Source of the DNA: an uncultured Lachnospiraceae bacterium
Lineage (GTDB): Bacteria; Bacillota; Clostridia; Lachnospirales; Lachnospiraceae
DNA length: 57,508 bases
Assembly (NCBI GenBank): GCA_947626435.1
Contig: CANQSB010000020.1
Coordinates: 1-57,508, forward strand
Direction: 5' to 3'
The stretch's first letter is position 1, and every line of letters starts with the position of its first letter. Position numbers and translations under genes: made by a program. Positions 1-57,508 of this stretch are shown one piece after another. The notes beneath the pieces were generated by a model that was given only the letters and a program-made list of their open reading frames with translations, was not told the origin of the DNA and did no database searches.

Positions 1-43
1 TGTATATATAAATTGATATTCTAATAAAAGGAGCGAAACACAT

Positions 44-1612
44 ATGGGAAAATCATTAAAAGGAAAAGAACTAGGCAAGGGAATCACACAGAGAAAGGAT
101 AAACTCTATCAAGCACGTTTTACTGACAGCACCGGCAAAACAAAGACTATCTATGCCAAGACCTATAAGGAAATACTCCAAAACCTAAAATCACAAGCAA
201 CTCTTTCTCAAGAGCAGCTTTCACAAGAACAAACTCTGCAAGAGCAGTCCACACAAGAACAAACTCCGAGAGAGCAGTCCGCGCAGGAACAAACTTCGCA
301 AGGGCAGTCCCTGCAAGAACAAACTTCGCAAGAAACGTCAACACAGGAACAGTCATCACAAAAACAGTCGTCACAAGAACAGCTTCTGCAAGAGCAGTCC
401 GCACAGGAACAGTTTTTACAAGAACAGCTTCCACAAGAACAACCATTACAAGAAAACCCTTTACAAGAACCGCTCTTACAAGAGTCGCCATTACAGGAAC
501 ACCCCGCACAAGAACCGTCATTACAAGAGCCACCCCTGCAAGCCCAGCACGCCGCTCAACAACAGGATTTTCAACTGCAAATACAGCAAACGCCAGTAAT
601 CACGCCGCAACCACAGCAGCCACAGCTTTCAGAAGCACAGCAATCCGCCCCGGTTTCGCGGTCTATCACGCTAAACGAATGGTATGAAATATGGGTAAGT
701 ACATGCAAGAAAAACTGTCGCGATACGACATTGCGTACATATGCCCTTCAATATAACCGTTTGCGCGACACTATAGGAACCAAAAGCCTTTCAAGCTTAA
801 ATCACATAATGCTGCAAAGGGTATTCAATGACTTAAAAAGCGACGCTTCAAGAAACGCCTGCAAAAAACTTATCGTTGACATTCTTAACTGTGCAATGGA
901 AGCCAATCTGATTACTAAAAACCCTGCACTCCATATAAAGACAAAAATTGATAATCTAGAGAAATCTGAGAAGAGAGTTTTGACAGAAAATGAAATACAG
1001 CTTATATATAAAACAGTAAAAAATGATAGACTATATTGTTTTTTGGTAGTAGCCTTGAACACCGGTATGCGAATAGGCGAGATAATTGGTCTGACTTGGG
1101 ACTGCGTTGACTTTGAAAACAGCATAATTAAAGTGGAAAAAACACTGTGTTATCTCCCAAACAATGGAAACGGAATATATGAATTTCATCCGCCCAAAAC
1201 TAAGGCAGGCAGGAGAAGCATCCCAATGACAAAACAGGTAAGGGAGGTACTGCAGGAGCAGAAGCTATGGCAGGAAAGTCTCCCGGAAGACAGTGTATCT
1301 TTAGAAGGCTTTGAAAGTCTGATTTTTACCAGTAAGACATATCGCCCCTTGCATACGGCAAATATACAGGATTCTATCAACTATTTAGTCAAGAAAATCA
1401 ACCGGCAAAATCCCGAAATAGACTTTAAACCGTTTACGCCGCATTGTCTGCGTCATACATTCGCCACAAACTGCATAGCAAAGGGTATGCGTCCCAAAAC
1501 CTTGCAAAAGCTTTTGGGACATAATTCTCTGCAAATGACAATGGATTTATACTGTCATGTTCGCGAGGATACGCTGAAGGAAGAAATGGCAATGATAGCC
1601 GAAATGGAGTGA
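44..1612 (+). CDS. Tyrosine site-specific integrase with Gln-rich linker
   Basis: This is a tyrosine recombinase of the phage/ICE integrase type, which cuts and rejoins DNA at attachment sites. The first ~50 residues look like the AP2-like arm-binding domain of Gram-positive integrases. Residues ~55-170 are a low-complexity linker built of five-residue QEQ-type repeats. A SAM-like core-binding domain (~205-300) and the catalytic domain (~305-522) follow. The catalytic set is visible: Arg in TGMRIGE, HCLRHTFAT (HxxR), LLGHNS and the nucleophile Tyr in MDLYCHV. It is 522 aa, against roughly 380-400 for relatives, and the linker explains the excess. An AAAGGAG site precedes the ATG. It is at the window edge, so whether an element lies to its left cannot be seen. 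The fold is certain; the mobility of any element is not. Confidence 0.93.
   Translation: MGKSLKGKELGKGITQRKDKLYQARFTDSTGKTKTIYAKTYKEILQNLKSQATLSQEQLSQEQTLQEQSTQEQTPREQSAQEQTSQGQSLQEQTSQETSTQEQSSQKQSSQEQLLQEQSAQEQFLQEQLPQEQPLQENPLQEPLLQESPLQEHPAQEPSLQEPPLQAQHAAQQQDFQLQIQQTPVITPQPQQPQLSEAQQSAPVSRSITLNEWYEIWVSTCKKNCRDTTLRTYALQYNRLRDTIGTKSLSSLNHIMLQRVFNDLKSDASRNACKKLIVDILNCAMEANLITKNPALHIKTKIDNLEKSEKRVLTENEIQLIYKTVKNDRLYCFLVVALNTGMRIGEIIGLTWDCVDFENSIIKVEKTLCYLPNNGNGIYEFHPPKTKAGRRSIPMTKQVREVLQEQKLWQESLPEDSVSLEGFESLIFTSKTYRPLHTANIQDSINYLVKKINRQNPEIDFKPFTPHCLRHTFATNCIAKGMRPKTLQKLLGHNSLQMTMDLYCHVREDTLKEEMAMIAEME
209..545 (+). repeat. In-frame 15-bp minisatellite in the integrase gene
   Basis: A tract of about 22 imperfect 15-bp units, roughly (caa gaa cag nnn nnn), encodes Q-E-Q-x-x repeats. 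Units drift to QEP/QEN/QEH toward the 3' end, which suggests an old, diverging array. Unit length is a multiple of three, so copy number changes keep the frame. Confidence 0.9.
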
Positions 1613-1658
1613 TTGGGATTGAGTTGCAGAAAAAACTCTTTATTAAATAAAGCATTTG

Positions 1659-1667
1659 TGCTACAAT
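1659..1667 (+). promoter_or_regulatory. Possible extended -10 promoter for ywlC-rpiB-upp
   Basis: TGcTACAAT fits an extended -10 element, about 80 nt before the ywlC start. No convincing -35 was seen at the right distance. Confidence 0.3.
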
Positions 1668-1746
1668 AAGATATCAAAGCAGATTGCGAGAAACAATTAT
1701 TGAAACAATCATGATGAAATGACAGACAAAATGGAGAAGCCCGCAG

Positions 1747-2811
1747 ATGGAAACCCAGATAATTACTATAAAGAAATCAGAAGCATATTCGGATATCTTA
1801 GATAAGCTTTCCAAGGCAGGCGAGCTTATAAAGCAGGGTGGGCTTGTAGCGTTTCCCACTGAAACAGTATACGGGCTGGGAGGCGATGCGCTGAATCCCG
1901 AGGCGGCGCAGAAAATATACGCTGCAAAGGGTAGGCCGAGCGACAATCCGCTCATAGTCCATATATCAGAGCTGGCCAGCCTTGACAAAATAGTAAGCGC
2001 CGTACCCGATAAAGCAAAAAAGCTCGCACAAGCATTTTGGCCGGGACCGCTCACTATGATAATGAATAAATCGGCTGTAGTCCCAATGCAGACTACCGGT
2101 GGGCTTGACACAGTAGCGGTAAGGCTGCCGTCGCACCCTGTAGCGGCAGAGTTTATCAGGCTTGCGGGAGGCTATGTGGCAGCGCCGAGTGCGAATCTTT
2201 CAGGCAAACCAAGCCCTACCGCGGCAAAATATGTCATACAGGATATGAAGGGCAGGATTGATATGATACTTGCAGCGGATGATTATGAAGGGGTGATAGG
2301 GCTTGAGTCCACGATAGTGGATATGACCGTAGATATACCTGCGATACTTCGTCCAGGCTATGTCACGCAGGCTATGATTTCGCGCGTGATAGGAGAAACT
2401 GACATAGATGTCACAATTTTTGACGCGGATTCAGGCAAAGCGCCAAAGGCTCCGGGAATGAAATACCGCCATTATGCGCCCAAGGGAGAGCTCGTGATTG
2501 TAGAGGGCAAGCCGGATGACGTGGCATCATACATAAACCAGCAGGTACGTCTGCACAGGGTAAAGGGAGAGAAAACAGGCGTCATAGGAACTGACACTCT
2601 TGTCACAAAATACGATGCTGACATAGTAAAAAACGCAGGCAGCAGGGACGAGCCTCTTATTGCAGCAAGCAGGCTGTACACTTTTTTGCGGGAATTTGAT
2701 GATGAAAATGTCGAATTTATGTACTCTGAGGCATTCAAAAATGACGGACTTGAACAGGCAATTATGAACCGTCTGCTTAAAGCGGCGGGACACAAAATTA
2801 TAAAGGTATAG
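1747..2811 (+). CDS. ywlC: L-threonylcarbamoyladenylate synthase (Sua5/YwlC)
   Basis: The enzyme makes threonylcarbamoyl-AMP from Thr, bicarbonate and ATP, the first step of the t6A37 modification of ANN-decoding tRNAs in the cytoplasm. The YrdC domain spans ~20-205, with the KQGGLVAFPTETVYGLGGDA segment, KGRPSDNPL and the SANLSGKPSPT loop. The extra Sua5 domain follows (~215-350), beginning at the conserved APGMKYRHYAP linker. The length of 354 aa is normal for Sua5-type proteins and longer than YrdC-only forms. A GGAG site lies before the ATG. It is followed 11 nt later by rpiB and then upp, a likely operon. Family assignment is firm. Confidence 0.95.
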   Translation: METQIITIKKSEAYSDILDKLSKAGELIKQGGLVAFPTETVYGLGGDALNPEAAQKIYAAKGRPSDNPLIVHISELASLDKIVSAVPDKAKKLAQAFWPGPLTMIMNKSAVVPMQTTGGLDTVAVRLPSHPVAAEFIRLAGGYVAAPSANLSGKPSPTAAKYVIQDMKGRIDMILAADDYEGVIGLESTIVDMTVDIPAILRPGYVTQAMISRVIGETDIDVTIFDADSGKAPKAPGMKYRHYAPKGELVIVEGKPDDVASYINQQVRLHRVKGEKTGVIGTDTLVTKYDADIVKNAGSRDEPLIAASRLYTFLREFDDENVEFMYSEAFKNDGLEQAIMNRLLKAAGHKIIKV

Positions 2812-2822
2812 GAGGAAAAGCA

Positions 2823-3254
2823 ATGATAGCGATAGGAAGCGACCATGGCGGATATGATTTAAAAATGAGGATAATCGGATACTTGGAACAAAATAATATA
2901 GAATACAAAGACTTTGGCTGCTATTCAAAGGATTCATGCGATTATCCGGTCTTTGGCAAGGCGGCTGCAAAAGCAGTAGCCAGTGGAGAATGTGAGAAAG
3001 GAATTGTTGTATGTACCACAGGCATTGGCATATCTATTGCGGCAAACAAGGTAAAGGGCGTAAGATGCGCTCTGTGCAGCGACACATATTCAGCTAAAAT
3101 GACAAGACTGCACAATGATGCCAATGTGCTTGCGCTGGGCGGAGAGATAGTGGGCGGGAACCTTGCGCTTGATATAGTGGCGACCTTTTTGAACACAGAG
3201 TTTTCAGGTGAGGAGAAGCACGTAAGGCGCGTTAATTTATTGGAGGAGGATTAA
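2823..3254 (+). CDS. rpiB: Ribose-5-phosphate isomerase B
   Basis: RpiB/LacAB family isomerase interconverting ribulose-5-P and ribose-5-P in the pentose phosphate pathway, feeding PRPP and nucleotide synthesis. The N-terminal SDHGGYDLK motif, the catalytic Cys in VVCTTGIGISIAANK (~residue 66) and the ALCSDTYSAKMTR segment are all present. The length of 143 aa is typical. A strong AGGAGG site precedes the ATG, and the gene lies between ywlC and upp with very short gaps. The nucleotide-salvage neighbour upp fits the RpiB role better than a sugar-specific LacA/B role. Confidence 0.95.
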   Translation: MIAIGSDHGGYDLKMRIIGYLEQNNIEYKDFGCYSKDSCDYPVFGKAAAKAVASGECEKGIVVCTTGIGISIAANKVKGVRCALCSDTYSAKMTRLHNDANVLALGGEIVGGNLALDIVATFLNTEFSGEEKHVRRVNLLEED

Positions 3255-3260
3255 TGCCGT

Positions 3261-3890
3261 ATGGCAAAGGTAGTGATAATGGATCACCCGCTGATACAGC
3301 ATAAAATTGGCTACATCAGGCGTATCGACACTGGCACGAAGGATTTCAGGCAGACTATCAGCGAGATAGCAAGCCTCATATGCTATGAGGCGACAAGGGA
3401 TTTAAAGCTTTCAGATGTAGAGATAGAAACGCCTATATGCAAGACAACTGTGAAGGAGCTTACGGGCAAGAAGCTTGCGGTAGTGCCTATTCTACGCGCG
3501 GGGCTTGGCATGGTGGACGGCATGCTGCAGCTTATTCCTGCCGCTAAGGTAGGGCATATCGGGCTTTACCGCGACCCGCAGACTTTAGAGCCTGTAGAAT
3601 ATTACTGTAAGCTGCCCGAAGATTGTGACCAGCGTGAGGTATTTGTGGTAGACCCGATGCTTGCCACAGGCGGTTCATCTTCAGCGGCGATTAGGCTTTT
3701 GAAGGAAAGAGGCTGCAAAAGCATTCATTTTATGTGCATTATAGCCGCGCCAGAGGGGATAACGCGTATGCAGAAGGACCATCCTGATGTGGACATTTAC
3801 ATTGGCGCTCTTGATGAAAAGCTAAACGACCATGGATATATCGTGCCTGGGCTCGGCGATGCCGGCGACAGGATATTTGGTACAAAATAA
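3261..3890 (+). CDS. upp: Uracil phosphoribosyltransferase
   Basis: Converts uracil and PRPP to UMP in pyrimidine salvage. Visible features are [24 protein letters not shown], the PRPP-binding loop [16 protein letters not shown], and the C-terminal [13 protein letters not shown] of UPRTases. The length of 209 aa is standard. The start is the ATG 11 nt after the GGAGGAGGA stretch that overlaps the end of rpiB; an ATG 7 nt earlier is out of frame. Likely co-transcribed with ywlC and rpiB. Confidence 0.97.
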
Positions 3891-3905
3891 TAGGGGGATT
3901 AACTT

Positions 3906-5078
3906 ATGAGGGCGGTATGCAGGCGGCTTACAGCACTGCTTATGACTGCGGCTGTGCTCTTATGCGCTGTTGCTGGCGCTTTTCCATTCACCGTCCATGC
4001 GGAAACCACACTGGAACGTCTGCAGAAGGCAAAGGAAGAAAAGGAAAAGACAAAGGACGCTAAGGAAGACACAGAGGAACACAGGGATTCGTTGAAAATA
4101 GCGCAGGATTCACTGCTTGGGAAGCTCAGCAGCCTTAATGACGAGCTTTCCAGTGTTAGCACGAATCTTGAACTGATAGAAGCGGATATATCTGCCAAGG
4201 AGCAGGAAATTACAAATACGCAGTCGGAGCTTGAGCAGGCAGTCCTTAAAGAGCAGACGCAGTATGCCAATATGAAGCTCAGGGTAAAAATGATGTATGA
4301 GCGCAGCCTGAATGGGGGCAATCTTGACATATTGTTGTCCGCAAAGAGCTTTTCAGATTTTTTGAATAGAAGCGAATATATAGCACAGATAAACAAGTAC
4401 GACAAAAGAATGCTTGCTGAATATGAGGAGAGCCGGAAGGCAGTTGAAGATACAAAGGCGCGTCTTGAAACAGAGCTTACAGAGCTTAATTCGCTGAAAG
4501 AGGATGCCGCGGCGGAGCAGAGCAGGGTGGCAGGTCTCGTAAAGCAGACGTCTGACAGTGTTGCTGATTACAAGTCGCAGATAGCGGACGCGGAGGCGAC
4601 GATTGACACTCTTGAAGACATGATTGACGCGCAGGAGGCAAGCATCGCGGCGCTTCAAAAGCAATATGAGGAGGAGCTTGCGCTTTCGCGACTTGCGGCA
4701 CAATCGGCGTGGCGTGACATATCAAGTGTAACCTTTGAGGAGGGCGACCGCAAGCTCCTTGCCAATCTGATTTACTGTGAGGCAGGAGCGGAGCCGTATA
4801 CAGGGCAGGTGGCAGTAGGCGCGGTGGTTGTCAATAGAGTGCTGAGTTCCCGTTATCCAAATACTATGGTGGGTGTTATTTACCAAAACAAACAGTTTTC
4901 GCCGGTGGCAAGCGGACGACTTGCGCTTGCGCTTGCAAATGACTCCGCAACGGCAAATTGCTATAAGGCGGCGGACGAGGCTATGAGCGGAGTGACAAAT
5001 GTAGGGCAGTGCGTATATTTTAGGACACCAATACCGGGGCTCGAGGGCATAAGGATAGGCGGGCACATTTTTTATTAG
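3906..5078 (+). CDS. Secreted cell wall hydrolase: coiled coil plus SleB/CwlJ domain
   Basis: Envelope protein with an N-terminal signal peptide (hydrophobic ~5-30, AGAFPFTVHAET cleavage region). Two long coiled-coil stretches (~30-115 and ~150-260) resemble the PcsB/EnvC-like N-terminal regulator of peptidoglycan hydrolases. The C-terminal hydrolase_2 domain (~275-390) matches SleB/CwlJ, with LANLIYCEAGAEPYTGQVAVGAVVVNR. SleB-type domains act as lytic transglycosylases or amidases on spore cortex or wall peptidoglycan. The coiled coil argues for a regulated cell-separation or general wall enzyme rather than a germination enzyme, which is inference. It sits between upp and the phospho-signalling genes. 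Confidence 0.85.
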   Translation: MRAVCRRLTALLMTAAVLLCAVAGAFPFTVHAETTLERLQKAKEEKEKTKDAKEDTEEHRDSLKIAQDSLLGKLSSLNDELSSVSTNLELIEADISAKEQEITNTQSELEQAVLKEQTQYANMKLRVKMMYERSLNGGNLDILLSAKSFSDFLNRSEYIAQINKYDKRMLAEYEESRKAVEDTKARLETELTELNSLKEDAAAEQSRVAGLVKQTSDSVADYKSQIADAEATIDTLEDMIDAQEASIAALQKQYEEELALSRLAAQSAWRDISSVTFEEGDRKLLANLIYCEAGAEPYTGQVAVGAVVVNRVLSSRYPNTMVGVIYQNKQFSPVASGRLALALANDSATANCYKAADEAMSGVTNVGQCVYFRTPIPGLEGIRIGGHIFY

Positions 5079-5096
5079 GAAGGGATTTGTGGTGCA

Positions 5097-6350
5097 ATGA
5101 GCTATAAAATAGGAATTGTAGGGGATGCTTCCTCATATATACAGCGGCTTGTCAAATTTTTAGAAGGCAGTCACAGCGATAGCATTGAGGCTGTATGTGT
5201 CGGTGTAGGACTTGAAGGCGTTGACTTTAAGAGCGAGAAATATGATGCGGTTTTGATAAGCGATGATTTAAAAATTGATGACAAGAAAATTCCATCAGGC
5301 ATAAAAAAAGTATACCTTGCGGCAAAACCTTCCAGTGCTAAGCAGCCGCAAATACTTAAATATCAGCGCCTTGAAGAAATCTATAAACAGATAATAGAAA
5401 TATGCGACGCAAAAGCCGTTGAGGACTCGCAGCAGCCGAGCGAGGCTTGCGGAGAGGAAAAGCATTTCCAATGTCGCTTTGACGGACTTGAATTTTCAGA
5501 GAAACGTATACGGGAGAACGTTTACAGCGTGCTTGATTATTCAGACGGTGGGCTGGGCGAGCCTGATGATTTGGAGACAGGAATGCTTGAAAATAACCAT
5601 ATACAGGGCATTGCAGGCTTTTCAAAAAAAGAAGGAAAGCTTTACTATGATGTAACAGGTAAGCAACCGCTTACATATTTTGTGGCACAGAATAACAGCA
5701 GGGATGGCAGGGATAAGCTTGTCAGAATTTTTTCAAATATTTTTAATGCTATGAGCGGACTCGAGGAATATATGCTTGACTGGCAGAAGCTTGTTATGCG
5801 TCCCGATGAGATTTTTGTGAATGAGGACACGCTTGATGTGGCGCTCTTATATTATCCGTTTGATATGGCAGAGAATAATGAGCGTGGTATATATGAGCAG
5901 CTTCAGGAGATAATTTCCGTATGCGAAAGGCTTATGGAGGCTATTGATGAGGCGCAGGACGATGAAGGCACAGAGGTGTTTGATGAGCTTCAGGAGGCGG
6001 CAAAGGATAGTTCTCGCGCTAAAAAGCAGACAGTGGACTTTGAGGAGGTCAAAAAGGTAGCATATCTTATCAGAAAGCGAACAAAAGAGAAAATCATGAT
6101 AAACCGAGGCATCTTTAAGCTGGGAAAGGACGAGAATTATGTGGATTACTGTATAAAGGATAACCCTACTGTCAGCAGAAACCACGCGGATATCGTCAAA
6201 AGGTCAGACGGCTTTTATGCTGTAGATAAAGGTTCACGCAACCATACCTTTGTAAATGGAAAAAAACTTGAAGAGCAGCAGTATGTAAAGCTTGAAAAAG
6301 GCGATTTGCTGCAGGTTGCTGATGAGGTTTTTGAATTTAATATAAAATAG
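5097..6350 (+). CDS. FHA-domain protein with receiver-like N terminus
   Basis: The C-terminal ~80 residues form a forkhead-associated domain that reads phosphothreonine: FKLGKDENYVDYCIKDN, then TVSRNHADI, then KGSRNHTFVNGKKL. Residues 1-90 resemble a CheY/TadZ-like alpha/beta receiver fold (IGIVGDASSYIQRLVKFL, YDAVLISDD) but lack the full acidic pocket. The middle (~100-330) is rich in acidic helices with no family I recognise. It is directly followed by a PP2C phosphatase and a Ser/Thr kinase, so it is likely a substrate or reader in that cascade. The N-terminal assignment is tentative. Confidence 0.8.
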   Translation: MSYKIGIVGDASSYIQRLVKFLEGSHSDSIEAVCVGVGLEGVDFKSEKYDAVLISDDLKIDDKKIPSGIKKVYLAAKPSSAKQPQILKYQRLEEIYKQIIEICDAKAVEDSQQPSEACGEEKHFQCRFDGLEFSEKRIRENVYSVLDYSDGGLGEPDDLETGMLENNHIQGIAGFSKKEGKLYYDVTGKQPLTYFVAQNNSRDGRDKLVRIFSNIFNAMSGLEEYMLDWQKLVMRPDEIFVNEDTLDVALLYYPFDMAENNERGIYEQLQEIISVCERLMEAIDEAQDDEGTEVFDELQEAAKDSSRAKKQTVDFEEVKKVAYLIRKRTKEKIMINRGIFKLGKDENYVDYCIKDNPTVSRNHADIVKRSDGFYAVDKGSRNHTFVNGKKLEEQQYVKLEKGDLLQVADEVFEFNIK

Positions 6351-6380
6351 AATATTTATGCGCATAAAGGAATTTAAAAT

Positions 6381-7190
6381 ATGGAATTACATTATACAGT
6401 AGCGGCTCAGACGGACGCAGGCACGACCAAAAGCGTCAATCAGGACAGCCTTACCGTAAAAGTGGCAAATACGCCGAATGGGGAGGCTGCGTTTTTGGTA
6501 TTGTGCGATGGCATGGGCGGGCTGGAGCAGGGCGAAGTGGCAAGCACAGCGGCAGTGCGGGCATTTGAACAGTGGTTTTTGAAGGATTTTTCTGCTCTTG
6601 CCGCATCTGGGATTGACGCGCAGACGCTTGAGGAAATCTGGTCGGGCATCCTGCAGGGCTGTAATGAACGAATATATGATTACAGCAAGGAACATCGTAC
6701 TTCTATGGGTACGACGCTCACTGCGCTTTTACTTTTTGACGGTTCTTATTATATATCGCATGTGGGCGACAGCAGGGCATACAGGCTAGGGGACGAGATT
6801 TCGCAGCTTACAAGTGACCATACATATACGGCAAGGGAAGTAGCGCTTGGACATATGACGCTCGCGCAGGCAAAGAATGATTCCCGCAGGAATGTGCTTT
6901 TGCAGTGTATAGGCATGGGAAAACCGATAAGTCCTGAGTTTGTCAGCGGAAAGATTGAGGTGGGGGACAGTTTTGTGCTCTGTTCAGACGGCTTCCGCCA
7001 TGAACTGACGGACGAGGAAATATATGAATATTGCCAAAACGAGCCTGCGCAGCTTGAATGGAGTGCGCAGAAGCGTCAGGAAAATTCACGTGCTATGAAC
7101 AGACTCTTGAGGGAGCTTATAAGTATGAACAAGCAGCGCGGCGAGAAGGACAATATATCGGTGGCGTTTGTAAAAATAATGGACAGATAG
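6381..7190 (+). CDS. PP2C-family Ser/Thr protein phosphatase
   Basis: Metal-dependent phosphatase expected to reverse the adjacent kinase. Metal-binding motifs are clear: Asp22 in VNQDSL, Asp43-Gly44 in LCDGMGG, SHVGDSRAYRL, FVLCSDGFRHEL and GEKDNISVAFVK. At 269 aa it is a minimal cytoplasmic PP2C like Stp/PrpC, with no membrane segment. It lies 30 nt after the FHA gene and 16 nt before the kinase gene, so the three are probably one transcript. Confidence 0.93.
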   Translation: MELHYTVAAQTDAGTTKSVNQDSLTVKVANTPNGEAAFLVLCDGMGGLEQGEVASTAAVRAFEQWFLKDFSALAASGIDAQTLEEIWSGILQGCNERIYDYSKEHRTSMGTTLTALLLFDGSYYISHVGDSRAYRLGDEISQLTSDHTYTAREVALGHMTLAQAKNDSRRNVLLQCIGMGKPISPEFVSGKIEVGDSFVLCSDGFRHELTDEEIYEYCQNEPAQLEWSAQKRQENSRAMNRLLRELISMNKQRGEKDNISVAFVKIMDR

Positions 7191-7206
7191 CGACATAGGG
7201 ATTAGA

Positions 7207-8892
7207 ATGTTAAAGATAGGCACAATAGTTGACGGAAAATACAAGATTTTAAATGAAATAGGACATGGCGGCATGAGCACAGTTTACCTTGCTGTAAACG
7301 AAAAGGCAAACAAATCGTGGGCCATAAAGGAAATACGAAGGAAGAACAACAGGCGCTTTGATACAATGCGCCAAAGTCTGATAGCGGAAACAAATCTGTT
7401 AAGGCGGCTAAGGCATCCCAGTTTGCCGCGTATAGTCGATGTCATTGACAATGGTGACGATTTTCTCATAGTGATGGATTATATAGACGGCAACACGCTT
7501 GAACTCATTGTGGAGGAAGAAGGGGCACAGCCGCAGGGAAAGGTTGTGGAGTGGGCTCTGCAGCTCTGCGATGTGTTGAACTATCTTCATTCGCAGCCTA
7601 TCCCTGTCATTTACCGCGATATGAAGCCATCAAATATAATGCTCAAATCTGATGGAAGTATAATGCTTATAGATTTCGGCGCTGCGCGCGAGTACAAGGA
7701 TGCGTGTGGTGCGGATACATCATATCTTGGCACGAAAGGCTATGCCGCCCCCGAGCAGTTTGGCGGCATGGGGCAGACAGACGCTCGGACAGATATATAT
7801 TGCCTCGGCATGACAATGTATCATCTCCTTACTGCTCATAATCCATCAGCCCCGCCTTATGAAATGTATCCCATTACCAAATGGAGACCGGAACTTTCCG
7901 ACGGGCTTGAAAAAATAATATTGAAATGTACGCAGAAAAATCCGGATAACAGGTATCAGAGCATAGACGAGCTTGCCTATGCGCTTAAAAATTATACAGA
8001 TTTTGAGGCGGATACACAGGAAACGCTGAAGAAAAGGTTGGTAGTTTTTATGGCTGCGGTCTGTGCGGCTGTGGTGTGCATGGCAGCAGGAACAGGATTT
8101 AATGTCGCGTCAAAACTGAAATTAAGCAGCAATTACAAGGCTGTTTTGGAAAAGGCTTCCGGTAATGAAGCAGATACCAATACGGCACAGAGGCTTTGCC
8201 TGGAAGCGATAGAGCTTGCCCCGCGACGTGCGGAGGCGTATCATGCTTTTTACAGGCTGGCAGCTCTGGACCATGAATTTACCGCTGAGGAGGAAAAGCT
8301 GCTACTTGGCATAAACACAAGCGACGGCAAATATCTTGAAAGCTTTGCAAAGAGCAGTCCGATGGAATATGCGGATTTCTGCTATGAAATAGGCACGCTT
8401 TATTGGCATTATCTTCCGCATGCTGGCGGGCAAAACAGTAAAAACAGCGCTTTGTCATGGTTTGAGTCGGCGGCGCGTGGTTACGAAGAGAATGAGCAGC
8501 GAAAAGCAGAATACGATAAATGCTTGGCTTACATAGAAACAAATGGAATTTCACAAAAGATAGCTGCTATGCAGATAGAGGGAAATGATGAAGGGATTTA
8601 TCGAAAGTATTGGGAATGTCTTGCAATCGTAAAGGCGCATGACAGCCGGAAGCCTGTGAATGTGCGAGTGACGCTTGATATAGACAGTGGGATTGTGTCA
8701 GATATAATCAAATATGCGGGATATTTCAGTGGTGATAACGTTTCAAAGGCGGAGCTTATGGACATGCTTGGAAGGATTGAAGACGAACTGTCCGGTTTTG
8801 GAGAGCTTGATGAAAAGCAGCAGGAAATTGCGGATGACATAGAAGACAATTTAACGGCTGCGAGGCGGATGATAGAGGTCTGCTATAAATGA
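7207..8892 (+). CDS. Membrane-anchored Ser/Thr protein kinase (Hanks type)
   Basis: The kinase domain spans ~12-265: glycine loop IGHGGMSTVY (19-27), Lys41 in WAIKE, catalytic YRDMKPSN (Asp138), DFG Asp156 and APEQ (~181). A single transmembrane helix (~278-300) is followed by ~260 extracytoplasmic residues predicted to be helical and TPR-like (ALDHEFTAEEEKLLL, ADFCYEIGTLYWHYL). There are no PASTA repeats, so it is not the classic PrkC. The active site reads YRD instead of HRD, common in clostridial kinases. A close paralogue with the same architecture lies at 47278-48954. The FHA and PP2C genes upstream form its likely operon. Confidence 0.93.
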   Translation: MLKIGTIVDGKYKILNEIGHGGMSTVYLAVNEKANKSWAIKEIRRKNNRRFDTMRQSLIAETNLLRRLRHPSLPRIVDVIDNGDDFLIVMDYIDGNTLELIVEEEGAQPQGKVVEWALQLCDVLNYLHSQPIPVIYRDMKPSNIMLKSDGSIMLIDFGAAREYKDACGADTSYLGTKGYAAPEQFGGMGQTDARTDIYCLGMTMYHLLTAHNPSAPPYEMYPITKWRPELSDGLEKIILKCTQKNPDNRYQSIDELAYALKNYTDFEADTQETLKKRLVVFMAAVCAAVVCMAAGTGFNVASKLKLSSNYKAVLEKASGNEADTNTAQRLCLEAIELAPRRAEAYHAFYRLAALDHEFTAEEEKLLLGINTSDGKYLESFAKSSPMEYADFCYEIGTLYWHYLPHAGGQNSKNSALSWFESAARGYEENEQRKAEYDKCLAYIETNGISQKIAAMQIEGNDEGIYRKYWECLAIVKAHDSRKPVNVRVTLDIDSGIVSDIIKYAGYFSGDNVSKAELMDMLGRIEDELSGFGELDEKQQEIADDIEDNLTAARRMIEVCYK

Positions 8893-8928
8893 TAAAATAA
8901 TTATATAGTTTGAAAGTGGAGGAAATTG

Positions 8929-9231
8929 ATGAGTATTGAGGAATTGACGCTTATTTCATATGTATTGTTTGGGATGGCTGTGTGCTTTTTGGCGGCTGCG
9001 GCTGTGATGTTTTTTAAGTTTGATATATTGCGTATATACAGGATATTAAAGTCAGCGGCTGGTACGCAGGCGCCTGTAGCACAGATGGCAGGCGAAAAAG
9101 CAGGCGGCAATATGCAGGAGCAGATGGCAGTGCGTGGAACTACGCAGAAATATGAGCAGACGACTGCGCTTGATACGATTAAGTTTATTTTAGTGCAGGA
9201 TATAACATATACCCATGATGAAGAGGAGTAA
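8929..9231 (+). CDS. Small single-pass membrane protein, unknown function
   Basis: A 100-aa protein with one strong hydrophobic helix near the N terminus (ISYVLFGMAVCFLAAAAVMFF) and a charged cytoplasmic-type tail. The ATG at 8929 is preferred over the TTG three bases earlier because it lies 6 nt after GGAGG. It follows the kinase gene by ~35 nt and probably shares its transcript. I recognise no family. Confidence 0.65.
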   Translation: MSIEELTLISYVLFGMAVCFLAAAAVMFFKFDILRIYRILKSAAGTQAPVAQMAGEKAGGNMQEQMAVRGTTQKYEQTTALDTIKFILVQDITYTHDEEE

Positions 9232-9265
9232 TCTGCGTCTGCTGGATATAGTTATAGTACGTCAA

Positions 9266-9736
9266 TCATTCAATCCATTTGTCAAGCTTACCAGACAAGG
9301 CATCCAGTTTGTCGTCATAAATCATATTCAATAGGGTATTAAGCCGCTTAAGCGCCAGAGTGACGGTTGCAGGAGGGCAGAGATTTTTTCCCAGAGCTAC
9401 GGCAAGTTCGTCGATGTCGAGAACCTTGGTATAGCCGTCAGGATAGATCACTACGTCTGCGAGCAGGTCTGTCACAATGAGAGTGTCATTTTCCTCGTTG
9501 TAAGAGTAGTCAACGATGTCACAATACCAGTACAGGAGCGTGTTGTCGTTACGATAGAATTTGCTTATTTTGAAACCGAGCTTTAGAAAGTAGCAGGAGT
9601 AGCCGAAGCTAAAGTCGCGGCGCGGTTTTAGCGTCCGCCATTTGGTCACGATATAGTCCTCGTCTGTTTCGAGTATTTCATCGTCTTTTAAAAGTATACA
9701 TTCATCTGGGATGATTCTTTTACGGTATAGCTGCAT
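9266..9736 (-). CDS. DUF402 family protein
   Basis: A 156-aa cytoplasmic protein of the DUF402 beta-barrel family, which includes nucleoside tri/diphosphate phosphatases of the Ntdp type. Family features are the LLYWYCDIVDYSY segment and DLLADVVIYPDGYTKVLDIDEL, which carries the acidic cluster that binds metal. A perfect AAGGAGG site precedes the start, and a sigma-A promoter lies ~50 nt further upstream. It converges on the small membrane protein gene. The family is likely; the substrate is unknown. Confidence 0.75.
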   Translation of the reverse strand: MQLYRKRIIPDECILLKDDEILETDEDYIVTKWRTLKPRRDFSFGYSCYFLKLGFKISKFYRNDNTLLYWYCDIVDYSYNEENDTLIVTDLLADVVIYPDGYTKVLDIDELAVALGKNLCPPATVTLALKRLNTLLNMIYDDKLDALSGKLDKWIE

Positions 9737-9783
9737 GGATGCGCCTCCTTATCCGGGGTGGTGGGTTGATGTGCCTTTCTGTT

Positions 9784-9812
9784 ATTGTACAACTTTTCTT
9801 TTGTGCGTTCAA
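9784..9812 (-). promoter_or_regulatory. Sigma-A promoter for the DUF402 gene
   Basis: On the minus strand, TTGAAC and TACAAT are separated by 17 nt, roughly 50 nt upstream of the start codon. Confidence 0.6.
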
Positions 9813-9851
9813 TAAATTTATTGCAATAATATAGGATGATTATAATGGACT

Positions 9852-9880
9852 TTGTCATTTGATTGTGATATACTTTTAAT
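9852..9880 (+). promoter_or_regulatory. Possible sigma-A promoter for the 63-aa gene
   Basis: TTGTCA and TTTAAT with a 17-nt spacer, 38 nt before the start codon. Confidence 0.4.
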
Positions 9881-9918
9881 AACCTGATAACATCATATTC
9901 AAGCGTGGAGGTGATGAG

Positions 9919-10110
9919 ATGCCTACATCTTTAGAAGTAATGAAAGCAGCCGTTGACGATTTCCAGAGAGTTCAAAGGCATATGCTGATTGCCAAAAAAG
10001 AGAATGCGGTTGAAACATATGCGAGCTTGAAAAAGGATTATTTATCTTTAAAGGCGATTTTAAATGTTTCAGGCGTGAATCTGACGGAGATTGACGAAAT
10101 AAAAGAGTGA
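9919..10110 (+). CDS. Small conserved-looking cytoplasmic protein, unknown
   Basis: A 63-aa helical protein with a GTGGAGGTGATGAG ribosome site just before the ATG. It has no membrane segment or recognisable motif. It has its own promoter-like sequence and a terminator hairpin just downstream, so it looks like a monocistronic gene. Function unknown. Confidence 0.6.
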   Translation: MPTSLEVMKAAVDDFQRVQRHMLIAKKENAVETYASLKKDYLSLKAILNVSGVNLTEIDEIKE

Positions 10111-10124
10111 CTGATTGTTAATCG

Positions 10125-10162
10125 GGCGCAAGTCTATCGTATATGGCTTGCGTCTTTGTTTT
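10125..10162 (+). terminator. Intrinsic terminator
   Basis: An 8-bp stem (ggcgcaag / cttgcgtc, one G-U pair) with a 14-nt loop is followed by TTTGTTTT. Confidence 0.6.
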
Positions 10163-10192
10163 GTGACTGGAAAAATATCATAATAAAAGTCG

Positions 10193-10221
10193 TTGAATTA
10201 TGTAAAAACATAGGTTATAAT
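10193..10221 (+). promoter_or_regulatory. Sigma-A promoter for the Hpt/HD-GYP pair
   Basis: TTGAAT and a perfect TATAAT separated by 17 nt, ~33 nt before the Hpt start codon. Confidence 0.7.
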
Positions 10222-10253
10222 TTATTCAATGGAAAATATGAGGAGGGTTTTAT

Positions 10254-10604
10254 ATGACGGTACAGGAATGTTATGAGCAGATAGGCGGGGATTATAATGA
10301 GATAATATCGCGGCTCCGCACTGAGGAGCGCATCAAGAAGTTCGCGGGAATGTTTTTGAAGGAGCAGAGCTACAATACATTGGTGCAGACCTTGCAGGAC
10401 AGGAATCAGGAGGAGGCGTTCCGCGCGGCGCATACCTTGAAGGGCGTATGCCAGAATATGTCGTTTACCGCGCTTTTTAAGTCAAGCTTTGACATTACGG
10501 AGGCGCTCCGCGCCAATGATATGGAGGAGGCGGACAGGCTGCTGCCCAAGGTAACTGAGGATTATCAGCGCACATTGGAGGGCGTAAAGGCGCTTTTAGG
10601 TTAA
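10254..10604 (+). CDS. Hpt (histidine phosphotransfer) domain protein
   Basis: A stand-alone Hpt four-helix protein of 116 aa. The phosphorylatable histidine is His60 in AAHTLKGVCQNMSF, matching the family HxLKG pattern. Such proteins shuttle phosphate between hybrid kinases and receivers. A GAGGAGG site precedes the ATG. The receiver-containing HD-GYP protein starts 21 nt downstream and is the obvious partner. No histidine kinase is encoded nearby, so the phosphodonor must be elsewhere. Confidence 0.9.
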   Translation: MTVQECYEQIGGDYNEIISRLRTEERIKKFAGMFLKEQSYNTLVQTLQDRNQEEAFRAAHTLKGVCQNMSFTALFKSSFDITEALRANDMEEADRLLPKVTEDYQRTLEGVKALLG

Positions 10605-10625
10605 ATTTAGGAGGGAACAAACACT

Positions 10626-11717
10626 ATGGCAAGAGATACGATACTGATTGTTGACGACGCAGAGCTTAACCGCGAGATGATTAAATTCATATTTGAGGAG
10701 CAGTACAATGTGCTTGAAGCGGAAGACGGGCAGCAGGCAATCGACCTTATAAATGAAAGAGGGGAAGACCTCTGCCTTATTTTCCTTGATTTGCTTATGC
10801 CGAAAAAGTCGGGGCTTGACGTGCTGCATTTTATGAACCTCAACAGCTACATCAAGTACATACCCGTAATAATGATTACGGGCGAATCGACAGACGAGAG
10901 CGACGAAAAGGCGTATGAATACGGCGCGTCGGATATCATCTACAAGCCGTTTGCGCCGAATGTCGTTATGCGCCGCGCGAAGAACATTATGGAGCTTTTT
11001 GAATACAGGATGAACATCGAGCAGGAGCTTGACGAGCGGACGAGGGAACTGAGGGACAGCCGCAGGAAGCTTGAGCAGAGCAATGACTTCCTTGTAAACG
11101 CGCTGAGTTCGGTCGTAGAGTTCAGAAGCCTTGAATCGGGCGAGCATATCCACAGGGTTAAGTATTTCACCAAACTGTTTTTGAAATATATCCGCGAGTT
11201 TTATCCTAAGTACAATATCACAAAGGAGTCGGCAGCCCTCATAGTAAACGCCGCGGCGCTTCATGACCTTGGAAAAATCGCCATTCCCGACAGCATACTC
11301 TTAAAGCCCGGCAGACTTACGGCGGAGGAGTTTGAGGAGATGAAAAAGCATACGATATACGGTTGCGAGCTTCTGGAGAAGTTCAAGCAGGAGGATAACG
11401 AGTTTTATCGTTATTGCTACGATATATGCAGGTATCATCATGAGAGATATGACGGGCGCGGCTATCCCGACAGGCTTAAAGGCGACGAGATACCTATCTG
11501 GGCGCAGGTGGTTTCGATAGTAGATGTGTATGACGCGCTTGTAAGCGAGAGGGTTTACAAGAGCCCTTATGATGTGGAGGAAGCGGCGCGCATGATTAAG
11601 GACGGCGAGTGCGGCATATTCTCGCCTGAGATGCTTGACTGCTTCGAGCTTGCTAAGGCTGAGCTTTTTGCCGCGACGGAGAATAAATTTTCGTTTGCGG
11701 ACAGCATAGAGGCGTAG
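10626..11717 (+). CDS. Response regulator with HD-GYP c-di-GMP phosphodiesterase output
   Basis: The N-terminal receiver has the Asp10-Asp11 acidic pair, phospho-acceptor Asp55 in LIFLDLLMPK and the lysine of IYKPFAP. A short coiled linker (~125-155) leads to an HD-GYP domain (~155-350). The HD-GYP signatures are intact: HDLGKIAIPD near residue 213, HTIYGCELL, and HHERYDGRGYPD near 270. Active HD-GYP enzymes hydrolyse c-di-GMP, which links two-component signalling to motility and biofilm. It pairs with the Hpt protein just upstream. The overall 363-aa layout is the common RpfG-like one. Confidence 0.94.
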   Translation: MARDTILIVDDAELNREMIKFIFEEQYNVLEAEDGQQAIDLINERGEDLCLIFLDLLMPKKSGLDVLHFMNLNSYIKYIPVIMITGESTDESDEKAYEYGASDIIYKPFAPNVVMRRAKNIMELFEYRMNIEQELDERTRELRDSRRKLEQSNDFLVNALSSVVEFRSLESGEHIHRVKYFTKLFLKYIREFYPKYNITKESAALIVNAAALHDLGKIAIPDSILLKPGRLTAEEFEEMKKHTIYGCELLEKFKQEDNEFYRYCYDICRYHHERYDGRGYPDRLKGDEIPIWAQVVSIVDVYDALVSERVYKSPYDVEEAARMIKDGECGIFSPEMLDCFELAKAELFAATENKFSFADSIEA

Positions 11718-11747
11718 GGCTGGAGTTTGGTTTATAATGATTTAGCG

Positions 11748-11778
11748 AAAACCGCTGTTTTTGGGACAGCGGTTTTTT
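11748..11778 (+). terminator. Strong intrinsic terminator
   Basis: A perfect 10-bp stem (aaaccgctgt / acagcggttt) with an 8-nt loop, followed by a T run, just downstream of the HD-GYP gene. Confidence 0.9.
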
Positions 11779-11807
11779 GGTTCAGATAAAACATTTAGGG
11801 GAAATAT

Positions 11808-12998
11808 ATGGGAAAATATACGGATTCTTTGGAAGAAAAGAGCTATGTGATAAGTACTGATGACGACGATTATATAAATGAGCTGGAAAGGGCAGCCGCA
11901 GGGTTTCGCTGCTTTGACGAGGCGCTTGACGCGTTTCTTTTGGAATATGGATACAGCGGTGAAATTGCGGATGTTGACGGGAAAACAGATTATATTAAGC
12001 AGAGGTATAAGGCTGAGCAGATAGACATACCGAGAAATATCAAAAAATGGTATTCGGAACACAAGTCGATTGAGCGGGAGACGGCGTTTTCGCTCTGCTT
12101 TGCGTTTAGGCTTAATTTGGAGGAGACGGAGGATTTTTTCAGGCGCGTCATGCTGCAGCGCTGCTTTGACTGCCATAGCATGGAGGAACTGATATACTGC
12201 TACTGCATACGCAGAGGATATAGTTACCGGAGAGCGCAGGAGCTTATCCAAAAAGCGCCTAGGGTAAAGGCTGATAAAATAAGCTTTGGCGGCGATTCGC
12301 TGTATACCTTTGTGATAGAAGATGAGGTAAAGCGGTTTGAAAATGACAGTGAGCTGCTTGACTTTCTGGATAGGAATAAGGAACAGTTTGGCTATAACAA
12401 TGTGTCCGCGGTCATGCTCATAAGAAAATTGTGGAATGAGATTTCAGGGGATGAAACATCTGATGAGGGGAGATTAGCGCGCAGGGAAAGGAAAAGCCTG
12501 TATGATGCCGCCGATATGGAGGACGAGGCGGCAGACGGCACAAAGGCGTCGCTGTGGAGCGTATATAAGCAGATACTTGGCTTGTACGGCGATGAGTTTT
12601 CGCAAATCGACGCGGCGCGCACGATAAAGCCGATGCTTCGCGACAGCAGACTGCTGAATCCGCTGGCGGAAAAGGCATTCCCCGACCGAGACGGGCTGAA
12701 CAAGATTTTGAACGGCGAGCATATATCTGACGAGCGTGTCAGAAAAATGATGATTTTGCTGCTGTTTTATGAATATTGGATTAAGCTTGCGCTGAAAAGG
12801 CAGACATATAAGGCAGAATACGGTGACAGCGAAAGATGTCTTGCGCATATCAATGGACATATGGCGGATGTCGGCTATCCGGCGCTGTACTATGGAAACC
12901 CGTATGACTGGATTTTTTTGTTTGCGTCAAAAGACGATTATCCGCTTGTTACATTCAGAGAGATTATGCGGGAGATGTTTTATGCACATGGAAAGTGA
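11808..12998 (+). CDS. Uncharacterised cytoplasmic protein next to kinase-STAND gene
   Basis: A 396-aa soluble protein with no signal peptide or membrane segment. Around residues 80-115 the sequence SIERETAFSLCFAFRLNLEETEDFFRRV reads like a helix-turn-helix of the XRE sort, and RRGYSYRRAQELIQKAP follows. The rest is helical and charged. An AGGGGAAAT site lies before the ATG. The next gene, 119 nt away on the same strand, encodes a kinase-STAND fusion, so a joint role is plausible. I cannot name a family, and the XRE-like reading is tentative. Confidence 0.75.
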   Translation: MGKYTDSLEEKSYVISTDDDDYINELERAAAGFRCFDEALDAFLLEYGYSGEIADVDGKTDYIKQRYKAEQIDIPRNIKKWYSEHKSIERETAFSLCFAFRLNLEETEDFFRRVMLQRCFDCHSMEELIYCYCIRRGYSYRRAQELIQKAPRVKADKISFGGDSLYTFVIEDEVKRFENDSELLDFLDRNKEQFGYNNVSAVMLIRKLWNEISGDETSDEGRLARRERKSLYDAADMEDEAADGTKASLWSVYKQILGLYGDEFSQIDAARTIKPMLRDSRLLNPLAEKAFPDRDGLNKILNGEHISDERVRKMMILLLFYEYWIKLALKRQTYKAEYGDSERCLAHINGHMADVGYPALYYGNPYDWIFLFASKDDYPLVTFREIMREMFYAHGK

Positions 12999-13117
12999 AC
13001 AATGCATAAATGCGGTCTTAAGCGTGGAAACGCATGGAACTTATACGCCGCCTGCGGTCGAAAATCCATATTGCGAAAGCGGGTGTTAAAATATTCCTGA
13101 GATGAGGAGGCGGACTG

Positions 13118-16100
13118 ATGGATGATAAAAGAACCGCGCTGTCGGGCGGAAAACGGCTGATTTTTACAAACCGCGAGGGCGGAAAGACGGTATATACGAT
13201 AAAAAAGGAGCTTGCGCGGGGCGGCTCGTCTATCGTGTATGATGCCGTATATGTAAATAATTCAGGCGCGGATAAAAAAGTGCGGATAAAGGAGTGCTAT
13301 CCGTACAGGCTCAATATCATCAGGGAAAAGAACGGCTGCCTGCGTGCGGAGAGTGCAGAAGAAAGAGAATTTGAGAAATTTAAGAACAAATTTAAAAATG
13401 CGTTTAATGCTTCCAACAGGCTTTTTGATATAGAAGCCCTGACAAATTCAGTGTCAAACGCCATAGACATATATGAGGCGTTGAATACTGTATATGTAGT
13501 GTCTTCATATATGCAGGGAGATACTGTGTCTGAAATAGGGGATATTTCGCTGCAGAAGGCGATTTTCATAGTAAAGGGCGCGGCGCGGGCGGTGAGCGCG
13601 GTACACAGAGCAGGCTGGCTTTATCTGGACATCAAGCCTGACAATATCTTTGTTTTAGGGAATACCGCAGAGCAGGTACAGCTTTTTGATTTTGATTCTC
13701 TTTTTCCTATATGTGAGAATGATGCGGAAAATATGTCAGGATATAAAATTTCATATACAAAGGGCTTTGCGGCGCTGGAGCTTCAACTGGGCGAGCTGCA
13801 TAAGCTGGGAAGGCATACGGATGTTTTCGGTATAGGAGCGCTGCTGTTTTATATGCTTTTTGGCAGGACGCCGAAGGCGGAAGAAAGAAGCGCGGAGGCT
13901 GTGTATGATTACGGCAGCTTTGCGTATGCAAGTATAAATTACCGCGACAGTCTGTATTTTATGCTGACGGAGTTTTTTCATCATACGCTGCCTGATTATT
14001 ACGCGGACAGGTACGGCGATATGGAAACGGTCGTGGATAAGCTGTCATGCCTTGAAAAAGCGGCGGACATCACTGTGCCGTATATATATTCCGCATATAA
14101 GCCTGATAAAAAGCTGATTTTCGGGCGAGAGAGGGAGCTTGCGCGTATGGAAGCGTGGCGGCGTGACAAGGACAGTCGGTGTCTTATTGTGTCCGGAATG
14201 GGCGGAATCGGAAAAAGCTCGCTCGTGCGCTCGTATGCTTGGCAGAATCGGGAAAAGCTTGGTACAATTCTGTACCTTGACTTTAAAAACAATATAAGGC
14301 AGACGATAGCAGACGATTGGCAGCTTTGCGTCAATCTCACTGTGCGCCAGGGGGAGGAGAGCATAGACGATTATTTTCTGCGTAAGATGATGGCACTTCG
14401 ACTCATAGCGGCAGACGAGGAGGCGCTGCTCATCATTGATAATTTCAGCGGGGAGTTTGGCGAAGATGTAAAAATGCTGGCGGAGATTGGCTGGAAAATT
14501 ATCCTGATTACAAGAAATGAGTGTGCGGCGGCGCCGTATGATATCCTGAAGGTTGAGGAAATAGGCGATAAGAAATATATTTATGAAATGTTTGAGCATT
14601 ATCTCGGCAGAAGCCTTGACGACAAAGAACGGGAATATATGGACATTATCATTGAAAAGACAGGCGGACATACGCTTGCGCTTGAGCTGACGGCAAGACA
14701 GCTTGCGCGGAGCTTTCTGCCGCTTGAGGAAGCCGCCGCGCTTGCACAGAGGTATGGCTTTTCAAAAATCGGCGCGGAAAAGGTGAGGTTTTCAAAGGAT
14801 TATAAAGAATATTATGAAGCGATAGAAAATATCATAGGCGCGCTGTTTGAAACTGCGGATATGAATGATTTAAAGCGTTCGATTTTAAAGGCTCTGGCGC
14901 TGTTTGGGACTGCGGGGGTGGATGCCCGCGGTTTTGCTGAAATGAGCGGGATAAAATCGCTTGACTGCGTAAATGAGCTTATTGAAATGGGCTGGATTTC
15001 GGGCGGCAGTGAGGTTAGCGTTTTGTCTGTGCACCCGATAGTGGCGGAGGTCGTACATTCATGGACTGCGGACGGCATAAATACCGCCGCATTTAATGTG
15101 ATGGAGAGCGTGTGCGGAAAGATACATGCTTTGGCGGGCGTGGGGGAATTTTGCATGCGCGCAAAATATCTGGGGTATTCGGAAAATATGCTTAAAGCCG
15201 CCCAAAGGGAGAAGGCGATTTATTGTTCACGCGCATACGGAAGGCTGCTGTATGAAACAATAATTGCAATGCCACTTGACAGGGAGGACTTTATAGAGGA
15301 ATGGGGCAGCAGACTTGTAAATGATGCATCAATATCGGGGGTAGGGACAAGGGAGCTTATGAAGGCATATGATATGCTGCTTACTGTGTACGAGGCGAAG
15401 GGCAGCCTGCGCAAGGCAAAGGGCGAGCTTGTCCGTATCAGAAGTCTGGCTGAAAAATGTCATGATGATTATGTCACAGGGCAGTATTATTACTTGCTTT
15501 CGTGCCTTTATGATGAGGCATTGGGAGGCGCGTATGCGGCGGCGAACGGAAGGGAAGAACAGTATTTGCGAGGGCTTGTGAAGTCGCTTGACAGGGCGGT
15601 CAGCTATTTAAAAAAATCAAAGCATGAGGACAGAACCCTGCTTATTCAATGCCTGCTTTCAAAAGCGTCTGTGCTTATGAGGAGCAAGGCGGGAAGTAAA
15701 GCCCAAATTGAGAGGCTGCTGAAAAATGCTGCAAAACTGATTGGAATACATGATGAAAAAAATTTAAAAGGCGGCGGATATAAGGTTAGTCATGAACTGA
15801 TGAAGGACTATTATATGGTGTGCGCGGAGTATGTTGCTGTGGTTTTGGAAGATTGCAAAAAAACTGACAGATGTGTCGGTTTGGCATACAGGGAAATGGG
15901 CGGGATACATGAAGGTGCAGATGTCTGTGATGTTGGCAAGGCTGGAGAGGTGGCTGTATCAGATACAGGACTTGCGCATGGAAATTTGCGCATTTATGAT
16001 ATTGATGAAATAGACGGCATAATTATTCCATATGCGGATATGCTCTGCATGTTGCAGGAATATGAAAAATCTGCCCGTATATTGGAAAGAGGCATTGAGA

Positions 16101-16309
16101 TATGCGACAAGCATCCGCAGGTCGCTGCATACATGAGGAAACGGCTTGATTTGACGGGGTATTTGTTTGATGTATATTATGAGGCAGGCGAGCCTGATAA
16201 GTGCAGGGAGATGGTGCGGAGCATTGAGCGCATGAATGAGGAGTATAGGGAGTTTGGAATTGAAAAAGCTGTGCCGAGTGATATAGTGGAGGAGCTTTTT
16301 GGGGAGTGA
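13118..16309 (+). CDS. Protein kinase-STAND NTPase-helical repeat fusion
   Basis: A 1063-aa cytoplasmic multidomain protein. Residues ~25-305 form a Hanks-type kinase: ELARGGSSIVY glycine loop, LYLDIKPDN catalytic loop (~171) and LFDFDS in place of DFG (~189). Residues ~330-620 form an NB-ARC-like STAND NTPase: Walker A GMGGIGKSS (~359), Walker B ALLIIDNF (~436), a sensor-like ILITRNE, and GHTLALELTA (~517), the equivalent of the GLPLAL motif. The C-terminal ~400 residues are TPR-like helices, as in ligand-sensing repeats. STAND proteins oligomerise on trigger binding. A kinase effector suggests signalling or abortive-type defence, but no function is proven. A GAGGAGG site decides the start. 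Confidence 0.9.
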   Translation: MDDKRTALSGGKRLIFTNREGGKTVYTIKKELARGGSSIVYDAVYVNNSGADKKVRIKECYPYRLNIIREKNGCLRAESAEEREFEKFKNKFKNAFNASNRLFDIEALTNSVSNAIDIYEALNTVYVVSSYMQGDTVSEIGDISLQKAIFIVKGAARAVSAVHRAGWLYLDIKPDNIFVLGNTAEQVQLFDFDSLFPICENDAENMSGYKISYTKGFAALELQLGELHKLGRHTDVFGIGALLFYMLFGRTPKAEERSAEAVYDYGSFAYASINYRDSLYFMLTEFFHHTLPDYYADRYGDMETVVDKLSCLEKAADITVPYIYSAYKPDKKLIFGRERELARMEAWRRDKDSRCLIVSGMGGIGKSSLVRSYAWQNREKLGTILYLDFKNNIRQTIADDWQLCVNLTVRQGEESIDDYFLRKMMALRLIAADEEALLIIDNFSGEFGEDVKMLAEIGWKIILITRNECAAAPYDILKVEEIGDKKYIYEMFEHYLGRSLDDKEREYMDIIIEKTGGHTLALELTARQLARSFLPLEEAAALAQRYGFSKIGAEKVRFSKDYKEYYEAIENIIGALFETADMNDLKRSILKALALFGTAGVDARGFAEMSGIKSLDCVNELIEMGWISGGSEVSVLSVHPIVAEVVHSWTADGINTAAFNVMESVCGKIHALAGVGEFCMRAKYLGYSENMLKAAQREKAIYCSRAYGRLLYETIIAMPLDREDFIEEWGSRLVNDASISGVGTRELMKAYDMLLTVYEAKGSLRKAKGELVRIRSLAEKCHDDYVTGQYYYLLSCLYDEALGGAYAAANGREEQYLRGLVKSLDRAVSYLKKSKHEDRTLLIQCLLSKASVLMRSKAGSKAQIERLLKNAAKLIGIHDEKNLKGGGYKVSHELMKDYYMVCAEYVAVVLEDCKKTDRCVGLAYREMGGIHEGADVCDVGKAGEVAVSDTGLAHGNLRIYDIDEIDGIIIPYADMLCMLQEYEKSARILERGIEICDKHPQVAAYMRKRLDLTGYLFDVYYEAGEPDKCREMVRSIERMNEEYREFGIEKAVPSDIVEELFGE

Positions 16310-16347
16310 AAGATGAAATAAGCGTGGGAAGGCGGAAAATCCTAAAA

Positions 16348-16395
16348 TATGCGTTTTTGGATGGATATTTACTTTATTCATCCAAAAATGCATAT
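16348..16395. terminator. Bidirectional terminator between convergent genes
   Basis: A 17-bp inverted repeat with one mismatch (atatgcgtttttggatg and its complement) around a 14-nt loop. It has T runs on both strands and overlaps the end of the retropepsin-like gene. Confidence 0.75.
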
Positions 16396-16853
16396 ACAGA
16401 ATCATTGTCTTGGTATATGCCTATGCCAAAACAATCTTTTTCAGACGATATTTTTACATATGGAGGATTGCCGGAATAATCAAAGGTACATTTCATTTTA
16501 GAAAACATTGTGATGCAGAGGATTATATCGCAGGGAATCCCTGGTCTGTCGGTAATCGCTATCTTGAAATTATGAAATTGGATTTTATTTCCATATGTGT
16601 CGGACAAAATAAAATTATCAATTATGTATATGGGAATTGTTTCCCTGCCGATGCCGAATCCTCCAAGTGTAGTATCTTTATACCAGATGGCAGAAGGAAA
16701 ACAGACACTGAACAATTCCATTCCCTTGCACCAAACCGGAATGTCAGCGCCTGTGTCAATAAGGCATTTGTAGGTATCTTTTTCAATTTGGATTGAAAAG
16801 ACAGGTCTTATAACACGCCTGTCTTGGATTGTCGGAAAAAACAGCTCTGTCAT
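16374..16853 (-). CDS. Retropepsin-like aspartyl protease family protein
   Basis: A 159-aa protein with the single-chain retropepsin signature CLIDTGADIPVW, the D-T-G active-site triad of aspartic proteases, followed by GGFGIGRETIPIY and a hydrophobic IPCDIILCITMF flap/ILG-like segment. One triad per chain means it would act as a dimer. No signal peptide or membrane segment is seen. The ATG at 16853 overlaps the stop of the upstream gene (ATGA), arguing for translational coupling; an ATG 15 nt earlier is possible. The substrate is unknown. Some family members may be inactive binding proteins. Confidence 0.75.
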   Translation of the reverse strand: MTELFFPTIQDRRVIRPVFSIQIEKDTYKCLIDTGADIPVWCKGMELFSVCFPSAIWYKDTTLGGFGIGRETIPIYIIDNFILSDTYGNKIQFHNFKIAITDRPGIPCDIILCITMFSKMKCTFDYSGNPPYVKISSEKDCFGIGIYQDNDSVYAFLDE

Positions 16854-17089
16854 ACCATCACCCCGCAAAATGGCATTTTTTCTAAGGACGTTCTGCTGTA
16901 TACATAATGCTTTCCATTTTTCATAAATGCTGCCCGCGTTTTGGCGTATTCATCATCAGACATTGCACATATTACCTGTGCGGTTTCAATATTGCAGCCA
17001 TCATTTTTTACATATCTTACATTTTCGAGTGCAACCCACTGATTAGGGTACATTTCCTGTATTTTTTCCCAAGTAAGAACATTGACCAT
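16850..17089 (-). CDS. Small partner protein of the retropepsin-like gene
   Basis: A 79-aa protein of unknown family (LTWEKIQEMYPNQWVALENVRY near the N terminus) with a GAGGAGG site 6 nt before the ATG. It overlaps the retropepsin-like gene by four bases, so the two are made together. It may be the substrate, inhibitor or targeting partner, which is inference from coupling only. Confidence 0.75.
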   Translation of the reverse strand: MVNVLTWEKIQEMYPNQWVALENVRYVKNDGCNIETAQVICAMSDDEYAKTRAAFMKNGKHYVYSRTSLEKMPFCGVMV

Positions 17090-17129
17090 TTGAACACCTC
17101 CTCATAGATTTTACGGAGCATTTTCTTTT

Positions 17130-17158
17130 ATTATACTTAATTTTTAGTGTTTTGTACA
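17130..17158 (-). promoter_or_regulatory. Promoter for the retropepsin-like pair
   Basis: On the minus strand a perfect TATAAT lies 17 nt after TGTACA (weak -35). It is ~40 nt upstream of the 79-aa gene. Confidence 0.5.
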
Positions 17159-17262
17159 TAAGATATGTGTAAAAATATAGAGTTGCACCCACAAATCCAA
17201 AACAAAAAAATGCGGTGTATAATGAAAGCACCAATAAAAATAAGGTTTTGGAGGTATGTGTT

Positions 17263-17946
17263 ATGAGGAAAAAGTTGTTGGCGTTGGTGATGGCATTGAC
17301 TGTAGCTATGATGGGAGGCAGTTTCACAAGTAATGCGCAGGAATTGAATACTAAAGCGGAAACAGAGGCGGAAGTAACAGCAGAGCTTGATGTAAAGGTA
17401 GTGACTACGGATGATAAAAAGGCAGCAGTTTTTATCACGAATAACAGCAGGACAGTCATAAACTGGCTTGAAGTGCAGATGGAGTATCTGGATGAAAACG
17501 GACAGGTGATAGACCTTAGCCAGGACATAAAGGAAACGATCCTGCCGGGGCATATGGTTGTCTCAAGGCTCGAAATCCCGTTGGTAAAATTTGCCGACGC
17601 AAGAATACGGTATATTGTGCATTTGGATGGAATGTACAGCTGGGATGTAAGCCATATAGATGAGGTTGGAATTGCCTGCAATGTGGGAAATGGATGCGTA
17701 ATTGTACAGACTAAGAATAATTCGGCGGGAGCCATTGACTATATAGAATATATCGTTGCCTTATATAAAGGCGGCAAACTGGTCTCACTCTGCTGGCCTG
17801 AATGCATCTACAGCTTGGCATCAGGGCAAAGTACGACACAGAAAGTATATACATACAACGATCTGACGCTTGATAATTACATATATGGCACTGACTATGA
17901 CAGGGCAGAAGTGTACTTAAATCAGGCATATTCATATGGAATGTAA
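17263..17946 (+). CDS. Secreted protein, DUF5780-like
   Basis: The start is the ATG 8 nt after GGAGG; in-frame codons further upstream lack a ribosome site. The mature protein follows a clear signal peptide (KKLLALVMALTVAMMGG, then SNAQ). Two beta-sandwich-like halves each start with a 'facts about unpaired bonds' pattern: VFITNNSRTVINWLEVQMEYLDENG and VQTKNNSAGAIDYIEYIVALYKGG. This resembles DUF5780-type extracytoplasmic domains. It is 227 aa with no anchor, so probably released or loosely attached. The function is unknown. Confidence 0.75.
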   Translation: MRKKLLALVMALTVAMMGGSFTSNAQELNTKAETEAEVTAELDVKVVTTDDKKAAVFITNNSRTVINWLEVQMEYLDENGQVIDLSQDIKETILPGHMVVSRLEIPLVKFADARIRYIVHLDGMYSWDVSHIDEVGIACNVGNGCVIVQTKNNSAGAIDYIEYIVALYKGGKLVSLCWPECIYSLASGQSTTQKVYTYNDLTLDNYIYGTDYDRAEVYLNQAYSYGM

Positions 17947-18009
17947 AGTAGAGGTTCAGCAATATTATAAGCAAGAAACACACAGTTAAGCCTTGCAGCA
18001 TTATGGATT

Positions 18010-18201
18010 TTACAAATTGCCATTCTGCTGTAAGGCGTTTGGCGTGGGAGGGAGTTTGTCGGTATTGCTTTTGAGGTGTTCCTTTAAAACTAAATTGATA
18101 TACTGCGAAAACGACCTGTCATCCTTTTCTGATAAAATTTTAATTGCGTCGATGATTTCGGCATCTAATGTAATACTGACTTTGGCTTTTAATGGCTTCA
18201 T
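18010..18201 (-). CDS. Ribbon-helix-helix (CopG-like) regulator
   Basis: A 63-aa protein whose first 45 residues match the RHH fold: KVSITLDAEIIDAIKILSEK (beta strand and helix A) and SFSQYINLVLKEHL (helix B). Such proteins are dimeric DNA-binding repressors or antitoxins. An AAAGGAA site precedes the ATG. It is divergent from the zinc-ribbon protein gene, whose promoter holds two 11-bp direct repeats 30 bp apart. The same arrangement recurs at 19.9 kb, so this protein is a candidate regulator of both. No toxin gene is adjacent. Confidence 0.8.
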   Translation of the reverse strand: MKPLKAKVSITLDAEIIDAIKILSEKDDRSFSQYINLVLKEHLKSNTDKLPPTPNALQQNGNL

Positions 18202-18254
18202 ATCGTGTGAGTTCCTTTCCTTTTATATAATATAGCATTATGTCCTATTTTAAA

Positions 18255-18283
18255 TTGACTAATCGGGTAAAGTAGTATAAAAT
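18255..18283 (+). promoter_or_regulatory. Promoter of the zinc-ribbon gene (copy 1 of a paired element)
   Basis: TTGACT and TAAAAT separated by 17 nt. About 30 bases around it are nearly identical to the promoter at 19920-19948. Confidence 0.65.
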
Positions 18284-18301
18284 AAGATTAAATCGGATAA
18301 A
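18261..18301 (+). promoter_or_regulatory. Candidate operator: two direct repeats 30 bp apart
   Basis: AATCGGGTAAA (18261) and AATCGGATAAA (18291) are spaced exactly 30 bp. The first sits in the promoter spacer, the second near the transcription start. Confidence 0.5.
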
Positions 18302-18340
18302 ACAAGCAAGAATTTAAAGCAGAAAGGAGATGAAAAAGCA

Positions 18341-19711
18341 ATGGACGATGAAACAGAAAAGACACTTGATAAATGCCCTCAATGTGGAAATGAAATATCA
18401 AATACTGCAAAAAAATGTATTCACTGCGGCTATTTAATAAAGAAACCTAAAAAGAATTTTTTACCAAAGGGGACGGGCATTACAACAATAGTAATTTTGA
18501 CGATTTTAATAATACTCGGTATTGGACTTGTTGTTTCTATGAACGGACTCAATGAAGAAGAAAAAGAAAGCGTGGCGCAGGTAATGAGCGCTATTACAAG
18601 TATTGAAACAGAAAAAGACAATGACGATGCAGATATTCGCAAAGCGGAAAGATTGTATAATTCTCTTTCGGCAAAATGCCAGCGTTATGTTAAAAACTAT
18701 GACAAATTAATATCTGCGAGAGCGGAATATGATAATCTTAAAGCTAAAGAAACGATGGAACTGATTGAACAAATCGGAACAGTTACGCTGGACAGCCAAA
18801 ATGCTATTGAGGAAGCAAAAAAAGCTTATAATGCGTTGTCATATGAGCAGAAAGCACTGGTGGATAACAAAGAGAATATATCAAATGCAATGGAACAGCT
18901 ATTGAATTTAAGGCTGGAAGATGCAACCGCAAAAATTTCTGCAATAGGAACAGTTACATTAAATTCAGAAGAAAAAATAAAAGAGGCAAGAAGTGCATAT
19001 GACAGTATTCCTAATAGTGACAAGAATAAAGTAAATAATTATGATGTGCTGCTTGCAGCAGAAGATGAGTATATTGAACTGTTAATAGCTAATTGCATAA
19101 CACTAATAAATAACATTGGGCAAATTACATTAGACAGCAAGAATGACATAGACAACGCAAAACAGGCATATGATTCACTTTCAAAAGAATCAAAAGAAAA
19201 AGTTACAAATTATGATGTTTTGATAAATGCTGATATTGCATATAAAGAACTCAAACAAGAAGAAGCAGATAAGGAAAAAATACTTAATCCCGGCGATTCA
19301 TTCAGTACATCTAAATGGCAGGTGACATATAAAAAGACAAATATTTCAGCTAAAGTATTTCCTAACAATACAAGCGGATATTATACCTATTATTATGCTC
19401 CCGATGATAAAACATTTGTGGATGTAATATTTGATATAAAAAATATTGATGTCGATATTCTTGGTATTGATAACTTAGTAGGCAGTTGTGAAATTGAATA
19501 TGGTGATACAACTTATACTAAAAGTTATAATTTGTATACTAGCAATGGTTCTGATATAGATAAGGTATATTCTTGGGATGGATTAGATGCGCTTAATTCA
19601 ACAACCCTGCATGTTGCAATTCGTATGCCGAGGGAGGCGCAGACGAATGACAAATCCATAACGGTAAGGCTTAATATTGCAGGAGAGGAAAAAATCATTA
19701 ATGTAAAATAG
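18341..19711 (+). CDS. Zinc-ribbon membrane protein with extracellular helical repeats
   Basis: A 456-aa protein. Residues 12-30 form a zinc ribbon (CPQCGNEISNTAKKCIHCG), followed by one transmembrane helix (~45-67). Outside the cell come four ~55-residue helical repeats with the pattern TLDSxxxIxxAKxAYDSLxxxxKxxVxNYDxL, common in clostridial surface proteins. The last ~130 residues (from LNPGDSFSTSKWQVTYKK) are a beta-rich DUF4352-like domain. The ATG follows GGAGATG. The gene shares its promoter type with the toxin gene at 20.1 kb. Possible role: envelope sensor or adhesion; not established. Confidence 0.8.
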   Translation: MDDETEKTLDKCPQCGNEISNTAKKCIHCGYLIKKPKKNFLPKGTGITTIVILTILIILGIGLVVSMNGLNEEEKESVAQVMSAITSIETEKDNDDADIRKAERLYNSLSAKCQRYVKNYDKLISARAEYDNLKAKETMELIEQIGTVTLDSQNAIEEAKKAYNALSYEQKALVDNKENISNAMEQLLNLRLEDATAKISAIGTVTLNSEEKIKEARSAYDSIPNSDKNKVNNYDVLLAAEDEYIELLIANCITLINNIGQITLDSKNDIDNAKQAYDSLSKESKEKVTNYDVLINADIAYKELKQEEADKEKILNPGDSFSTSKWQVTYKKTNISAKVFPNNTSGYYTYYYAPDDKTFVDVIFDIKNIDVDILGIDNLVGSCEIEYGDTTYTKSYNLYTSNGSDIDKVYSWDGLDALNSTTLHVAIRMPREAQTNDKSITVRLNIAGEEKIINVK

Positions 19712-19791
19712 GTTAAGCTTTTAAGGATTATAAGTGTGATTATATTGCCTTGCCAAGGGGGCAGGACATTATAAATATTGCATGACAATAT

Positions 19792-19833
19792 AGCCTAAAC
19801 GACTACATAAATATGCATGTGGACGTTTAGGCT
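19792..19833 (+). terminator. Hairpin, probable terminator
   Basis: A perfect 10-bp inverted repeat (agcctaaacg / cgtttaggct) with a 22-nt loop and a T-rich tail, downstream of the zinc-ribbon gene. The remaining bases up to 20092 hold only the promoter and operator element described next. Confidence 0.55.
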
Positions 19834-19919
19834 GTTGTTATATAGTATCTAGTTTTATATGTAAAATAAAAAAATAGTATTGTTTTTTGACAGTAAATAT
19901 ATTGGGCTTTTATTTCAAA

Positions 19920-19966
19920 TTGACTAATCATATAAAGTAGTATAAAATAGGAATAAATCAGACAAA
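19920..19966 (+). promoter_or_regulatory. Promoter and operator element of the toxin gene (copy 2)
   Basis: TTGACT and TAAAAT with a 17-nt spacer. AATCATATAAA (19926) and AATCAGACAAA (19956) are again 30 bp apart. The arrangement and much of the sequence match 18255-18301. Confidence 0.6.
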
Positions 19967-20092
19967 AAATAATAGCGTAGCATTATAGGGCATGCGGCTT
20001 ACTAATTTTGAATAGTGTCATAAGACACAAATTGCCAATAATTATTGTATAAAGATGTCTAAAATTACGATTGAAATTGGAGGTTAAAAAAA

Positions 20093-21520
20093 TTGGTAAA
20101 TCGAGTAAAAAGAAGTATATCATTAATGCTGATTTTTTCTATCGCATTTTTATCGATTGCTTGCGAAAGTGAGTCAGCAAATGCATATATATCTAATTCA
20201 AACGTACAGATTATTACGGAAAATATAGATACGGAGAATATAGAAGTAGAAAGCATAGAAACAGAAGATATAATCACAGAATTTATTACAAGTGAAATAT
20301 ATCTTGAAGAACTTGTTTTAGCTGAGGATAAAATATCAGAGCTTCTTCTTGAGGAAGAAACAATAAATGAGGTGATGCTATGCAAGACTATTTATGTGTC
20401 TCAAAATAATATAGAAGAATTTTCAGAAAATAGTCAGACAGCTCAATTATTTGGGGAAGGAATTGACATAGCTCCATTACTTAAAAAAGTTGCTTTAGGT
20501 ACTGGGGTAATCGTTGCACTTGTTGTATTAAAAACGGCAGGACTTTCGCAGCCGATTGCAAGTATTGTGTGTGCAGCGGCTGATAAATCATTAAAATTCG
20601 CAGGCTCTGGCGCGGTGATGGGTTCGCTTCTTGGCGGATTAACAGGTGCAGCAGATGCAATAGATGCTTCAGGAAGAACATCGGCAGTTATAGGTTTTGC
20701 AACGGCGGTTGCAGGATTGATTGTTACAAGCATATCTTTAATATCATTAGTTCCTTCAGCAGGAAGCACAACTATTACAGCTGCGGAAGGAATAAAATTG
20801 GTTATTGCGGGAGTATCACTAGTGGCGGCGGCTACGGGAACAACACATATGGGTGCCAATTTAGTTAAGGCATTTACATCGACAGATTATGAAGATATAG
20901 ATTGGGGGAATATAGACTGGGAAAAAGCAGGCGTTTCTTCGGCAGAGAGGGCAGTTAGATATGGGACAGACGGATACATGTGGGGTTCTGTTATTGGAGC
21001 AGTTTATGGAGGAGCTGAGGGATATGAATTTTACCAAAAATATAATACACCATATACTAAATATGAGGTACGTTTGAAACATACACCGATAGATGGCAGT
21101 GGAGGAAAATGGAGCGGAAAACGAGGAGATTCTGACTATATTCTTGATAAACCTATTGAACTTCCAGATGGAACAAAAATAACAAAAGTGACATATAAAA
21201 ATGCTGTTCCAGATTTTTCGCCTTATCAAAAAGCGCAAGTTAAAATATCAAAGATGACAGATTACAGATATGAAAACTTTAAACAGGCAGACGAGGTGCT
21301 TTCAGAGTATTGGAGCAGAATAAAGTATAACGGAAAAACATGGACAGCTCGTGACGTTGAAATATATCGTACCAACAACAATTTGACTTGGCATGAAATG
21401 AATAATATGGAATCGATGCAGTTAATTCCGTTGGACGTAAATCAGAGATTTATTCATTATGGTGGGGTTGCAGAATATAAGGCTATGATAGGGCAGGAAG
21501 TGGTGAGTGGATTTGATTAA
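20093..21520 (+). CDS. Predicted lipoprotein-anchored HNH nuclease toxin (WHH-like)
   Basis: The start is a TTG 9 nt after GGAGG. The N terminus has a lipoprotein-type signal ending in LSIAC. A Glu-rich stretch follows, then a long glycine/alanine-rich hydrophobic central region (~130-260, GAVMGSLLGGLTGAADA) that could insert in membranes. The C terminus (~345-475) looks like an HNH/Endo VII toxin of the WHH kind: NGKTWTARDVEIYRT, then LTWHEM (Trp433-His434), MQLIPLD, Asn450 and FIHYGGVAEY (His455). The second classic His is replaced by Asn. The next gene overlaps its 3' end and looks like an immunity protein. Nuclease activity is inferred. Confidence 0.75.
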   Translation: MVNRVKRSISLMLIFSIAFLSIACESESANAYISNSNVQIITENIDTENIEVESIETEDIITEFITSEIYLEELVLAEDKISELLLEEETINEVMLCKTIYVSQNNIEEFSENSQTAQLFGEGIDIAPLLKKVALGTGVIVALVVLKTAGLSQPIASIVCAAADKSLKFAGSGAVMGSLLGGLTGAADAIDASGRTSAVIGFATAVAGLIVTSISLISLVPSAGSTTITAAEGIKLVIAGVSLVAAATGTTHMGANLVKAFTSTDYEDIDWGNIDWEKAGVSSAERAVRYGTDGYMWGSVIGAVYGGAEGYEFYQKYNTPYTKYEVRLKHTPIDGSGGKWSGKRGDSDYILDKPIELPDGTKITKVTYKNAVPDFSPYQKAQVKISKMTDYRYENFKQADEVLSEYWSRIKYNGKTWTARDVEIYRTNNNLTWHEMNNMESMQLIPLDVNQRFIHYGGVAEYKAMIGQEVVSGFD

Positions 21521-21893
21521 GACATTAAATATTAATATTTGGGAGAGAGAGTTTTCACTTTCGGTTGAGTATGACTGTTATAAAGATGAATCCGTTACAG
21601 CGGGACAGATTTTGGCGTTGAAAGAATTTGCAGCTCATAATGATTGGATTGCAAATTCAAAAAGTTATGTTGAAGAATTTTGCAGAAACCAAGTAATGGA
21701 AGATGTCCAAAACGAGAAAAAGGATAATGTATTCAGCTATGTTAAGCCCGAGTGCATTTTTGTAAAACATGAAAATGACAATCCAAGAGTTGCATTGATG
21801 TGTAAATACCGCTATGATGTAGAACATGGATTAGCAGTGGTTTTTTCGGCAGATGGCACTATAAATGTAGGACCTCAAGATATAATTATGTAA
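21507..21893 (+). CDS. Predicted immunity protein (DUF6985-like)
   Basis: A 128-aa acidic cytoplasmic protein that begins (GTG) 14 nt inside the end of the toxin gene, with AGGAAG upstream. Such overlap is typical of toxin-immunity pairs. The C-terminal YDVEHGLAVVFSADGTINVGPQDII matches the pattern of DUF6985 proteins, which are common beside polymorphic toxins. It would bind and neutralise the HNH domain. The family name is from memory of the motif and should be confirmed. Confidence 0.75.
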   Translation: MDLIKTLNINIWEREFSLSVEYDCYKDESVTAGQILALKEFAAHNDWIANSKSYVEEFCRNQVMEDVQNEKKDNVFSYVKPECIFVKHENDNPRVALMCKYRYDVEHGLAVVFSADGTINVGPQDIIM

Positions 21894-21954
21894 ATTATGG
21901 TGTTTGCTAATGGTTCAACAAACTTAAAAATAAAATTGTGGAAGGAAGATTATT

Positions 21955-22467
21955 ATGAACAAGATAAAAAGAAATCTGTTGCTGTTTATTATTATTGTGT
22001 TTGCTGCAGTTTTAGCGACAGGGTGTGGCGAAACAACCTATACGGCAGCGTCGGGATTTTTCTATAGCAGTGATAAGGGACACAGTTATGGTGACGGTAC
22101 AAAAGAATATATAGTTGGAGAAACTGTATATATGAAAGTAAAGTTTAAGGTAACATCAGATAATAAAAAAATTTCCCAGGTTAAAGTTGTCCTTTCTATC
22201 CCAAATGCTCAAAATGTTGATGCCAAATATATGGACGGGCAGGTTATTACACCGAATTTTGATGCAGTTAATAATGTAACAACATATGAATTTACGGCAA
22301 ATGCATCAAAGGAAGCAAATGAATCAGAATGTGTAATACAGTTTGTTCCAAATGCGGCAGGCTCAGTTACGATGACACTTGTATATGATGATAATGTAGA
22401 TTCATCATATGATATTCAAAGTACATTGGAGTTTGTTGAGGCAGAGGCAAATATTGTGGAGGAATAA
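21955..22467 (+). CDS. Lipoprotein of the ABC transporter locus
   Basis: A 170-aa exported lipoprotein: signal helix followed by lipobox LATGC (Cys ~24). The mature part is beta-rich (VGETVYMKVKFKVTSDNKKISQVKVVLSIP), similar to an immunoglobulin-like domain. Its stop is two bases before the first permease gene, so it belongs to that operon and is probably its extracytoplasmic subunit. The function is otherwise unknown. Confidence 0.8.
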   Translation: MNKIKRNLLLFIIIVFAAVLATGCGETTYTAASGFFYSSDKGHSYGDGTKEYIVGETVYMKVKFKVTSDNKKISQVKVVLSIPNAQNVDAKYMDGQVITPNFDAVNNVTTYEFTANASKEANESECVIQFVPNAAGSVTMTLVYDDNVDSSYDIQSTLEFVEAEANIVEE

Positions 22468-22469
22468 GC

Positions 22470-23630
22470 ATGACGGGTTATTGGATTAGGCATAGGCTGT
22501 TATTGACATTATTGTTAAGTGCTATTTTAGCATTGGCAATGGGTTCTTTATTTGCTTATCCTTATATTGAACAAAGAGCAGATGATTATAATGCGCAAAG
22601 CATATATCAAAATACAGATATTGATTTTATTGCGCCAGAGCCATCTTTTGAACAGGTTAGCGAACTTTCGGGAACTCATGGGATTTATAAAGTGTTTCCG
22701 TTTTTCCTGACTAAGATGGATATTGATGTTAAAGGAGAAACTTGTTCTGCTACAGTGTTGCTGAGTGATCAATTTAAAAATATTGATATTACAATGTATA
22801 ACCAAAAACGCCTCATAGAAAAGTCGAATATAGAGTTTGATAACCCGATTTTTGCTGATTGGGAGTTTTGCCATAAGACATCTGCCAAGGTTGGGGATGT
22901 ATTATTGCTTAATATTGGCGGAGTTAGTAAAGAATATAGAATCTATGCTATATATGAAACAAACTATATTTATGATGGAGGTACTGTGCTGGCACAGATT
23001 AGTGAAGAACAAAAAGAAATCATTAGTAAGCAGTCCAACAATAATGGATATTCCAATATGTACATATCTGCAAATGATTATAACGAATGTAAGTCGTATT
23101 TAGCAACGGAATATAGACCGCTTGGCAGACTGAAATCACGTGAACAATTTGATAATGATGAGCAATATCAAATTCATTATGATGCGATAACATCATCAGG
23201 ATATGCAAATGAAATTACAGACTTTCGCATTATGGAAAGCAGTCTTGGCAAAAGCAGTAGCGCATTGCTGATATGGATAGGGGTTTTATTGGCGTTTGCG
23301 GTTATAATTGGATTTAATATGGTATTGGCAGGACGCGGATGCGAAAAAGTGTACTTTACCAAGCATTGCATACCTCAAGGTCAAAATGTAAAACAATATT
23401 ATAATATATCATTTTTCTTTGAATCAATATTTACTATTGCTTTGTATGCAGCAATATTGATTATAAGGTGCAATTTATCAAACAAATTTATTTCTGTTAG
23501 TGTATATGATATTAAGATTGTTGCAATACCAGCAGCAGTTATTATAGCTGAAATTGTTAGCTTATATGTAAATTGTTCAACAGTTATGAGAATTGCTGAT
23601 AAGGTAAAGAAATATGACGAAAAAGGGTAA
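22470..23630 (+). CDS. MacB/FtsX-like ABC permease 1
   Basis: A 386-aa membrane protein with FtsX/MacB topology: one N-terminal helix (~10-30), an extracytoplasmic domain of ~230 residues with KTSAKVGDVLLLNIGGVSKEYRIYAIYETN (MacB periplasmic core-like), and three C-terminal helices (~267, 310 and 345 onward). Such transporters work by mechanotransmission, releasing lipoproteins or peptides rather than moving small solutes. Lipoprotein upstream, second permease and ATPase downstream. Substrate unknown. Confidence 0.8.
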   Translation: MTGYWIRHRLLLTLLLSAILALAMGSLFAYPYIEQRADDYNAQSIYQNTDIDFIAPEPSFEQVSELSGTHGIYKVFPFFLTKMDIDVKGETCSATVLLSDQFKNIDITMYNQKRLIEKSNIEFDNPIFADWEFCHKTSAKVGDVLLLNIGGVSKEYRIYAIYETNYIYDGGTVLAQISEEQKEIISKQSNNNGYSNMYISANDYNECKSYLATEYRPLGRLKSREQFDNDEQYQIHYDAITSSGYANEITDFRIMESSLGKSSSALLIWIGVLLAFAVIIGFNMVLAGRGCEKVYFTKHCIPQGQNVKQYYNISFFFESIFTIALYAAILIIRCNLSNKFISVSVYDIKIVAIPAAVIIAEIVSLYVNCSTVMRIADKVKKYDEKG

Positions 23631-23718
23631 AGAGCATAGAAAATTATAAGAAATGATTATGACATAATGCTGAATAGATTTTTGTTAGGGTAAATAACTG
23701 ATATCGGGTGATTTTCCA

Positions 23719-24714
23719 TTGAGAAATGTATATATAAATCTTCATATGAATAAAAAGAGAGCATTATTTATAATGTTCTTTTTTGCAGTAATTTTATCCT
23801 TATTAAATCTCTTTTCAGTATTATCTGTAAATACAAATATTGCGCAGCTAGATTCTCTGCTGCATTCGGATTATATGTATTCAGTAATTGCGCATAAATC
23901 TGCGTATAAGAATGATTATTATTGCTTTAATGCGGAGATTTGTTTTGCTTTGTCTTCAAATGCTGAAACAAGTTTAAATACTGATGTTGTAATGCAGTCA
24001 GTTGAATCAGAATATACAGATTCAATTTATTGGAATGCGGATAAACTCAGTACGTATGGTATTGCGATTTCAAAAGGAATTGCAAGGAATAATGGATTAA
24101 AAGTAGGGGATAAGCTGTATTCAAAGCATATTGTAAATGGAGCAATCACAGAATACACCATTGAGCAGATCCTGCCAGAGATTAAAAATGTAAGGACAGT
24201 TAAAAAAAGCAACCATAGTAATGGCGTTATTATTATGGGATTTGACAATGAATATATTGATAATATTACGCATGTCAGTATTGCATTTACAAATGATTCG
24301 TTAGAGGAGTTTTCGCTAAAAATTTCAGATATGCCTGAAAACATAGTGTACAGATTTGATGAAATAATCAGTATTGGCAAAAACTTGTTGCCATATTTTT
24401 TGTTATATTTATTGTTGTTCGTCTTAGGCATTTGCATTTTGGTGTTTATTATTGTAAAAGAAATAAAATATAATTTTAGAAGGTTAATAATGCTGGGATT
24501 TAATGAAAGGGAATTAAATAATTCTTATAATAAACTTGTTTATTCTATAGGCATTTTGCCGATTTTAATTGCTTCCTTTTTCTCAGTTATGCTTTCGCAA
24601 TTTTTTGAACTTAGTGTGACGCTGATAGCTAGTTTATTCTGCTTAATGTTTGCTGAGATTTTTGCATTATTTTTATCGGCAATTATCTTAAAAAAGCGGT
24701 TGTGGAGGAAGTAG
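23719..24714 (+). CDS. MacB/FtsX-like ABC permease 2
   Basis: A 331-aa second permease with the same layout: N-terminal helix (FIMFFFAVILSLLNLFSVL), extracytoplasmic domain including GIARNNGLKVGDKLYSKHI, and three C-terminal helices (~225, 270 and 300). It appears to start with TTG at 23719 after a weak GGGTGA site; an ATG nine codons later is the alternative. It would form a heterodimer with the upstream permease. The ATPase gene starts two bases after its stop. Confidence 0.78.
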   Translation: MRNVYINLHMNKKRALFIMFFFAVILSLLNLFSVLSVNTNIAQLDSLLHSDYMYSVIAHKSAYKNDYYCFNAEICFALSSNAETSLNTDVVMQSVESEYTDSIYWNADKLSTYGIAISKGIARNNGLKVGDKLYSKHIVNGAITEYTIEQILPEIKNVRTVKKSNHSNGVIIMGFDNEYIDNITHVSIAFTNDSLEEFSLKISDMPENIVYRFDEIISIGKNLLPYFLLYLLLFVLGICILVFIIVKEIKYNFRRLIMLGFNERELNNSYNKLVYSIGILPILIASFFSVMLSQFFELSVTLIASLFCLMFAEIFALFLSAIILKKRLWRK

Positions 24715-24716
24715 CA

Positions 24717-25481
24717 ATGGATAATATTTTGACAATTAACAATTTGACAATAAAACTAAAACAGCATACATTGATGAAAAATATTTCTTTTTCTGTAAGT
24801 GAAGGAGAAGTATTGCTGCTTTCTGGAGCAAATGGCGTGGGGAAAAGTACATTATTGAAAACTATTTTGAGATTGGAAATGGAAGGAAAAAAAGCAGAAG
24901 GAGAGATTATAAGTCGAAGCTTTGGAAACATTCTTGCATTAAATAGCAAAGAAATTCAGCAATATAGAGCAAGCGTAGTTTATATCCAGCAAAAGGACGA
25001 TTATTCTGAAATGGGAAATGTCCAGGTAAGAGATATAATTAGCGAATGCGGTGAGGCAAACTATAGAAATTCACTGAATTATTCAGAGGTAAATGAGCTT
25101 ATTGATGAGTGGATACCAAGAAGAAAAGATAATAGCCGTGTATTTGATGCTAAATCAAAACCCGCAAACTTTAGCGGAGGCGAGCAGAGGCTTTTATCAG
25201 TGTTGTCTGTAGTTGCAACACGCTCAAAAGCCGAACTTATGATTATTGATGAGCCATTAAATAACCTTGATTTTGTTAATGCAAGAAATATTAGCAATTT
25301 GATTAATAAAGCAGTTAGAGAGAATCCGCAGATGGCATTGGTGATGGTTAGTCATTGTAGGATTTTTCCGTTTATCAATAAAGAGTTAAGATTAACGTCG
25401 GAAGGTATTGTTGATGTTAGTGAATGTTATATGTGCCATAGTTGCTTTGGTGAGCCTGATGATAATGGATTTTATATTTAG
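24717..25481 (+). CDS. ABC transporter ATP-binding protein
   Basis: A 254-aa ABC ATPase: Walker A SGANGVGKSTLL, Q-loop VYIQQKDDY, signature NFSGGEQRLLSV (canonical LSGGQ is FSGGE here), Walker B AELMIIDEPLNNLD and H-loop VMVSHCR. The ATG is 7 nt after GGAGG; a GTG 15 nt earlier is less likely. It powers the two permeases just upstream. An unusual C-terminal tail contains Cys pairs (CYMCHSCFGEP), perhaps metal-binding. Confidence 0.92.
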   Translation: MDNILTINNLTIKLKQHTLMKNISFSVSEGEVLLLSGANGVGKSTLLKTILRLEMEGKKAEGEIISRSFGNILALNSKEIQQYRASVVYIQQKDDYSEMGNVQVRDIISECGEANYRNSLNYSEVNELIDEWIPRRKDNSRVFDAKSKPANFSGGEQRLLSVLSVVATRSKAELMIIDEPLNNLDFVNARNISNLINKAVRENPQMALVMVSHCRIFPFINKELRLTSEGIVDVSECYMCHSCFGEPDDNGFYI

Positions 25482-25692
25482 AGAGAGGAGGTTTGTGGAG
25501 AAATATTAAATGTATATATTCATTATTATAGAGCGAAGATAGAAACATATCATTTAGTAAAGACATAGTGGAAAAAGGGTGATGTTTGTGATATTATAGT
25601 AATGTGGCATAAGTGGTGATATAGGTATTGCAATAGTGATTGCAGTAAAAAGCTGTTAATCAGAAAAATAAAAAGAACAAAGGAGACTAACT

Positions 25693-26244
25693 ATGAACTT
25701 TCTATTACAACTTATTTCTAATTATGGAGTTGAAACTATTATTGTTATTGGAGTGATTACATTTGGGGGACTATTTTTAAATGGACAGGCATTGTCAACT
25801 CAAAAGGGTAGAATTAAAGATGTGTTGGAACGAAAAAACAAAAAATATAATGTTAATAGCAATTCAAAAGAAATAGAAGAAACAGATGATGAAAGCGTTT
25901 CTATTACACCTGATACAATTAGAAAATATGAAACAGGGTTTAATAAAAAATGTTCTATTCATAGTGTATTGGTTCAAATTATTCCTATTTTCCCATTACT
26001 TGGTATTCTTGGAACTGTTGCAGGTCTTATGCTGCAGATTCAGTCAAGTGACATTGAAAGCATGTTGGCTTCACTGGATGTTGCATTGACTACAACTTTG
26101 GTAGGACTTATCTTTGCTATAGCGCTTAAATTTTTTGATGCACTTTTCCCATCTCGAATTATTTATGATGTTGAAGTAATGATGGATGATTTTGATAAGA
26201 AAATAAATATTGCTGAAATGTTTGAAAATTTTAAAGATAAATAA
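25693..26244 (+). CDS. MotA/TolQ/ExbB-family proton channel protein
   Basis: A 183-aa membrane protein with three helices: ~10-30, ~95-118 and ~127-150. The MotA/ExbB signature is clear in PLLGILGTVAGLMLQI and LASLDVALTTTLVGLIFAIALKF. The family forms pentameric ion channels around an ExbD/TolR/MotB dimer and turns ion flow into mechanical work. ExbB systems are a hallmark of diderms, so this one in a clostridial context is unusual. It lies 18 nt before an ExbD-like gene. It lacks the long tail of Zorya ZorA. Confidence 0.88.
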   Translation: MNFLLQLISNYGVETIIVIGVITFGGLFLNGQALSTQKGRIKDVLERKNKKYNVNSNSKEIEETDDESVSITPDTIRKYETGFNKKCSIHSVLVQIIPIFPLLGILGTVAGLMLQIQSSDIESMLASLDVALTTTLVGLIFAIALKFFDALFPSRIIYDVEVMMDDFDKKINIAEMFENFKDK

Positions 26245-26262
26245 GTGGTGGGAGTGTAGAAT

Positions 26263-26799
26263 ATGCGAAGAATCAGAAGGAGTTCCAAGAGTGATGTGAT
26301 AATTGATCTGACATCATTGCTAGATGTAGTGTTTATAATTCTGCTTGTTGTGCTGTATGGCTCAAACACCCGCGCTGCTAATTTGTCAGAAACACAATCA
26401 AAAGCGGAAGAAGCAATAAGCCAAGCTGAAGAAGAAAAAAGGCTGTATGAGGAGCAGCAGGAAACCTTTAGCAGCATATGGGCTGTATCGGTAATTGTAC
26501 CCTATGATGAAAATGAGATAACAAAAAGGCATATATGTGTTTTAGAAAAGGGAGAAGAAATAAAGTCCATTGACCTTGTGGGCAATGATACGACTAATGC
26601 TAGAGATGAATTTAAGAATTATTTAGTTGATTATATCAAACAGAATGAGGATAAGCCGATTATGCTGTCCCTAAATGATGATGACGAATACATTTTATAT
26701 AGGGATGAGGTTATGGTTAATGATATATTTGATGAACTCATAAAAACATATAGAAATGTTTATGTAATTAAAGGCAGCGTAAGTGAGGAAATAAAATGA
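26263..26799 (+). CDS. ExbD/TolR-like stator partner
   Basis: A 178-aa protein with a short basic N terminus, then one helix IDLTSLLDVVFIILLVVLYG that carries the conserved ion-carrying Asp21 of ExbD/TolR. A coiled-coil stretch (~45-70) and an extracytoplasmic domain ending SEEIK follow. The C-terminal half (MLSLNDDDEYILYRDEVMVNDIFDEL) fits the TolR/ExbD alpha/beta domain. No OmpA-like peptidoglycan-binding domain is present. It overlaps the next gene by four bases, so the operon is tightly coupled. Confidence 0.85.
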   Translation: MRRIRRSSKSDVIIDLTSLLDVVFIILLVVLYGSNTRAANLSETQSKAEEAISQAEEEKRLYEEQQETFSSIWAVSVIVPYDENEITKRHICVLEKGEEIKSIDLVGNDTTNARDEFKNYLVDYIKQNEDKPIMLSLNDDDEYILYRDEVMVNDIFDELIKTYRNVYVIKGSVSEEIK

Positions 26800-27380
26800 T
26801 ACCATGGATTTTGATTATTGTCGGAGCAATTTTTATAATTATTGGCGTAATTGGTTTGTTCAGCCTTTATGTAATGCTTCCTATTATTGAAAAAGGTAGA
26901 ATTGTATATAAGCGGGATAAGGATTTTATTTTTGCAAGATTGGATTCGAGAGCACAAAATGTCGTCGATGATAATGCAAGACAATTAAAAAGTGCATTTA
27001 TAATTTTTTGTTTTATAGGAATAATGATGTTTGTAGCAGGAATTTATTTTGGCTATGCTGCGGAAGGTGAAGGATTTTGGTTTTATAAAAAATTTTATCC
27101 AGAGGCAGCAGCCAATCAAGTGTGGGATGAGCTTAATGAACAGGGGCAGTTTGTTGCGGAAGACGGCAAGGCATATACACATTACATACTTGTGTCAGGA
27201 AATAAAATAAGCTTATCTGGAGAAGAATGTCAGGACTATTCCGATTTAAAAGAGAGATTATCAAAAATTAATAGGGAAAACACAGTAATTATAATTGACA
27301 GCTTTGCGGTTTCATCAACATATAAGTCAGTAAGAAACTGTTTGAACGAGCTCGGAATAGAATATGAGGAAACAAGATGA
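26796..27380 (+). CDS. Two-helix membrane protein with ExbD-like outer domain
   Basis: A 194-aa protein with two N-terminal helices (~3-28 and ~68-90). The C-terminal ~70 residues (HYILVSGNKISLSGEECQDYSDLKERL, then VIIIDSFAVSSTYKSVRNCLNELGI) follow the strand-helix pattern of the ExbD/TolR periplasmic domain. It lacks the ExbD membrane Asp motif, so it may be a structural partner of the motor. It is coupled by ATGA overlaps to the genes on both sides. I know of no described family. Confidence 0.75.
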   Translation: MIPWILIIVGAIFIIIGVIGLFSLYVMLPIIEKGRIVYKRDKDFIFARLDSRAQNVVDDNARQLKSAFIIFCFIGIMMFVAGIYFGYAAEGEGFWFYKKFYPEAAANQVWDELNEQGQFVAEDGKAYTHYILVSGNKISLSGEECQDYSDLKERLSKINRENTVIIIDSFAVSSTYKSVRNCLNELGIEYEETR

Positions 27381-27856
27381 AGAAAAAATATACAATATTA
27401 TTCGTGATTTTTTCTCTTATGCTCTTGGCAGGCTGGGGAAAGAAGAACGTAGAATTATTAAATGATAAAAAGCTTATTGATTTGGACGCAGCTATTGGAA
27501 TATGTATTCCAGGAGCGGATACAGCACAAGCATCTGATAATGTTGTAAATCAAAGTGATGCAGAAAATGAAGAACACAACGAGGAAAATATGACAGCAGA
27601 AATAGCGCTTGACGATAAAGAGAGAATTGATGAAGAAAAACAAGTTCGGGTAATTAAAATACGCGCTAGGGAGATAGTATATGAAACTGTAGAAACAGAT
27701 ATAGACGAACTCAAAAATAAGCTTAAACAGGATAATGGGAAAAATGTGACATTTAAGCTAGTTGATGATTTTGCCGAAGCGCATGTATATAAAGAGGTTA
27801 AGTCTATGCTGTCTGAGCTTGAACAGGAAATTGGGCTTAAATATTCAAATGATTAG
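27377..27856 (+). CDS. Secreted/anchored protein with ExbD-like C-terminal domain
   Basis: A 159-aa protein with a lipoprotein-like N terminus, LMLLAGWGKK, where Trp20 (TGG) stands in place of the lipobox Cys. It may therefore be membrane-anchored by the uncleaved helix. After an acidic linker (~50-90) comes a domain similar to the previous protein: IRAREIVYETVETDIDELKNKL, then FAEAHVYKEVKSMLSELEQEI. It makes a third ExbD-like outer domain in the same operon. Unknown function, probably part of the motor complex. Confidence 0.7.
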   Translation: MKKKYTILFVIFSLMLLAGWGKKNVELLNDKKLIDLDAAIGICIPGADTAQASDNVVNQSDAENEEHNEENMTAEIALDDKERIDEEKQVRVIKIRAREIVYETVETDIDELKNKLKQDNGKNVTFKLVDDFAEAHVYKEVKSMLSELEQEIGLKYSND

Positions 27857-27868
27857 GGGGACAATTTT

Positions 27869-28843
27869 ATGAAGAGAAGGAAACTAATGGCTGTTATATT
27901 AGCCTTATGCGCCTGCCTCGCTTTATGCGGAGCAGGCTTGTTTAACAATGCGAAGGTTGTAATTGATATGGAGAATAACCCTGTGTATAAATATTGTACA
28001 GCAGACACTCTTATTTCTGCCTTTGTAAAAGATAATAAAGCTGCAAAGGAGAATTACAAAGACGCGCTGCTTCTTTTGTCAGGAAAAATAAAGAGTATTG
28101 GCAAAAATGGCAAAGACATAATACTTACGGGGGCGACGCATACAGAATTAGAAATTGACTGTTCATATGATAAGGAGCTTAGGGAAAATGCACTAGCTTA
28201 TAAAGTTGGAGAAAGCGTTGCATTGTACGGAAAAATTGATATTGATGCGATTGATAAGGATATTCATCTTAAGGCTGAGAAAATTGTAGAAGTATCTGCC
28301 GCAATAACATCAGATGATATATATTACTTGTTGGATGGGGCTTCGTTTGACAAAGCAGATTCTGAAAAAGTCACTTTGAATAATGGCAGCGTGGAGTTTT
28401 TAATCCCTTCTTATTGGAAAAATGAAGATATTAAGCACGATATTCTCGCCGATAAACTTGGTACGTTGGAAGGTTATCAGTTTGTACTTAATAAATTGGG
28501 TTCAGGTGATTCTGTGCCTGAGTCTTTTTTCGTCGCATATTTTGACAATAAAGAGCAGCTTTCCGATTATTTGAATGATTCAGATGAAACTAAACTGATT
28601 GAAAAAGCTATTGTTGAGAATATATTAGGAAGTGTCGGCAGCTTTCCGACAAAAACAATAGGTGAATATGCTTATTATACAGGGGCTTATAAAACAGCGT
28701 TTGATACAGGAACAGGTTATCATACAGAATTTGTATTTCGGGCAGACGGCGAAGATGGAATTGTTGTGATGCTGTATGTTTATAAAGAGACAAAGCATTT
28801 GTCTGATGTATTGTTTGTTTCACATTTTCTGGAAGTAAAGTAG
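27869..28843 (+). CDS. Exported protein with OB-fold-like domain
   Basis: A 324-aa protein with a signal peptide (KLMAVILALCACLALCGAGLF). Residues ~45-150 resemble the tRNA_anti-like OB fold found in secreted proteins: KDALLLLSGKIKSIGKNGKDIIL, then VGESVALYGKID. The C-terminal half (VTLNNGSVEFLIPSYWKN onward) resembles a domain often found in clostridial lipoproteins. The start is 13 nt after the ExbD-like gene, so it is likely the last gene of that operon. Ligand unknown. Confidence 0.7.
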   Translation: MKRRKLMAVILALCACLALCGAGLFNNAKVVIDMENNPVYKYCTADTLISAFVKDNKAAKENYKDALLLLSGKIKSIGKNGKDIILTGATHTELEIDCSYDKELRENALAYKVGESVALYGKIDIDAIDKDIHLKAEKIVEVSAAITSDDIYYLLDGASFDKADSEKVTLNNGSVEFLIPSYWKNEDIKHDILADKLGTLEGYQFVLNKLGSGDSVPESFFVAYFDNKEQLSDYLNDSDETKLIEKAIVENILGSVGSFPTKTIGEYAYYTGAYKTAFDTGTGYHTEFVFRADGEDGIVVMLYVYKETKHLSDVLFVSHFLEVK

Positions 28844-29038
28844 ATTATAAAACATAATTTAACAAAAGTTTTTGCCACATATTCAATTTTTCTTTAAGCA
28901 AAGATGCAGAAAGGCGACAGTAAAATGACTAAGATTATAAGCAATCCATGGGTTTAAGATAAAATAAAAAGAGCTTTTGCGAGAGAGTGATTTGCCATTT
29001 GTACAAATTTAAAGCATATGATTTGTTGGGAGATAAGT

Positions 29039-30169
29039 ATGGTATATTTGGTAGTATTTATATTATGTTTGTACTTGGTAATTATGTTATTTTTGATATA
29101 TAAGGAAGATCAAAAGAAAAATGTGGTAAAATGGGAAAATGCTCATTGCAATTTTAAAGATGGCATATCAAAAAAACAATTTGAAAATATGGTAAGACAA
29201 GCTTATAAAAGTACTAAGCGATTAACCGCCCTATATAATAAAGGAACTGTAGTCTATGGAACTGTAAAATCACAAAGTGGATTAACAGAGTGGCATTTTA
29301 GCATTGATTTTAATGATTGTGGATATATTACAGGTCAATATTGGATAAATTCTGATAATGATGATTCCGATATTCCAGAAAAGATAGCTCAAATAATAAG
29401 CTTAAATATTGTTTCGTTTTTAGTAAGAGATGGAGAGGTCGCATTAGAGGATGGCAATCATGCAAATGTGCATAAAGAAAATATGGATTATGAAGAATAT
29501 CGTAAAATGTTAGGAATAATAAGATCAAAGGCAGAAATTGATAGGAAATATGAAAGAAAACGAAAAACAATTAAAAAAATAATGCTTTATTTTATTTTGG
29601 CAATTCTTATTTTTCTAATAAGTATAATAATATTTGCTTATTACAAATACACAGAACACCAAAAAAGCATTGAAGTTGGAATCTCATCTACATATGCAGT
29701 AGGAAAAGATTATCAAACAATAGTTAATGCTTTAGAAAATAATGGTTTCACAAATATACACACATATCCTGATTACGATCTTGAATACGAAAACATAAGC
29801 CAAGAAAATACTATACGTGAAATTGAAATTCATGGAAAAAATTTTTTCGATGAATCATCAAAATATCCATATGATTCAAATATTTATATTAAATATCATA
29901 TGGTAAAAAATATATGTTTGCCAATATCTGCTAAAGAAGCAAAGAAGATGAATTACAATGAACTGACAAAGTTGTTAAGTGAGTCAGGGTTTGTTAATAT
30001 AAAAACCCAAGCGGAATACGATTTGATTACTGGATGGATAAATAAAGATGGCTCTGTTGACGAAATAACAATTAATGGAGAAACAAAATTTACAAAAAAT
30101 TCCACATATCGCCCCGATGTTGAAATTCTTATTACTTATCATACATTTGAAAAAAATAATGATAAATGA
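29039..30169 (+). CDS. Membrane protein with two PASTA-like repeats
   Basis: The start is the ATG 6 nt after GGGAG. The protein has one helix at the N terminus, a cytoplasmic region of ~150 residues, a second helix (~180-205) and two extracytoplasmic repeats. Each repeat reads YxxLxxxLxxxGFxNI then INGxxxF and ends in IxYH, a clostridial PASTA-like pattern (~225-295 and ~300-376). PASTA domains bind peptidoglycan or lipid II. Base composition is strongly A+T-rich. The function is unknown; a wall sensor is plausible. Confidence 0.75.
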   Translation: MVYLVVFILCLYLVIMLFLIYKEDQKKNVVKWENAHCNFKDGISKKQFENMVRQAYKSTKRLTALYNKGTVVYGTVKSQSGLTEWHFSIDFNDCGYITGQYWINSDNDDSDIPEKIAQIISLNIVSFLVRDGEVALEDGNHANVHKENMDYEEYRKMLGIIRSKAEIDRKYERKRKTIKKIMLYFILAILIFLISIIIFAYYKYTEHQKSIEVGISSTYAVGKDYQTIVNALENNGFTNIHTYPDYDLEYENISQENTIREIEIHGKNFFDESSKYPYDSNIYIKYHMVKNICLPISAKEAKKMNYNELTKLLSESGFVNIKTQAEYDLITGWINKDGSVDEITINGETKFTKNSTYRPDVEILITYHTFEKNNDK

Positions 30170-30270
30170 TTACCTTTTGGTTACTGGTGAAAAAAATAAT
30201 AGGGCTCAAAAAATAAAAAACGGTTATTTCAATGTCTCAAAATGTTCCAAAATTATTCAAACAGCACATA

Positions 30271-30297
30271 AAACAACCCATTAAACAGCACATTGAA
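30271..30297 (+). repeat. 27-bp sequence shared with the VbhA-like gene
   Basis: This matches 32261-32287 at 25 of 27 bases (a doubled cccattaaacag unit). It is the only thing I see in the 310-base gap before hicA apart from an A+T-rich promoter-like stretch near 30450. Confidence 0.6.
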
Positions 30298-30482
30298 GGT
30301 GTAGTCTGCCCAAAGTCTTAAAATCAAGTATTATCATCAAGTACAGAGATAAATATACATTGACTATTATGTAGTTTCGTTTGATTTGTATATAGCATAT
30401 TAAAAAAATAATAGAATCATCACAAAGGTTGATTATACACAAAAATTGCGTATAATAATATTAAACGGAGGAATGGCAATTA

Positions 30483-30656
30483 GTGAAGCAAAGAGATTTA
30501 ATAAACAAATTGCAAGCTATCGGCTTTGAGTTCGAGCGTCACGGCGGCAACCACGACATATACAGGCGCGGAAATGATATAGAAAAAGTTCCAAGGCATA
30601 AGGAAATTAATGAAAATTTAGCCAAGATGATACTCAGAAAATGGAATATATTATAA
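30483..30656 (+). CDS. hicA: HicA mRNA interferase toxin
   Basis: A 57-aa protein starting at GTG 11 nt after GGAGG. The HicA dsRBD-like fold is recognisable: KQRDLINKLQAIGFEFERHGGNHDIYRRG, with the catalytic His in GGNHDIY, then KVPRHKEINENLAKMILRKW. HicA cleaves mRNA and is blocked by HicB, whose gene starts 14 nt downstream. Confidence 0.92.
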   Translation: MKQRDLINKLQAIGFEFERHGGNHDIYRRGNDIEKVPRHKEINENLAKMILRKWNIL

Positions 30657-30670
30657 GAGGTGAATCCAAA

Positions 30671-31114
30671 ATGAAACAAGCCTACCCAACCTTTATATTA
30701 GACACAAAAGACAATTCCGAACATCCATTCCTCGTATGCGTACCCGACATGGAAATATTCACAGAAGGTGACAGCCTAGCCGACGCAATAGAAATGGCAA
30801 GAGACGCCATAGGCATTGCGGGCATTTCCATGGAAGACAATGGTGATGCTATTCCTTCGCCGTCGTCACAAGATGTCGCTATTATCAAAGCCAGGCAAAA
30901 TACAGAAGTCGTTGATTTTTCCACAGGAATCATGACCTACGTAGACGTTGACTTTTCAGAATACAGAAGAAAAACTGACACCAAAACAGTCCGAAGAAAC
31001 GTCGCTCTCCCAAGCTGGCTCAACTACGAGGCGGAACACGCAGGAGTCAATGTTTCAAGAATATTGCAGGAGGCGCTTATAAATACCCTAGGTTTGGAAA
31101 AAGGGCATAGATAA
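30671..31114 (+). CDS. hicB: HicB antitoxin
   Basis: A 147-aa antitoxin with the RNase H-like HicB domain (YPTFILDTKDNSEHPFLVCVPDMEIFTEGDS and ADAIEMARDAIGI) and a C-terminal RHH DNA-binding domain (RNVALPSWLNYEAEHAGVNVSRILQEAL). The ATG with AGAGGTG upstream is preferred over an earlier in-frame start inside hicA. It is expected to bind HicA and autoregulate the operon. Its last ~180 bp recur in truncated form at 31719-31874. Confidence 0.92.
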   Translation: MKQAYPTFILDTKDNSEHPFLVCVPDMEIFTEGDSLADAIEMARDAIGIAGISMEDNGDAIPSPSSQDVAIIKARQNTEVVDFSTGIMTYVDVDFSEYRRKTDTKTVRRNVALPSWLNYEAEHAGVNVSRILQEALINTLGLEKGHR

Positions 31115-31307
31115 ACATTTTCTGTTAAAGCATACTTTTAGTAAAAACAAAAAGGCATTATCTTTTTTAAAAGTGCCTGTTTTTAAAAACGTCTTTTGTT
31201 TGACAATGCGCATAATACGCAATATAAATAAGGGTAAAAAACAGAAGAAGCGGCTAATTTTGGGAGGCAAATGTAATGAGGTTCAGGGGAGATAGGAGAG
31301 AATAATC

Positions 31308-31709
31308 ATGAAGTTAGTATATCCAGCAATACTAAAACCGTTTTCTGACGGTAGCGGAGGATATGTAGTGGAGTTTCCAGACCTGCCAGGGTGCGTGACT
31401 GGAGGAGACAGCTTGGAAGAAGCCATTGAAATGGGAATTGACGCGGCAAGCGGCTGGATTTTGGGAGAGCTAGAGGATGGGAGAAAAATTCCCGATGCAA
31501 CTCCATATAATAGCATATCAACAGAGGAAGGAAATATGGTAAATTTAATCCTGATTGACATTGATAGCTATGCTGAAAAGTATGGTGATAAGGCAGTGAG
31601 AAAGAACTTGACAATTCCTGCATGGCTGAATACTTTTGCTGAAAAAAATAATATTAATTTCTCTAAAATTTTACAAGAGGCATTATTCTCGATAGCGCAA
31701 ACGAAATAA
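31308..31709 (+). CDS. Orphan HicB-type protein
   Basis: A 133-aa HicB-family protein: KPFSDGSGGYVVEFPDLPGCVTGGDSLEEAIEMG (closer to the canonical HicB motif than the first copy) plus a C-terminal RHH (RKNLTIPAWLNTFAEKNNINFSKILQEAL). No hicA-like reading frame occurs in the 190 bases upstream or just downstream, so it appears to be an orphan. It could neutralise the upstream HicA or another toxin elsewhere. Confidence 0.85.
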   Translation: MKLVYPAILKPFSDGSGGYVVEFPDLPGCVTGGDSLEEAIEMGIDAASGWILGELEDGRKIPDATPYNSISTEEGNMVNLILIDIDSYAEKYGDKAVRKNLTIPAWLNTFAEKNNINFSKILQEALFSIAQTK

Positions 31710-31718
31710 ATATGAATC

Positions 31719-31874
31719 ATGACCTACGTAGACGTTGACTTTTCAGAATATAGAAGAAGACACGTCGCTCTCCCAAGCTGGCTTAACTACGAGGCGGAAC
31801 ACGCAGGAGTAAATGTTTCAAGAATATTGCAGGAAGCGCTTATAAATACTTTAGGTTTGGAAAAAAGAGCGTAG
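31719..31874 (+). pseudogene. Truncated duplicate of the hicB 3' end
   Basis: Near-identical to the 3' part of hicB (from the ATGACCTACG at ~30932 to its end), with an in-frame internal deletion of ~25-30 bases. It still reads as an open frame of 51 codons encoding the RHH domain alone (HVALPSWLNYEAEHAGV). It lacks the HicB partner domain and a good ribosome site. Most likely a recombination remnant; a stand-alone RHH DNA-binder is possible. Confidence 0.75.
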
Positions 31875-31915
31875 ATGAATTGTGCAGTAATGAGGATTAA
31901 GGAGGCTTCCCCATA

Positions 31916-32524
31916 ATGGCAGACAATAAAAAATTTCCCCTAACAGATGAAGAAAGATTCACAGATCCATTTGCAGAATACCTAACCTCCTCAGAGCCAA
32001 GCAAGGCAATTAAAACATACGCATGGCAGATAGCAATCGGTCTACAGGATGTAGACAAACTGCAACCCTCCGAATACCTCATTAACACAGCCAAGGATAA
32101 CATCGAAGGCAGCATCAGCATTGAAGAAGCCAGACAACGCATAGAAAGCTACTATGAGGAGAATAAAACCCATCAGCCCGAGCGCACAGAGGAGGCAGAC
32201 AAGGTTTCCGTCAGAATAGCGGAAATCCTGTCAGAAAATTCGTTTGTATTTTCCATTAATAAACAGCCCATTAAACAGCCCATTGAAAAACCCAGCCTGT
32301 CAGAAATCCTTGAAACTAAAGCAATATCATCAAGAACAAAAGCAAACATATGCAGACTATATGATATATTCGGCAGCGAAAAGGTATTCGGGCGCAGTGA
32401 TGTCTTAGAAGCGCTGGCAATTACTGAACGCCCTGCGACATTACTAATCAGCAGGCTGTATGAGCTTGGGCTTACAGAACGCATCACAGGCGCAGGAAAG
32501 GGAAAATACAGATTCATTATTTAA
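31916..32524 (+). CDS. VbhA-like antitoxin domain fused to winged helix
   Basis: A 202-aa protein. The first ~85 residues (EPSKAIKTYAWQIAIGLQDVDKLQPSEYLINTAKDNIEGSISIEEARQRI) match the VbhA/Fic-antitoxin pattern. The C-terminal ~75 residues are a winged helix like those ending Fic proteins (ERPATLLISRLYELGLTERI). Between them is QPIKQPIEKP, a repeat linker. The Fic AMP-transferase core (HPFxxGNGR) is absent, and no Fic gene follows. It may be a regulator or the remains of a Fic system. The coding strand is C-rich, unlike its neighbours. Confidence 0.7.
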   Translation: MADNKKFPLTDEERFTDPFAEYLTSSEPSKAIKTYAWQIAIGLQDVDKLQPSEYLINTAKDNIEGSISIEEARQRIESYYEENKTHQPERTEEADKVSVRIAEILSENSFVFSINKQPIKQPIEKPSLSEILETKAISSRTKANICRLYDIFGSEKVFGRSDVLEALAITERPATLLISRLYELGLTERITGAGKGKYRFII

Positions 32525-32598
32525 TAGCAATTAATTACACCTTTGAGCCTGAAAAACTCGGCATAATTAATATTTCGGCAAATGCAAAAAACAAAGCA

Positions 32599-32639
32599 TA
32601 GCCGAAATATTTTTGTCTATCAAAAAGTTTTTTCGGCTA
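32599..32639 (+). terminator. Inverted repeat, possible terminator
   Basis: A 9-bp perfect arm pair (tagccgaaa / tttcggcta) in an A/T-rich setting, with further copies of the agccgaa motif at ~32663. Its T run lies before the second arm, so the terminator reading is weak. Apart from this and the atp promoter, I see nothing in 32525-32916. Confidence 0.35.
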
Positions 32640-32775
32640 AAATGTAATCCCAGTCCAAAATAGCCGAAGAAAAACAAAATTCAAAAGAAATCCATAAAAT
32701 TTCCAGTCAATCCCACAACTCTAAACAATAAATAAAAAATCTTAAATAAAAATTACAGAAATATCAGACAATAAC

Positions 32776-32804
32776 TAGACAGAATTGCCAATTTTTTGTA
32801 TAAT
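32776..32804 (+). promoter_or_regulatory. Promoter of the ATP synthase operon
   Basis: TAGACA and a perfect TATAAT with a 17-nt spacer, ~110 nt upstream of the first gene. Confidence 0.65.
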
Positions 32805-32916
32805 AATAGTCGGGTATCATAAAGATTGAACATAAAAGCGGCGATATGTGTCCGGTGCAGCCATGTCATGTGGCATTAGACCGTATCAATCCGCTGGCGC
32901 AGCATGGAGGCAGGGG

Positions 32917-33156
32917 ATGGGCAAAAAGAAAAAATACAGCAGGTCAGTTTATCAGGCAATGACAGTCATCACCCAGTTTGGCATCAATATGCTGGTTCCA
33001 ATCTTTTTATGCGCATATGCGGGCTGGTATCTTGACAAGAGATTTCACACCGCGTTTTGGTTTGTCCTGCTTTTCTTTGTCGGCGCGCTTGCGGGCTTTA
33101 GGAACATATTCGTCCTGGCAAAGAAAATATACGAGCACAAGGATGGGGAAGATTAG
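32917..33156 (+). CDS. atpZ: AtpZ/AtpI family small membrane protein
   Basis: A 79-aa protein with a basic N terminus and two helices (FGINMLVPIFLCAYAGWYLDKR and FWFVLLFFVGALAGFRNIF), the pattern of AtpZ-type proteins that lead clostridial atp operons. The start is the ATG 6 nt after GGAGG; a longer frame upstream lacks a site. AtpZ/AtpI proteins are linked to ring assembly or Mg2+/Ca2+ supply. Confidence 0.85.
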   Translation: MGKKKKYSRSVYQAMTVITQFGINMLVPIFLCAYAGWYLDKRFHTAFWFVLLFFVGALAGFRNIFVLAKKIYEHKDGED

Positions 33157-33157
33157 C

Positions 33158-33580
33158 GTGACGCGGCTTTTTTCAAGAATATCAAAGATAAACACAGCTT
33201 TGCCGCTTCTGCTTGTCGGCATAGTGCTTTTCGGGGCGCTCTGCCAGATAGTGGGCATATTCCTTGTATCGGACAAGGCAGACTACAGCATAGGGCTCTG
33301 GATAGGAGTCCTCACGGCGGTTTGTATGGCATTCCATATGGCAGTGTCATTAAACAGCGTTGTCGAAAGAGATGTAAAGGGGGCGCAGGCGGCAGCAACG
33401 GTAAACAACATCATCAGGTATCTGATAGCCATTGTCGTGCTTGCCATACTGGCACTGACGCGCATAGGCAGTCCGCTCGCGGCATTTGCGGGCATCATGG
33501 GGCTGAAAGTATCGGCGTATATGCAGCCGTTTCTGGTGAAGCTGTTTCATCGCTGTGACAGTGACAAAAAAGAAAACTGA
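33158..33580 (+). CDS. atpI: ATP synthase assembly protein AtpI
   Basis: A ~140-aa four-helix membrane protein in the place of AtpI/UncI, the c-ring assembly factor. Start: GTG at 33158, one base after the atpZ stop and 6 nt after GGGGAAG; an ATG 15 nt earlier overlaps atpZ. The helices are ALPLLLVGIVLFGALCQIVG, LWIGVLTAVCMAFHMAV, YLIAIVVLAILAL and PLAAFAGIMGLKVSAYMQP. Sequence is poorly conserved, so the call leans on position and topology. Confidence 0.8.
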   Translation: MTRLFSRISKINTALPLLLVGIVLFGALCQIVGIFLVSDKADYSIGLWIGVLTAVCMAFHMAVSLNSVVERDVKGAQAAATVNNIIRYLIAIVVLAILALTRIGSPLAAFAGIMGLKVSAYMQPFLVKLFHRCDSDKKEN

Positions 33581-33616
33581 ATATATTAATGAATAAAAAA
33601 TAAGGAGGTGAAGTTT

Positions 33617-34360
33617 ATGGAAGCAGGATTTTTGCAATTCGGATTTTTGCTGTCCGACGCAGGCATCGACTTTATGGTTCACGGCGTTTTCCAATATTCG
33701 CTGTTCGGCCAGAAGGTGTGGATAACGACGACGCATGTGTGCCTGTTCATAGTCATGCTGATAATATGCATCTTCTGCCTGTGCGCAAACAGAGCCATCA
33801 AGCACGCGACAGAAGTGCCTGGAGCCTTCCAGAACGTGGTGGAGCTTGTCGTTGAAATGCTCGACAAGATGATTGCCGGCGTAATGGGCAAGAGGGCAAA
33901 GCCGTTTGCCAACTATATCGGCATACTGTTCATCTTTATTTTGCTGAGCAATATATCGGGACTGTTCGGCTTGCGTCCGCCTACGGCTGATTACGGCACG
34001 ACCTTGGCGCTTGGACTTATCACATTTACTCTGATTCATGTGACGCAGTTTCGCAACAATTCGCTCAAAAGCATCTGGGTTGATATGTGCTCACCGCTGC
34101 CGCCGTGGCTTCCGATATGGTTTCCGATAAACCTGATAAGCGAGATAGCCGTACCTATATCGCTGTCGCTTCGTTTGTTTGCAAACGTCTTATCAGGCAC
34201 GATTATGATGGCGCTTATTTACGGTCTGCTTGGCATTATTGCTACAGCGTGGCCCGCGGCTCTACATGTGTATTTTGACCTGTTTTCAGGCGCAATCCAA
34301 ACCTATGTATTCTGTATGCTGACGATGACGTATATCACAAACGCTTATCCGTCAGATTGA
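33617..34360 (+). CDS. atpB: ATP synthase F0 subunit a
   Basis: The stator channel subunit that delivers ions to the c-ring. It has 5-6 helices. The essential arginine sits in ISLSLRLFANVLSGTIM, with FSGAIQTYVFCMLTMTYI at the C terminus. The ATG is 8 nt after AAGGAGGTG; an upstream in-frame GTG would swallow the ribosome site. 247 aa, normal length. Confidence 0.95.
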   Translation: MEAGFLQFGFLLSDAGIDFMVHGVFQYSLFGQKVWITTTHVCLFIVMLIICIFCLCANRAIKHATEVPGAFQNVVELVVEMLDKMIAGVMGKRAKPFANYIGILFIFILLSNISGLFGLRPPTADYGTTLALGLITFTLIHVTQFRNNSLKSIWVDMCSPLPPWLPIWFPINLISEIAVPISLSLRLFANVLSGTIMMALIYGLLGIIATAWPAALHVYFDLFSGAIQTYVFCMLTMTYITNAYPSD

Positions 34361-34390
34361 CAGACTAAATTAATTTTTATTTAAAACTAG

Positions 34391-34657
<267 letters not shown>

Positions 34658-34694
34658 TTAAAAAGATAAAGATACAGGAAAGGAGGCTAAAGGT

Positions 34695-35237
34695 ATGATA
34701 CTTGCTACAGAAACAGAGGGCCTGAGCCGTTTGTTTGACCTTGACCTTCAGCTCTTGGCAGACGCGGGGCTTATGATTATAGCGATGTTCTTCCTTTTCA
34801 TGTTTGCGTCACACTTCTTATTTAATCCAGTAAGAAAGCTGTTGAGCGACAGGCAGGAAAAGATCAAGACAGAGCTTGACCAGGCGGCGAGCGACCAGAA
34901 GTCGGCAGCCGAGACACGCGCCCTCTATGAAGAAAAGCTAAAGCAGGTAGACAAGGAGGCGGAGGCGATTCTTGCCAACGCGCGCAAACGCGGCATGGAA
35001 AATCAGGCTGAGATTGTAGCGCAGGCAAAGGAGGAGGCCGCAAAGATTATAGACAGAGCCAGAGTGGAGGCAGAGCTTGAAAAGCAGAAGCTTACCGATG
35101 AGGTTAAGCGCGAGATGATAGCCGTAGCGTCCGTGATGGCGGCTAAAATCGTTCAGGCAAACATTGACACAAACGCTCAGCATCAACTCATTGAGGATAC
35201 TTTGAAAGAAATAGGTGATAGCACATGGCTAAGCTAG
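34695..35237 (+). CDS. atpF: ATP synthase F0 subunit b
   Basis: The peripheral stalk subunit: one N-terminal helix (DAGLMIIAMFFLFMFASHFLF), FNPVRKLLSDRQEKI, then a long charged coiled coil to residue ~170. The 180 aa length is normal. It overlaps the delta subunit gene by 13 bases. Confidence 0.95.
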   Translation: MILATETEGLSRLFDLDLQLLADAGLMIIAMFFLFMFASHFLFNPVRKLLSDRQEKIKTELDQAASDQKSAAETRALYEEKLKQVDKEAEAILANARKRGMENQAEIVAQAKEEAAKIIDRARVEAELEKQKLTDEVKREMIAVASVMAAKIVQANIDTNAQHQLIEDTLKEIGDSTWLS

Positions 35238-35770
35238 TTTCCAAAACATATGCCCAAGCGCTTTTTGAGCTGGCTGTCGAGGAAAATGCTGCTGCAAAAG
35301 TGTTGGAGGAGGCCACGGCGCTGCTCGATACAATCCGTCAGAATGAGGAGTTTGGCAGATTTATGAATCACCCCAAAATCCCCAAAGACGATAAGCTCCA
35401 GGTAGTCAAAAATGTTTTTGAGGGCAGATTGAGCAAAGAGCTGATTGGCTTTCTCGTCACCATCATTGAAAAAGACAGGTACAGCGAGATTGAGGCGATA
35501 CTTCTTGAAGTCATCGCAAGCATCAAGGAGTACAACAAAATCGGCACAGCCTATGTCACAACAGCCATAGCGCTTGAGGAAAAGGAAAAAAATGATATCG
35601 AACAGCGTCTGCTTGCTACCACCAAATATGATACGATCGAGTGCAGCTACAAGGTAGATAAGGACTTGATCGGAGGCATGGTTATCCAGATGGGTGACAA
35701 GGTTGTGGACAGCAGCATACGCACTAAGCTAAACAAGCTGGAGCGCGAGCTTTTGGCAATTCAGATGTAG
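35225..35770 (+). CDS. atpH: ATP synthase F1 subunit delta
   Basis: The stalk subunit joining b to the alpha3beta3 head. An N-terminal helical domain begins KLVSKTYAQALFELAVEE, and the C-terminal signature LIGGMVIQMGDKVVDSSIRTKLNKL is present. 181 aa. It starts inside the end of atpF, indicating translational coupling. Confidence 0.95.
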   Translation: MAKLVSKTYAQALFELAVEENAAAKVLEEATALLDTIRQNEEFGRFMNHPKIPKDDKLQVVKNVFEGRLSKELIGFLVTIIEKDRYSEIEAILLEVIASIKEYNKIGTAYVTTAIALEEKEKNDIEQRLLATTKYDTIECSYKVDKDLIGGMVIQMGDKVVDSSIRTKLNKLERELLAIQM

Positions 35771-35879
35771 TTCATGGCGATGGAAAACCTGCAGAATGTG
35801 TTTTCCGTTGTCGGCACGGACAGTTCGGCGGTCTGTCTGAGCTGTCAAAAAAATAGTAACAAGAAAGGTGCATATCAAT

Positions 35880-37385
35880 ATGAATTTAAGACCGGAAGAA
35901 ATAAGTTCTGTGATTAAAGAGCAGATTAAAAGATATGCCGCTGATTTAGAGGTATCAGAGGTTGGTACTGTCATTCAGGTGGCAGATGGTATTGCACGTG
36001 TACATGGGCTTGAAAAAGCGATGCAGGGCGAGCTTCTCGAGTTCCCGGGCGAGGTTTACGGCATGGTCATGAACCTTGAGGAGGACAATGTAGGCGCCGT
36101 TTTGCTGGGCAATTCAAAAAACATAAACGAGGGCGATACCGTAAAGACTACAGGGCGAGTTGTTGAGGTTCCCGTAGGCGACGCAATGCTCGGACGTGTA
36201 GTAAATTCTCTCGGACAGCCGATAGACGGCAAAGGCCCCATAAATACGGACAAATACCGTCAGATAGAGAGAGTGGCGTCAGGCGTTATCACAAGAAAAT
36301 CCGTAGATACGCCGCTGCAGACTGGTATTAAGGCTATTGATGCGATGGTTCCCATCGGCAGGGGGCAGCGTGAGCTGATTATCGGCGACAGACAGACTGG
36401 TAAGACGGCGATAGCTATAGACACCATCATCAATCAAAAAGGACAGAAAGTTAAGTGCATATATGTCGCAATTGGACAGAAAGCTTCTACGGTTGCGAGC
36501 ATAGTTAAGACACTCGAGGAGGCGGGCGCTATGGCGTACACCACGGTAGTAGCTTCCACAGCGAGCGAGCTTGCGCCGTTACAGTACATTGCGCCGTATG
36601 CGGGCTGCGCTATCGGCGAGGAGTGGATGGAGAACGGTGAAGACGTGCTCATTATATATGATGATTTGAGTAAGCACGCTACGGCATACCGTACACTCTC
36701 ATTGCTTCTGAGGCGTCCGCCCGGCAGAGAGGCTTACCCCGGAGATGTATTCTATCTTCATTCAAGGCTTCTCGAGAGAGCAGCGCGCATGAGCGAGGAA
36801 TACGGCGGAGGTTCTATTACGGCGCTTCCTATCATTGAGACACAGGCGGGCGACGTTTCCGCGTACATCCCGACAAACGTTATTTCGATTACAGACGGAC
36901 AGATTTACCTCGAGACAGAAATGTTTAACTCAGGCTTTAGACCTGCCGTAAACGCGGGCTTGTCAGTTTCGCGAGTTGGTGGTTCGGCGCAGATTAAGGC
37001 GATGAAGAAAATCGCGGCGCCTATCCGAGTAGAGCTTGCCCAGTATAGAGAGCTTGCAAGCTTTGCACAGTTCGGCTCAGAGCTTGATGCCGATACAAAG
37101 GAAAAGCTAGAGCAGGGCGTCAGAATCAAAGAGGTATTGAAGCAGCCGCAGTATAAGCCGATGCCTGTAGAGTATCAGGTTATCATCTTATTTGTAGCTA
37201 CAAGGAAATATCTGCTCGACATACCGGTAGAGGATATTACCAGATTTGAGACAGAGCTGTTTGAGTTCTTGGATACAAAGTATGCTCAGATTCCCCGCGC
37301 AATCAAGGAAACACAGGTAATCTCCGACGAGACGGAAAAAGAGCTTATTTCAGCTATAGAGGAATTTAAAGGACGCTTTAAATAA
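35880..37385 (+). CDS. atpA: ATP synthase F1 subunit alpha
   Basis: The non-catalytic nucleotide-binding subunit: Walker [21 protein letters not shown], and the family signature [22 protein letters not shown]. The ATG at 35880 gives the usual [16 protein letters not shown] start; a GTG 12 nt earlier is in frame but overlaps the AAAGGTG site. 501 aa. About 110 nt of non-coding leader separates it from atpH. Confidence 0.97.
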
Positions 37386-37416
37386 GAGGTGTTCCGTATA
37401 AGAAAGGAGTTTTCAT

Positions 37417-38271
37417 ATGGCCTCAATGAGAGATATTAAAAGGCGTAGAGGCTCCGTACAGAGTACGCAGCAGATTACCAAGGCCATGAAGCTTGTTTCC
37501 ACAGTCAAACTGCAGAGAGCCAAGGGGCGCGCGGAGAGATCCAAGACGTACTTCAAATGCATGTATGATACGGTGGTTTCTATGCTTTCTAAAGCGGGAG
37601 AGATTAATCACCCTTATCTTAAGGCGGGCGAGTCGGCAAAGAAGGCGGTAATAGTGATTACAGCCAACAGGGGACTTGCAGGCGGCTATAACTCCAACAT
37701 TGTTAAGCTTGTCAAAAACAATGAGGACTGGAAAAAAGAGGATTTGATAATCTATCCTATAGGCAGCAAGGGCAGAGATGCGTTTGCGAGGGCAGGCTAC
37801 GAGCTGGGCACGGACTATTCCGATGCCATTGAGGAGCCTATCTACGTAGATGCTATGAAAATCAGCCAGCAGGTGCTTGACGACTTTTCACAGGGCAGGG
37901 TAGGCGAGATTTATATCGCGTACACAGGCTTCAAGAACACTGTCACGCATATACCTACATTATTAAAGCTGCTTCCTATTAAATTAGAGGACGAGCGCAC
38001 GGCGGAGGACAAAGCTGTATTGGATTTTGAACCTGAGACGGAGGAAGCGGTCGAGCTGATTATACCGAAGTATATCACAAGCCTGATTTACGGCGCGATG
38101 ATAGAGTCGGTTGCCAGCGAGAACGGCGCGCGTATGCAGGCGATGGATTCAGCTACGAGCAACGCAGAGGAAATGATCGATAAGCTGTCATTACTCTACA
38201 ACAGGGCGCGTCAGAGCTCTATTACACAGGAATTAACGGAAATTATCGCAGGCGCGGAGGCTATTTCATAG
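37417..38271 (+). CDS. atpG: ATP synthase F1 subunit gamma
   Basis: The central rotor shaft. The conserved N terminus MRDIKRRRGSVQSTQQITKAMK and the C-terminal ASENGARMQAMDSATSNAEEMI pattern are present. 284 aa. AGAAAGGAG precedes the ATG. Confidence 0.97.
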   Translation: MASMRDIKRRRGSVQSTQQITKAMKLVSTVKLQRAKGRAERSKTYFKCMYDTVVSMLSKAGEINHPYLKAGESAKKAVIVITANRGLAGGYNSNIVKLVKNNEDWKKEDLIIYPIGSKGRDAFARAGYELGTDYSDAIEEPIYVDAMKISQQVLDDFSQGRVGEIYIAYTGFKNTVTHIPTLLKLLPIKLEDERTAEDKAVLDFEPETEEAVELIIPKYITSLIYGAMIESVASENGARMQAMDSATSNAEEMIDKLSLLYNRARQSSITQELTEIIAGAEAIS

Positions 38272-38332
38272 CCCTGCCGCTTACGGTATTAAGGATTTCA
38301 GGCGTTTGCAGCAGCCTGTTATAGAATTTTAA

Positions 38333-39745
<1,413 letters not shown>

Positions 39746-39777
39746 TCGTCATAATTAGAAAGGGCATGGTTATCAAG

Positions 39778-40179
39778 ATGGCAGAGAGATTTAAACTTAC
39801 GATTGTGACGCCCGACCGTGAATTTTACAGTGATGATGCGGATATGGTTGAGTTCAATACGACCGAGGGTGAAATCGGTATCTATCAAGGTCATGCACCG
39901 TTGACGGTTATCGTAAAACCCGGCATTTTGACTATAACGCAGGGCGAAACAGTTAAAAACGCGGCGCTGCACGCAGGCTTTGTCCAGATATTGCCCGAGG
40001 AAGTGACAATCCTTGCGGAAATAATAGAGTGGCCGAGTGAGATTGACACGCAGCGTGCCGAGGCCGCAAGAGAGAGAGCAGAAAACAGGCTGAAGGACAG
40101 AAGCCACATAGACGTGGCGCGGGCGGAGGCGGCGCTTATGCGCTCAATCGCGCGAATCAATGCCGCAAAGCTGCAGTAA
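39778..40179 (+). CDS. atpC: ATP synthase F1 subunit epsilon
   Basis: The rotor-stalk and regulatory subunit: N-terminal beta barrel (FKLTIVTPDREFYSDDADMVEFNTTEGEIGIYQGHAPL) and C-terminal helical hairpin (AEAARERAENRL and ARAEAALMRSIARINAA). I chose the ATG at 39778 to match the family start; an in-frame ATG at 39766 lies too close to AAAGGG. It is the last operon gene. The cargo hotspot begins ~130 nt downstream. Confidence 0.94.
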   Translation: MAERFKLTIVTPDREFYSDDADMVEFNTTEGEIGIYQGHAPLTVIVKPGILTITQGETVKNAALHAGFVQILPEEVTILAEIIEWPSEIDTQRAEAARERAENRLKDRSHIDVARAEAALMRSIARINAAKLQ

Positions 40180-40312
40180 ATAAGATGCTCGGCAATGCTA
40201 TGTGCAGGCGGACATATGATGTATATGCTGGTTTGCGATGCGTGTTGATTTATTATTGATATTGGGTTCGGATTAATTGTGTCAGTATGGCTGATTACAG
40301 CCGTATAACTGT

Positions 40313-40552
40313 TCACAGACATAAAGGGAAACGCATATGATAATCATAAAAAGAGAAGGACTTGGATTATGGATTATTATAGGGCGTTTCCTTTTTATTT
40401 GGGATATCAGGGCTACAGCCGCTGGAGCAGCGCGTCTGAAATAATAGTCAGATTTAATTCAGAGTGGTCTGGAAAATTTTGGCGCCTTGGTGCGTATTCC
40501 GTCTATATGTTCAAATAAATCATCCTTGATTGGTGAGCGCATTGGATCAAGT
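40313..40552 (+). repeat. Hotspot direct repeat, copy 1
   Basis: 240 bases that match 41309-41548 without gaps and with a few mismatches. The first ~125 also match 43122-43247. It joins the leader and 5' end of the small gene intact at 43178 to the 3' end of the NYN gene. Confidence 0.9.
40369..40518 (+). pseudogene. Truncated 5' copy of the gene at 43178
   Basis: The first ~23 codons (MDYYRAFPFYLGYQGYSRWS) copy the intact gene at 43178-43639. The frame then runs antisense through the end of the NYN gene to a TAA at codon 50. It keeps the leader but has lost the body of the gene. Confidence 0.8.
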
Positions 40553-41121
40553 ATGAAATCAATGCCTTCACGTCTTGCTTGCTTGGCAGCAGGGACAAAG
40601 TCGCTGTCGCCCGATATTAGAATTATGCGGTCAACTTGTTTTTTGAAAGCAAGGGATGATATATCAACGCCAATTCGCATATCAACGCCTTTTTGGGAAA
40701 CAGATAAGGAAAAGTCTTTTTCCGATAGGTCTGCAATTTCTAAAGTGCCATTGATTATTTTTCTAAATGAGTCAGGCTTAATATTGAAGCATGCCTGTTC
40801 CTCGGCCAGCCGTCCTAGGCGTAAGGCAAATTTTCTTTGATGCTTAAGCTCTTTAAAAAATTCATTAGCCCATGTATAATCGGGTGTTTTGCCTAAATCG
40901 ACAGCCTTTTTCAACAGAGGATGGTATACCATTTTGTTTATCGGAGGACAGTCATAATAGAATACTCTATACAGTTCAGCGCCCTCCTTTTCTTCTTTTA
41001 TGTGACGGTGGCAGTATGACGAAAGCTCCTTTGCCCGCTCCGCAGGTTTTTTGTCTCCCAAAAGGGTATAGGCTCGTTTTCTGTAAAAAGCACCATCTAC
41101 TAAAATGGCTGTTCTAATCAT
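40459..41121 (-). CDS. NYN-domain (LabA/PIN-like) nuclease family protein
   Basis: A 220-aa protein of the NYN/LabA type, predicted metal-dependent RNases of the PIN-like fold. Acidic site motifs are visible: AILVDGAFYRKR (N-terminal Asp), GVDMRIGVDISSLAF, and VDRIILISGDSDFVPAAKQARREG. A middle insertion (HPLLKKAVDLGKTPDY) is typical for this subgroup. AAAGGAG precedes the start, and a good promoter with a 110-base structured leader lies upstream. It is framed by two copies of a 240-bp repeat, so it looks like inserted cargo. Defence or RNA processing is inference. Confidence 0.9.
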   Translation of the reverse strand: MIRTAILVDGAFYRKRAYTLLGDKKPAERAKELSSYCHRHIKEEKEGAELYRVFYYDCPPINKMVYHPLLKKAVDLGKTPDYTWANEFFKELKHQRKFALRLGRLAEEQACFNIKPDSFRKIINGTLEIADLSEKDFSLSVSQKGVDMRIGVDISSLAFKKQVDRIILISGDSDFVPAAKQARREGIDFILDPMRSPIKDDLFEHIDGIRTKAPKFSRPL

Positions 41122-41140
41122 AATATTCTCCTTTGCAAAA

Positions 41141-41194
41141 ATATCCCTAGTCTCATCACTTCCCTTATAGTGGGAGGATTACTGCTAGGGATAT
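41141..41194 (-). promoter_or_regulatory. Inverted repeat in the NYN gene leader
   Basis: Perfect 10-bp arms (atatccctag at 41141, ctagggatat at 41185) are separated by 34 bases, between the promoter and the ribosome site. It could be an attenuator-like hairpin or an operator. Confidence 0.6.
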
Positions 41195-41240
41195 ACTTTC
41201 AAGCTTATATGGGGCATAAAAACGCACACCATATATTTTT

Positions 41241-41268
41241 ATTATATCCATATTAAATGGAAAGTCAA
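41241..41268 (-). promoter_or_regulatory. Sigma-A promoter of the NYN gene
   Basis: On the minus strand TTGACT and a perfect TATAAT are separated by 16 nt. Confidence 0.75.
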
Positions 41269-41364
41269 CCGAAAAATAATTCTTTTATTTTCTTCTTTTA
41301 TGTTTAGCTCACAGAAATAGAGGGAAACGCATATGATAATCATAAAAAGAGAAGGACTTGGATT

Positions 41365-41436
41365 ATGGATTATTATAGGGCGTTTCCTTTTTATTCGGGA
41401 TATCAGGGCTACAGCCGCTGGAGCAGCGTGCCCTAA
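41365..41436 (+). pseudogene. Second truncated 5' copy of the gene at 43178
   Basis: 23 codons (MDYYRAFPFYSGYQGYSRWS, then SVP) followed by TAA where the intact gene continues. The leader matches the intact gene more closely than copy 1 does. Confidence 0.8.
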
Positions 41437-41454
41437 ATAATAGTCAGATTTAAT

Positions 41455-41548
41455 TCAGAGTGGTCTGGAAAATTTTGGCGCCTTGGTGCGTATTCCGTCT
41501 ATATGTTCAAATAAATCATCCTTGATTGGTGAGCGCATTGGATCAAGT
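41455..41548 (-). pseudogene. 3' fragment of a NYN gene
   Basis: The last ~31 codons of the NYN gene only, near-identical to 40459-40552. The upstream part is missing, replaced by the end of the three-gene module. Confidence 0.85.
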
Positions 41549-41610
41549 TTTAACGCAAATTTTAAATTTTTCCTGTCAGCAAAATATCGGAAAGCGCAGA
41601 ACCAATCCTA

Positions 41611-42000
41611 TTATGTCCACTTAACTTCCGATTCATAAACTACTACTTCTGAATTATCCGCCAAAATCAAAGCATTTAGCTGTCCCAATGGAACTTTGTC
41701 CTCGTTTTCAAAAATTTCCGCATGATAAATATTAGATGATGTTTCAGGAATTACAGCCATACTGTTATCAATACATACATCCGCCCCCACTCTGACTAAT
41801 CCCTTAAACCTTATATCAAATCGTTCCTTAAACTTTTTAATAATTGTATCCTCGCTTCTGTCTCCATCTCTGTCTACTGAAACACCATTGTCTTGTTTAA
41901 AAAGAGCAGATGTCGGTCTGCCATTTTCATCCATAGAATTAGGCTGCGATCTTTTTATTACCCTATATAACAATTCATTTCTCTGTACAGTTTCTTCCAT
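41611..42000 (-). CDS. Uncharacterised protein, third gene of a cargo module
   Basis: A 129-aa soluble protein with no recognised motif. Notable stretches are MDENGRPTSALFKQDNGVSVDRDGDRSED and DVCIDNSMAVIPETSSNIYHAEIF. It overlaps the preceding gene by 26 bases, so translation is probably coupled; GGAG lies ~15 nt before the ATG. The three genes read as one unit on the minus strand. No function can be assigned. Confidence 0.75.
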   Translation of the reverse strand: MEETVQRNELLYRVIKRSQPNSMDENGRPTSALFKQDNGVSVDRDGDRSEDTIIKKFKERFDIRFKGLVRVGADVCIDNSMAVIPETSSNIYHAEIFENEDKVPLGQLNALILADNSEVVVYESEVKWT

Positions 42001-42538
42001 AAAAATTATCTACAATCTCCTTAATTCTATTATCTTCTGAATCTGTTAATTCCAATTCGATTGCATTTGAATATTGCCTTTTAGGAACCTGCAAACACAT
42101 AGTCTTATTTTCAAAAATTTCAAACTCTAAATAACTTTTATCGCTCAATTCATACTGAAACTGTATGCTGCTTCTCCCTGTTGGATAAATTGACGGCTGT
42201 ACGGTAAGCACATTCACTATTCGCATACATTTGTCAATTAATATGCTTGAAAAAGGCTTTGCTCCATATCCATTCCAATCGAATGCCAAATTTTCTATAT
42301 CTTTCAGTCGTATAATACTCTTAATAACTTCTGGCTTCATAAACAATAATCCACTTCTGCCGTCATAAATAAACATCGAAACAGACCCATTGGTTTTGTT
42401 ATTACTATGCCATATAATGTTGCCAATATTCATATTGTTACTATTAAAAATTTCAAGATATGTATTATTTGCATCAACTCTGGCACTACTTTCAAAAAAA
42501 TTAGAATCATTTGATAATCTTACGCAATTTGTTATCAT
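41975..42538 (-). CDS. Uncharacterised protein, second gene of a cargo module
   Basis: A 187-aa soluble protein. Residues ~85-150 hold a distinct conserved-looking stretch: LAFDWNGYGAKPFSSILIDKCMRI, QPSIYPTGRSSIQFQYEL and KSYLEFEIFENK. I have a recollection of this WNGYGAKPF pattern in uncharacterised bacterial proteins but no function. It starts three bases after the upstream stop and runs into the next gene. Confidence 0.78.
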   Translation of the reverse strand: MITNCVRLSNDSNFFESSARVDANNTYLEIFNSNNMNIGNIIWHSNNKTNGSVSMFIYDGRSGLLFMKPEVIKSIIRLKDIENLAFDWNGYGAKPFSSILIDKCMRIVNVLTVQPSIYPTGRSSIQFQYELSDKSYLEFEIFENKTMCLQVPKRQYSNAIELELTDSEDNRIKEIVDNFYGRNCTEK

Positions 42539-42541
42539 ACT

Positions 42542-42943
42542 CTATTCATTCTTTCCTTTTGCAAATATATAATATTCACCCATACTTGTTCCATCCAATA
42601 TTACTTCAGTTGAATATAATCCCGACTTTTTAAAATTAACATTCTGCAATCCTGCTGCCACGTTTATTCCTATCTGGTCATCTGGCAAATTACTGCTTTC
42701 GTCTTTTATATATGAGACTATTGCATTTTTAATTTCCGCAATTACTTCTTTATCAGGATCTTTAAACCTAATATTAACGGAGTGTTCTCCTTCTGCAATA
42801 TTTAATAGTGAGAAGTTGATTGAAAAAGAAAAAAGTCCTGGAATATATTCTGGATTTATGACACTTAGCAATCCGACTATATCCGTTCTTTCCTCCATTG
42901 CATTTACATTCAGACAATATAAAAAATTTTTAATTTCTGCCAT
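42542..42943 (-). CDS. Uncharacterised protein (DUF6941-like), first gene of a cargo module
   Basis: A 134-aa soluble protein: AEIKNFLYCLNVNAMEERTDIVGLLSVI, then FSFSINFSLLNIAEGEHSVNIRFKDPD and a C-terminal GLYSTEVILDGTSMGEYYIFAKG. It resembles DUF6941 proteins, a beta-sandwich-like family of unknown role; this is tentative. The ATG follows GGGAG. An ATG 30 nt earlier is in frame but has no site. Confidence 0.75.
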   Translation of the reverse strand: MAEIKNFLYCLNVNAMEERTDIVGLLSVINPEYIPGLFSFSINFSLLNIAEGEHSVNIRFKDPDKEVIAEIKNAIVSYIKDESSNLPDDQIGINVAAGLQNVNFKKSGLYSTEVILDGTSMGEYYIFAKGKNE

Positions 42944-43177
42944 AATAATCTCCCTATTCTTTGGTAATACCAATTATATTTGTTTAAACGTGCTGGTCTT
43001 CTATTTTCAAAACATCATTCCATTTTATTATATCAGAATCCTTAAAATTAACAACATATTTTTTATGTTTTACTAATTTCCTAATTTTTCAGTCCTTTTG
43101 TTTTCTTCATTTATGTTTAGTTCACAGAAATAGAGGGAAACGCATATGATAATCATAAAAAGAGAAGGACTTGGATT

Positions 43178-43639
43178 ATGGATTATTATAGGGCGTTTCC
43201 TTTTTATTCGGGATATCAGGGTTACAGCCGTTGGAGCAGTGTGCCCGAGGTGAACGAGGACAGGATAGCGGAAGACTTGGATTATCTACGGCAGATGTAT
43301 CCGTCATATGCTAAAAAGTACCAATGTGTAATATCAAGCGCGGTTGACAAGATGGACTATGATGGCAGCTTTATATACGACCAGTACCCCGACAAGCTCA
43401 CCATGCAGCGCATGGTATCAGGCATAATGGCGGTTATTAAGACAAATGAGGAAAAGGATATGGAAAAGGAAAAAGTGGGTGACATAGAAGGCGGGGACTG
43501 TGCCTGCGAAAGCAGGACGCAGAGCGAACGGCAGCCATGGGAGGAAAAAGAGCCATGGATAAAGGAGCTTGTCACGCTTGTCATGTTTTATGAAATACTT
43601 GGCAGGAGACGGAAAAAGCGGAGTTACTTTTTTACATAA
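43178..43639 (+). CDS. Small Tyr-rich N-terminus protein, intact hotspot gene
   Basis: A 153-aa protein of unknown function: an aromatic N terminus (MDYYRAFPFYSGYQGYSRWS), a helical middle with DLDYLRQMYPSYAKKYQCVISSAVDKMDYDGSFIYDQYP, an acidic linker and a very basic end. It sits downstream of the ATP synthase operon, from which it is now separated by 3 kb of cargo. Its leader and first ~23 codons are repeated twice upstream. It seems to be the native resident gene used as an insertion site. Confidence 0.75.
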   Translation: MDYYRAFPFYSGYQGYSRWSSVPEVNEDRIAEDLDYLRQMYPSYAKKYQCVISSAVDKMDYDGSFIYDQYPDKLTMQRMVSGIMAVIKTNEEKDMEKEKVGDIEGGDCACESRTQSERQPWEEKEPWIKELVTLVMFYEILGRRRKKRSYFFT

Positions 43640-43647
43640 TTTGGCGC

Positions 43648-43701
43648 AAAAAGCTGCTGCGGGACGAATAAGAAATCATTCGCCAGGCAGCGGCTTTTTT
43701 A
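43648..43701 (+). terminator. Intrinsic terminator
   Basis: Arms aaaaagctgctgc and gcagcggctttttt (G-U pairs) enclose an inner hairpin, followed by a T-rich tract, right after the hotspot gene. It would also separate that gene from the invertible segment. Confidence 0.75.
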
Positions 43702-43745
43702 TTTTATAATGTGATATAATAATATGGAATAAAACATAAATAAAA

Positions 43746-43773
43746 ATGCAACACTTTAAATAAAATGTTGCAT
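43746..43773. repeat. Left recombination site of the invertible segment
   Basis: A 28-bp near-palindrome with ATGCAAC and GTTGCAT arms and core AAAT. It matches the right site at 44716-44743 in 26 of 28 positions when inverted, including the core. Confidence 0.85.
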
Positions 43774-43803
43774 TTTCCAGCGTCAATTATCTCTACACCC
43801 TAT

Positions 43804-43830
43804 ATATCGGTTTATAATCGGAATACTTTA
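43804..43830 (-). promoter_or_regulatory. Flagellar sigma (sigma-D/sigma-28) promoter inside the invertible segment
   Basis: Minus-strand TAAA-N15-ACCGATAT, against the sigma-D consensus TAAA-N15-GCCGATAT. It points left, away from csrA and flagellin, and would start RNA ~25 bases inside the left site. The rest of the 43774-44047 gap is A+T-rich with no gene. Confidence 0.75.
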
Positions 43831-44047
43831 CCCCTTATTTGAAAAATTTTTAATTTTATTTGAGAAAATATATTGTCTGATGTGATTGAGATTGTCCTAA
43901 AATGCTGTGTACATCTTAAAAAAGGGCATAGAAATCCCTTATGGAAGCAGACTTTCTATAAAGAAGCGTAATAATATAAGCGCGAGAGCATTTCGCGCAC
44001 ATAAAATTATAAATTAATACGAGCTATATTATCTGGAAATTATATCG

Positions 44048-44638
44048 TCAGAGCGCGACTTTCATAAACACCTTGTCGCGCTCATCCTGGTCTATTCCAA
44101 GATAGCGCTTTGTAATCGCAAATGACGAATGATTGTATATATTCATAATCAAAATCGAGGAAATTTTGCAGAGCGCGGCAAAATATCCAAAGGTTTTCCG
44201 CAGTGAATGGCATCCGATGTTTCCCTCTATTTTGAGTATTTGAGCGGCTTCTTTTATAATCCGGTATGCCTGTGAACGGCTAAGCGGCTTGTTCACGCTC
44301 TTTCTTCCCAGAAAAATGTAATGTTCCGCGCTGATTTTGACAGTTTCGAGCTTATAATGTTTCATCAGCTTTTCCAGTGCGCACAGTGCGCCCTTATTCA
44401 AAAATATCATGTTTTTCTTGTGTGTTTTCTTTTCCGTAAGCTCAATGTGTTTCTTAAATCGGCGTCTGTCAAAATCGTAAACATCTCCCCACTTTAAATT
44501 AAGAATATCGCTTATGCGCAGCGCGGTATTTATTCCCACGCAGAATAAGGCGTAATTGCGTATCTCATTTCTTCCCAAAAAGTATTTTTTCATCGCTTCT
44601 ATTTTCTTCCTGTTTTTGATAGGTGACATTGTTCCCAT
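44048..44638 (-). CDS. FimB/FimE-type tyrosine recombinase (invertase)
   Basis: A 196-aa tyrosine recombinase consisting almost only of the catalytic domain, the size of FimB/FimE. The catalytic residues are all present: Arg41 in TALRISD, a Lys in TEKKTHKKN, His144 and Arg147 in CHSLRKTFG, His170 in YNHSSF and Tyr179 in KRYLGI. Recombinases of this size typically flip short DNA segments that carry promoters. It lies inside a segment bounded by two inverted 28-bp sites and next to a flagellar promoter. GGGAGG precedes the ATG. Target choice is inferred from position. Confidence 0.93.
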   Translation of the reverse strand: MGTMSPIKNRKKIEAMKKYFLGRNEIRNYALFCVGINTALRISDILNLKWGDVYDFDRRRFKKHIELTEKKTHKKNMIFLNKGALCALEKLMKHYKLETVKISAEHYIFLGRKSVNKPLSRSQAYRIIKEAAQILKIEGNIGCHSLRKTFGYFAALCKISSILIMNIYNHSSFAITKRYLGIDQDERDKVFMKVAL

Positions 44639-44715
44639 AATATTTTCCTCCCTAAACGCTTCCTTGCGTCAGTGCACTTTAATTTTAGCACAGATTTGCC
44701 CGTCATACATATCAA

Positions 44716-44743
44716 ATGCAACACTTTATTTAAAATGTTGCAT
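44716..44743. repeat. Right recombination site of the invertible segment
   Basis: A 28-bp near-palindrome with the same arms as the left site but core ATTT, the reverse complement of AAAT. It lies 85 bases upstream of csrA. Confidence 0.85.
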
Positions 44744-44827
44744 TTGATAAAGACCCAGGATAAATCAAAGAGGATAGGCTTTCACCAGGATGAATAAAGG
44801 CTTTGAAGAAAACAAGGAGGTTTTTAT

Positions 44828-45043
44828 ATGCTGATGCTTACAGTACCGAAAGAAGAATATTTATTGATAGGAAATAATATCAAGATTACCTTTCTTGGCG
44901 GGAATGACAGGCAACTTAAGGTGATGATAGACGCTCCGAAAGATATAAATGTCGCGAGAGGCAGAGCTATCAAAAAGCGTGCGATAAAAAGAGCGGCTAA
45001 TAAGGCGGCAGAAACAGCAGAAGCAGAGGCACAGGAAATATAA
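44828..45043 (+). CDS. csrA: CsrA-type RNA-binding translational regulator
   Basis: A 71-aa protein. The first ~50 residues match CsrA: MLMLTVPKEEYLLIGNNIKITFLG and KVMIDAPKDINVARG, including the conserved Arg of the RNA-binding face. An alanine/lysine-rich tail (~22 residues) is longer than usual. CsrA blocks translation by binding GGA hairpins near ribosome sites, and its best-known Gram-positive target is flagellin mRNA. The flagellin gene is next, 220 nt downstream, with a GGA hairpin in between. No fliW, the usual antagonist, is in the window. AAGGAGG precedes the ATG. Confidence 0.9.
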   Translation: MLMLTVPKEEYLLIGNNIKITFLGGNDRQLKVMIDAPKDINVARGRAIKKRAIKRAANKAAETAEAEAQEI

Positions 45044-45058
45044 GGTTAATAACCGAGG

Positions 45059-45095
45059 CTGTCTGTCAAAAGCAGGCGCGCCAATATACAGACAG
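45059..45095 (+). terminator. Hairpin between csrA and flagellin
   Basis: 8-bp arms (ctgtctgt / acagacag) with a 21-nt loop and no T run, so it is a weak terminator or an mRNA processing/stability element. Confidence 0.4.
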
Positions 45096-45142
45096 TTGCG
45101 GATATTATAAATTAAAACTGAATAAGAAACAAAAAACAAATG

Positions 45143-45163
45143 GTGGAAAACGGAATTTTCCAC
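45143..45163 (+). promoter_or_regulatory. Predicted CsrA-binding hairpin in the flagellin leader
   Basis: A perfect 8-bp stem (gtggaaaa / ttttccac) presents the loop CGGAA, with GGA exposed as in high-affinity CsrA sites. A second GGA lies in the flagellin ribosome site (45254-45256). Confidence 0.7.
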
Positions 45164-45265
45164 GGCAAAGCCAAAGCGCGGATTTGTGGATGTAAGATTT
45201 ACAAAAGTGAAATTTGCAGACGCAAAGACAAATAAGCGCGGCAGGCAAAACAAGGAGGTAAGATT

Positions 45266-46781
45266 ATGGTAGTACAGCACAATTTACAGGCAATGAACTC
45301 TAACAGAATGTTAGGAATTACACAGGGCTCTTTGTCAAAGGCAACAGAGAAGCTTTCTTCAGGCTACAAGATTAACCGTGCGGCAGATAATGCGGCAGGT
45401 CTTGCTATATCTGAGAAGATCTGAGAAGATGAGAAAGCAGATTAGAGGACTTACACAAGCATTTGCAAATGCTGAGGACGGTATCAGCGTAGTACAGACG
45501 GCAGAAGGCGCTCTTACGGAAGTTCATGATATGCTTCAGAGAATGAATGAGCTTGCAGTACAGTCAGCAAACAGCCCGAACGCAGAAAATGACCGCTCAT
45601 ATATTCAGGCAGAGATTGACCAGCTTACACAGGAAATTGACCGTGTAGCCGAGACAACTAAGTTCAATGAGACATATCTTTTGAAGGGCGACAATTCAGT
45701 TGAGAAGACATACAGCTATGCTTATAAGATGGGTTCAGACCTTAGCGCGACAGCCAGCTTTTCAAAGACAGCAGACGCAAACGGTGTTACTGTATCAGTA
45801 AGCTTCTCTGCGATGGGTACAGCGAAATCTCCTTCAGTAGCGGATCAGGATGCTTTGGCAAAAGCGCTCAAGAACCAAGGTCTTACGATTACGACATCAA
45901 CCATTAAGGTTATTGATACTACTACTGGTACTACTGTCACAAAGGATGTAGTAAAGGCATCTGTACAGTTCAACGGCAGCGATGCAAAGTCTAACTTCTC
46001 AATAGTTGGCTCCGGTACAGTAAGCGCCAGCGGTGTAGTATCATTCACTGTAATTAACTCATATGGCAAAGTTGTCGGCAATATCAATGTAAAGTTAGAT
46101 GATATTAAGGCCGGACTTACCAGCAATATTACAGCTACTACTGTAACCGCTTCAGGCAGCAGCCTCGAGGCATTTTCATTCTATGATAAGGATGGCAACA
46201 AGATAGCGGCTAATGGTCTGAAAGATTATTTTACTTCAATGGATGTAGGTCAAGGCGCTTCAGCAACCATTTCAACATCAGGCAGGGCTGATTCTAAGAA
46301 GGTATATGACGCTCTTGGCAACGAAATCGCACTTGACCAGACAAAGGTTAAGGCTGCAAAGGATCAGACCGGCGCATTGGCAATGAGATTCCATGTAGGT
46401 GCTGACGGTACAGACAACAACAAGATTTCTATCAACATTCAGGCGTTGACGGCTAAGGGGCTTGGTATCAACGGTTTAAGGATTGACGGCGATGATGATA
46501 TCAGGGCTACAAATGCTATCTCCGTAATCAGCGAGGCAATCAAGATTGTATCTACACAGCGTTCAGCGCTCGGTGCAGTTCAGAACCGCTTAGAGCATAC
46601 AATCAACAACCTGGATAACATCGTAGAGAATACGACATCTGCAGAGTCATCAATTCGTGATACAGATATGGCTGATGAGATGGTTAAATACTCTAACAAC
46701 AATATCCTTTCACAGGCAGGTCAGTCAATGCTTGCACAGGCTAACCAGTCTAACCAGGGCGTACTTTCATTACTCGGCTAA
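45266..46781 (+). pseudogene. Flagellin, disrupted by a 10-bp tandem duplication
   Basis: The true start is the ATG after AAGGAGG: VVQHNLQAMNSNRMLG through LSSGYKINRAADNAAGLAISEK, the classic flagellin D0/D1 N terminus. A tandem duplication of ctgagaagat (45411-45430) shifts the frame and gives TGA at 45422, truncating the protein at 52 residues. Removing one copy restores SEKMRKQIRGLTQAFANAEDG and a full 501-aa flagellin ending ILSQAGQSMLAQANQSNQGVLSLLG. The rest is intact, with a variable central region (~135-395). It may be a slip-strand off state, a recent mutation or a sequence error. Confidence 0.92.
45411..45430 (+). repeat. 10-bp tandem duplication in flagellin
   Basis: Two perfect adjacent copies of ctgagaagat, in a region coding for the highly conserved SEKMRKQ of flagellins. 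One copy is the expected state. Confidence 0.95.
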
Positions 46782-46821
46782 TCAGTATTTTGAAGAGCTT
46801 AAAGCAGCTAACCATAAACAG

Positions 46822-46851
46822 AAGGCTGTCGCATACCGCGGCAGCCTTTTT
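46822..46851 (+). terminator. Strong intrinsic terminator after flagellin
   Basis: An 11-bp stem (aaggctgtcgc / gcggcagcctt, one G-U) with a 5-nt loop, followed by a T run. Confidence 0.9.
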
Positions 46852-47133
46852 GTATAAGAATTAAAAGATTGATTATACATTAAGCAGAAAGATTGTATAA
46901 ACATAATCTGTATTATTTTTTACATTTCGCCATTATTTTTTCAAAAAGTCTTGCCAGATGCTTAATCAAATGTTATAGTACAAATGCAAAAAGCAGTTTG
47001 GCTTAAAGAATTTTATGGAGAGCCAGGTTGCAACGCTGAACAGCACCTAAGGACACAACCGCACCGATGCACAAAACAACATTGACAATTTGCGCCATAT
47101 TTTGACAATTTAGGGACATTTTGTCATATTTGT

Positions 47134-47162
47134 TTGACAACCGTAAACATTTATGGTAACAT
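47134..47162 (+). promoter_or_regulatory. Sigma-A promoter for kinase 2 and surface protein
   Basis: A perfect TTGACA and TAACAT with a 17-nt spacer. Two more TTGACAATT copies lie just upstream (47087 and 47102). I see nothing else in the 46861-47277 gap. Confidence 0.7.
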
Positions 47163-47277
47163 TCAAAATGCGTCTACAAAATCAAGTAATCCATTCGGAA
47201 AAATTTTCCACATTAGAAGACGGCTTGAATTTATTCGCATAATATTTTATTTGAAGAAAGGCAGCTAGACAGGCATA

Positions 47278-48954
47278 ATGTTAAAGGTCGGAACCGTCAT
47301 TGACAGCAAATACAAAATACTAAACATCATAGGCAGTGGCGGCATGAGCACAGTATACCTTGCCATAAACGAAAAAGCAAACAAGCTGTGGGCGATAAAA
47401 GAGGTGCGCCGCGATGCACAGACAGAGCTTGACACGATACGCCAAAGCCTTATCAGGGAAAAGGAGATACTCACAAGACTTTCGCATAAGGGACTGCCAA
47501 GCATAATAGATGTGGTTGATTATGAGGAAAATTTCCTCATAGTGATGGACTATATCGAAGGCATAACCTTAAAGGAAGCGCTTGACAAGCAGGGCGCGCA
47601 GCCGCAGGCGGCAGTGGTTGACTGGGCGATTCAGCTTTGCGAGGTATTGAAATATTTACACAGCCTCAATCCGCCGATTATCTACCGCGACATGAAGCCC
47701 TCAAATATTATGCTGCGCCCTGACAACAGGCTTGTGCTGATTGATTTCGGTACGGCGAGGGAGTACAAGGAAAAAAGCCTTACCGACACCACATATCTTG
47801 GCACGCAGGGCTATGCCGCCCCGGAGCAGCTTGGAGGTATTGGGCAGACCGATGCCCGAACGGATATATACAGCCTCGGTACGACAATGTATCATCTGTT
47901 GACAGGCAATAATCCCTCGGAGCCGCCATACGAGCTGTATCCTGTCACTAAGTGCAATCCCATTCTGTCTGACGGGCTTGAGCATATTATATGCAGATGC
48001 ACACAGCCCAATCCTCAAAAACGCTATCAATCCGCCGATGAGCTGCTCTATGCCTTAAAGCATTATAAAGAGCTGGAGAAAAAAACGGTTCATGGCTATA
48101 AGCGGAAAATGCAGATATTCTGCGCCAATATTCTGCTGGCGGCTTTGACGCTTTCGCTCTCGTTTGCGACAGGCGTTAGGGCGCACAGCAAGCAGGAAAA
48201 TGAATATGAATATTTCGTAGGCGTAGCGGACAAGGCATCAGATTTCGACACCAAAGCGCAATATTATCTAAAGGCGATAGATACCAATGCGCAAAGCGAA
48301 GACGCCTATTGCAAGCTTGCTGATAATTTTGTGAGCGACGGAATATTCACTGACGCTGAGGAGGCTGTCTTAGTCAATCTTGTTATCAGTTCTGATGATT
48401 ATTTAGAAAAATTTAAAGAAAGGAACCCTGTGAAGTATGCAGATTTTTGCTACTCGGTGGGCAATGCCTATTGGTTTTATTACGAGCACGAGGAAAGCAG
48501 GGGAATAAACGCGGTGAGGTGGTATGCTGAGGCGCAGGAGCATTACCAATATAATGAAGAAAGGACTGTAGAGCTAAAGCGCAGCAGGCTTTATGCGCAG
48601 ATGGGGAGCTTTCGCATGAATGCTGTGCTTTCGCCGGAGAATGAGTATGATAAGGAGGAGTATATAAAATATTGGAATAATCTTTTAGAGCTGAAAGGAA
48701 TAAATGATGCTGAGCCTGACAAGGATATGATAACATTGCGGCTGTATGAGGAGATAGCCCGCAGTGCAGCGGAATATGCCGGTTTTTTGCTTGATGGAGG
48801 TATCACGAAAGCGGAGGTCAATGAACTTTTTGATGACATAAGGGGTGATGTTGATAAAATGGAGGCAAGGGCGACAGGAAGCGTTTTGGAGGAAATAGAG
48901 GATGTGCGCGTGCTGCTGGAAATAGCGGAAGAAATGACGGCGGTGCTTCCTTAA
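47278..48954 (+). CDS. Membrane-anchored Ser/Thr protein kinase, paralogue
   Basis: A 558-aa paralogue of the kinase at 7207-8892, with the same motifs at the same residue numbers: GSGGMSTVY, Lys41, YRDMKPSN with Asp138, DFG Asp156 and APEQ ~181. A helix at ~279-299 is followed by ~255 outer residues. The outer domain is related but more diverged than the kinase (VKYADFCYSVGNAYWFYYEHEE), suggesting a different signal. No FHA or PP2C gene is next to it; a giant surface protein gene follows 29 nt later, a possible functional partner. Confidence 0.93.
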   Translation: MLKVGTVIDSKYKILNIIGSGGMSTVYLAINEKANKLWAIKEVRRDAQTELDTIRQSLIREKEILTRLSHKGLPSIIDVVDYEENFLIVMDYIEGITLKEALDKQGAQPQAAVVDWAIQLCEVLKYLHSLNPPIIYRDMKPSNIMLRPDNRLVLIDFGTAREYKEKSLTDTTYLGTQGYAAPEQLGGIGQTDARTDIYSLGTTMYHLLTGNNPSEPPYELYPVTKCNPILSDGLEHIICRCTQPNPQKRYQSADELLYALKHYKELEKKTVHGYKRKMQIFCANILLAALTLSLSFATGVRAHSKQENEYEYFVGVADKASDFDTKAQYYLKAIDTNAQSEDAYCKLADNFVSDGIFTDAEEAVLVNLVISSDDYLEKFKERNPVKYADFCYSVGNAYWFYYEHEESRGINAVRWYAEAQEHYQYNEERTVELKRSRLYAQMGSFRMNAVLSPENEYDKEEYIKYWNNLLELKGINDAEPDKDMITLRLYEEIARSAAEYAGFLLDGGITKAEVNELFDDIRGDVDKMEARATGSVLEEIEDVRVLLEIAEEMTAVLP

Positions 48955-48983
48955 CGCTTGGGGTTAAAATTTGGAGGAGTATT

Positions 48984-51900
48984 ATGAAAAAAAAGGTTTG
49001 TTATTTGATGATTTTGGCAGTGTTGATATTGGAGATGTCATTTCAGAAATACAATATCGCGGCAGCTAAAGAAAATAAAGCGAAACATGCGGAAACGCGA
49101 CAGACAGAAGAGACAAGCGGGAGTGAAGAAGCACAGCGGACAGATGAAACAAATGAGGACACAGAAACACAGCAAACAGAAGAAACAGGCGAGGGTAAAG
49201 AAACACAACAGACAGAGGAAACGAGCGAAAGCACAGAAACACAGCCGTCGAAAGATGGCAGCGGAGATGCAGAGACAGAAACGCAGACGACGGAAGAAGG
49301 GAGCGGGGACACAGAGACAGAAATGCAGTCGACAGAGGAAAGCGTCGAAGGCGCAGAGACACAGACGACAGAGGAAAGCAGTGAGGGCACAGAGACGCAG
49401 ACGACAGAAGAAACTGATGATGACGAAGAAACACAGGATATAATCCCGCCGTCCATTACGCTGATAAACGAAAACAAAGCCGTATCACAGGGGAAGGACG
49501 ATGCGGACATATACAATGATGGGGAATTTATTTTTGAAATTTCAGACGACAGCGGCACAGAGGATTTGGATATCTGTCTCAAAGGGGTGGATGACGATGC
49601 GGGTATTATTGAAGACGTAAGCCTGTCTGACAGCGGAGAAAACCTTCAATATACAATAAAGCTTCCGGACAATACATATGGCAGCGACATATATTTATCG
49701 GTAATAGACAAAGCAGGTAATGAGACGAATTATCAACTTTTTAAAGCTGAAAAAAACATTATTGATACAGCGCAGCCGGTTATGAAAGCAGAGATTTTGG
49801 AAGGCAGCGACAAAAGGCGCTATGAGGGCGGACCGACCAATCAACAATTGGAAATACGAGTGAGCGCAGTAGCGGCATCAGGCATAGAAAGCTTTGAAAT
49901 GGCATTCGTGCCTGAGAGTGAAGATACGACGGCAGCAGACAGCTTAGAGTGGGAAAAGGTATCGCTTGAAGACGATACATATTCAATGATAATAGGTGAA
50001 AAGCTCGAACGTAAAGAAGGCTTTGATAAAAATGCTGAAGTCAGCGAACTTGAAGTAGTAGAGCAGAATGCTGCGGATGAAGTGGATGAAGCGGAAACAA
50101 TGTCAATTTCAAATATATCGCAGACACCTTCCCAATTAAAGCTCAGTATAAAAAACGGCACATATTATTTTAGGGCAAAATCATATGCGGGCTTTGAGAA
50201 TGAGGAAGAGGCAAGGATAAATCAACAGCAAAGAAGTATAGAGATAAATCCTGCCGTTATAGACAAAAAGCCTGACGCAAGCGGTTGGTACAATATCAAT
50301 ACCGGCAAGCCGAGCGTATGGGTCGATGCTTTGCAGAATAAAGAGCTTGCAGAGGAAGAGTGCGGATATAAGCTTACTATGCATATGGCTATATATAAGG
50401 GTACGGCCGATGCGGAGGGAGAAATAGTACATACATCACAGAATATCATCACAGTTAAAAATGACATTCCCCTCGAAAAAACGCAGCCGTCCGAAAAAGC
50501 GATAGAACCGTTTGAAATATCGGAGGAAGGCGTCTATACATTATATGTATGGGGAAATGATAATGCTGGCAACTACAGTGAAACTCAGAAATACATAATA
50601 AATGCGGACTACACTGCGCCTGAAAAGCTTGCGATAACAGTTGGCGGAGAAGATATGACCAATAGCGGAAATGACACAGGTGTCATATATAAGAAATTTT
50701 TTGATACAGAAGCGGATGTAGAGGTAACGGGCTATGACGCGTTAAGCCAGATAGACGACAGCAAGACTGTTTTGACGATAAAAAGCTCCGGCGATTCCGG
50801 AGAAACTATGGAAGGGAAAAGAAACGCCGTCGCTTCGATAGGGCACAGATATTATGTAGAGGCAAAGCTGTATGATAAGGCGGGTAATATGTCAGAAGTA
50901 CGTTCAGATGGTTTTGTGGCGGATAATCAGGCTCCCGGCGGCAAAAACGAGGCGGAGCTTACGATAATTCCCAAGGGTGCAAATGAAAATGGCTTTTTTA
51001 ATGATGATTTTGCACTGGAGCTGTATGTCAGGGATAATCCGGAAAGCGGAAGTTCTTCACTAAAAAACGTGAGCTATATACTGAGCGGCGGTGACGGCAA
51101 ATTAGAAACGCAGCAGCTCTTTTCGTTTGATGCGGCAAATGCCACAGACAGCCAACTGGACGCAAACTCTGTTTTTGAGGGAGAACTGAAAATAAAAGCT
51201 TCCGATTATGAAGGAGAAGAGACGTTTATAGAGCTTACGGCTGTTGACAATGCGGGCAACACGAGCACTGTTCAAAAGCCGTTGAAAATTGATACTACGG
51301 ATCCCCAAATAGAGCTTGAGTTTGACGATAGTAAACCTCAAAACGGAATATATTATAAAATGGCAAGAAGCGCCACAGTGACAATATACGAAAAAAATTT
51401 TGATATAGGCGGCGTAAGCTTTGAAATAACAAAAGACGGCAGCAGCATAACAGGCCTTGAGCCGACAGCCGACCAATGGACATCTGACGGTGACACGCAT
51501 ACTGTCTCGATAACGTTTGAACAGGACGGCGAGTATGACATAAAAATAAAGTGTATTGATATGGCAGACAATGAAAGCGTATATGCTGAGGCAGACCGCT
51601 TTGTTATAGACACGACGCTTCCAGAGATATCGGTTTCATATGATAAGACAGCGTATAGCGAAGGCTGGTACAACACAAACCTGACTGCTGAGATAAAAAT
51701 TGTCGAGCACAACTTCAAGGCAGAAAGCTTTAAGCTTACAGCACAGCCTGAGCTTGCGACTACCCGCTGGAAAACCGACGGAGACATACATACCGCAAAG
51801 ATTATATTTGACACCGATGGCGAGTATACATATACGATAAACTGCGTGGATTTGGCAGGCAATCATGCAAGACCGGCAATAAAGGAGCATTTTACGATAG

Positions 51901-53159
51901 ATACGCAGCAGCCGCGGATAAGCATAAACGGTGTACAGGACAATTCGGCAAATTCATCGGAGGTTACGCCGTTAATAAGTATAACTGATACTAATATAGA
52001 TGATGCTTCTATAATGATAGCAATGACAGACGGCTGGGGCAATGAGATAGAGCTGCAAAGCAGCACCACGCAGCTTGAACATGGTTTTGCGTATCGACTC
52101 ACAAATGTATCGGAGCAGCCTGATTCGGTATATCATTTGGAGGTATCGGCAAGCGATATGTCAGGAAATCAGAGCACGACAGGAATACGTTTTTCACTAA
52201 ATCGCCATGGCTCATCATATGATATAACCGACGCAGTGCCCATTATCAGCAAAATGTACAACAAATATGAAAATCTCCATGATATAAGGCTGATAGAGAC
52301 TAATCTGGACGAGGTAGAGCAGTTTAATATTTATATGAACCGCAACGGAAATATGCTGAAAAGTGTAAATACAGATAAGAAGCCATGGAAATTTAATAAA
52401 AATAAGTTGTATTACACCACAAAGCGCTATGGCAGCCCGGAGCTTGGATATATGTATGAATATATTATATATAAGGAAAACTTCCAAAAGGAGGGAAGCT
52501 ATAAGCTTACTTTCAGTTCGATTGACAAGGCGGGCAATCACGTCAATAATACACTTGGCGACAAGGAAGCGCAAATTTCCTTTATAGTGGACGATACGCC
52601 GCCCGCTGTCTATATAGATGGCGCAAAGCTTGATAAGCCGTACAATGTAGATAGTATATCAGCCAGTGTATATATTACAGACAATTTCAAGCTGGAGAAA
52701 GCAGAGCTGTATTTGGAAAATGAGGCGGCTGAGCGCATTAATACATGGGATTATATAGAGCTTGTGCAGAATGTCGCAAATCCCGACAAGGGTGTGATGC
52801 TTGAATTGCCGGCAGGTAAGGGACAGACGCTTTTATTCTGCGTAAGGGATTGCGCAGGAAATGAGATTGTTACATTTTCGGACAATGTCAATAAAGAAGT
52901 ACAGGAGGAGATACTGATAAACGATGAGGCGACGGCAAAGAGCCGGCTTCCTTTGACGATTCCCGGCAGACCGCGGTATACGCAGAAAACAGAGGAAGCC
53001 GATGCGCCCGATTCGGATATAGACACGACATCCTCTGCACCTTTGATTTTAATATCATTTTTTGGCTTGATTTCAGCCGCCGGCGTAACTGTGTTTTTGA
53101 TAAAAAAGGAAAAACGAAAGACCGTATTGCTTCATAAGGTTAAGATTTTTAACAAATAA
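48984..53159 (+). CDS. Giant surface protein with repeated Ig-like domains
   Basis: A 1391-aa protein: signal peptide (~1-27), a Thr/Glu/Gln-rich repetitive stalk (~30-150, ETQxTEE units), then about nine beta-sandwich modules of the bacterial Ig-like kind. The modules share the pattern IDTTxPxIxV, then YxxNxTAxIxIxExNF, then DGxYTYxINCVDLAGN. A Pro/Thr linker and one helix follow (~1357-1377), ending in KKEKRK. There is no LPXTG-like sorting motif, so it is held by its C-terminal helix. Such proteins serve adhesion or wall scaffolding. It follows the kinase gene closely. Confidence 0.88.
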   Translation: MKKKVCYLMILAVLILEMSFQKYNIAAAKENKAKHAETRQTEETSGSEEAQRTDETNEDTETQQTEETGEGKETQQTEETSESTETQPSKDGSGDAETETQTTEEGSGDTETEMQSTEESVEGAETQTTEESSEGTETQTTEETDDDEETQDIIPPSITLINENKAVSQGKDDADIYNDGEFIFEISDDSGTEDLDICLKGVDDDAGIIEDVSLSDSGENLQYTIKLPDNTYGSDIYLSVIDKAGNETNYQLFKAEKNIIDTAQPVMKAEILEGSDKRRYEGGPTNQQLEIRVSAVAASGIESFEMAFVPESEDTTAADSLEWEKVSLEDDTYSMIIGEKLERKEGFDKNAEVSELEVVEQNAADEVDEAETMSISNISQTPSQLKLSIKNGTYYFRAKSYAGFENEEEARINQQQRSIEINPAVIDKKPDASGWYNINTGKPSVWVDALQNKELAEEECGYKLTMHMAIYKGTADAEGEIVHTSQNIITVKNDIPLEKTQPSEKAIEPFEISEEGVYTLYVWGNDNAGNYSETQKYIINADYTAPEKLAITVGGEDMTNSGNDTGVIYKKFFDTEADVEVTGYDALSQIDDSKTVLTIKSSGDSGETMEGKRNAVASIGHRYYVEAKLYDKAGNMSEVRSDGFVADNQAPGGKNEAELTIIPKGANENGFFNDDFALELYVRDNPESGSSSLKNVSYILSGGDGKLETQQLFSFDAANATDSQLDANSVFEGELKIKASDYEGEETFIELTAVDNAGNTSTVQKPLKIDTTDPQIELEFDDSKPQNGIYYKMARSATVTIYEKNFDIGGVSFEITKDGSSITGLEPTADQWTSDGDTHTVSITFEQDGEYDIKIKCIDMADNESVYAEADRFVIDTTLPEISVSYDKTAYSEGWYNTNLTAEIKIVEHNFKAESFKLTAQPELATTRWKTDGDIHTAKIIFDTDGEYTYTINCVDLAGNHARPAIKEHFTIDTQQPRISINGVQDNSANSSEVTPLISITDTNIDDASIMIAMTDGWGNEIELQSSTTQLEHGFAYRLTNVSEQPDSVYHLEVSASDMSGNQSTTGIRFSLNRHGSSYDITDAVPIISKMYNKYENLHDIRLIETNLDEVEQFNIYMNRNGNMLKSVNTDKKPWKFNKNKLYYTTKRYGSPELGYMYEYIIYKENFQKEGSYKLTFSSIDKAGNHVNNTLGDKEAQISFIVDDTPPAVYIDGAKLDKPYNVDSISASVYITDNFKLEKAELYLENEAAERINTWDYIELVQNVANPDKGVMLELPAGKGQTLLFCVRDCAGNEIVTFSDNVNKEVQEEILINDEATAKSRLPLTIPGRPRYTQKTEEADAPDSDIDTTSSAPLILISFFGLISAAGVTVFLIKKEKRKTVLLHKVKIFNK

Positions 53160-53178
53160 TAAAATATTATTATTTTCA

Positions 53179-53208
53179 TTGACTTATCTGTGTCAAAAAG
53201 GTTATAAT
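53179..53208 (+). promoter_or_regulatory. Promoter of the SRP RNA gene
   Basis: TTGACT and a perfect TATAAT with an 18-nt spacer, just before the RNA 5' end. Confidence 0.75.
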
Positions 53209-53212
53209 AATA

Positions 53213-53481
53213 TAACCATGCAGCCGGGGAGTTAGCGGTGCCCTGTACCTGCAATCCGCTACAGCAGGGGTGATGGGATGCATCGGGTTTGCGTTTATAT
53301 AGCTGCCCTTTATAAGTGGCGTTGAAGTTTGGGTCTTGCGCAATATGTGCCATTGAACCGTGTCAGGACAGGAATGTAGCAGCACTAAGGTGGATTTCGT
53401 ATGTGCCGCGAGGGCGCCTGGGCGGAGCAAACTGTAAAGGTAACGTGTATGGGCATAAAATTCAAAGCATCCCGCATGGTT
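53213..53481 (+). ncRNA. ffs: Signal recognition particle RNA (large bacterial type)
   Basis: About 269 nt whose ends pair (aaccatgc / gcatggtt). The 5' Alu domain shows ggggagttagcggtgccctg and cctgcaatccgct, as in the Bacillus scRNA. The S domain tip has tgtcagg, aca-GGAA-tgt (tetraloop at 53371-53374) and agcagc, the Ffh-binding loop. Together with Ffh it targets membrane proteins to the Sec translocon. No protein gene overlaps it. Ends are accurate to a few bases. Confidence 0.95.
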
Positions 53482-53555
53482 ATGTAAAGGTTTATTATAA
53501 TTTGCATACTTAAAAGACAAGGTGTGCACATTATGACGCAGAAAAGAGGAGAACA

Positions 53556-54704
53556 ATGAAAAGAAAGAATATTCAAAATAAGGGAATAGCCTTATTTATG
53601 GCAGTTACGCTTGCAGCGGCATCACTTTGTAGCTGCGGTTCTAAGGATGAGGCTGAGGAGCCTGCTACAGAAATTGATTTTGCGGATATTACGGGCAGCA
53701 GCAATACAAGTACGCCCGAGACGGAAGCACAGCCGGAGACTTCCACAGAAGTATCTACAGTGGAGGAGAGCCGTGAAGGTATGTACCGCAGTGAGCTTAC
53801 AAACGAGTGGATTGACGAGAGCCTAAAGGATCAGCGTCCGGTTGCCATTATGGTTGATAATGAGACAAAGGCGCTCCCCCATTACGGGCTTACTGAGGCA
53901 GATGTTGTTTATGAGCTTATGAACAGTACAGCAAATGGACGGATTACCCGTCTGATGGCGGTTGTTAAGGACTGGGGTAAGATTGAGCAGTTTGGCAGCA
54001 TAAGAAGCACAAGACCTACAAATATTATGCTTGCTGCGGAGTGGAATGCGGTGCTCGTCCATGACGGTGGCCCCTTCTATATTGATGAGTGGATTGCTAA
54101 GAAGTATTCTGCAAACTTTAGCGGCGGTTTTACACGTGTGGACAATGGTAAAGCGAGAGAGTATACAGAGTATGTATGCACAGGCGATTTGGATGAAAGA
54201 TTTGCAAATTCAAAATACAGCACAGAATACAATGAATATTATCCCGGACCGCATTTTTCATTTTCAAATTCAGAGATAGAGCTTACGTCAGACAGGGGCG
54301 CGGTTGATTGCAGCCATATAGAGCTGCCGTTCCCTCACAATGAATCCACACTGGATTACAATGCGGAAACAGGCACATATGATTATTCCGAGTATGGAAA
54401 GGCGCACACAGACCCGCTTCATGACAATGCAAGACTTACCTTCAAAAATCTTTTGATTCAGAATTGCACGTTTTCACAGCTTGATGAAAATGGCTATCTG
54501 ATTTATAATGCGATTGATTCAGGGCGCGACGGCTATTATATCACGAACGGCAAGGCAGTGGAGGTTACTTGGATTAAGTCTGCTGAGAGCGAGCCTACTA
54601 TCTTTTTGGACAAGCAGACAGGCGAGAAAATAGAGATGAATACGGGCAAGACGTATATAGCGCTCGTGCCGTCAGACAGTTGGGACGATTTGGTTATAAA
54701 CTAA
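53556..54704 (+). CDS. DUF3048 (YerB-like) lipoprotein
   Basis: A 382-aa lipoprotein: signal helix and lipobox SLCSC (Cys ~27), a Thr/Glu-rich linker (~35-75), then the DUF3048 domain. Family features are PVAIMVDNETKALPHYGLTEADVVYELM, ITRLMAVVKDW, IGSIRSTRP-like FGSIRSTRPTNIMLA, and a C-terminal GKAVEVTWIKSAESEPTIFLDKQTGEKIEMNTGKTYIALVP. YerB-like proteins are outer-face proteins of unknown role. A terminator follows. Confidence 0.9.
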   Translation: MKRKNIQNKGIALFMAVTLAAASLCSCGSKDEAEEPATEIDFADITGSSNTSTPETEAQPETSTEVSTVEESREGMYRSELTNEWIDESLKDQRPVAIMVDNETKALPHYGLTEADVVYELMNSTANGRITRLMAVVKDWGKIEQFGSIRSTRPTNIMLAAEWNAVLVHDGGPFYIDEWIAKKYSANFSGGFTRVDNGKAREYTEYVCTGDLDERFANSKYSTEYNEYYPGPHFSFSNSEIELTSDRGAVDCSHIELPFPHNESTLDYNAETGTYDYSEYGKAHTDPLHDNARLTFKNLLIQNCTFSQLDENGYLIYNAIDSGRDGYYITNGKAVEVTWIKSAESEPTIFLDKQTGEKIEMNTGKTYIALVPSDSWDDLVIN

Positions 54705-54721
54705 ATAAGGCATTGATTTAC

Positions 54722-54746
54722 AGGGGCTGATATGCAGCCCCTTTTT
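54722..54746 (+). terminator. Strong intrinsic terminator
   Basis: A perfect 8-bp stem (aggggctg / cagcccct) with a 5-nt loop and a T run, just after the DUF3048 gene. Confidence 0.9.
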
Positions 54747-54792
54747 AAAATAAGTAAAAAATAAAACGGAAATGGAGGACTAATGATTCGGT

Positions 54793-56745
54793 ATGAAAAA
54801 GCGCTTTACGGACTCTGCATATTTTGACGACTTGCCTGTTTATGACGGTAATGACCTTGGCGCGGTATATACAAGGGAGAGGACGGCGTTTAAGCTGTGG
54901 GCGCCTACCGCGTCAAAGGTAATGCTCAATCTTTATGAAAATGGCGACGGCGGCTCACTCATTGAAACTATTGCCATGGCGGCGGGAGAAAAAGGCACAT
55001 GGTTTTGTGAAAAGAGCGGAGACTTGGACAAGGTTTATTATACCTACTCCATCACTGTAGGAAAACAAACGCGCGAAGCGGCAGACCTCTATGCGCGGGC
55101 GGCGGGCGTAAACGGCGACAGAGGCATGGTAATCGACCTGGCCGCGACAGACCCCGAAGGCTTTGAAAAGGATGTAAGACCCGCTCTTGAAAACACAACG
55201 GACGCGGTGATTTATGAAATACATGTACGGGATTTGTCGTCTGATACTTCATCAGGCATCAGCAATGTCGGCAAGTTTTTGGGCTTTACCGAGAAAGGCA
55301 CCAAAAACAGCGACGGACTTGCCACAGGGCTTGACCATATAAAGGATTTAGGCGTAACGCATATCCAGATTCTGCCAAGCTTTGACTATGCGACGGTTGA
55401 CGAGACAAGGCTTGATGAGCCGCAGTTTAACTGGGGATATGACCCAAAGAATTACAATGTGCCGGAAGGCTCCTACAGCACAGACCCTTACCATGGAGAA
55501 GTGCGCGTAAAAGAGATGAAGCAGATGATTCAGACCCTTCACGCAAACGGCATTCGCGTAAATATGGATGTAGTATTCAACCACACCTATGATATAGAAG
55601 GCTCCTGGTTTCAAAAGACAGTCCCCGACTATTATTACAGAAAAACAGTCGACGGCTACTCAGACGCGTCGGGCTGCGGCAACGAGACAGCCTCAGAGCG
55701 CGCCATGATGCGGAAGTATATAGTTGACTCCGTAGTCTACTGGGCAAAAGAATATCACATAGACGGCTTCAGGTTCGACCTTATGGCAGTTCATGATATT
55801 GATACCATGAATGCAATAAGAGCAGCGCTCAATGAAATTGACCCTACCATTATGGTATACGGCGAAGGCTGGACAGCAGGCGAGGCAGCCATACCATCAT
55901 CCAAGCAGGCGTTAAAGCATAACATGGCAAAAATGGAAGGAGTAGGCGCATTCAGCGATGACATCAGAGATGCCATAAAAGGCAATGTATTTGACGCACT
56001 CGACAAAGGCTTTGTAAACGGCAAGACAGGCATGGAAGAACGCATAAAATTCAGCATAGCAGGCGCCGTACCCCACCCGCAGATTGCAAAAAATGAAAAA
56101 GACATAAAAAGCTGGGCAGCATCCCCCTCGCAGAGCATAAATTACATATCCTGTCACGACAACCTTACCTTTTGGGACAAACTTGCCATATCAAACGCCG
56201 ACGATAGCGAGGAAACACGAATAAAAATGAACAAACTCGGCAGCGCCATACTCCTTACCTCCCAAGGCGTACCATTTTTCCAAGCAGGCGAGGAAATGCT
56301 CCGCTCCAAACCGTCCGATAAATCCGACACAGGCTATGACGAAAACAGCTACCGCTCCCCCGACTCGACAAACAGCATCAAATGGGACGACAAGGCCAAA
56401 GCAATAGACACCTATGAATATTACAAAGGTCTCATAGCATTCCGCAAAGCCCACAAAGCCCTCCGCATGACCACAGCAACAGACATCCAAAATAACCTAA
56501 AGTTTATAACCCCTCCCGCCCCCAACATAGTAGCATACACCATCTCAAACAAACCCAACAACGAAACCGCAGAAAAACTCATGCTAATATTCAACGCCAA
56601 CCGAACCGCCGTAAACATACCACTACCACCAGGCACCTGGCAAATATACATAAACGCCACCACAGCCGGCACCACCCCAATCGCCACAGCATCAGGCACC
56701 GTATCAGTCGAAGCCATCTCCGCCATGGCGCTCGTCCAACAATAA
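54793..56745 (+). CDS. pulA: Type I pullulanase (GH13_14)
   Basis: Cuts alpha-1,6 branch links in pullulan, starch and glycogen. It has an N-terminal CBM48-like domain (~20-120, TAFKLWAPTASKVMLNLYE) and a GH13 barrel. Signature NWGYDPKNYNVPEGSYSTDP is the type I pullulanase motif. Further motifs: VNMDVVFNHTYD, GFRFDLMAVHD (nucleophile Asp), VYGEGWTAGE (acid Glu) and YISCHDNLTFWDK. A C-terminal beta domain follows. At 650 aa without a signal peptide it is the cytoplasmic form, probably acting on glycogen or imported maltodextrins. GGAGG lies 14 nt upstream. The coding strand turns from G-rich to C-rich near its middle. Confidence 0.95.
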   Translation: MKKRFTDSAYFDDLPVYDGNDLGAVYTRERTAFKLWAPTASKVMLNLYENGDGGSLIETIAMAAGEKGTWFCEKSGDLDKVYYTYSITVGKQTREAADLYARAAGVNGDRGMVIDLAATDPEGFEKDVRPALENTTDAVIYEIHVRDLSSDTSSGISNVGKFLGFTEKGTKNSDGLATGLDHIKDLGVTHIQILPSFDYATVDETRLDEPQFNWGYDPKNYNVPEGSYSTDPYHGEVRVKEMKQMIQTLHANGIRVNMDVVFNHTYDIEGSWFQKTVPDYYYRKTVDGYSDASGCGNETASERAMMRKYIVDSVVYWAKEYHIDGFRFDLMAVHDIDTMNAIRAALNEIDPTIMVYGEGWTAGEAAIPSSKQALKHNMAKMEGVGAFSDDIRDAIKGNVFDALDKGFVNGKTGMEERIKFSIAGAVPHPQIAKNEKDIKSWAASPSQSINYISCHDNLTFWDKLAISNADDSEETRIKMNKLGSAILLTSQGVPFFQAGEEMLRSKPSDKSDTGYDENSYRSPDSTNSIKWDDKAKAIDTYEYYKGLIAFRKAHKALRMTTATDIQNNLKFITPPAPNIVAYTISNKPNNETAEKLMLIFNANRTAVNIPLPPGTWQIYINATTAGTTPIATASGTVSVEAISAMALVQQ

Positions 56746-57051
56746 AAGGCAAAATTCTGCTATAACAATAGTAGTACCATCCATTGTATTTACATACACA
56801 ACACTAGAAATTACACACAATAAACAAAAGATGAAACAGCCGAAGCGCCAAAAAAGGAAGTTAGGCAATTGTGAAATGTGTTTTAAACTGTCCGTTTAGT
56901 CAAAATATAAAAACGCGGCTAGGCGCAGCGCAATTAGTTACGCGTGAGATGCCGCTTATTTTATATATTTTGCCTAAATTTTATATTGTTAGGTAGAGTT
57001 TCGCAAATGCTTAAAAGGGAAGTCTTTGAAAGGGAACAGCCGATACACTAG
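56746..57051. other. Gene-free stretch
   Basis: A+T-rich and without an open frame I trust. A short 5-bp arm pair (gcggc at 56915, gccgc at 56951) before a T-rich run could be a weak terminator for pulA. Confidence 0.4.
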
Positions 57052-57213
57052 CCGGAACAGGTATATACACCCCATGAAGACCATTGGGGAGCGTCGGCAC
57101 TTAGCGAAATAAGCTGTAAAAGCGTAGCTCCTTTTACAGCGCAATTGAGCTTAGTGCCCGCTACGCTTCCCACGAGCGCAAGCGGGTCTGAATGGGGTGT
57201 ATATACCTGTTCC
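57052..57213. repeat. Long imperfect palindrome
   Basis: The outer arms are a perfect 22-bp inverted repeat starting ggaacaggtatatacacc (57055) and ending ggtgtatatacctgttcc (57213). Inside are a weaker pair (gcacttag / cttagtgc) and an apical hairpin (gctgtaaaag / cttttacagc). The whole could fold into one long stem in DNA or RNA. Confidence 0.75.
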
Positions 57214-57408
57214 AGCGTCCGGCTTCCCCAATCACAGCGAGTGTCCACTACGCTTCCCACAAGCGCAAGCGGGTCTGGATGGGATATATATACCTGTTCC
57301 GGCGTCCGGCTTCCCAATCACAGCAAGTGTCCGCTACGCTTCCCACGAGCGCAAGCGGGTCTGAATGGGGTGTATATACCTGTTCCGGCGCCCCCAGCCA
57401 TTCCCACA
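57154..57408 (+). repeat. Three direct repeats of ~86 bp
   Basis: Units start at 57154, 57241 and 57327, the last one partial. Each has gctacgcttcccac, agcgcaagcgggtctg, a tatatacctgttcc stretch and, in units 1 and 2, ggcttcccaatcacagc. The first unit doubles as the right arm of the palindrome. No protein frame is conserved among them in a believable way. Confidence 0.85.
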
Positions 57409-57439
57409 AATAAAAAATAAAAATATCCCCCCAATTCCC

Positions 57440-57468
57440 TTGCATATCCCCCCATTCTATGCTATAAC
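57440..57468 (+). promoter_or_regulatory. Possible promoter for a gene beyond the window
   Basis: TTGCAT and TATAAC with a 17-nt spacer, near the right edge. Confidence 0.4.
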
Positions 57469-57508
57469 TATCTATAGTGCAAAAGCACCGAAAATTTGCC
57501 GATAAATG

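Follow-up and report, generated by a model that had tools for sequence, protein, structure and literature searches.

Does a ~1.0-kb segment lying just before a csrA gene and a flagellin gene switch these genes on and off by inverting itself? The question is raised by a contig of an uncultured Lachnospiraceae bacterium (GCA_947626435.1, contig CANQSB010000020.1, 57,508 nucleotides; this whole stretch is referred to as the window), for which a first-pass annotation, made from the letters and their open reading frames, proposed a flagellin ON/OFF switch that is OFF as sequenced. That proposal is supported by the position of the promoter in 31 of 32 related cassettes, by the covariation of the recombination cores in 32/32 and by two copies in the ON orientation. 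On this comparative sequence evidence, the segment 43744-44745 is very probably a promoter cassette that inverts itself and thereby phase-varies the csrA-flagellin operon on its right.

Anatomy of the window segment

The segment (43744-44745, ~1.0 kb) consists of two 32-bp near-palindromes that enclose 938 bp. The csrA-distal recombination site lies at 43744-43775 with the core AAAT at 43758-43761, the reverse complement of the core ATTT at 44728-44731 in the csrA-proximal site (44714-44745). The near-palindromes and their reverse-complementary 4-bp cores were thus described correctly in the first-pass annotation and extend from 28 to 32 bp. Its count of 26/28 matching positions in inverted register fares less well as evidence. 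The similarity stands, with 30/32 positions matching and identical cores in this register, but the direct register also matches at 30/32 positions, its mismatches being the cores, so that the overall count does not discriminate by itself and the core does.

Between the sites, the minus strand encodes a 196-aa tyrosine recombinase composed of the catalytic domain only (P0001, 44048-44638), as the annotation had stated. The protein matches Pfam Phage_integrase (PF00589) with E 1.1e-22 and 81.1 bits against a gathering score of 27.1, its catalytic residues R41, H144, R147, H170 and Y179 are invariant in 21 aligned sequences and its profile matches XerA 5hxy (E 1.5e-14). By domain score and the R...HxxR...H...Y signature it belongs to the tyrosine recombinase family and is predicted to be active. 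The seven curated NCBIfam tyrosine recombinase families listed, XerC and XerD among them, all scored below cut-off, the best being XerA (55.1 against 220). The enzyme is also not a member of the invertases PRK09870 and PRK09871, which are of the FimB/FimE type and for which it reached 38.2 and 37.6 bits against 222 and 221. The window scan recognized no promoter for the recombinase gene.

A sigma-D promoter (TAAA-N15-ACCGATAT, 43804-43830, minus strand) is situated 28 bp inside the 32-bp distal site and points outward over this left site. Described earlier as near-perfect, it agrees with TAAA-N15-RCCGATAT at every position (0 mismatches), and nowhere else in the window does either strand carry a perfect match. 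When the cassette interior was shuffled 200 times, with spacers of 14-16 allowed, a perfect match arose in one shuffle. Between the right site and flagellin we found no sigma-D promoter, in agreement with the annotation. The best match in this stretch has 3 mismatches, which 130 of 200 shuffles equaled, 45 surpassed and 25 failed to reach. A fixed promoter before the window flagellin was accordingly rejected, none having been found.

The promoter was also said to face a terminator. The first terminator-like structure in its path is the left site itself: in the terminator scan, 43742-43777 on the minus strand forms a terminator-like hairpin with a T-run in the direction in which the promoter points when OFF. 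A further terminator-like hairpin, recognized by consensus match only, lies between the recombinase stop and the promoter (43980-43998, minus strand). The scan of the window returned 3 terminator-like sites against 1.5 expected, an excess that is weak evidence alone.

Promoter and terminator-like sites in related cassettes

Across 32 cassettes of the genus, the interior contains a sigma-D-type promoter of the form TAAA-N15/16-NCCGATAT, perfect in 31 and with one mismatch in 1. It lies 16-31 bp inside the csrA-distal site in 31/32 cassettes (OFF) and inside the csrA-proximal site in 1/32 (ON). The possibility of a promoter at both cassette ends was rejected, as 0/32 carry one at the other end. 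Each of the 32 encloses a recombinase gene whose frame is open; one cassette outside this set (L245) contains only a remnant of the gene.

The two sites differ consistently on their outer sides. Over 10 bases counted from the last three of the site, the outward T content averages 7.28 at the distal and 2.31 at the proximal site, and the distal value is higher in 32/32 cassettes. The hairpin read outward has a mean stability of -14.45 kcal/mol at the distal versus -9.57 kcal/mol at the proximal site, the distal one being more stable in 30/32 and less stable in 1; these 32 cassettes are related and do not represent 32 independent events. The copies in genome G223, from another family, show the same contrast by eye. 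With its T-richness and its stable predicted hairpin, the distal site should stop transcription that starts from the OFF promoter. The recombination site thereby seems to double as the OFF-state terminator, and the outer arm of the proximal site seems relaxed, which would let ON transcription pass. That the distal site doubles as a terminator-like hairpin, predicted in 32/32, is a new point.

Paired cores change together

In all 32 site pairs of the genus the two cores are reverse complements, and in none (0/32) do they match in direct register. The pairs comprise 21 different cores, none of them palindromic, and random re-pairing gives 1.8/32 matches; here, too, the related cassettes are not independent samples. 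The count skipped L083, L101, L106 and L021, and the second site of L101 also matches. On the recombinase tree, which is poorly resolved with 9/29 inner branches firm, at least 24 core changes are required. Agreement between paired sites is 32/32 over the eight positions from -4.5 to +2.5 round the dyad, remains at 30 to 32 of 32 inward to -13.5 and falls to as low as 7/32 in the outer half-sites. Direct-repeat excision is therefore disfavored, both by the window cores, identical in inverted register, and by the 32/32 versus 0/32 in the genus, and inversion, as originally proposed, is the event that the cores point to.

Two loci illustrate matched change on a small scale: L074 (ACCC) and L075 (ATCC) have nearly the same recombinase and differing cores, each matched at both ends. 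Exchange between unequal cores would generate heteroduplex at both products, with the left core present at both ends of the segment on one chromosome strand and the right core at both ends on the other, and replication would then homogenize each daughter for one core. Because heteroduplex formation and replication would homogenize the cores in this way, we infer that the matched changes are the trace of past inversions.

As judged from the assembled sequence, most copies in the source genome have their own core, which is a further new point. The cores are not strictly private: cassettes on contigs C22 and C38 of the source genome (G000; L031 and L032) share ATCT, and three of four G223 copies share ATAA. 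With their common core, C22 and C38 could recombine together and rearrange the chromosome.

OFF and ON copies

We examined 50 recombinase loci; for 14 of these neither csrA nor flagellin was within reach, and they were left unclassified. Among the 35 classifiable cassettes, 34 are OFF and 1 is ON. The 35 include L021 and L083, counted as OFF although no site pair was found, and leave out L106, which is OFF by recombinase direction but has sites that do not enclose the gene; L018-L020 and L023-L028 stand outside the orientation counts. At L083 (G017:C20), other sequence occupies the position of the distal site (6590-6671) at a contig end, which may reflect a locked cassette or an assembly join.

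The ON copy, L075 (G028:C14), is inverted exactly between the sites relative to the C10 cassette of the source genome (L029, OFF). On the csrA side, L029 2676-5183 and 5283-7409 match L075 10990-8476 and 8463-6345 on the minus strand (88 and 86%), and the cassette at L029 7380-8355 aligns with L075 5390-6374 on the plus strand (84%), the alignment ending within the sites. The junction letters show inner ends exchanged and outer ends kept. Genes beyond flagellin are common to C10 and G028:C14, only ~20 bp match in the distal outer flank and G028 has another copy (C8, L074, OFF) whose flagellin, csrA and cassette align collinearly with those of C10 at 88.5%. Judged by these alignments, C10 and C14 are not a clean ortholog pair, and either C14 or C8 appears as the ortholog according to the part compared.

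Another family supplied a second ON copy (G223:C5, L255, 5090-5942). Its sites match at 28/28 positions in inverted register, and its recombinase and a sigma-D-like promoter (TTAAG...GACGATAT, departing by one or two letters) face csrA-flagellin; the other three G223 copies (L252, L253, L254) face away from these genes. In this second set of classified cassettes (L250-L255), 1/6 is ON; the other five, L250-L254, are OFF-type, with a single site visible in L251. Of the ten wider stretches added, L248, L249, L256 and L257 gave no classification. Inverted sites surround the promoter, and both orientations occur in nature, between species or between copies rather than within one population. The first-pass annotation had suggested searching related genomes for the inverted junctions; these appear at the counterpart C10/G028:C14, but the window locus itself and its syntenic relatives L072 and L080, three species in all, are OFF without exception.

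Six regions with an orphan site add to this picture. Five are OFF-type with a promoter beside the site, seen by scan in L245 and L246 and by eye in L242-L244, csrA not being in view; the sixth, L247, has no promoter beside its site. The contigs of L242 and L243 (G003:C18 and C104) end ~200 bp inside the cassettes, and their near-identical distal flanks are joined to differing cores (GTGT and GTAT).

ON counts of 1/35 and 1/6 are most improbable under free 50:50 switching. Switching is therefore biased, the ON state is selected against or some copies are locked. Majority-OFF populations, host selection or a biased enzyme may each suffice to produce the OFF excess.

A set of probable switch units in the source genome

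In the source genome (3.70 Mb in 98 contigs) the window's recombinase family has six members. They are 67-100% identical to the window's enzyme, all lie inside cassettes with nearly identical site arms and each of the six full cassettes adjoins csrA and flagellin; a seventh recombinase match has only 20% identity. A seventh csrA-flagellin unit, on contig C5, starts at base 1 with a site of core ACAT (G000:C5:1-32, L033), for which no partner was recognized among matches with <=3 mismatches. If both orientations were present in the sample, an assembler would be expected to stop at just this point, because the sequence to the right of the site is common to both and the inner end is not the same in the two. 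In all seven units csrA comes first after the site, and every unit has a flagellin. Judging from the assembly, the genome has about seven such putative switches, the window's among them, and a csrA and a flagellin of its own belong to each.

The genome contains eight CsrA proteins in total, seven beside the switches and one canonical copy beside the sole FliW. The flagellin adjoining FliW and canonical CsrA on C16 has a fixed perfect sigma-D promoter, and FliA, the sigma factor, scores above cut-off. Divergent flagellin-like genes on C9 and C6 have no switch and no sigma-D match with <2 mismatches close upstream. The seven full-length flagellins compared (494-720 aa) are alike at their ends and differ in the middle. 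The genome would combine about seven switchable units with one close flagellin whose sigma-D promoter is fixed.

csrA, flagellin and leader hairpins

To the right of the window segment, 44828-45043 (plus strand) encodes the switch-associated CsrA paralog of 71 aa (PF02599, E 1.1e-15). The flagellin gene that the annotation had placed there is present, its start being corrected to 45266, and has a break in frame that had gone unmentioned (45266-46781, plus strand; the open part is the ORF 45378-46781). This open part is 97% identical to the C10 flagellin over 456 residues. The frame is shifted by a 10-bp tandem duplication at 45409-45428 (ATCTGAGAAG), leading to a TGA at 45422-45424. None of the other flagellin loci compared has the duplication, which is seen only in overlapping copies of the window stretch; an error of assembly, a mutation or a further switch of the slippage type could each explain it.

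The csrA-flagellin leader contains a hairpin with ACGGA in its loop, a CsrA-type site (45143-45163, plus strand), and a second GGA motif that overlaps the flagellin ribosome-binding site (AAAACAAGGAGGT, 45247-45259, plus strand). Hairpins with an A-N-GGA loop and a stem of >=5 occur in 39/40 flagellin leaders, a set that includes tandem flagellins and the fixed C16 flagellin, versus 79/800 mononucleotide-shuffled leaders. The sole failure, a minus-strand leader of L085, looks like a false start, and in L085 and L091 the best stem is >200 bases upstream. Stem letters vary with pairing kept, and a second GGA overlaps the ribosome-binding site in 36/40 leaders. Ten switch-associated CsrAs, most of them compared as trimmed 50-residue sequences, share 26-38% identity with canonical CsrA and retain R44. 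These predicted CsrA-type hairpins in flagellin leaders are another new point. By analogy with FljA, CsrA from one unit might silence the other flagellins.

Distribution of the recombinase

At E 1e-40 the recombinase is found in 18/38 genomes of the genus, where 33/37 matches adjoin csrA or flagellin, and relatives are found in 50/295 sampled genomes of the order. Among 39 order-level and more distant loci, L130, L135 and L140 have csrA-flagellin in OFF-type order. L133 (the same locus as L103), L138, L148 and L022 have ATGTAACA-type sites in inverted register round a ~135-150 bp element, with the recombinase outside. In other genera and families the recombinase family thus resides inside cassettes (L250, L252-L255) or beside small elements, which suggests that the gene moved into the segment, or out of it. 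A phage origin was considered and rejected: the best 80 of 86 relatives from viral contigs are 29-46% identical, and 0/80 have a site pair of >=24/28 in the stretch. On one viral-classed contig, L180 (IMGVR_UViG_2576861008_000001, 4001-5942), a related recombinase stands directly before flagellin, the sole one of the 80 near a flagellin. In Roseburia and Eubacterium, three flagellin genes for which no promoter was found are noted in the account of Neville et al. 2013 (PMC3720852); these might be OFF switches.

Proposed switch and alternative readings

The aligned sequences show the anatomy, the covariation of the cores, a counterpart locus that occurs in either orientation and a further ON copy in another family, and a mechanism can be proposed that fits them. 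The cassette's own tyrosine recombinase would pair the two 32-bp sites, and since the cores are identical only in inverted register, inversion would be allowed and excision would not. In the OFF state, the sigma-D promoter would fire into the terminator-like left site and leave csrA-flagellin with no promoter that we could find. In the ON state, the inverted promoter would stand next to the right site. The outer half of this site lacks a T-run and its hairpin is weaker, so that transcription would continue into csrA and flagellin. CsrA made together with flagellin probably acts on the GGA-loop leader hairpins; in this way it would tune the flagellin of its own unit and might silence those of other units.

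Parts of this evidence would also suit other accounts. Another recombinase might be the main actor on the sites, as with RecV or Mpi, the local gene being incidental: the arms are nearly the same in six cassettes, so that each of the six enzymes could bind every site, and L245 does with only a remnant of the gene. An open recombinase frame inside each of 32 cassettes makes such action in trans unlikely. The switch might instead serve mainly to alter a global post-transcriptional regulator, with flagellin following, as could be argued from csrA leading each of the genome's seven units, next to the site, and from the retained R44. We think this quite unlikely, given that each unit also has a flagellin, that the central parts of these flagellins differ and that the GGA hairpins are located in their leaders.

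It is very unlikely that the cassettes are relics, once inverting and now mostly fixed OFF, the window's included, with an occasional copy still flipping. Relics should have let their cores drift apart, but these stay matched through at least 24 changes, near-identical recombinases go with different matched cores (L074 ACCC, L075 ATCC) and recombinase frames are open and promoters present in all 32 pairs. What speaks for locking is that 34/35 classifiable cassettes are OFF, that the window flagellin is broken in frame, that G017:C20 (L083) has no recognizable distal site and that L245 has only a piece of recombinase. A small mobile element, namely a transposon with inverted ends that moves by excision and integration through its tyrosine recombinase and takes the promoter along as passenger, would account for several dispersed copies per genome, the compact one-gene layout and the recombinase relatives in viral contigs. 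It is scarcely credible for a gene of which 33/37 genus matches adjoin csrA or flagellin, whose cores are inverted (direct 0/32) and whose adjacent copies look like whole-unit duplications (L030, L076).

Returning to the self-inverting promoter cassette, we infer recombinase activity, transcription, termination, CsrA action and population behavior, and a broader picture can be sketched that is somewhat less likely than not. About seven alternative flagellins would be present in the genome, every one governed by a self-inverting switch of its own, most of these with a separate core as an 'address', allowing independent flipping and making recombination between copies rare. Nearly all units would be OFF, with rare ON cells in which the CsrA of the ON unit, an FljA analog, silences the other flagellins, amounting to flagellar antigenic variation in a gut commensal. 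The site would serve as OFF terminator, and the cores would evolve in concert as inversion plus replication copies one core to both ends.

Relation to known switches

In Salmonella, Hin inverts a ~1-kb segment that contains the invertase gene and an outward promoter for the flagellin operon and the regulator gene fljA. Hin is a serine recombinase that acts on 26-bp hix sites with a Fis enhancer, and the system is present in one copy. The window cassette resembles it in its ~1-kb segment, internal recombinase gene, outward promoter and flagellin operon with a post-transcriptional regulator (csrA here, fljA there). It differs in having a tyrosine recombinase, 32-bp sites, mostly copy-specific cores, an internal sigma-D promoter and about seven copies. 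It is a Hin-like design with an unrelated enzyme and, lacking a serine recombinase, not a member of the Hin system. The ~200-aa tyrosine recombinases PRK09871 and PRK09870 are likewise used for inversion, but the fim recombinase genes lie outside their invertible element and here the gene is inside the segment. The small invertible elements (L133, L138, L148, L022) share a related recombinase and ATGTAACA-type inverted site pairs, and differ in their size of ~135-150 bp and the outside position of the recombinase.

As outlined in PMC5386303, the RecV switch of C. difficile is 154 bp long, has 21-bp repeats and lies upstream of the flgB operon; it controls flagella after transcription start, and its recombinase is common to cwpV. 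In both cases a tyrosine recombinase would invert sequence controlling flagella. By that description the window differs in that recombinase and promoter are inside the segment and the flagellin genes themselves would be switched. The same source describes Mpi of Bacteroides fragilis, one enzyme serving 13 or more switches whose sites share a 10-bp core consensus (PMC5386303). Many invertible elements with related sites per genome are common to both; as far as this outline goes, the difference is that here each copy has a recombinase gene and usually its own core. Among the literature matches listed, titles and abstract openings describe no such switch, and a 2019 gut inverton paper may include some of the loci.

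Lachnospiraceae are a main source of the flagellins targeted by antibodies in Crohn's disease. In that disease, antibodies to flagellins of the gut microbiota are raised (PMC11285207). If flagellin is switched gene by gene, the flagellin met by the host would be told by read orientation and not by gene catalogs, and genetically equal cells could display different flagella. The cassettes would form a natural set of compact switches, with core pairs that record past strand exchange.

One locus departs from the common layout. At L086 (G012:C1, 6005-6859) the recombinase start abuts a C-terminal piece of flagellin and csrA was not found, which looks like a deletion or rearrangement through the cassette.
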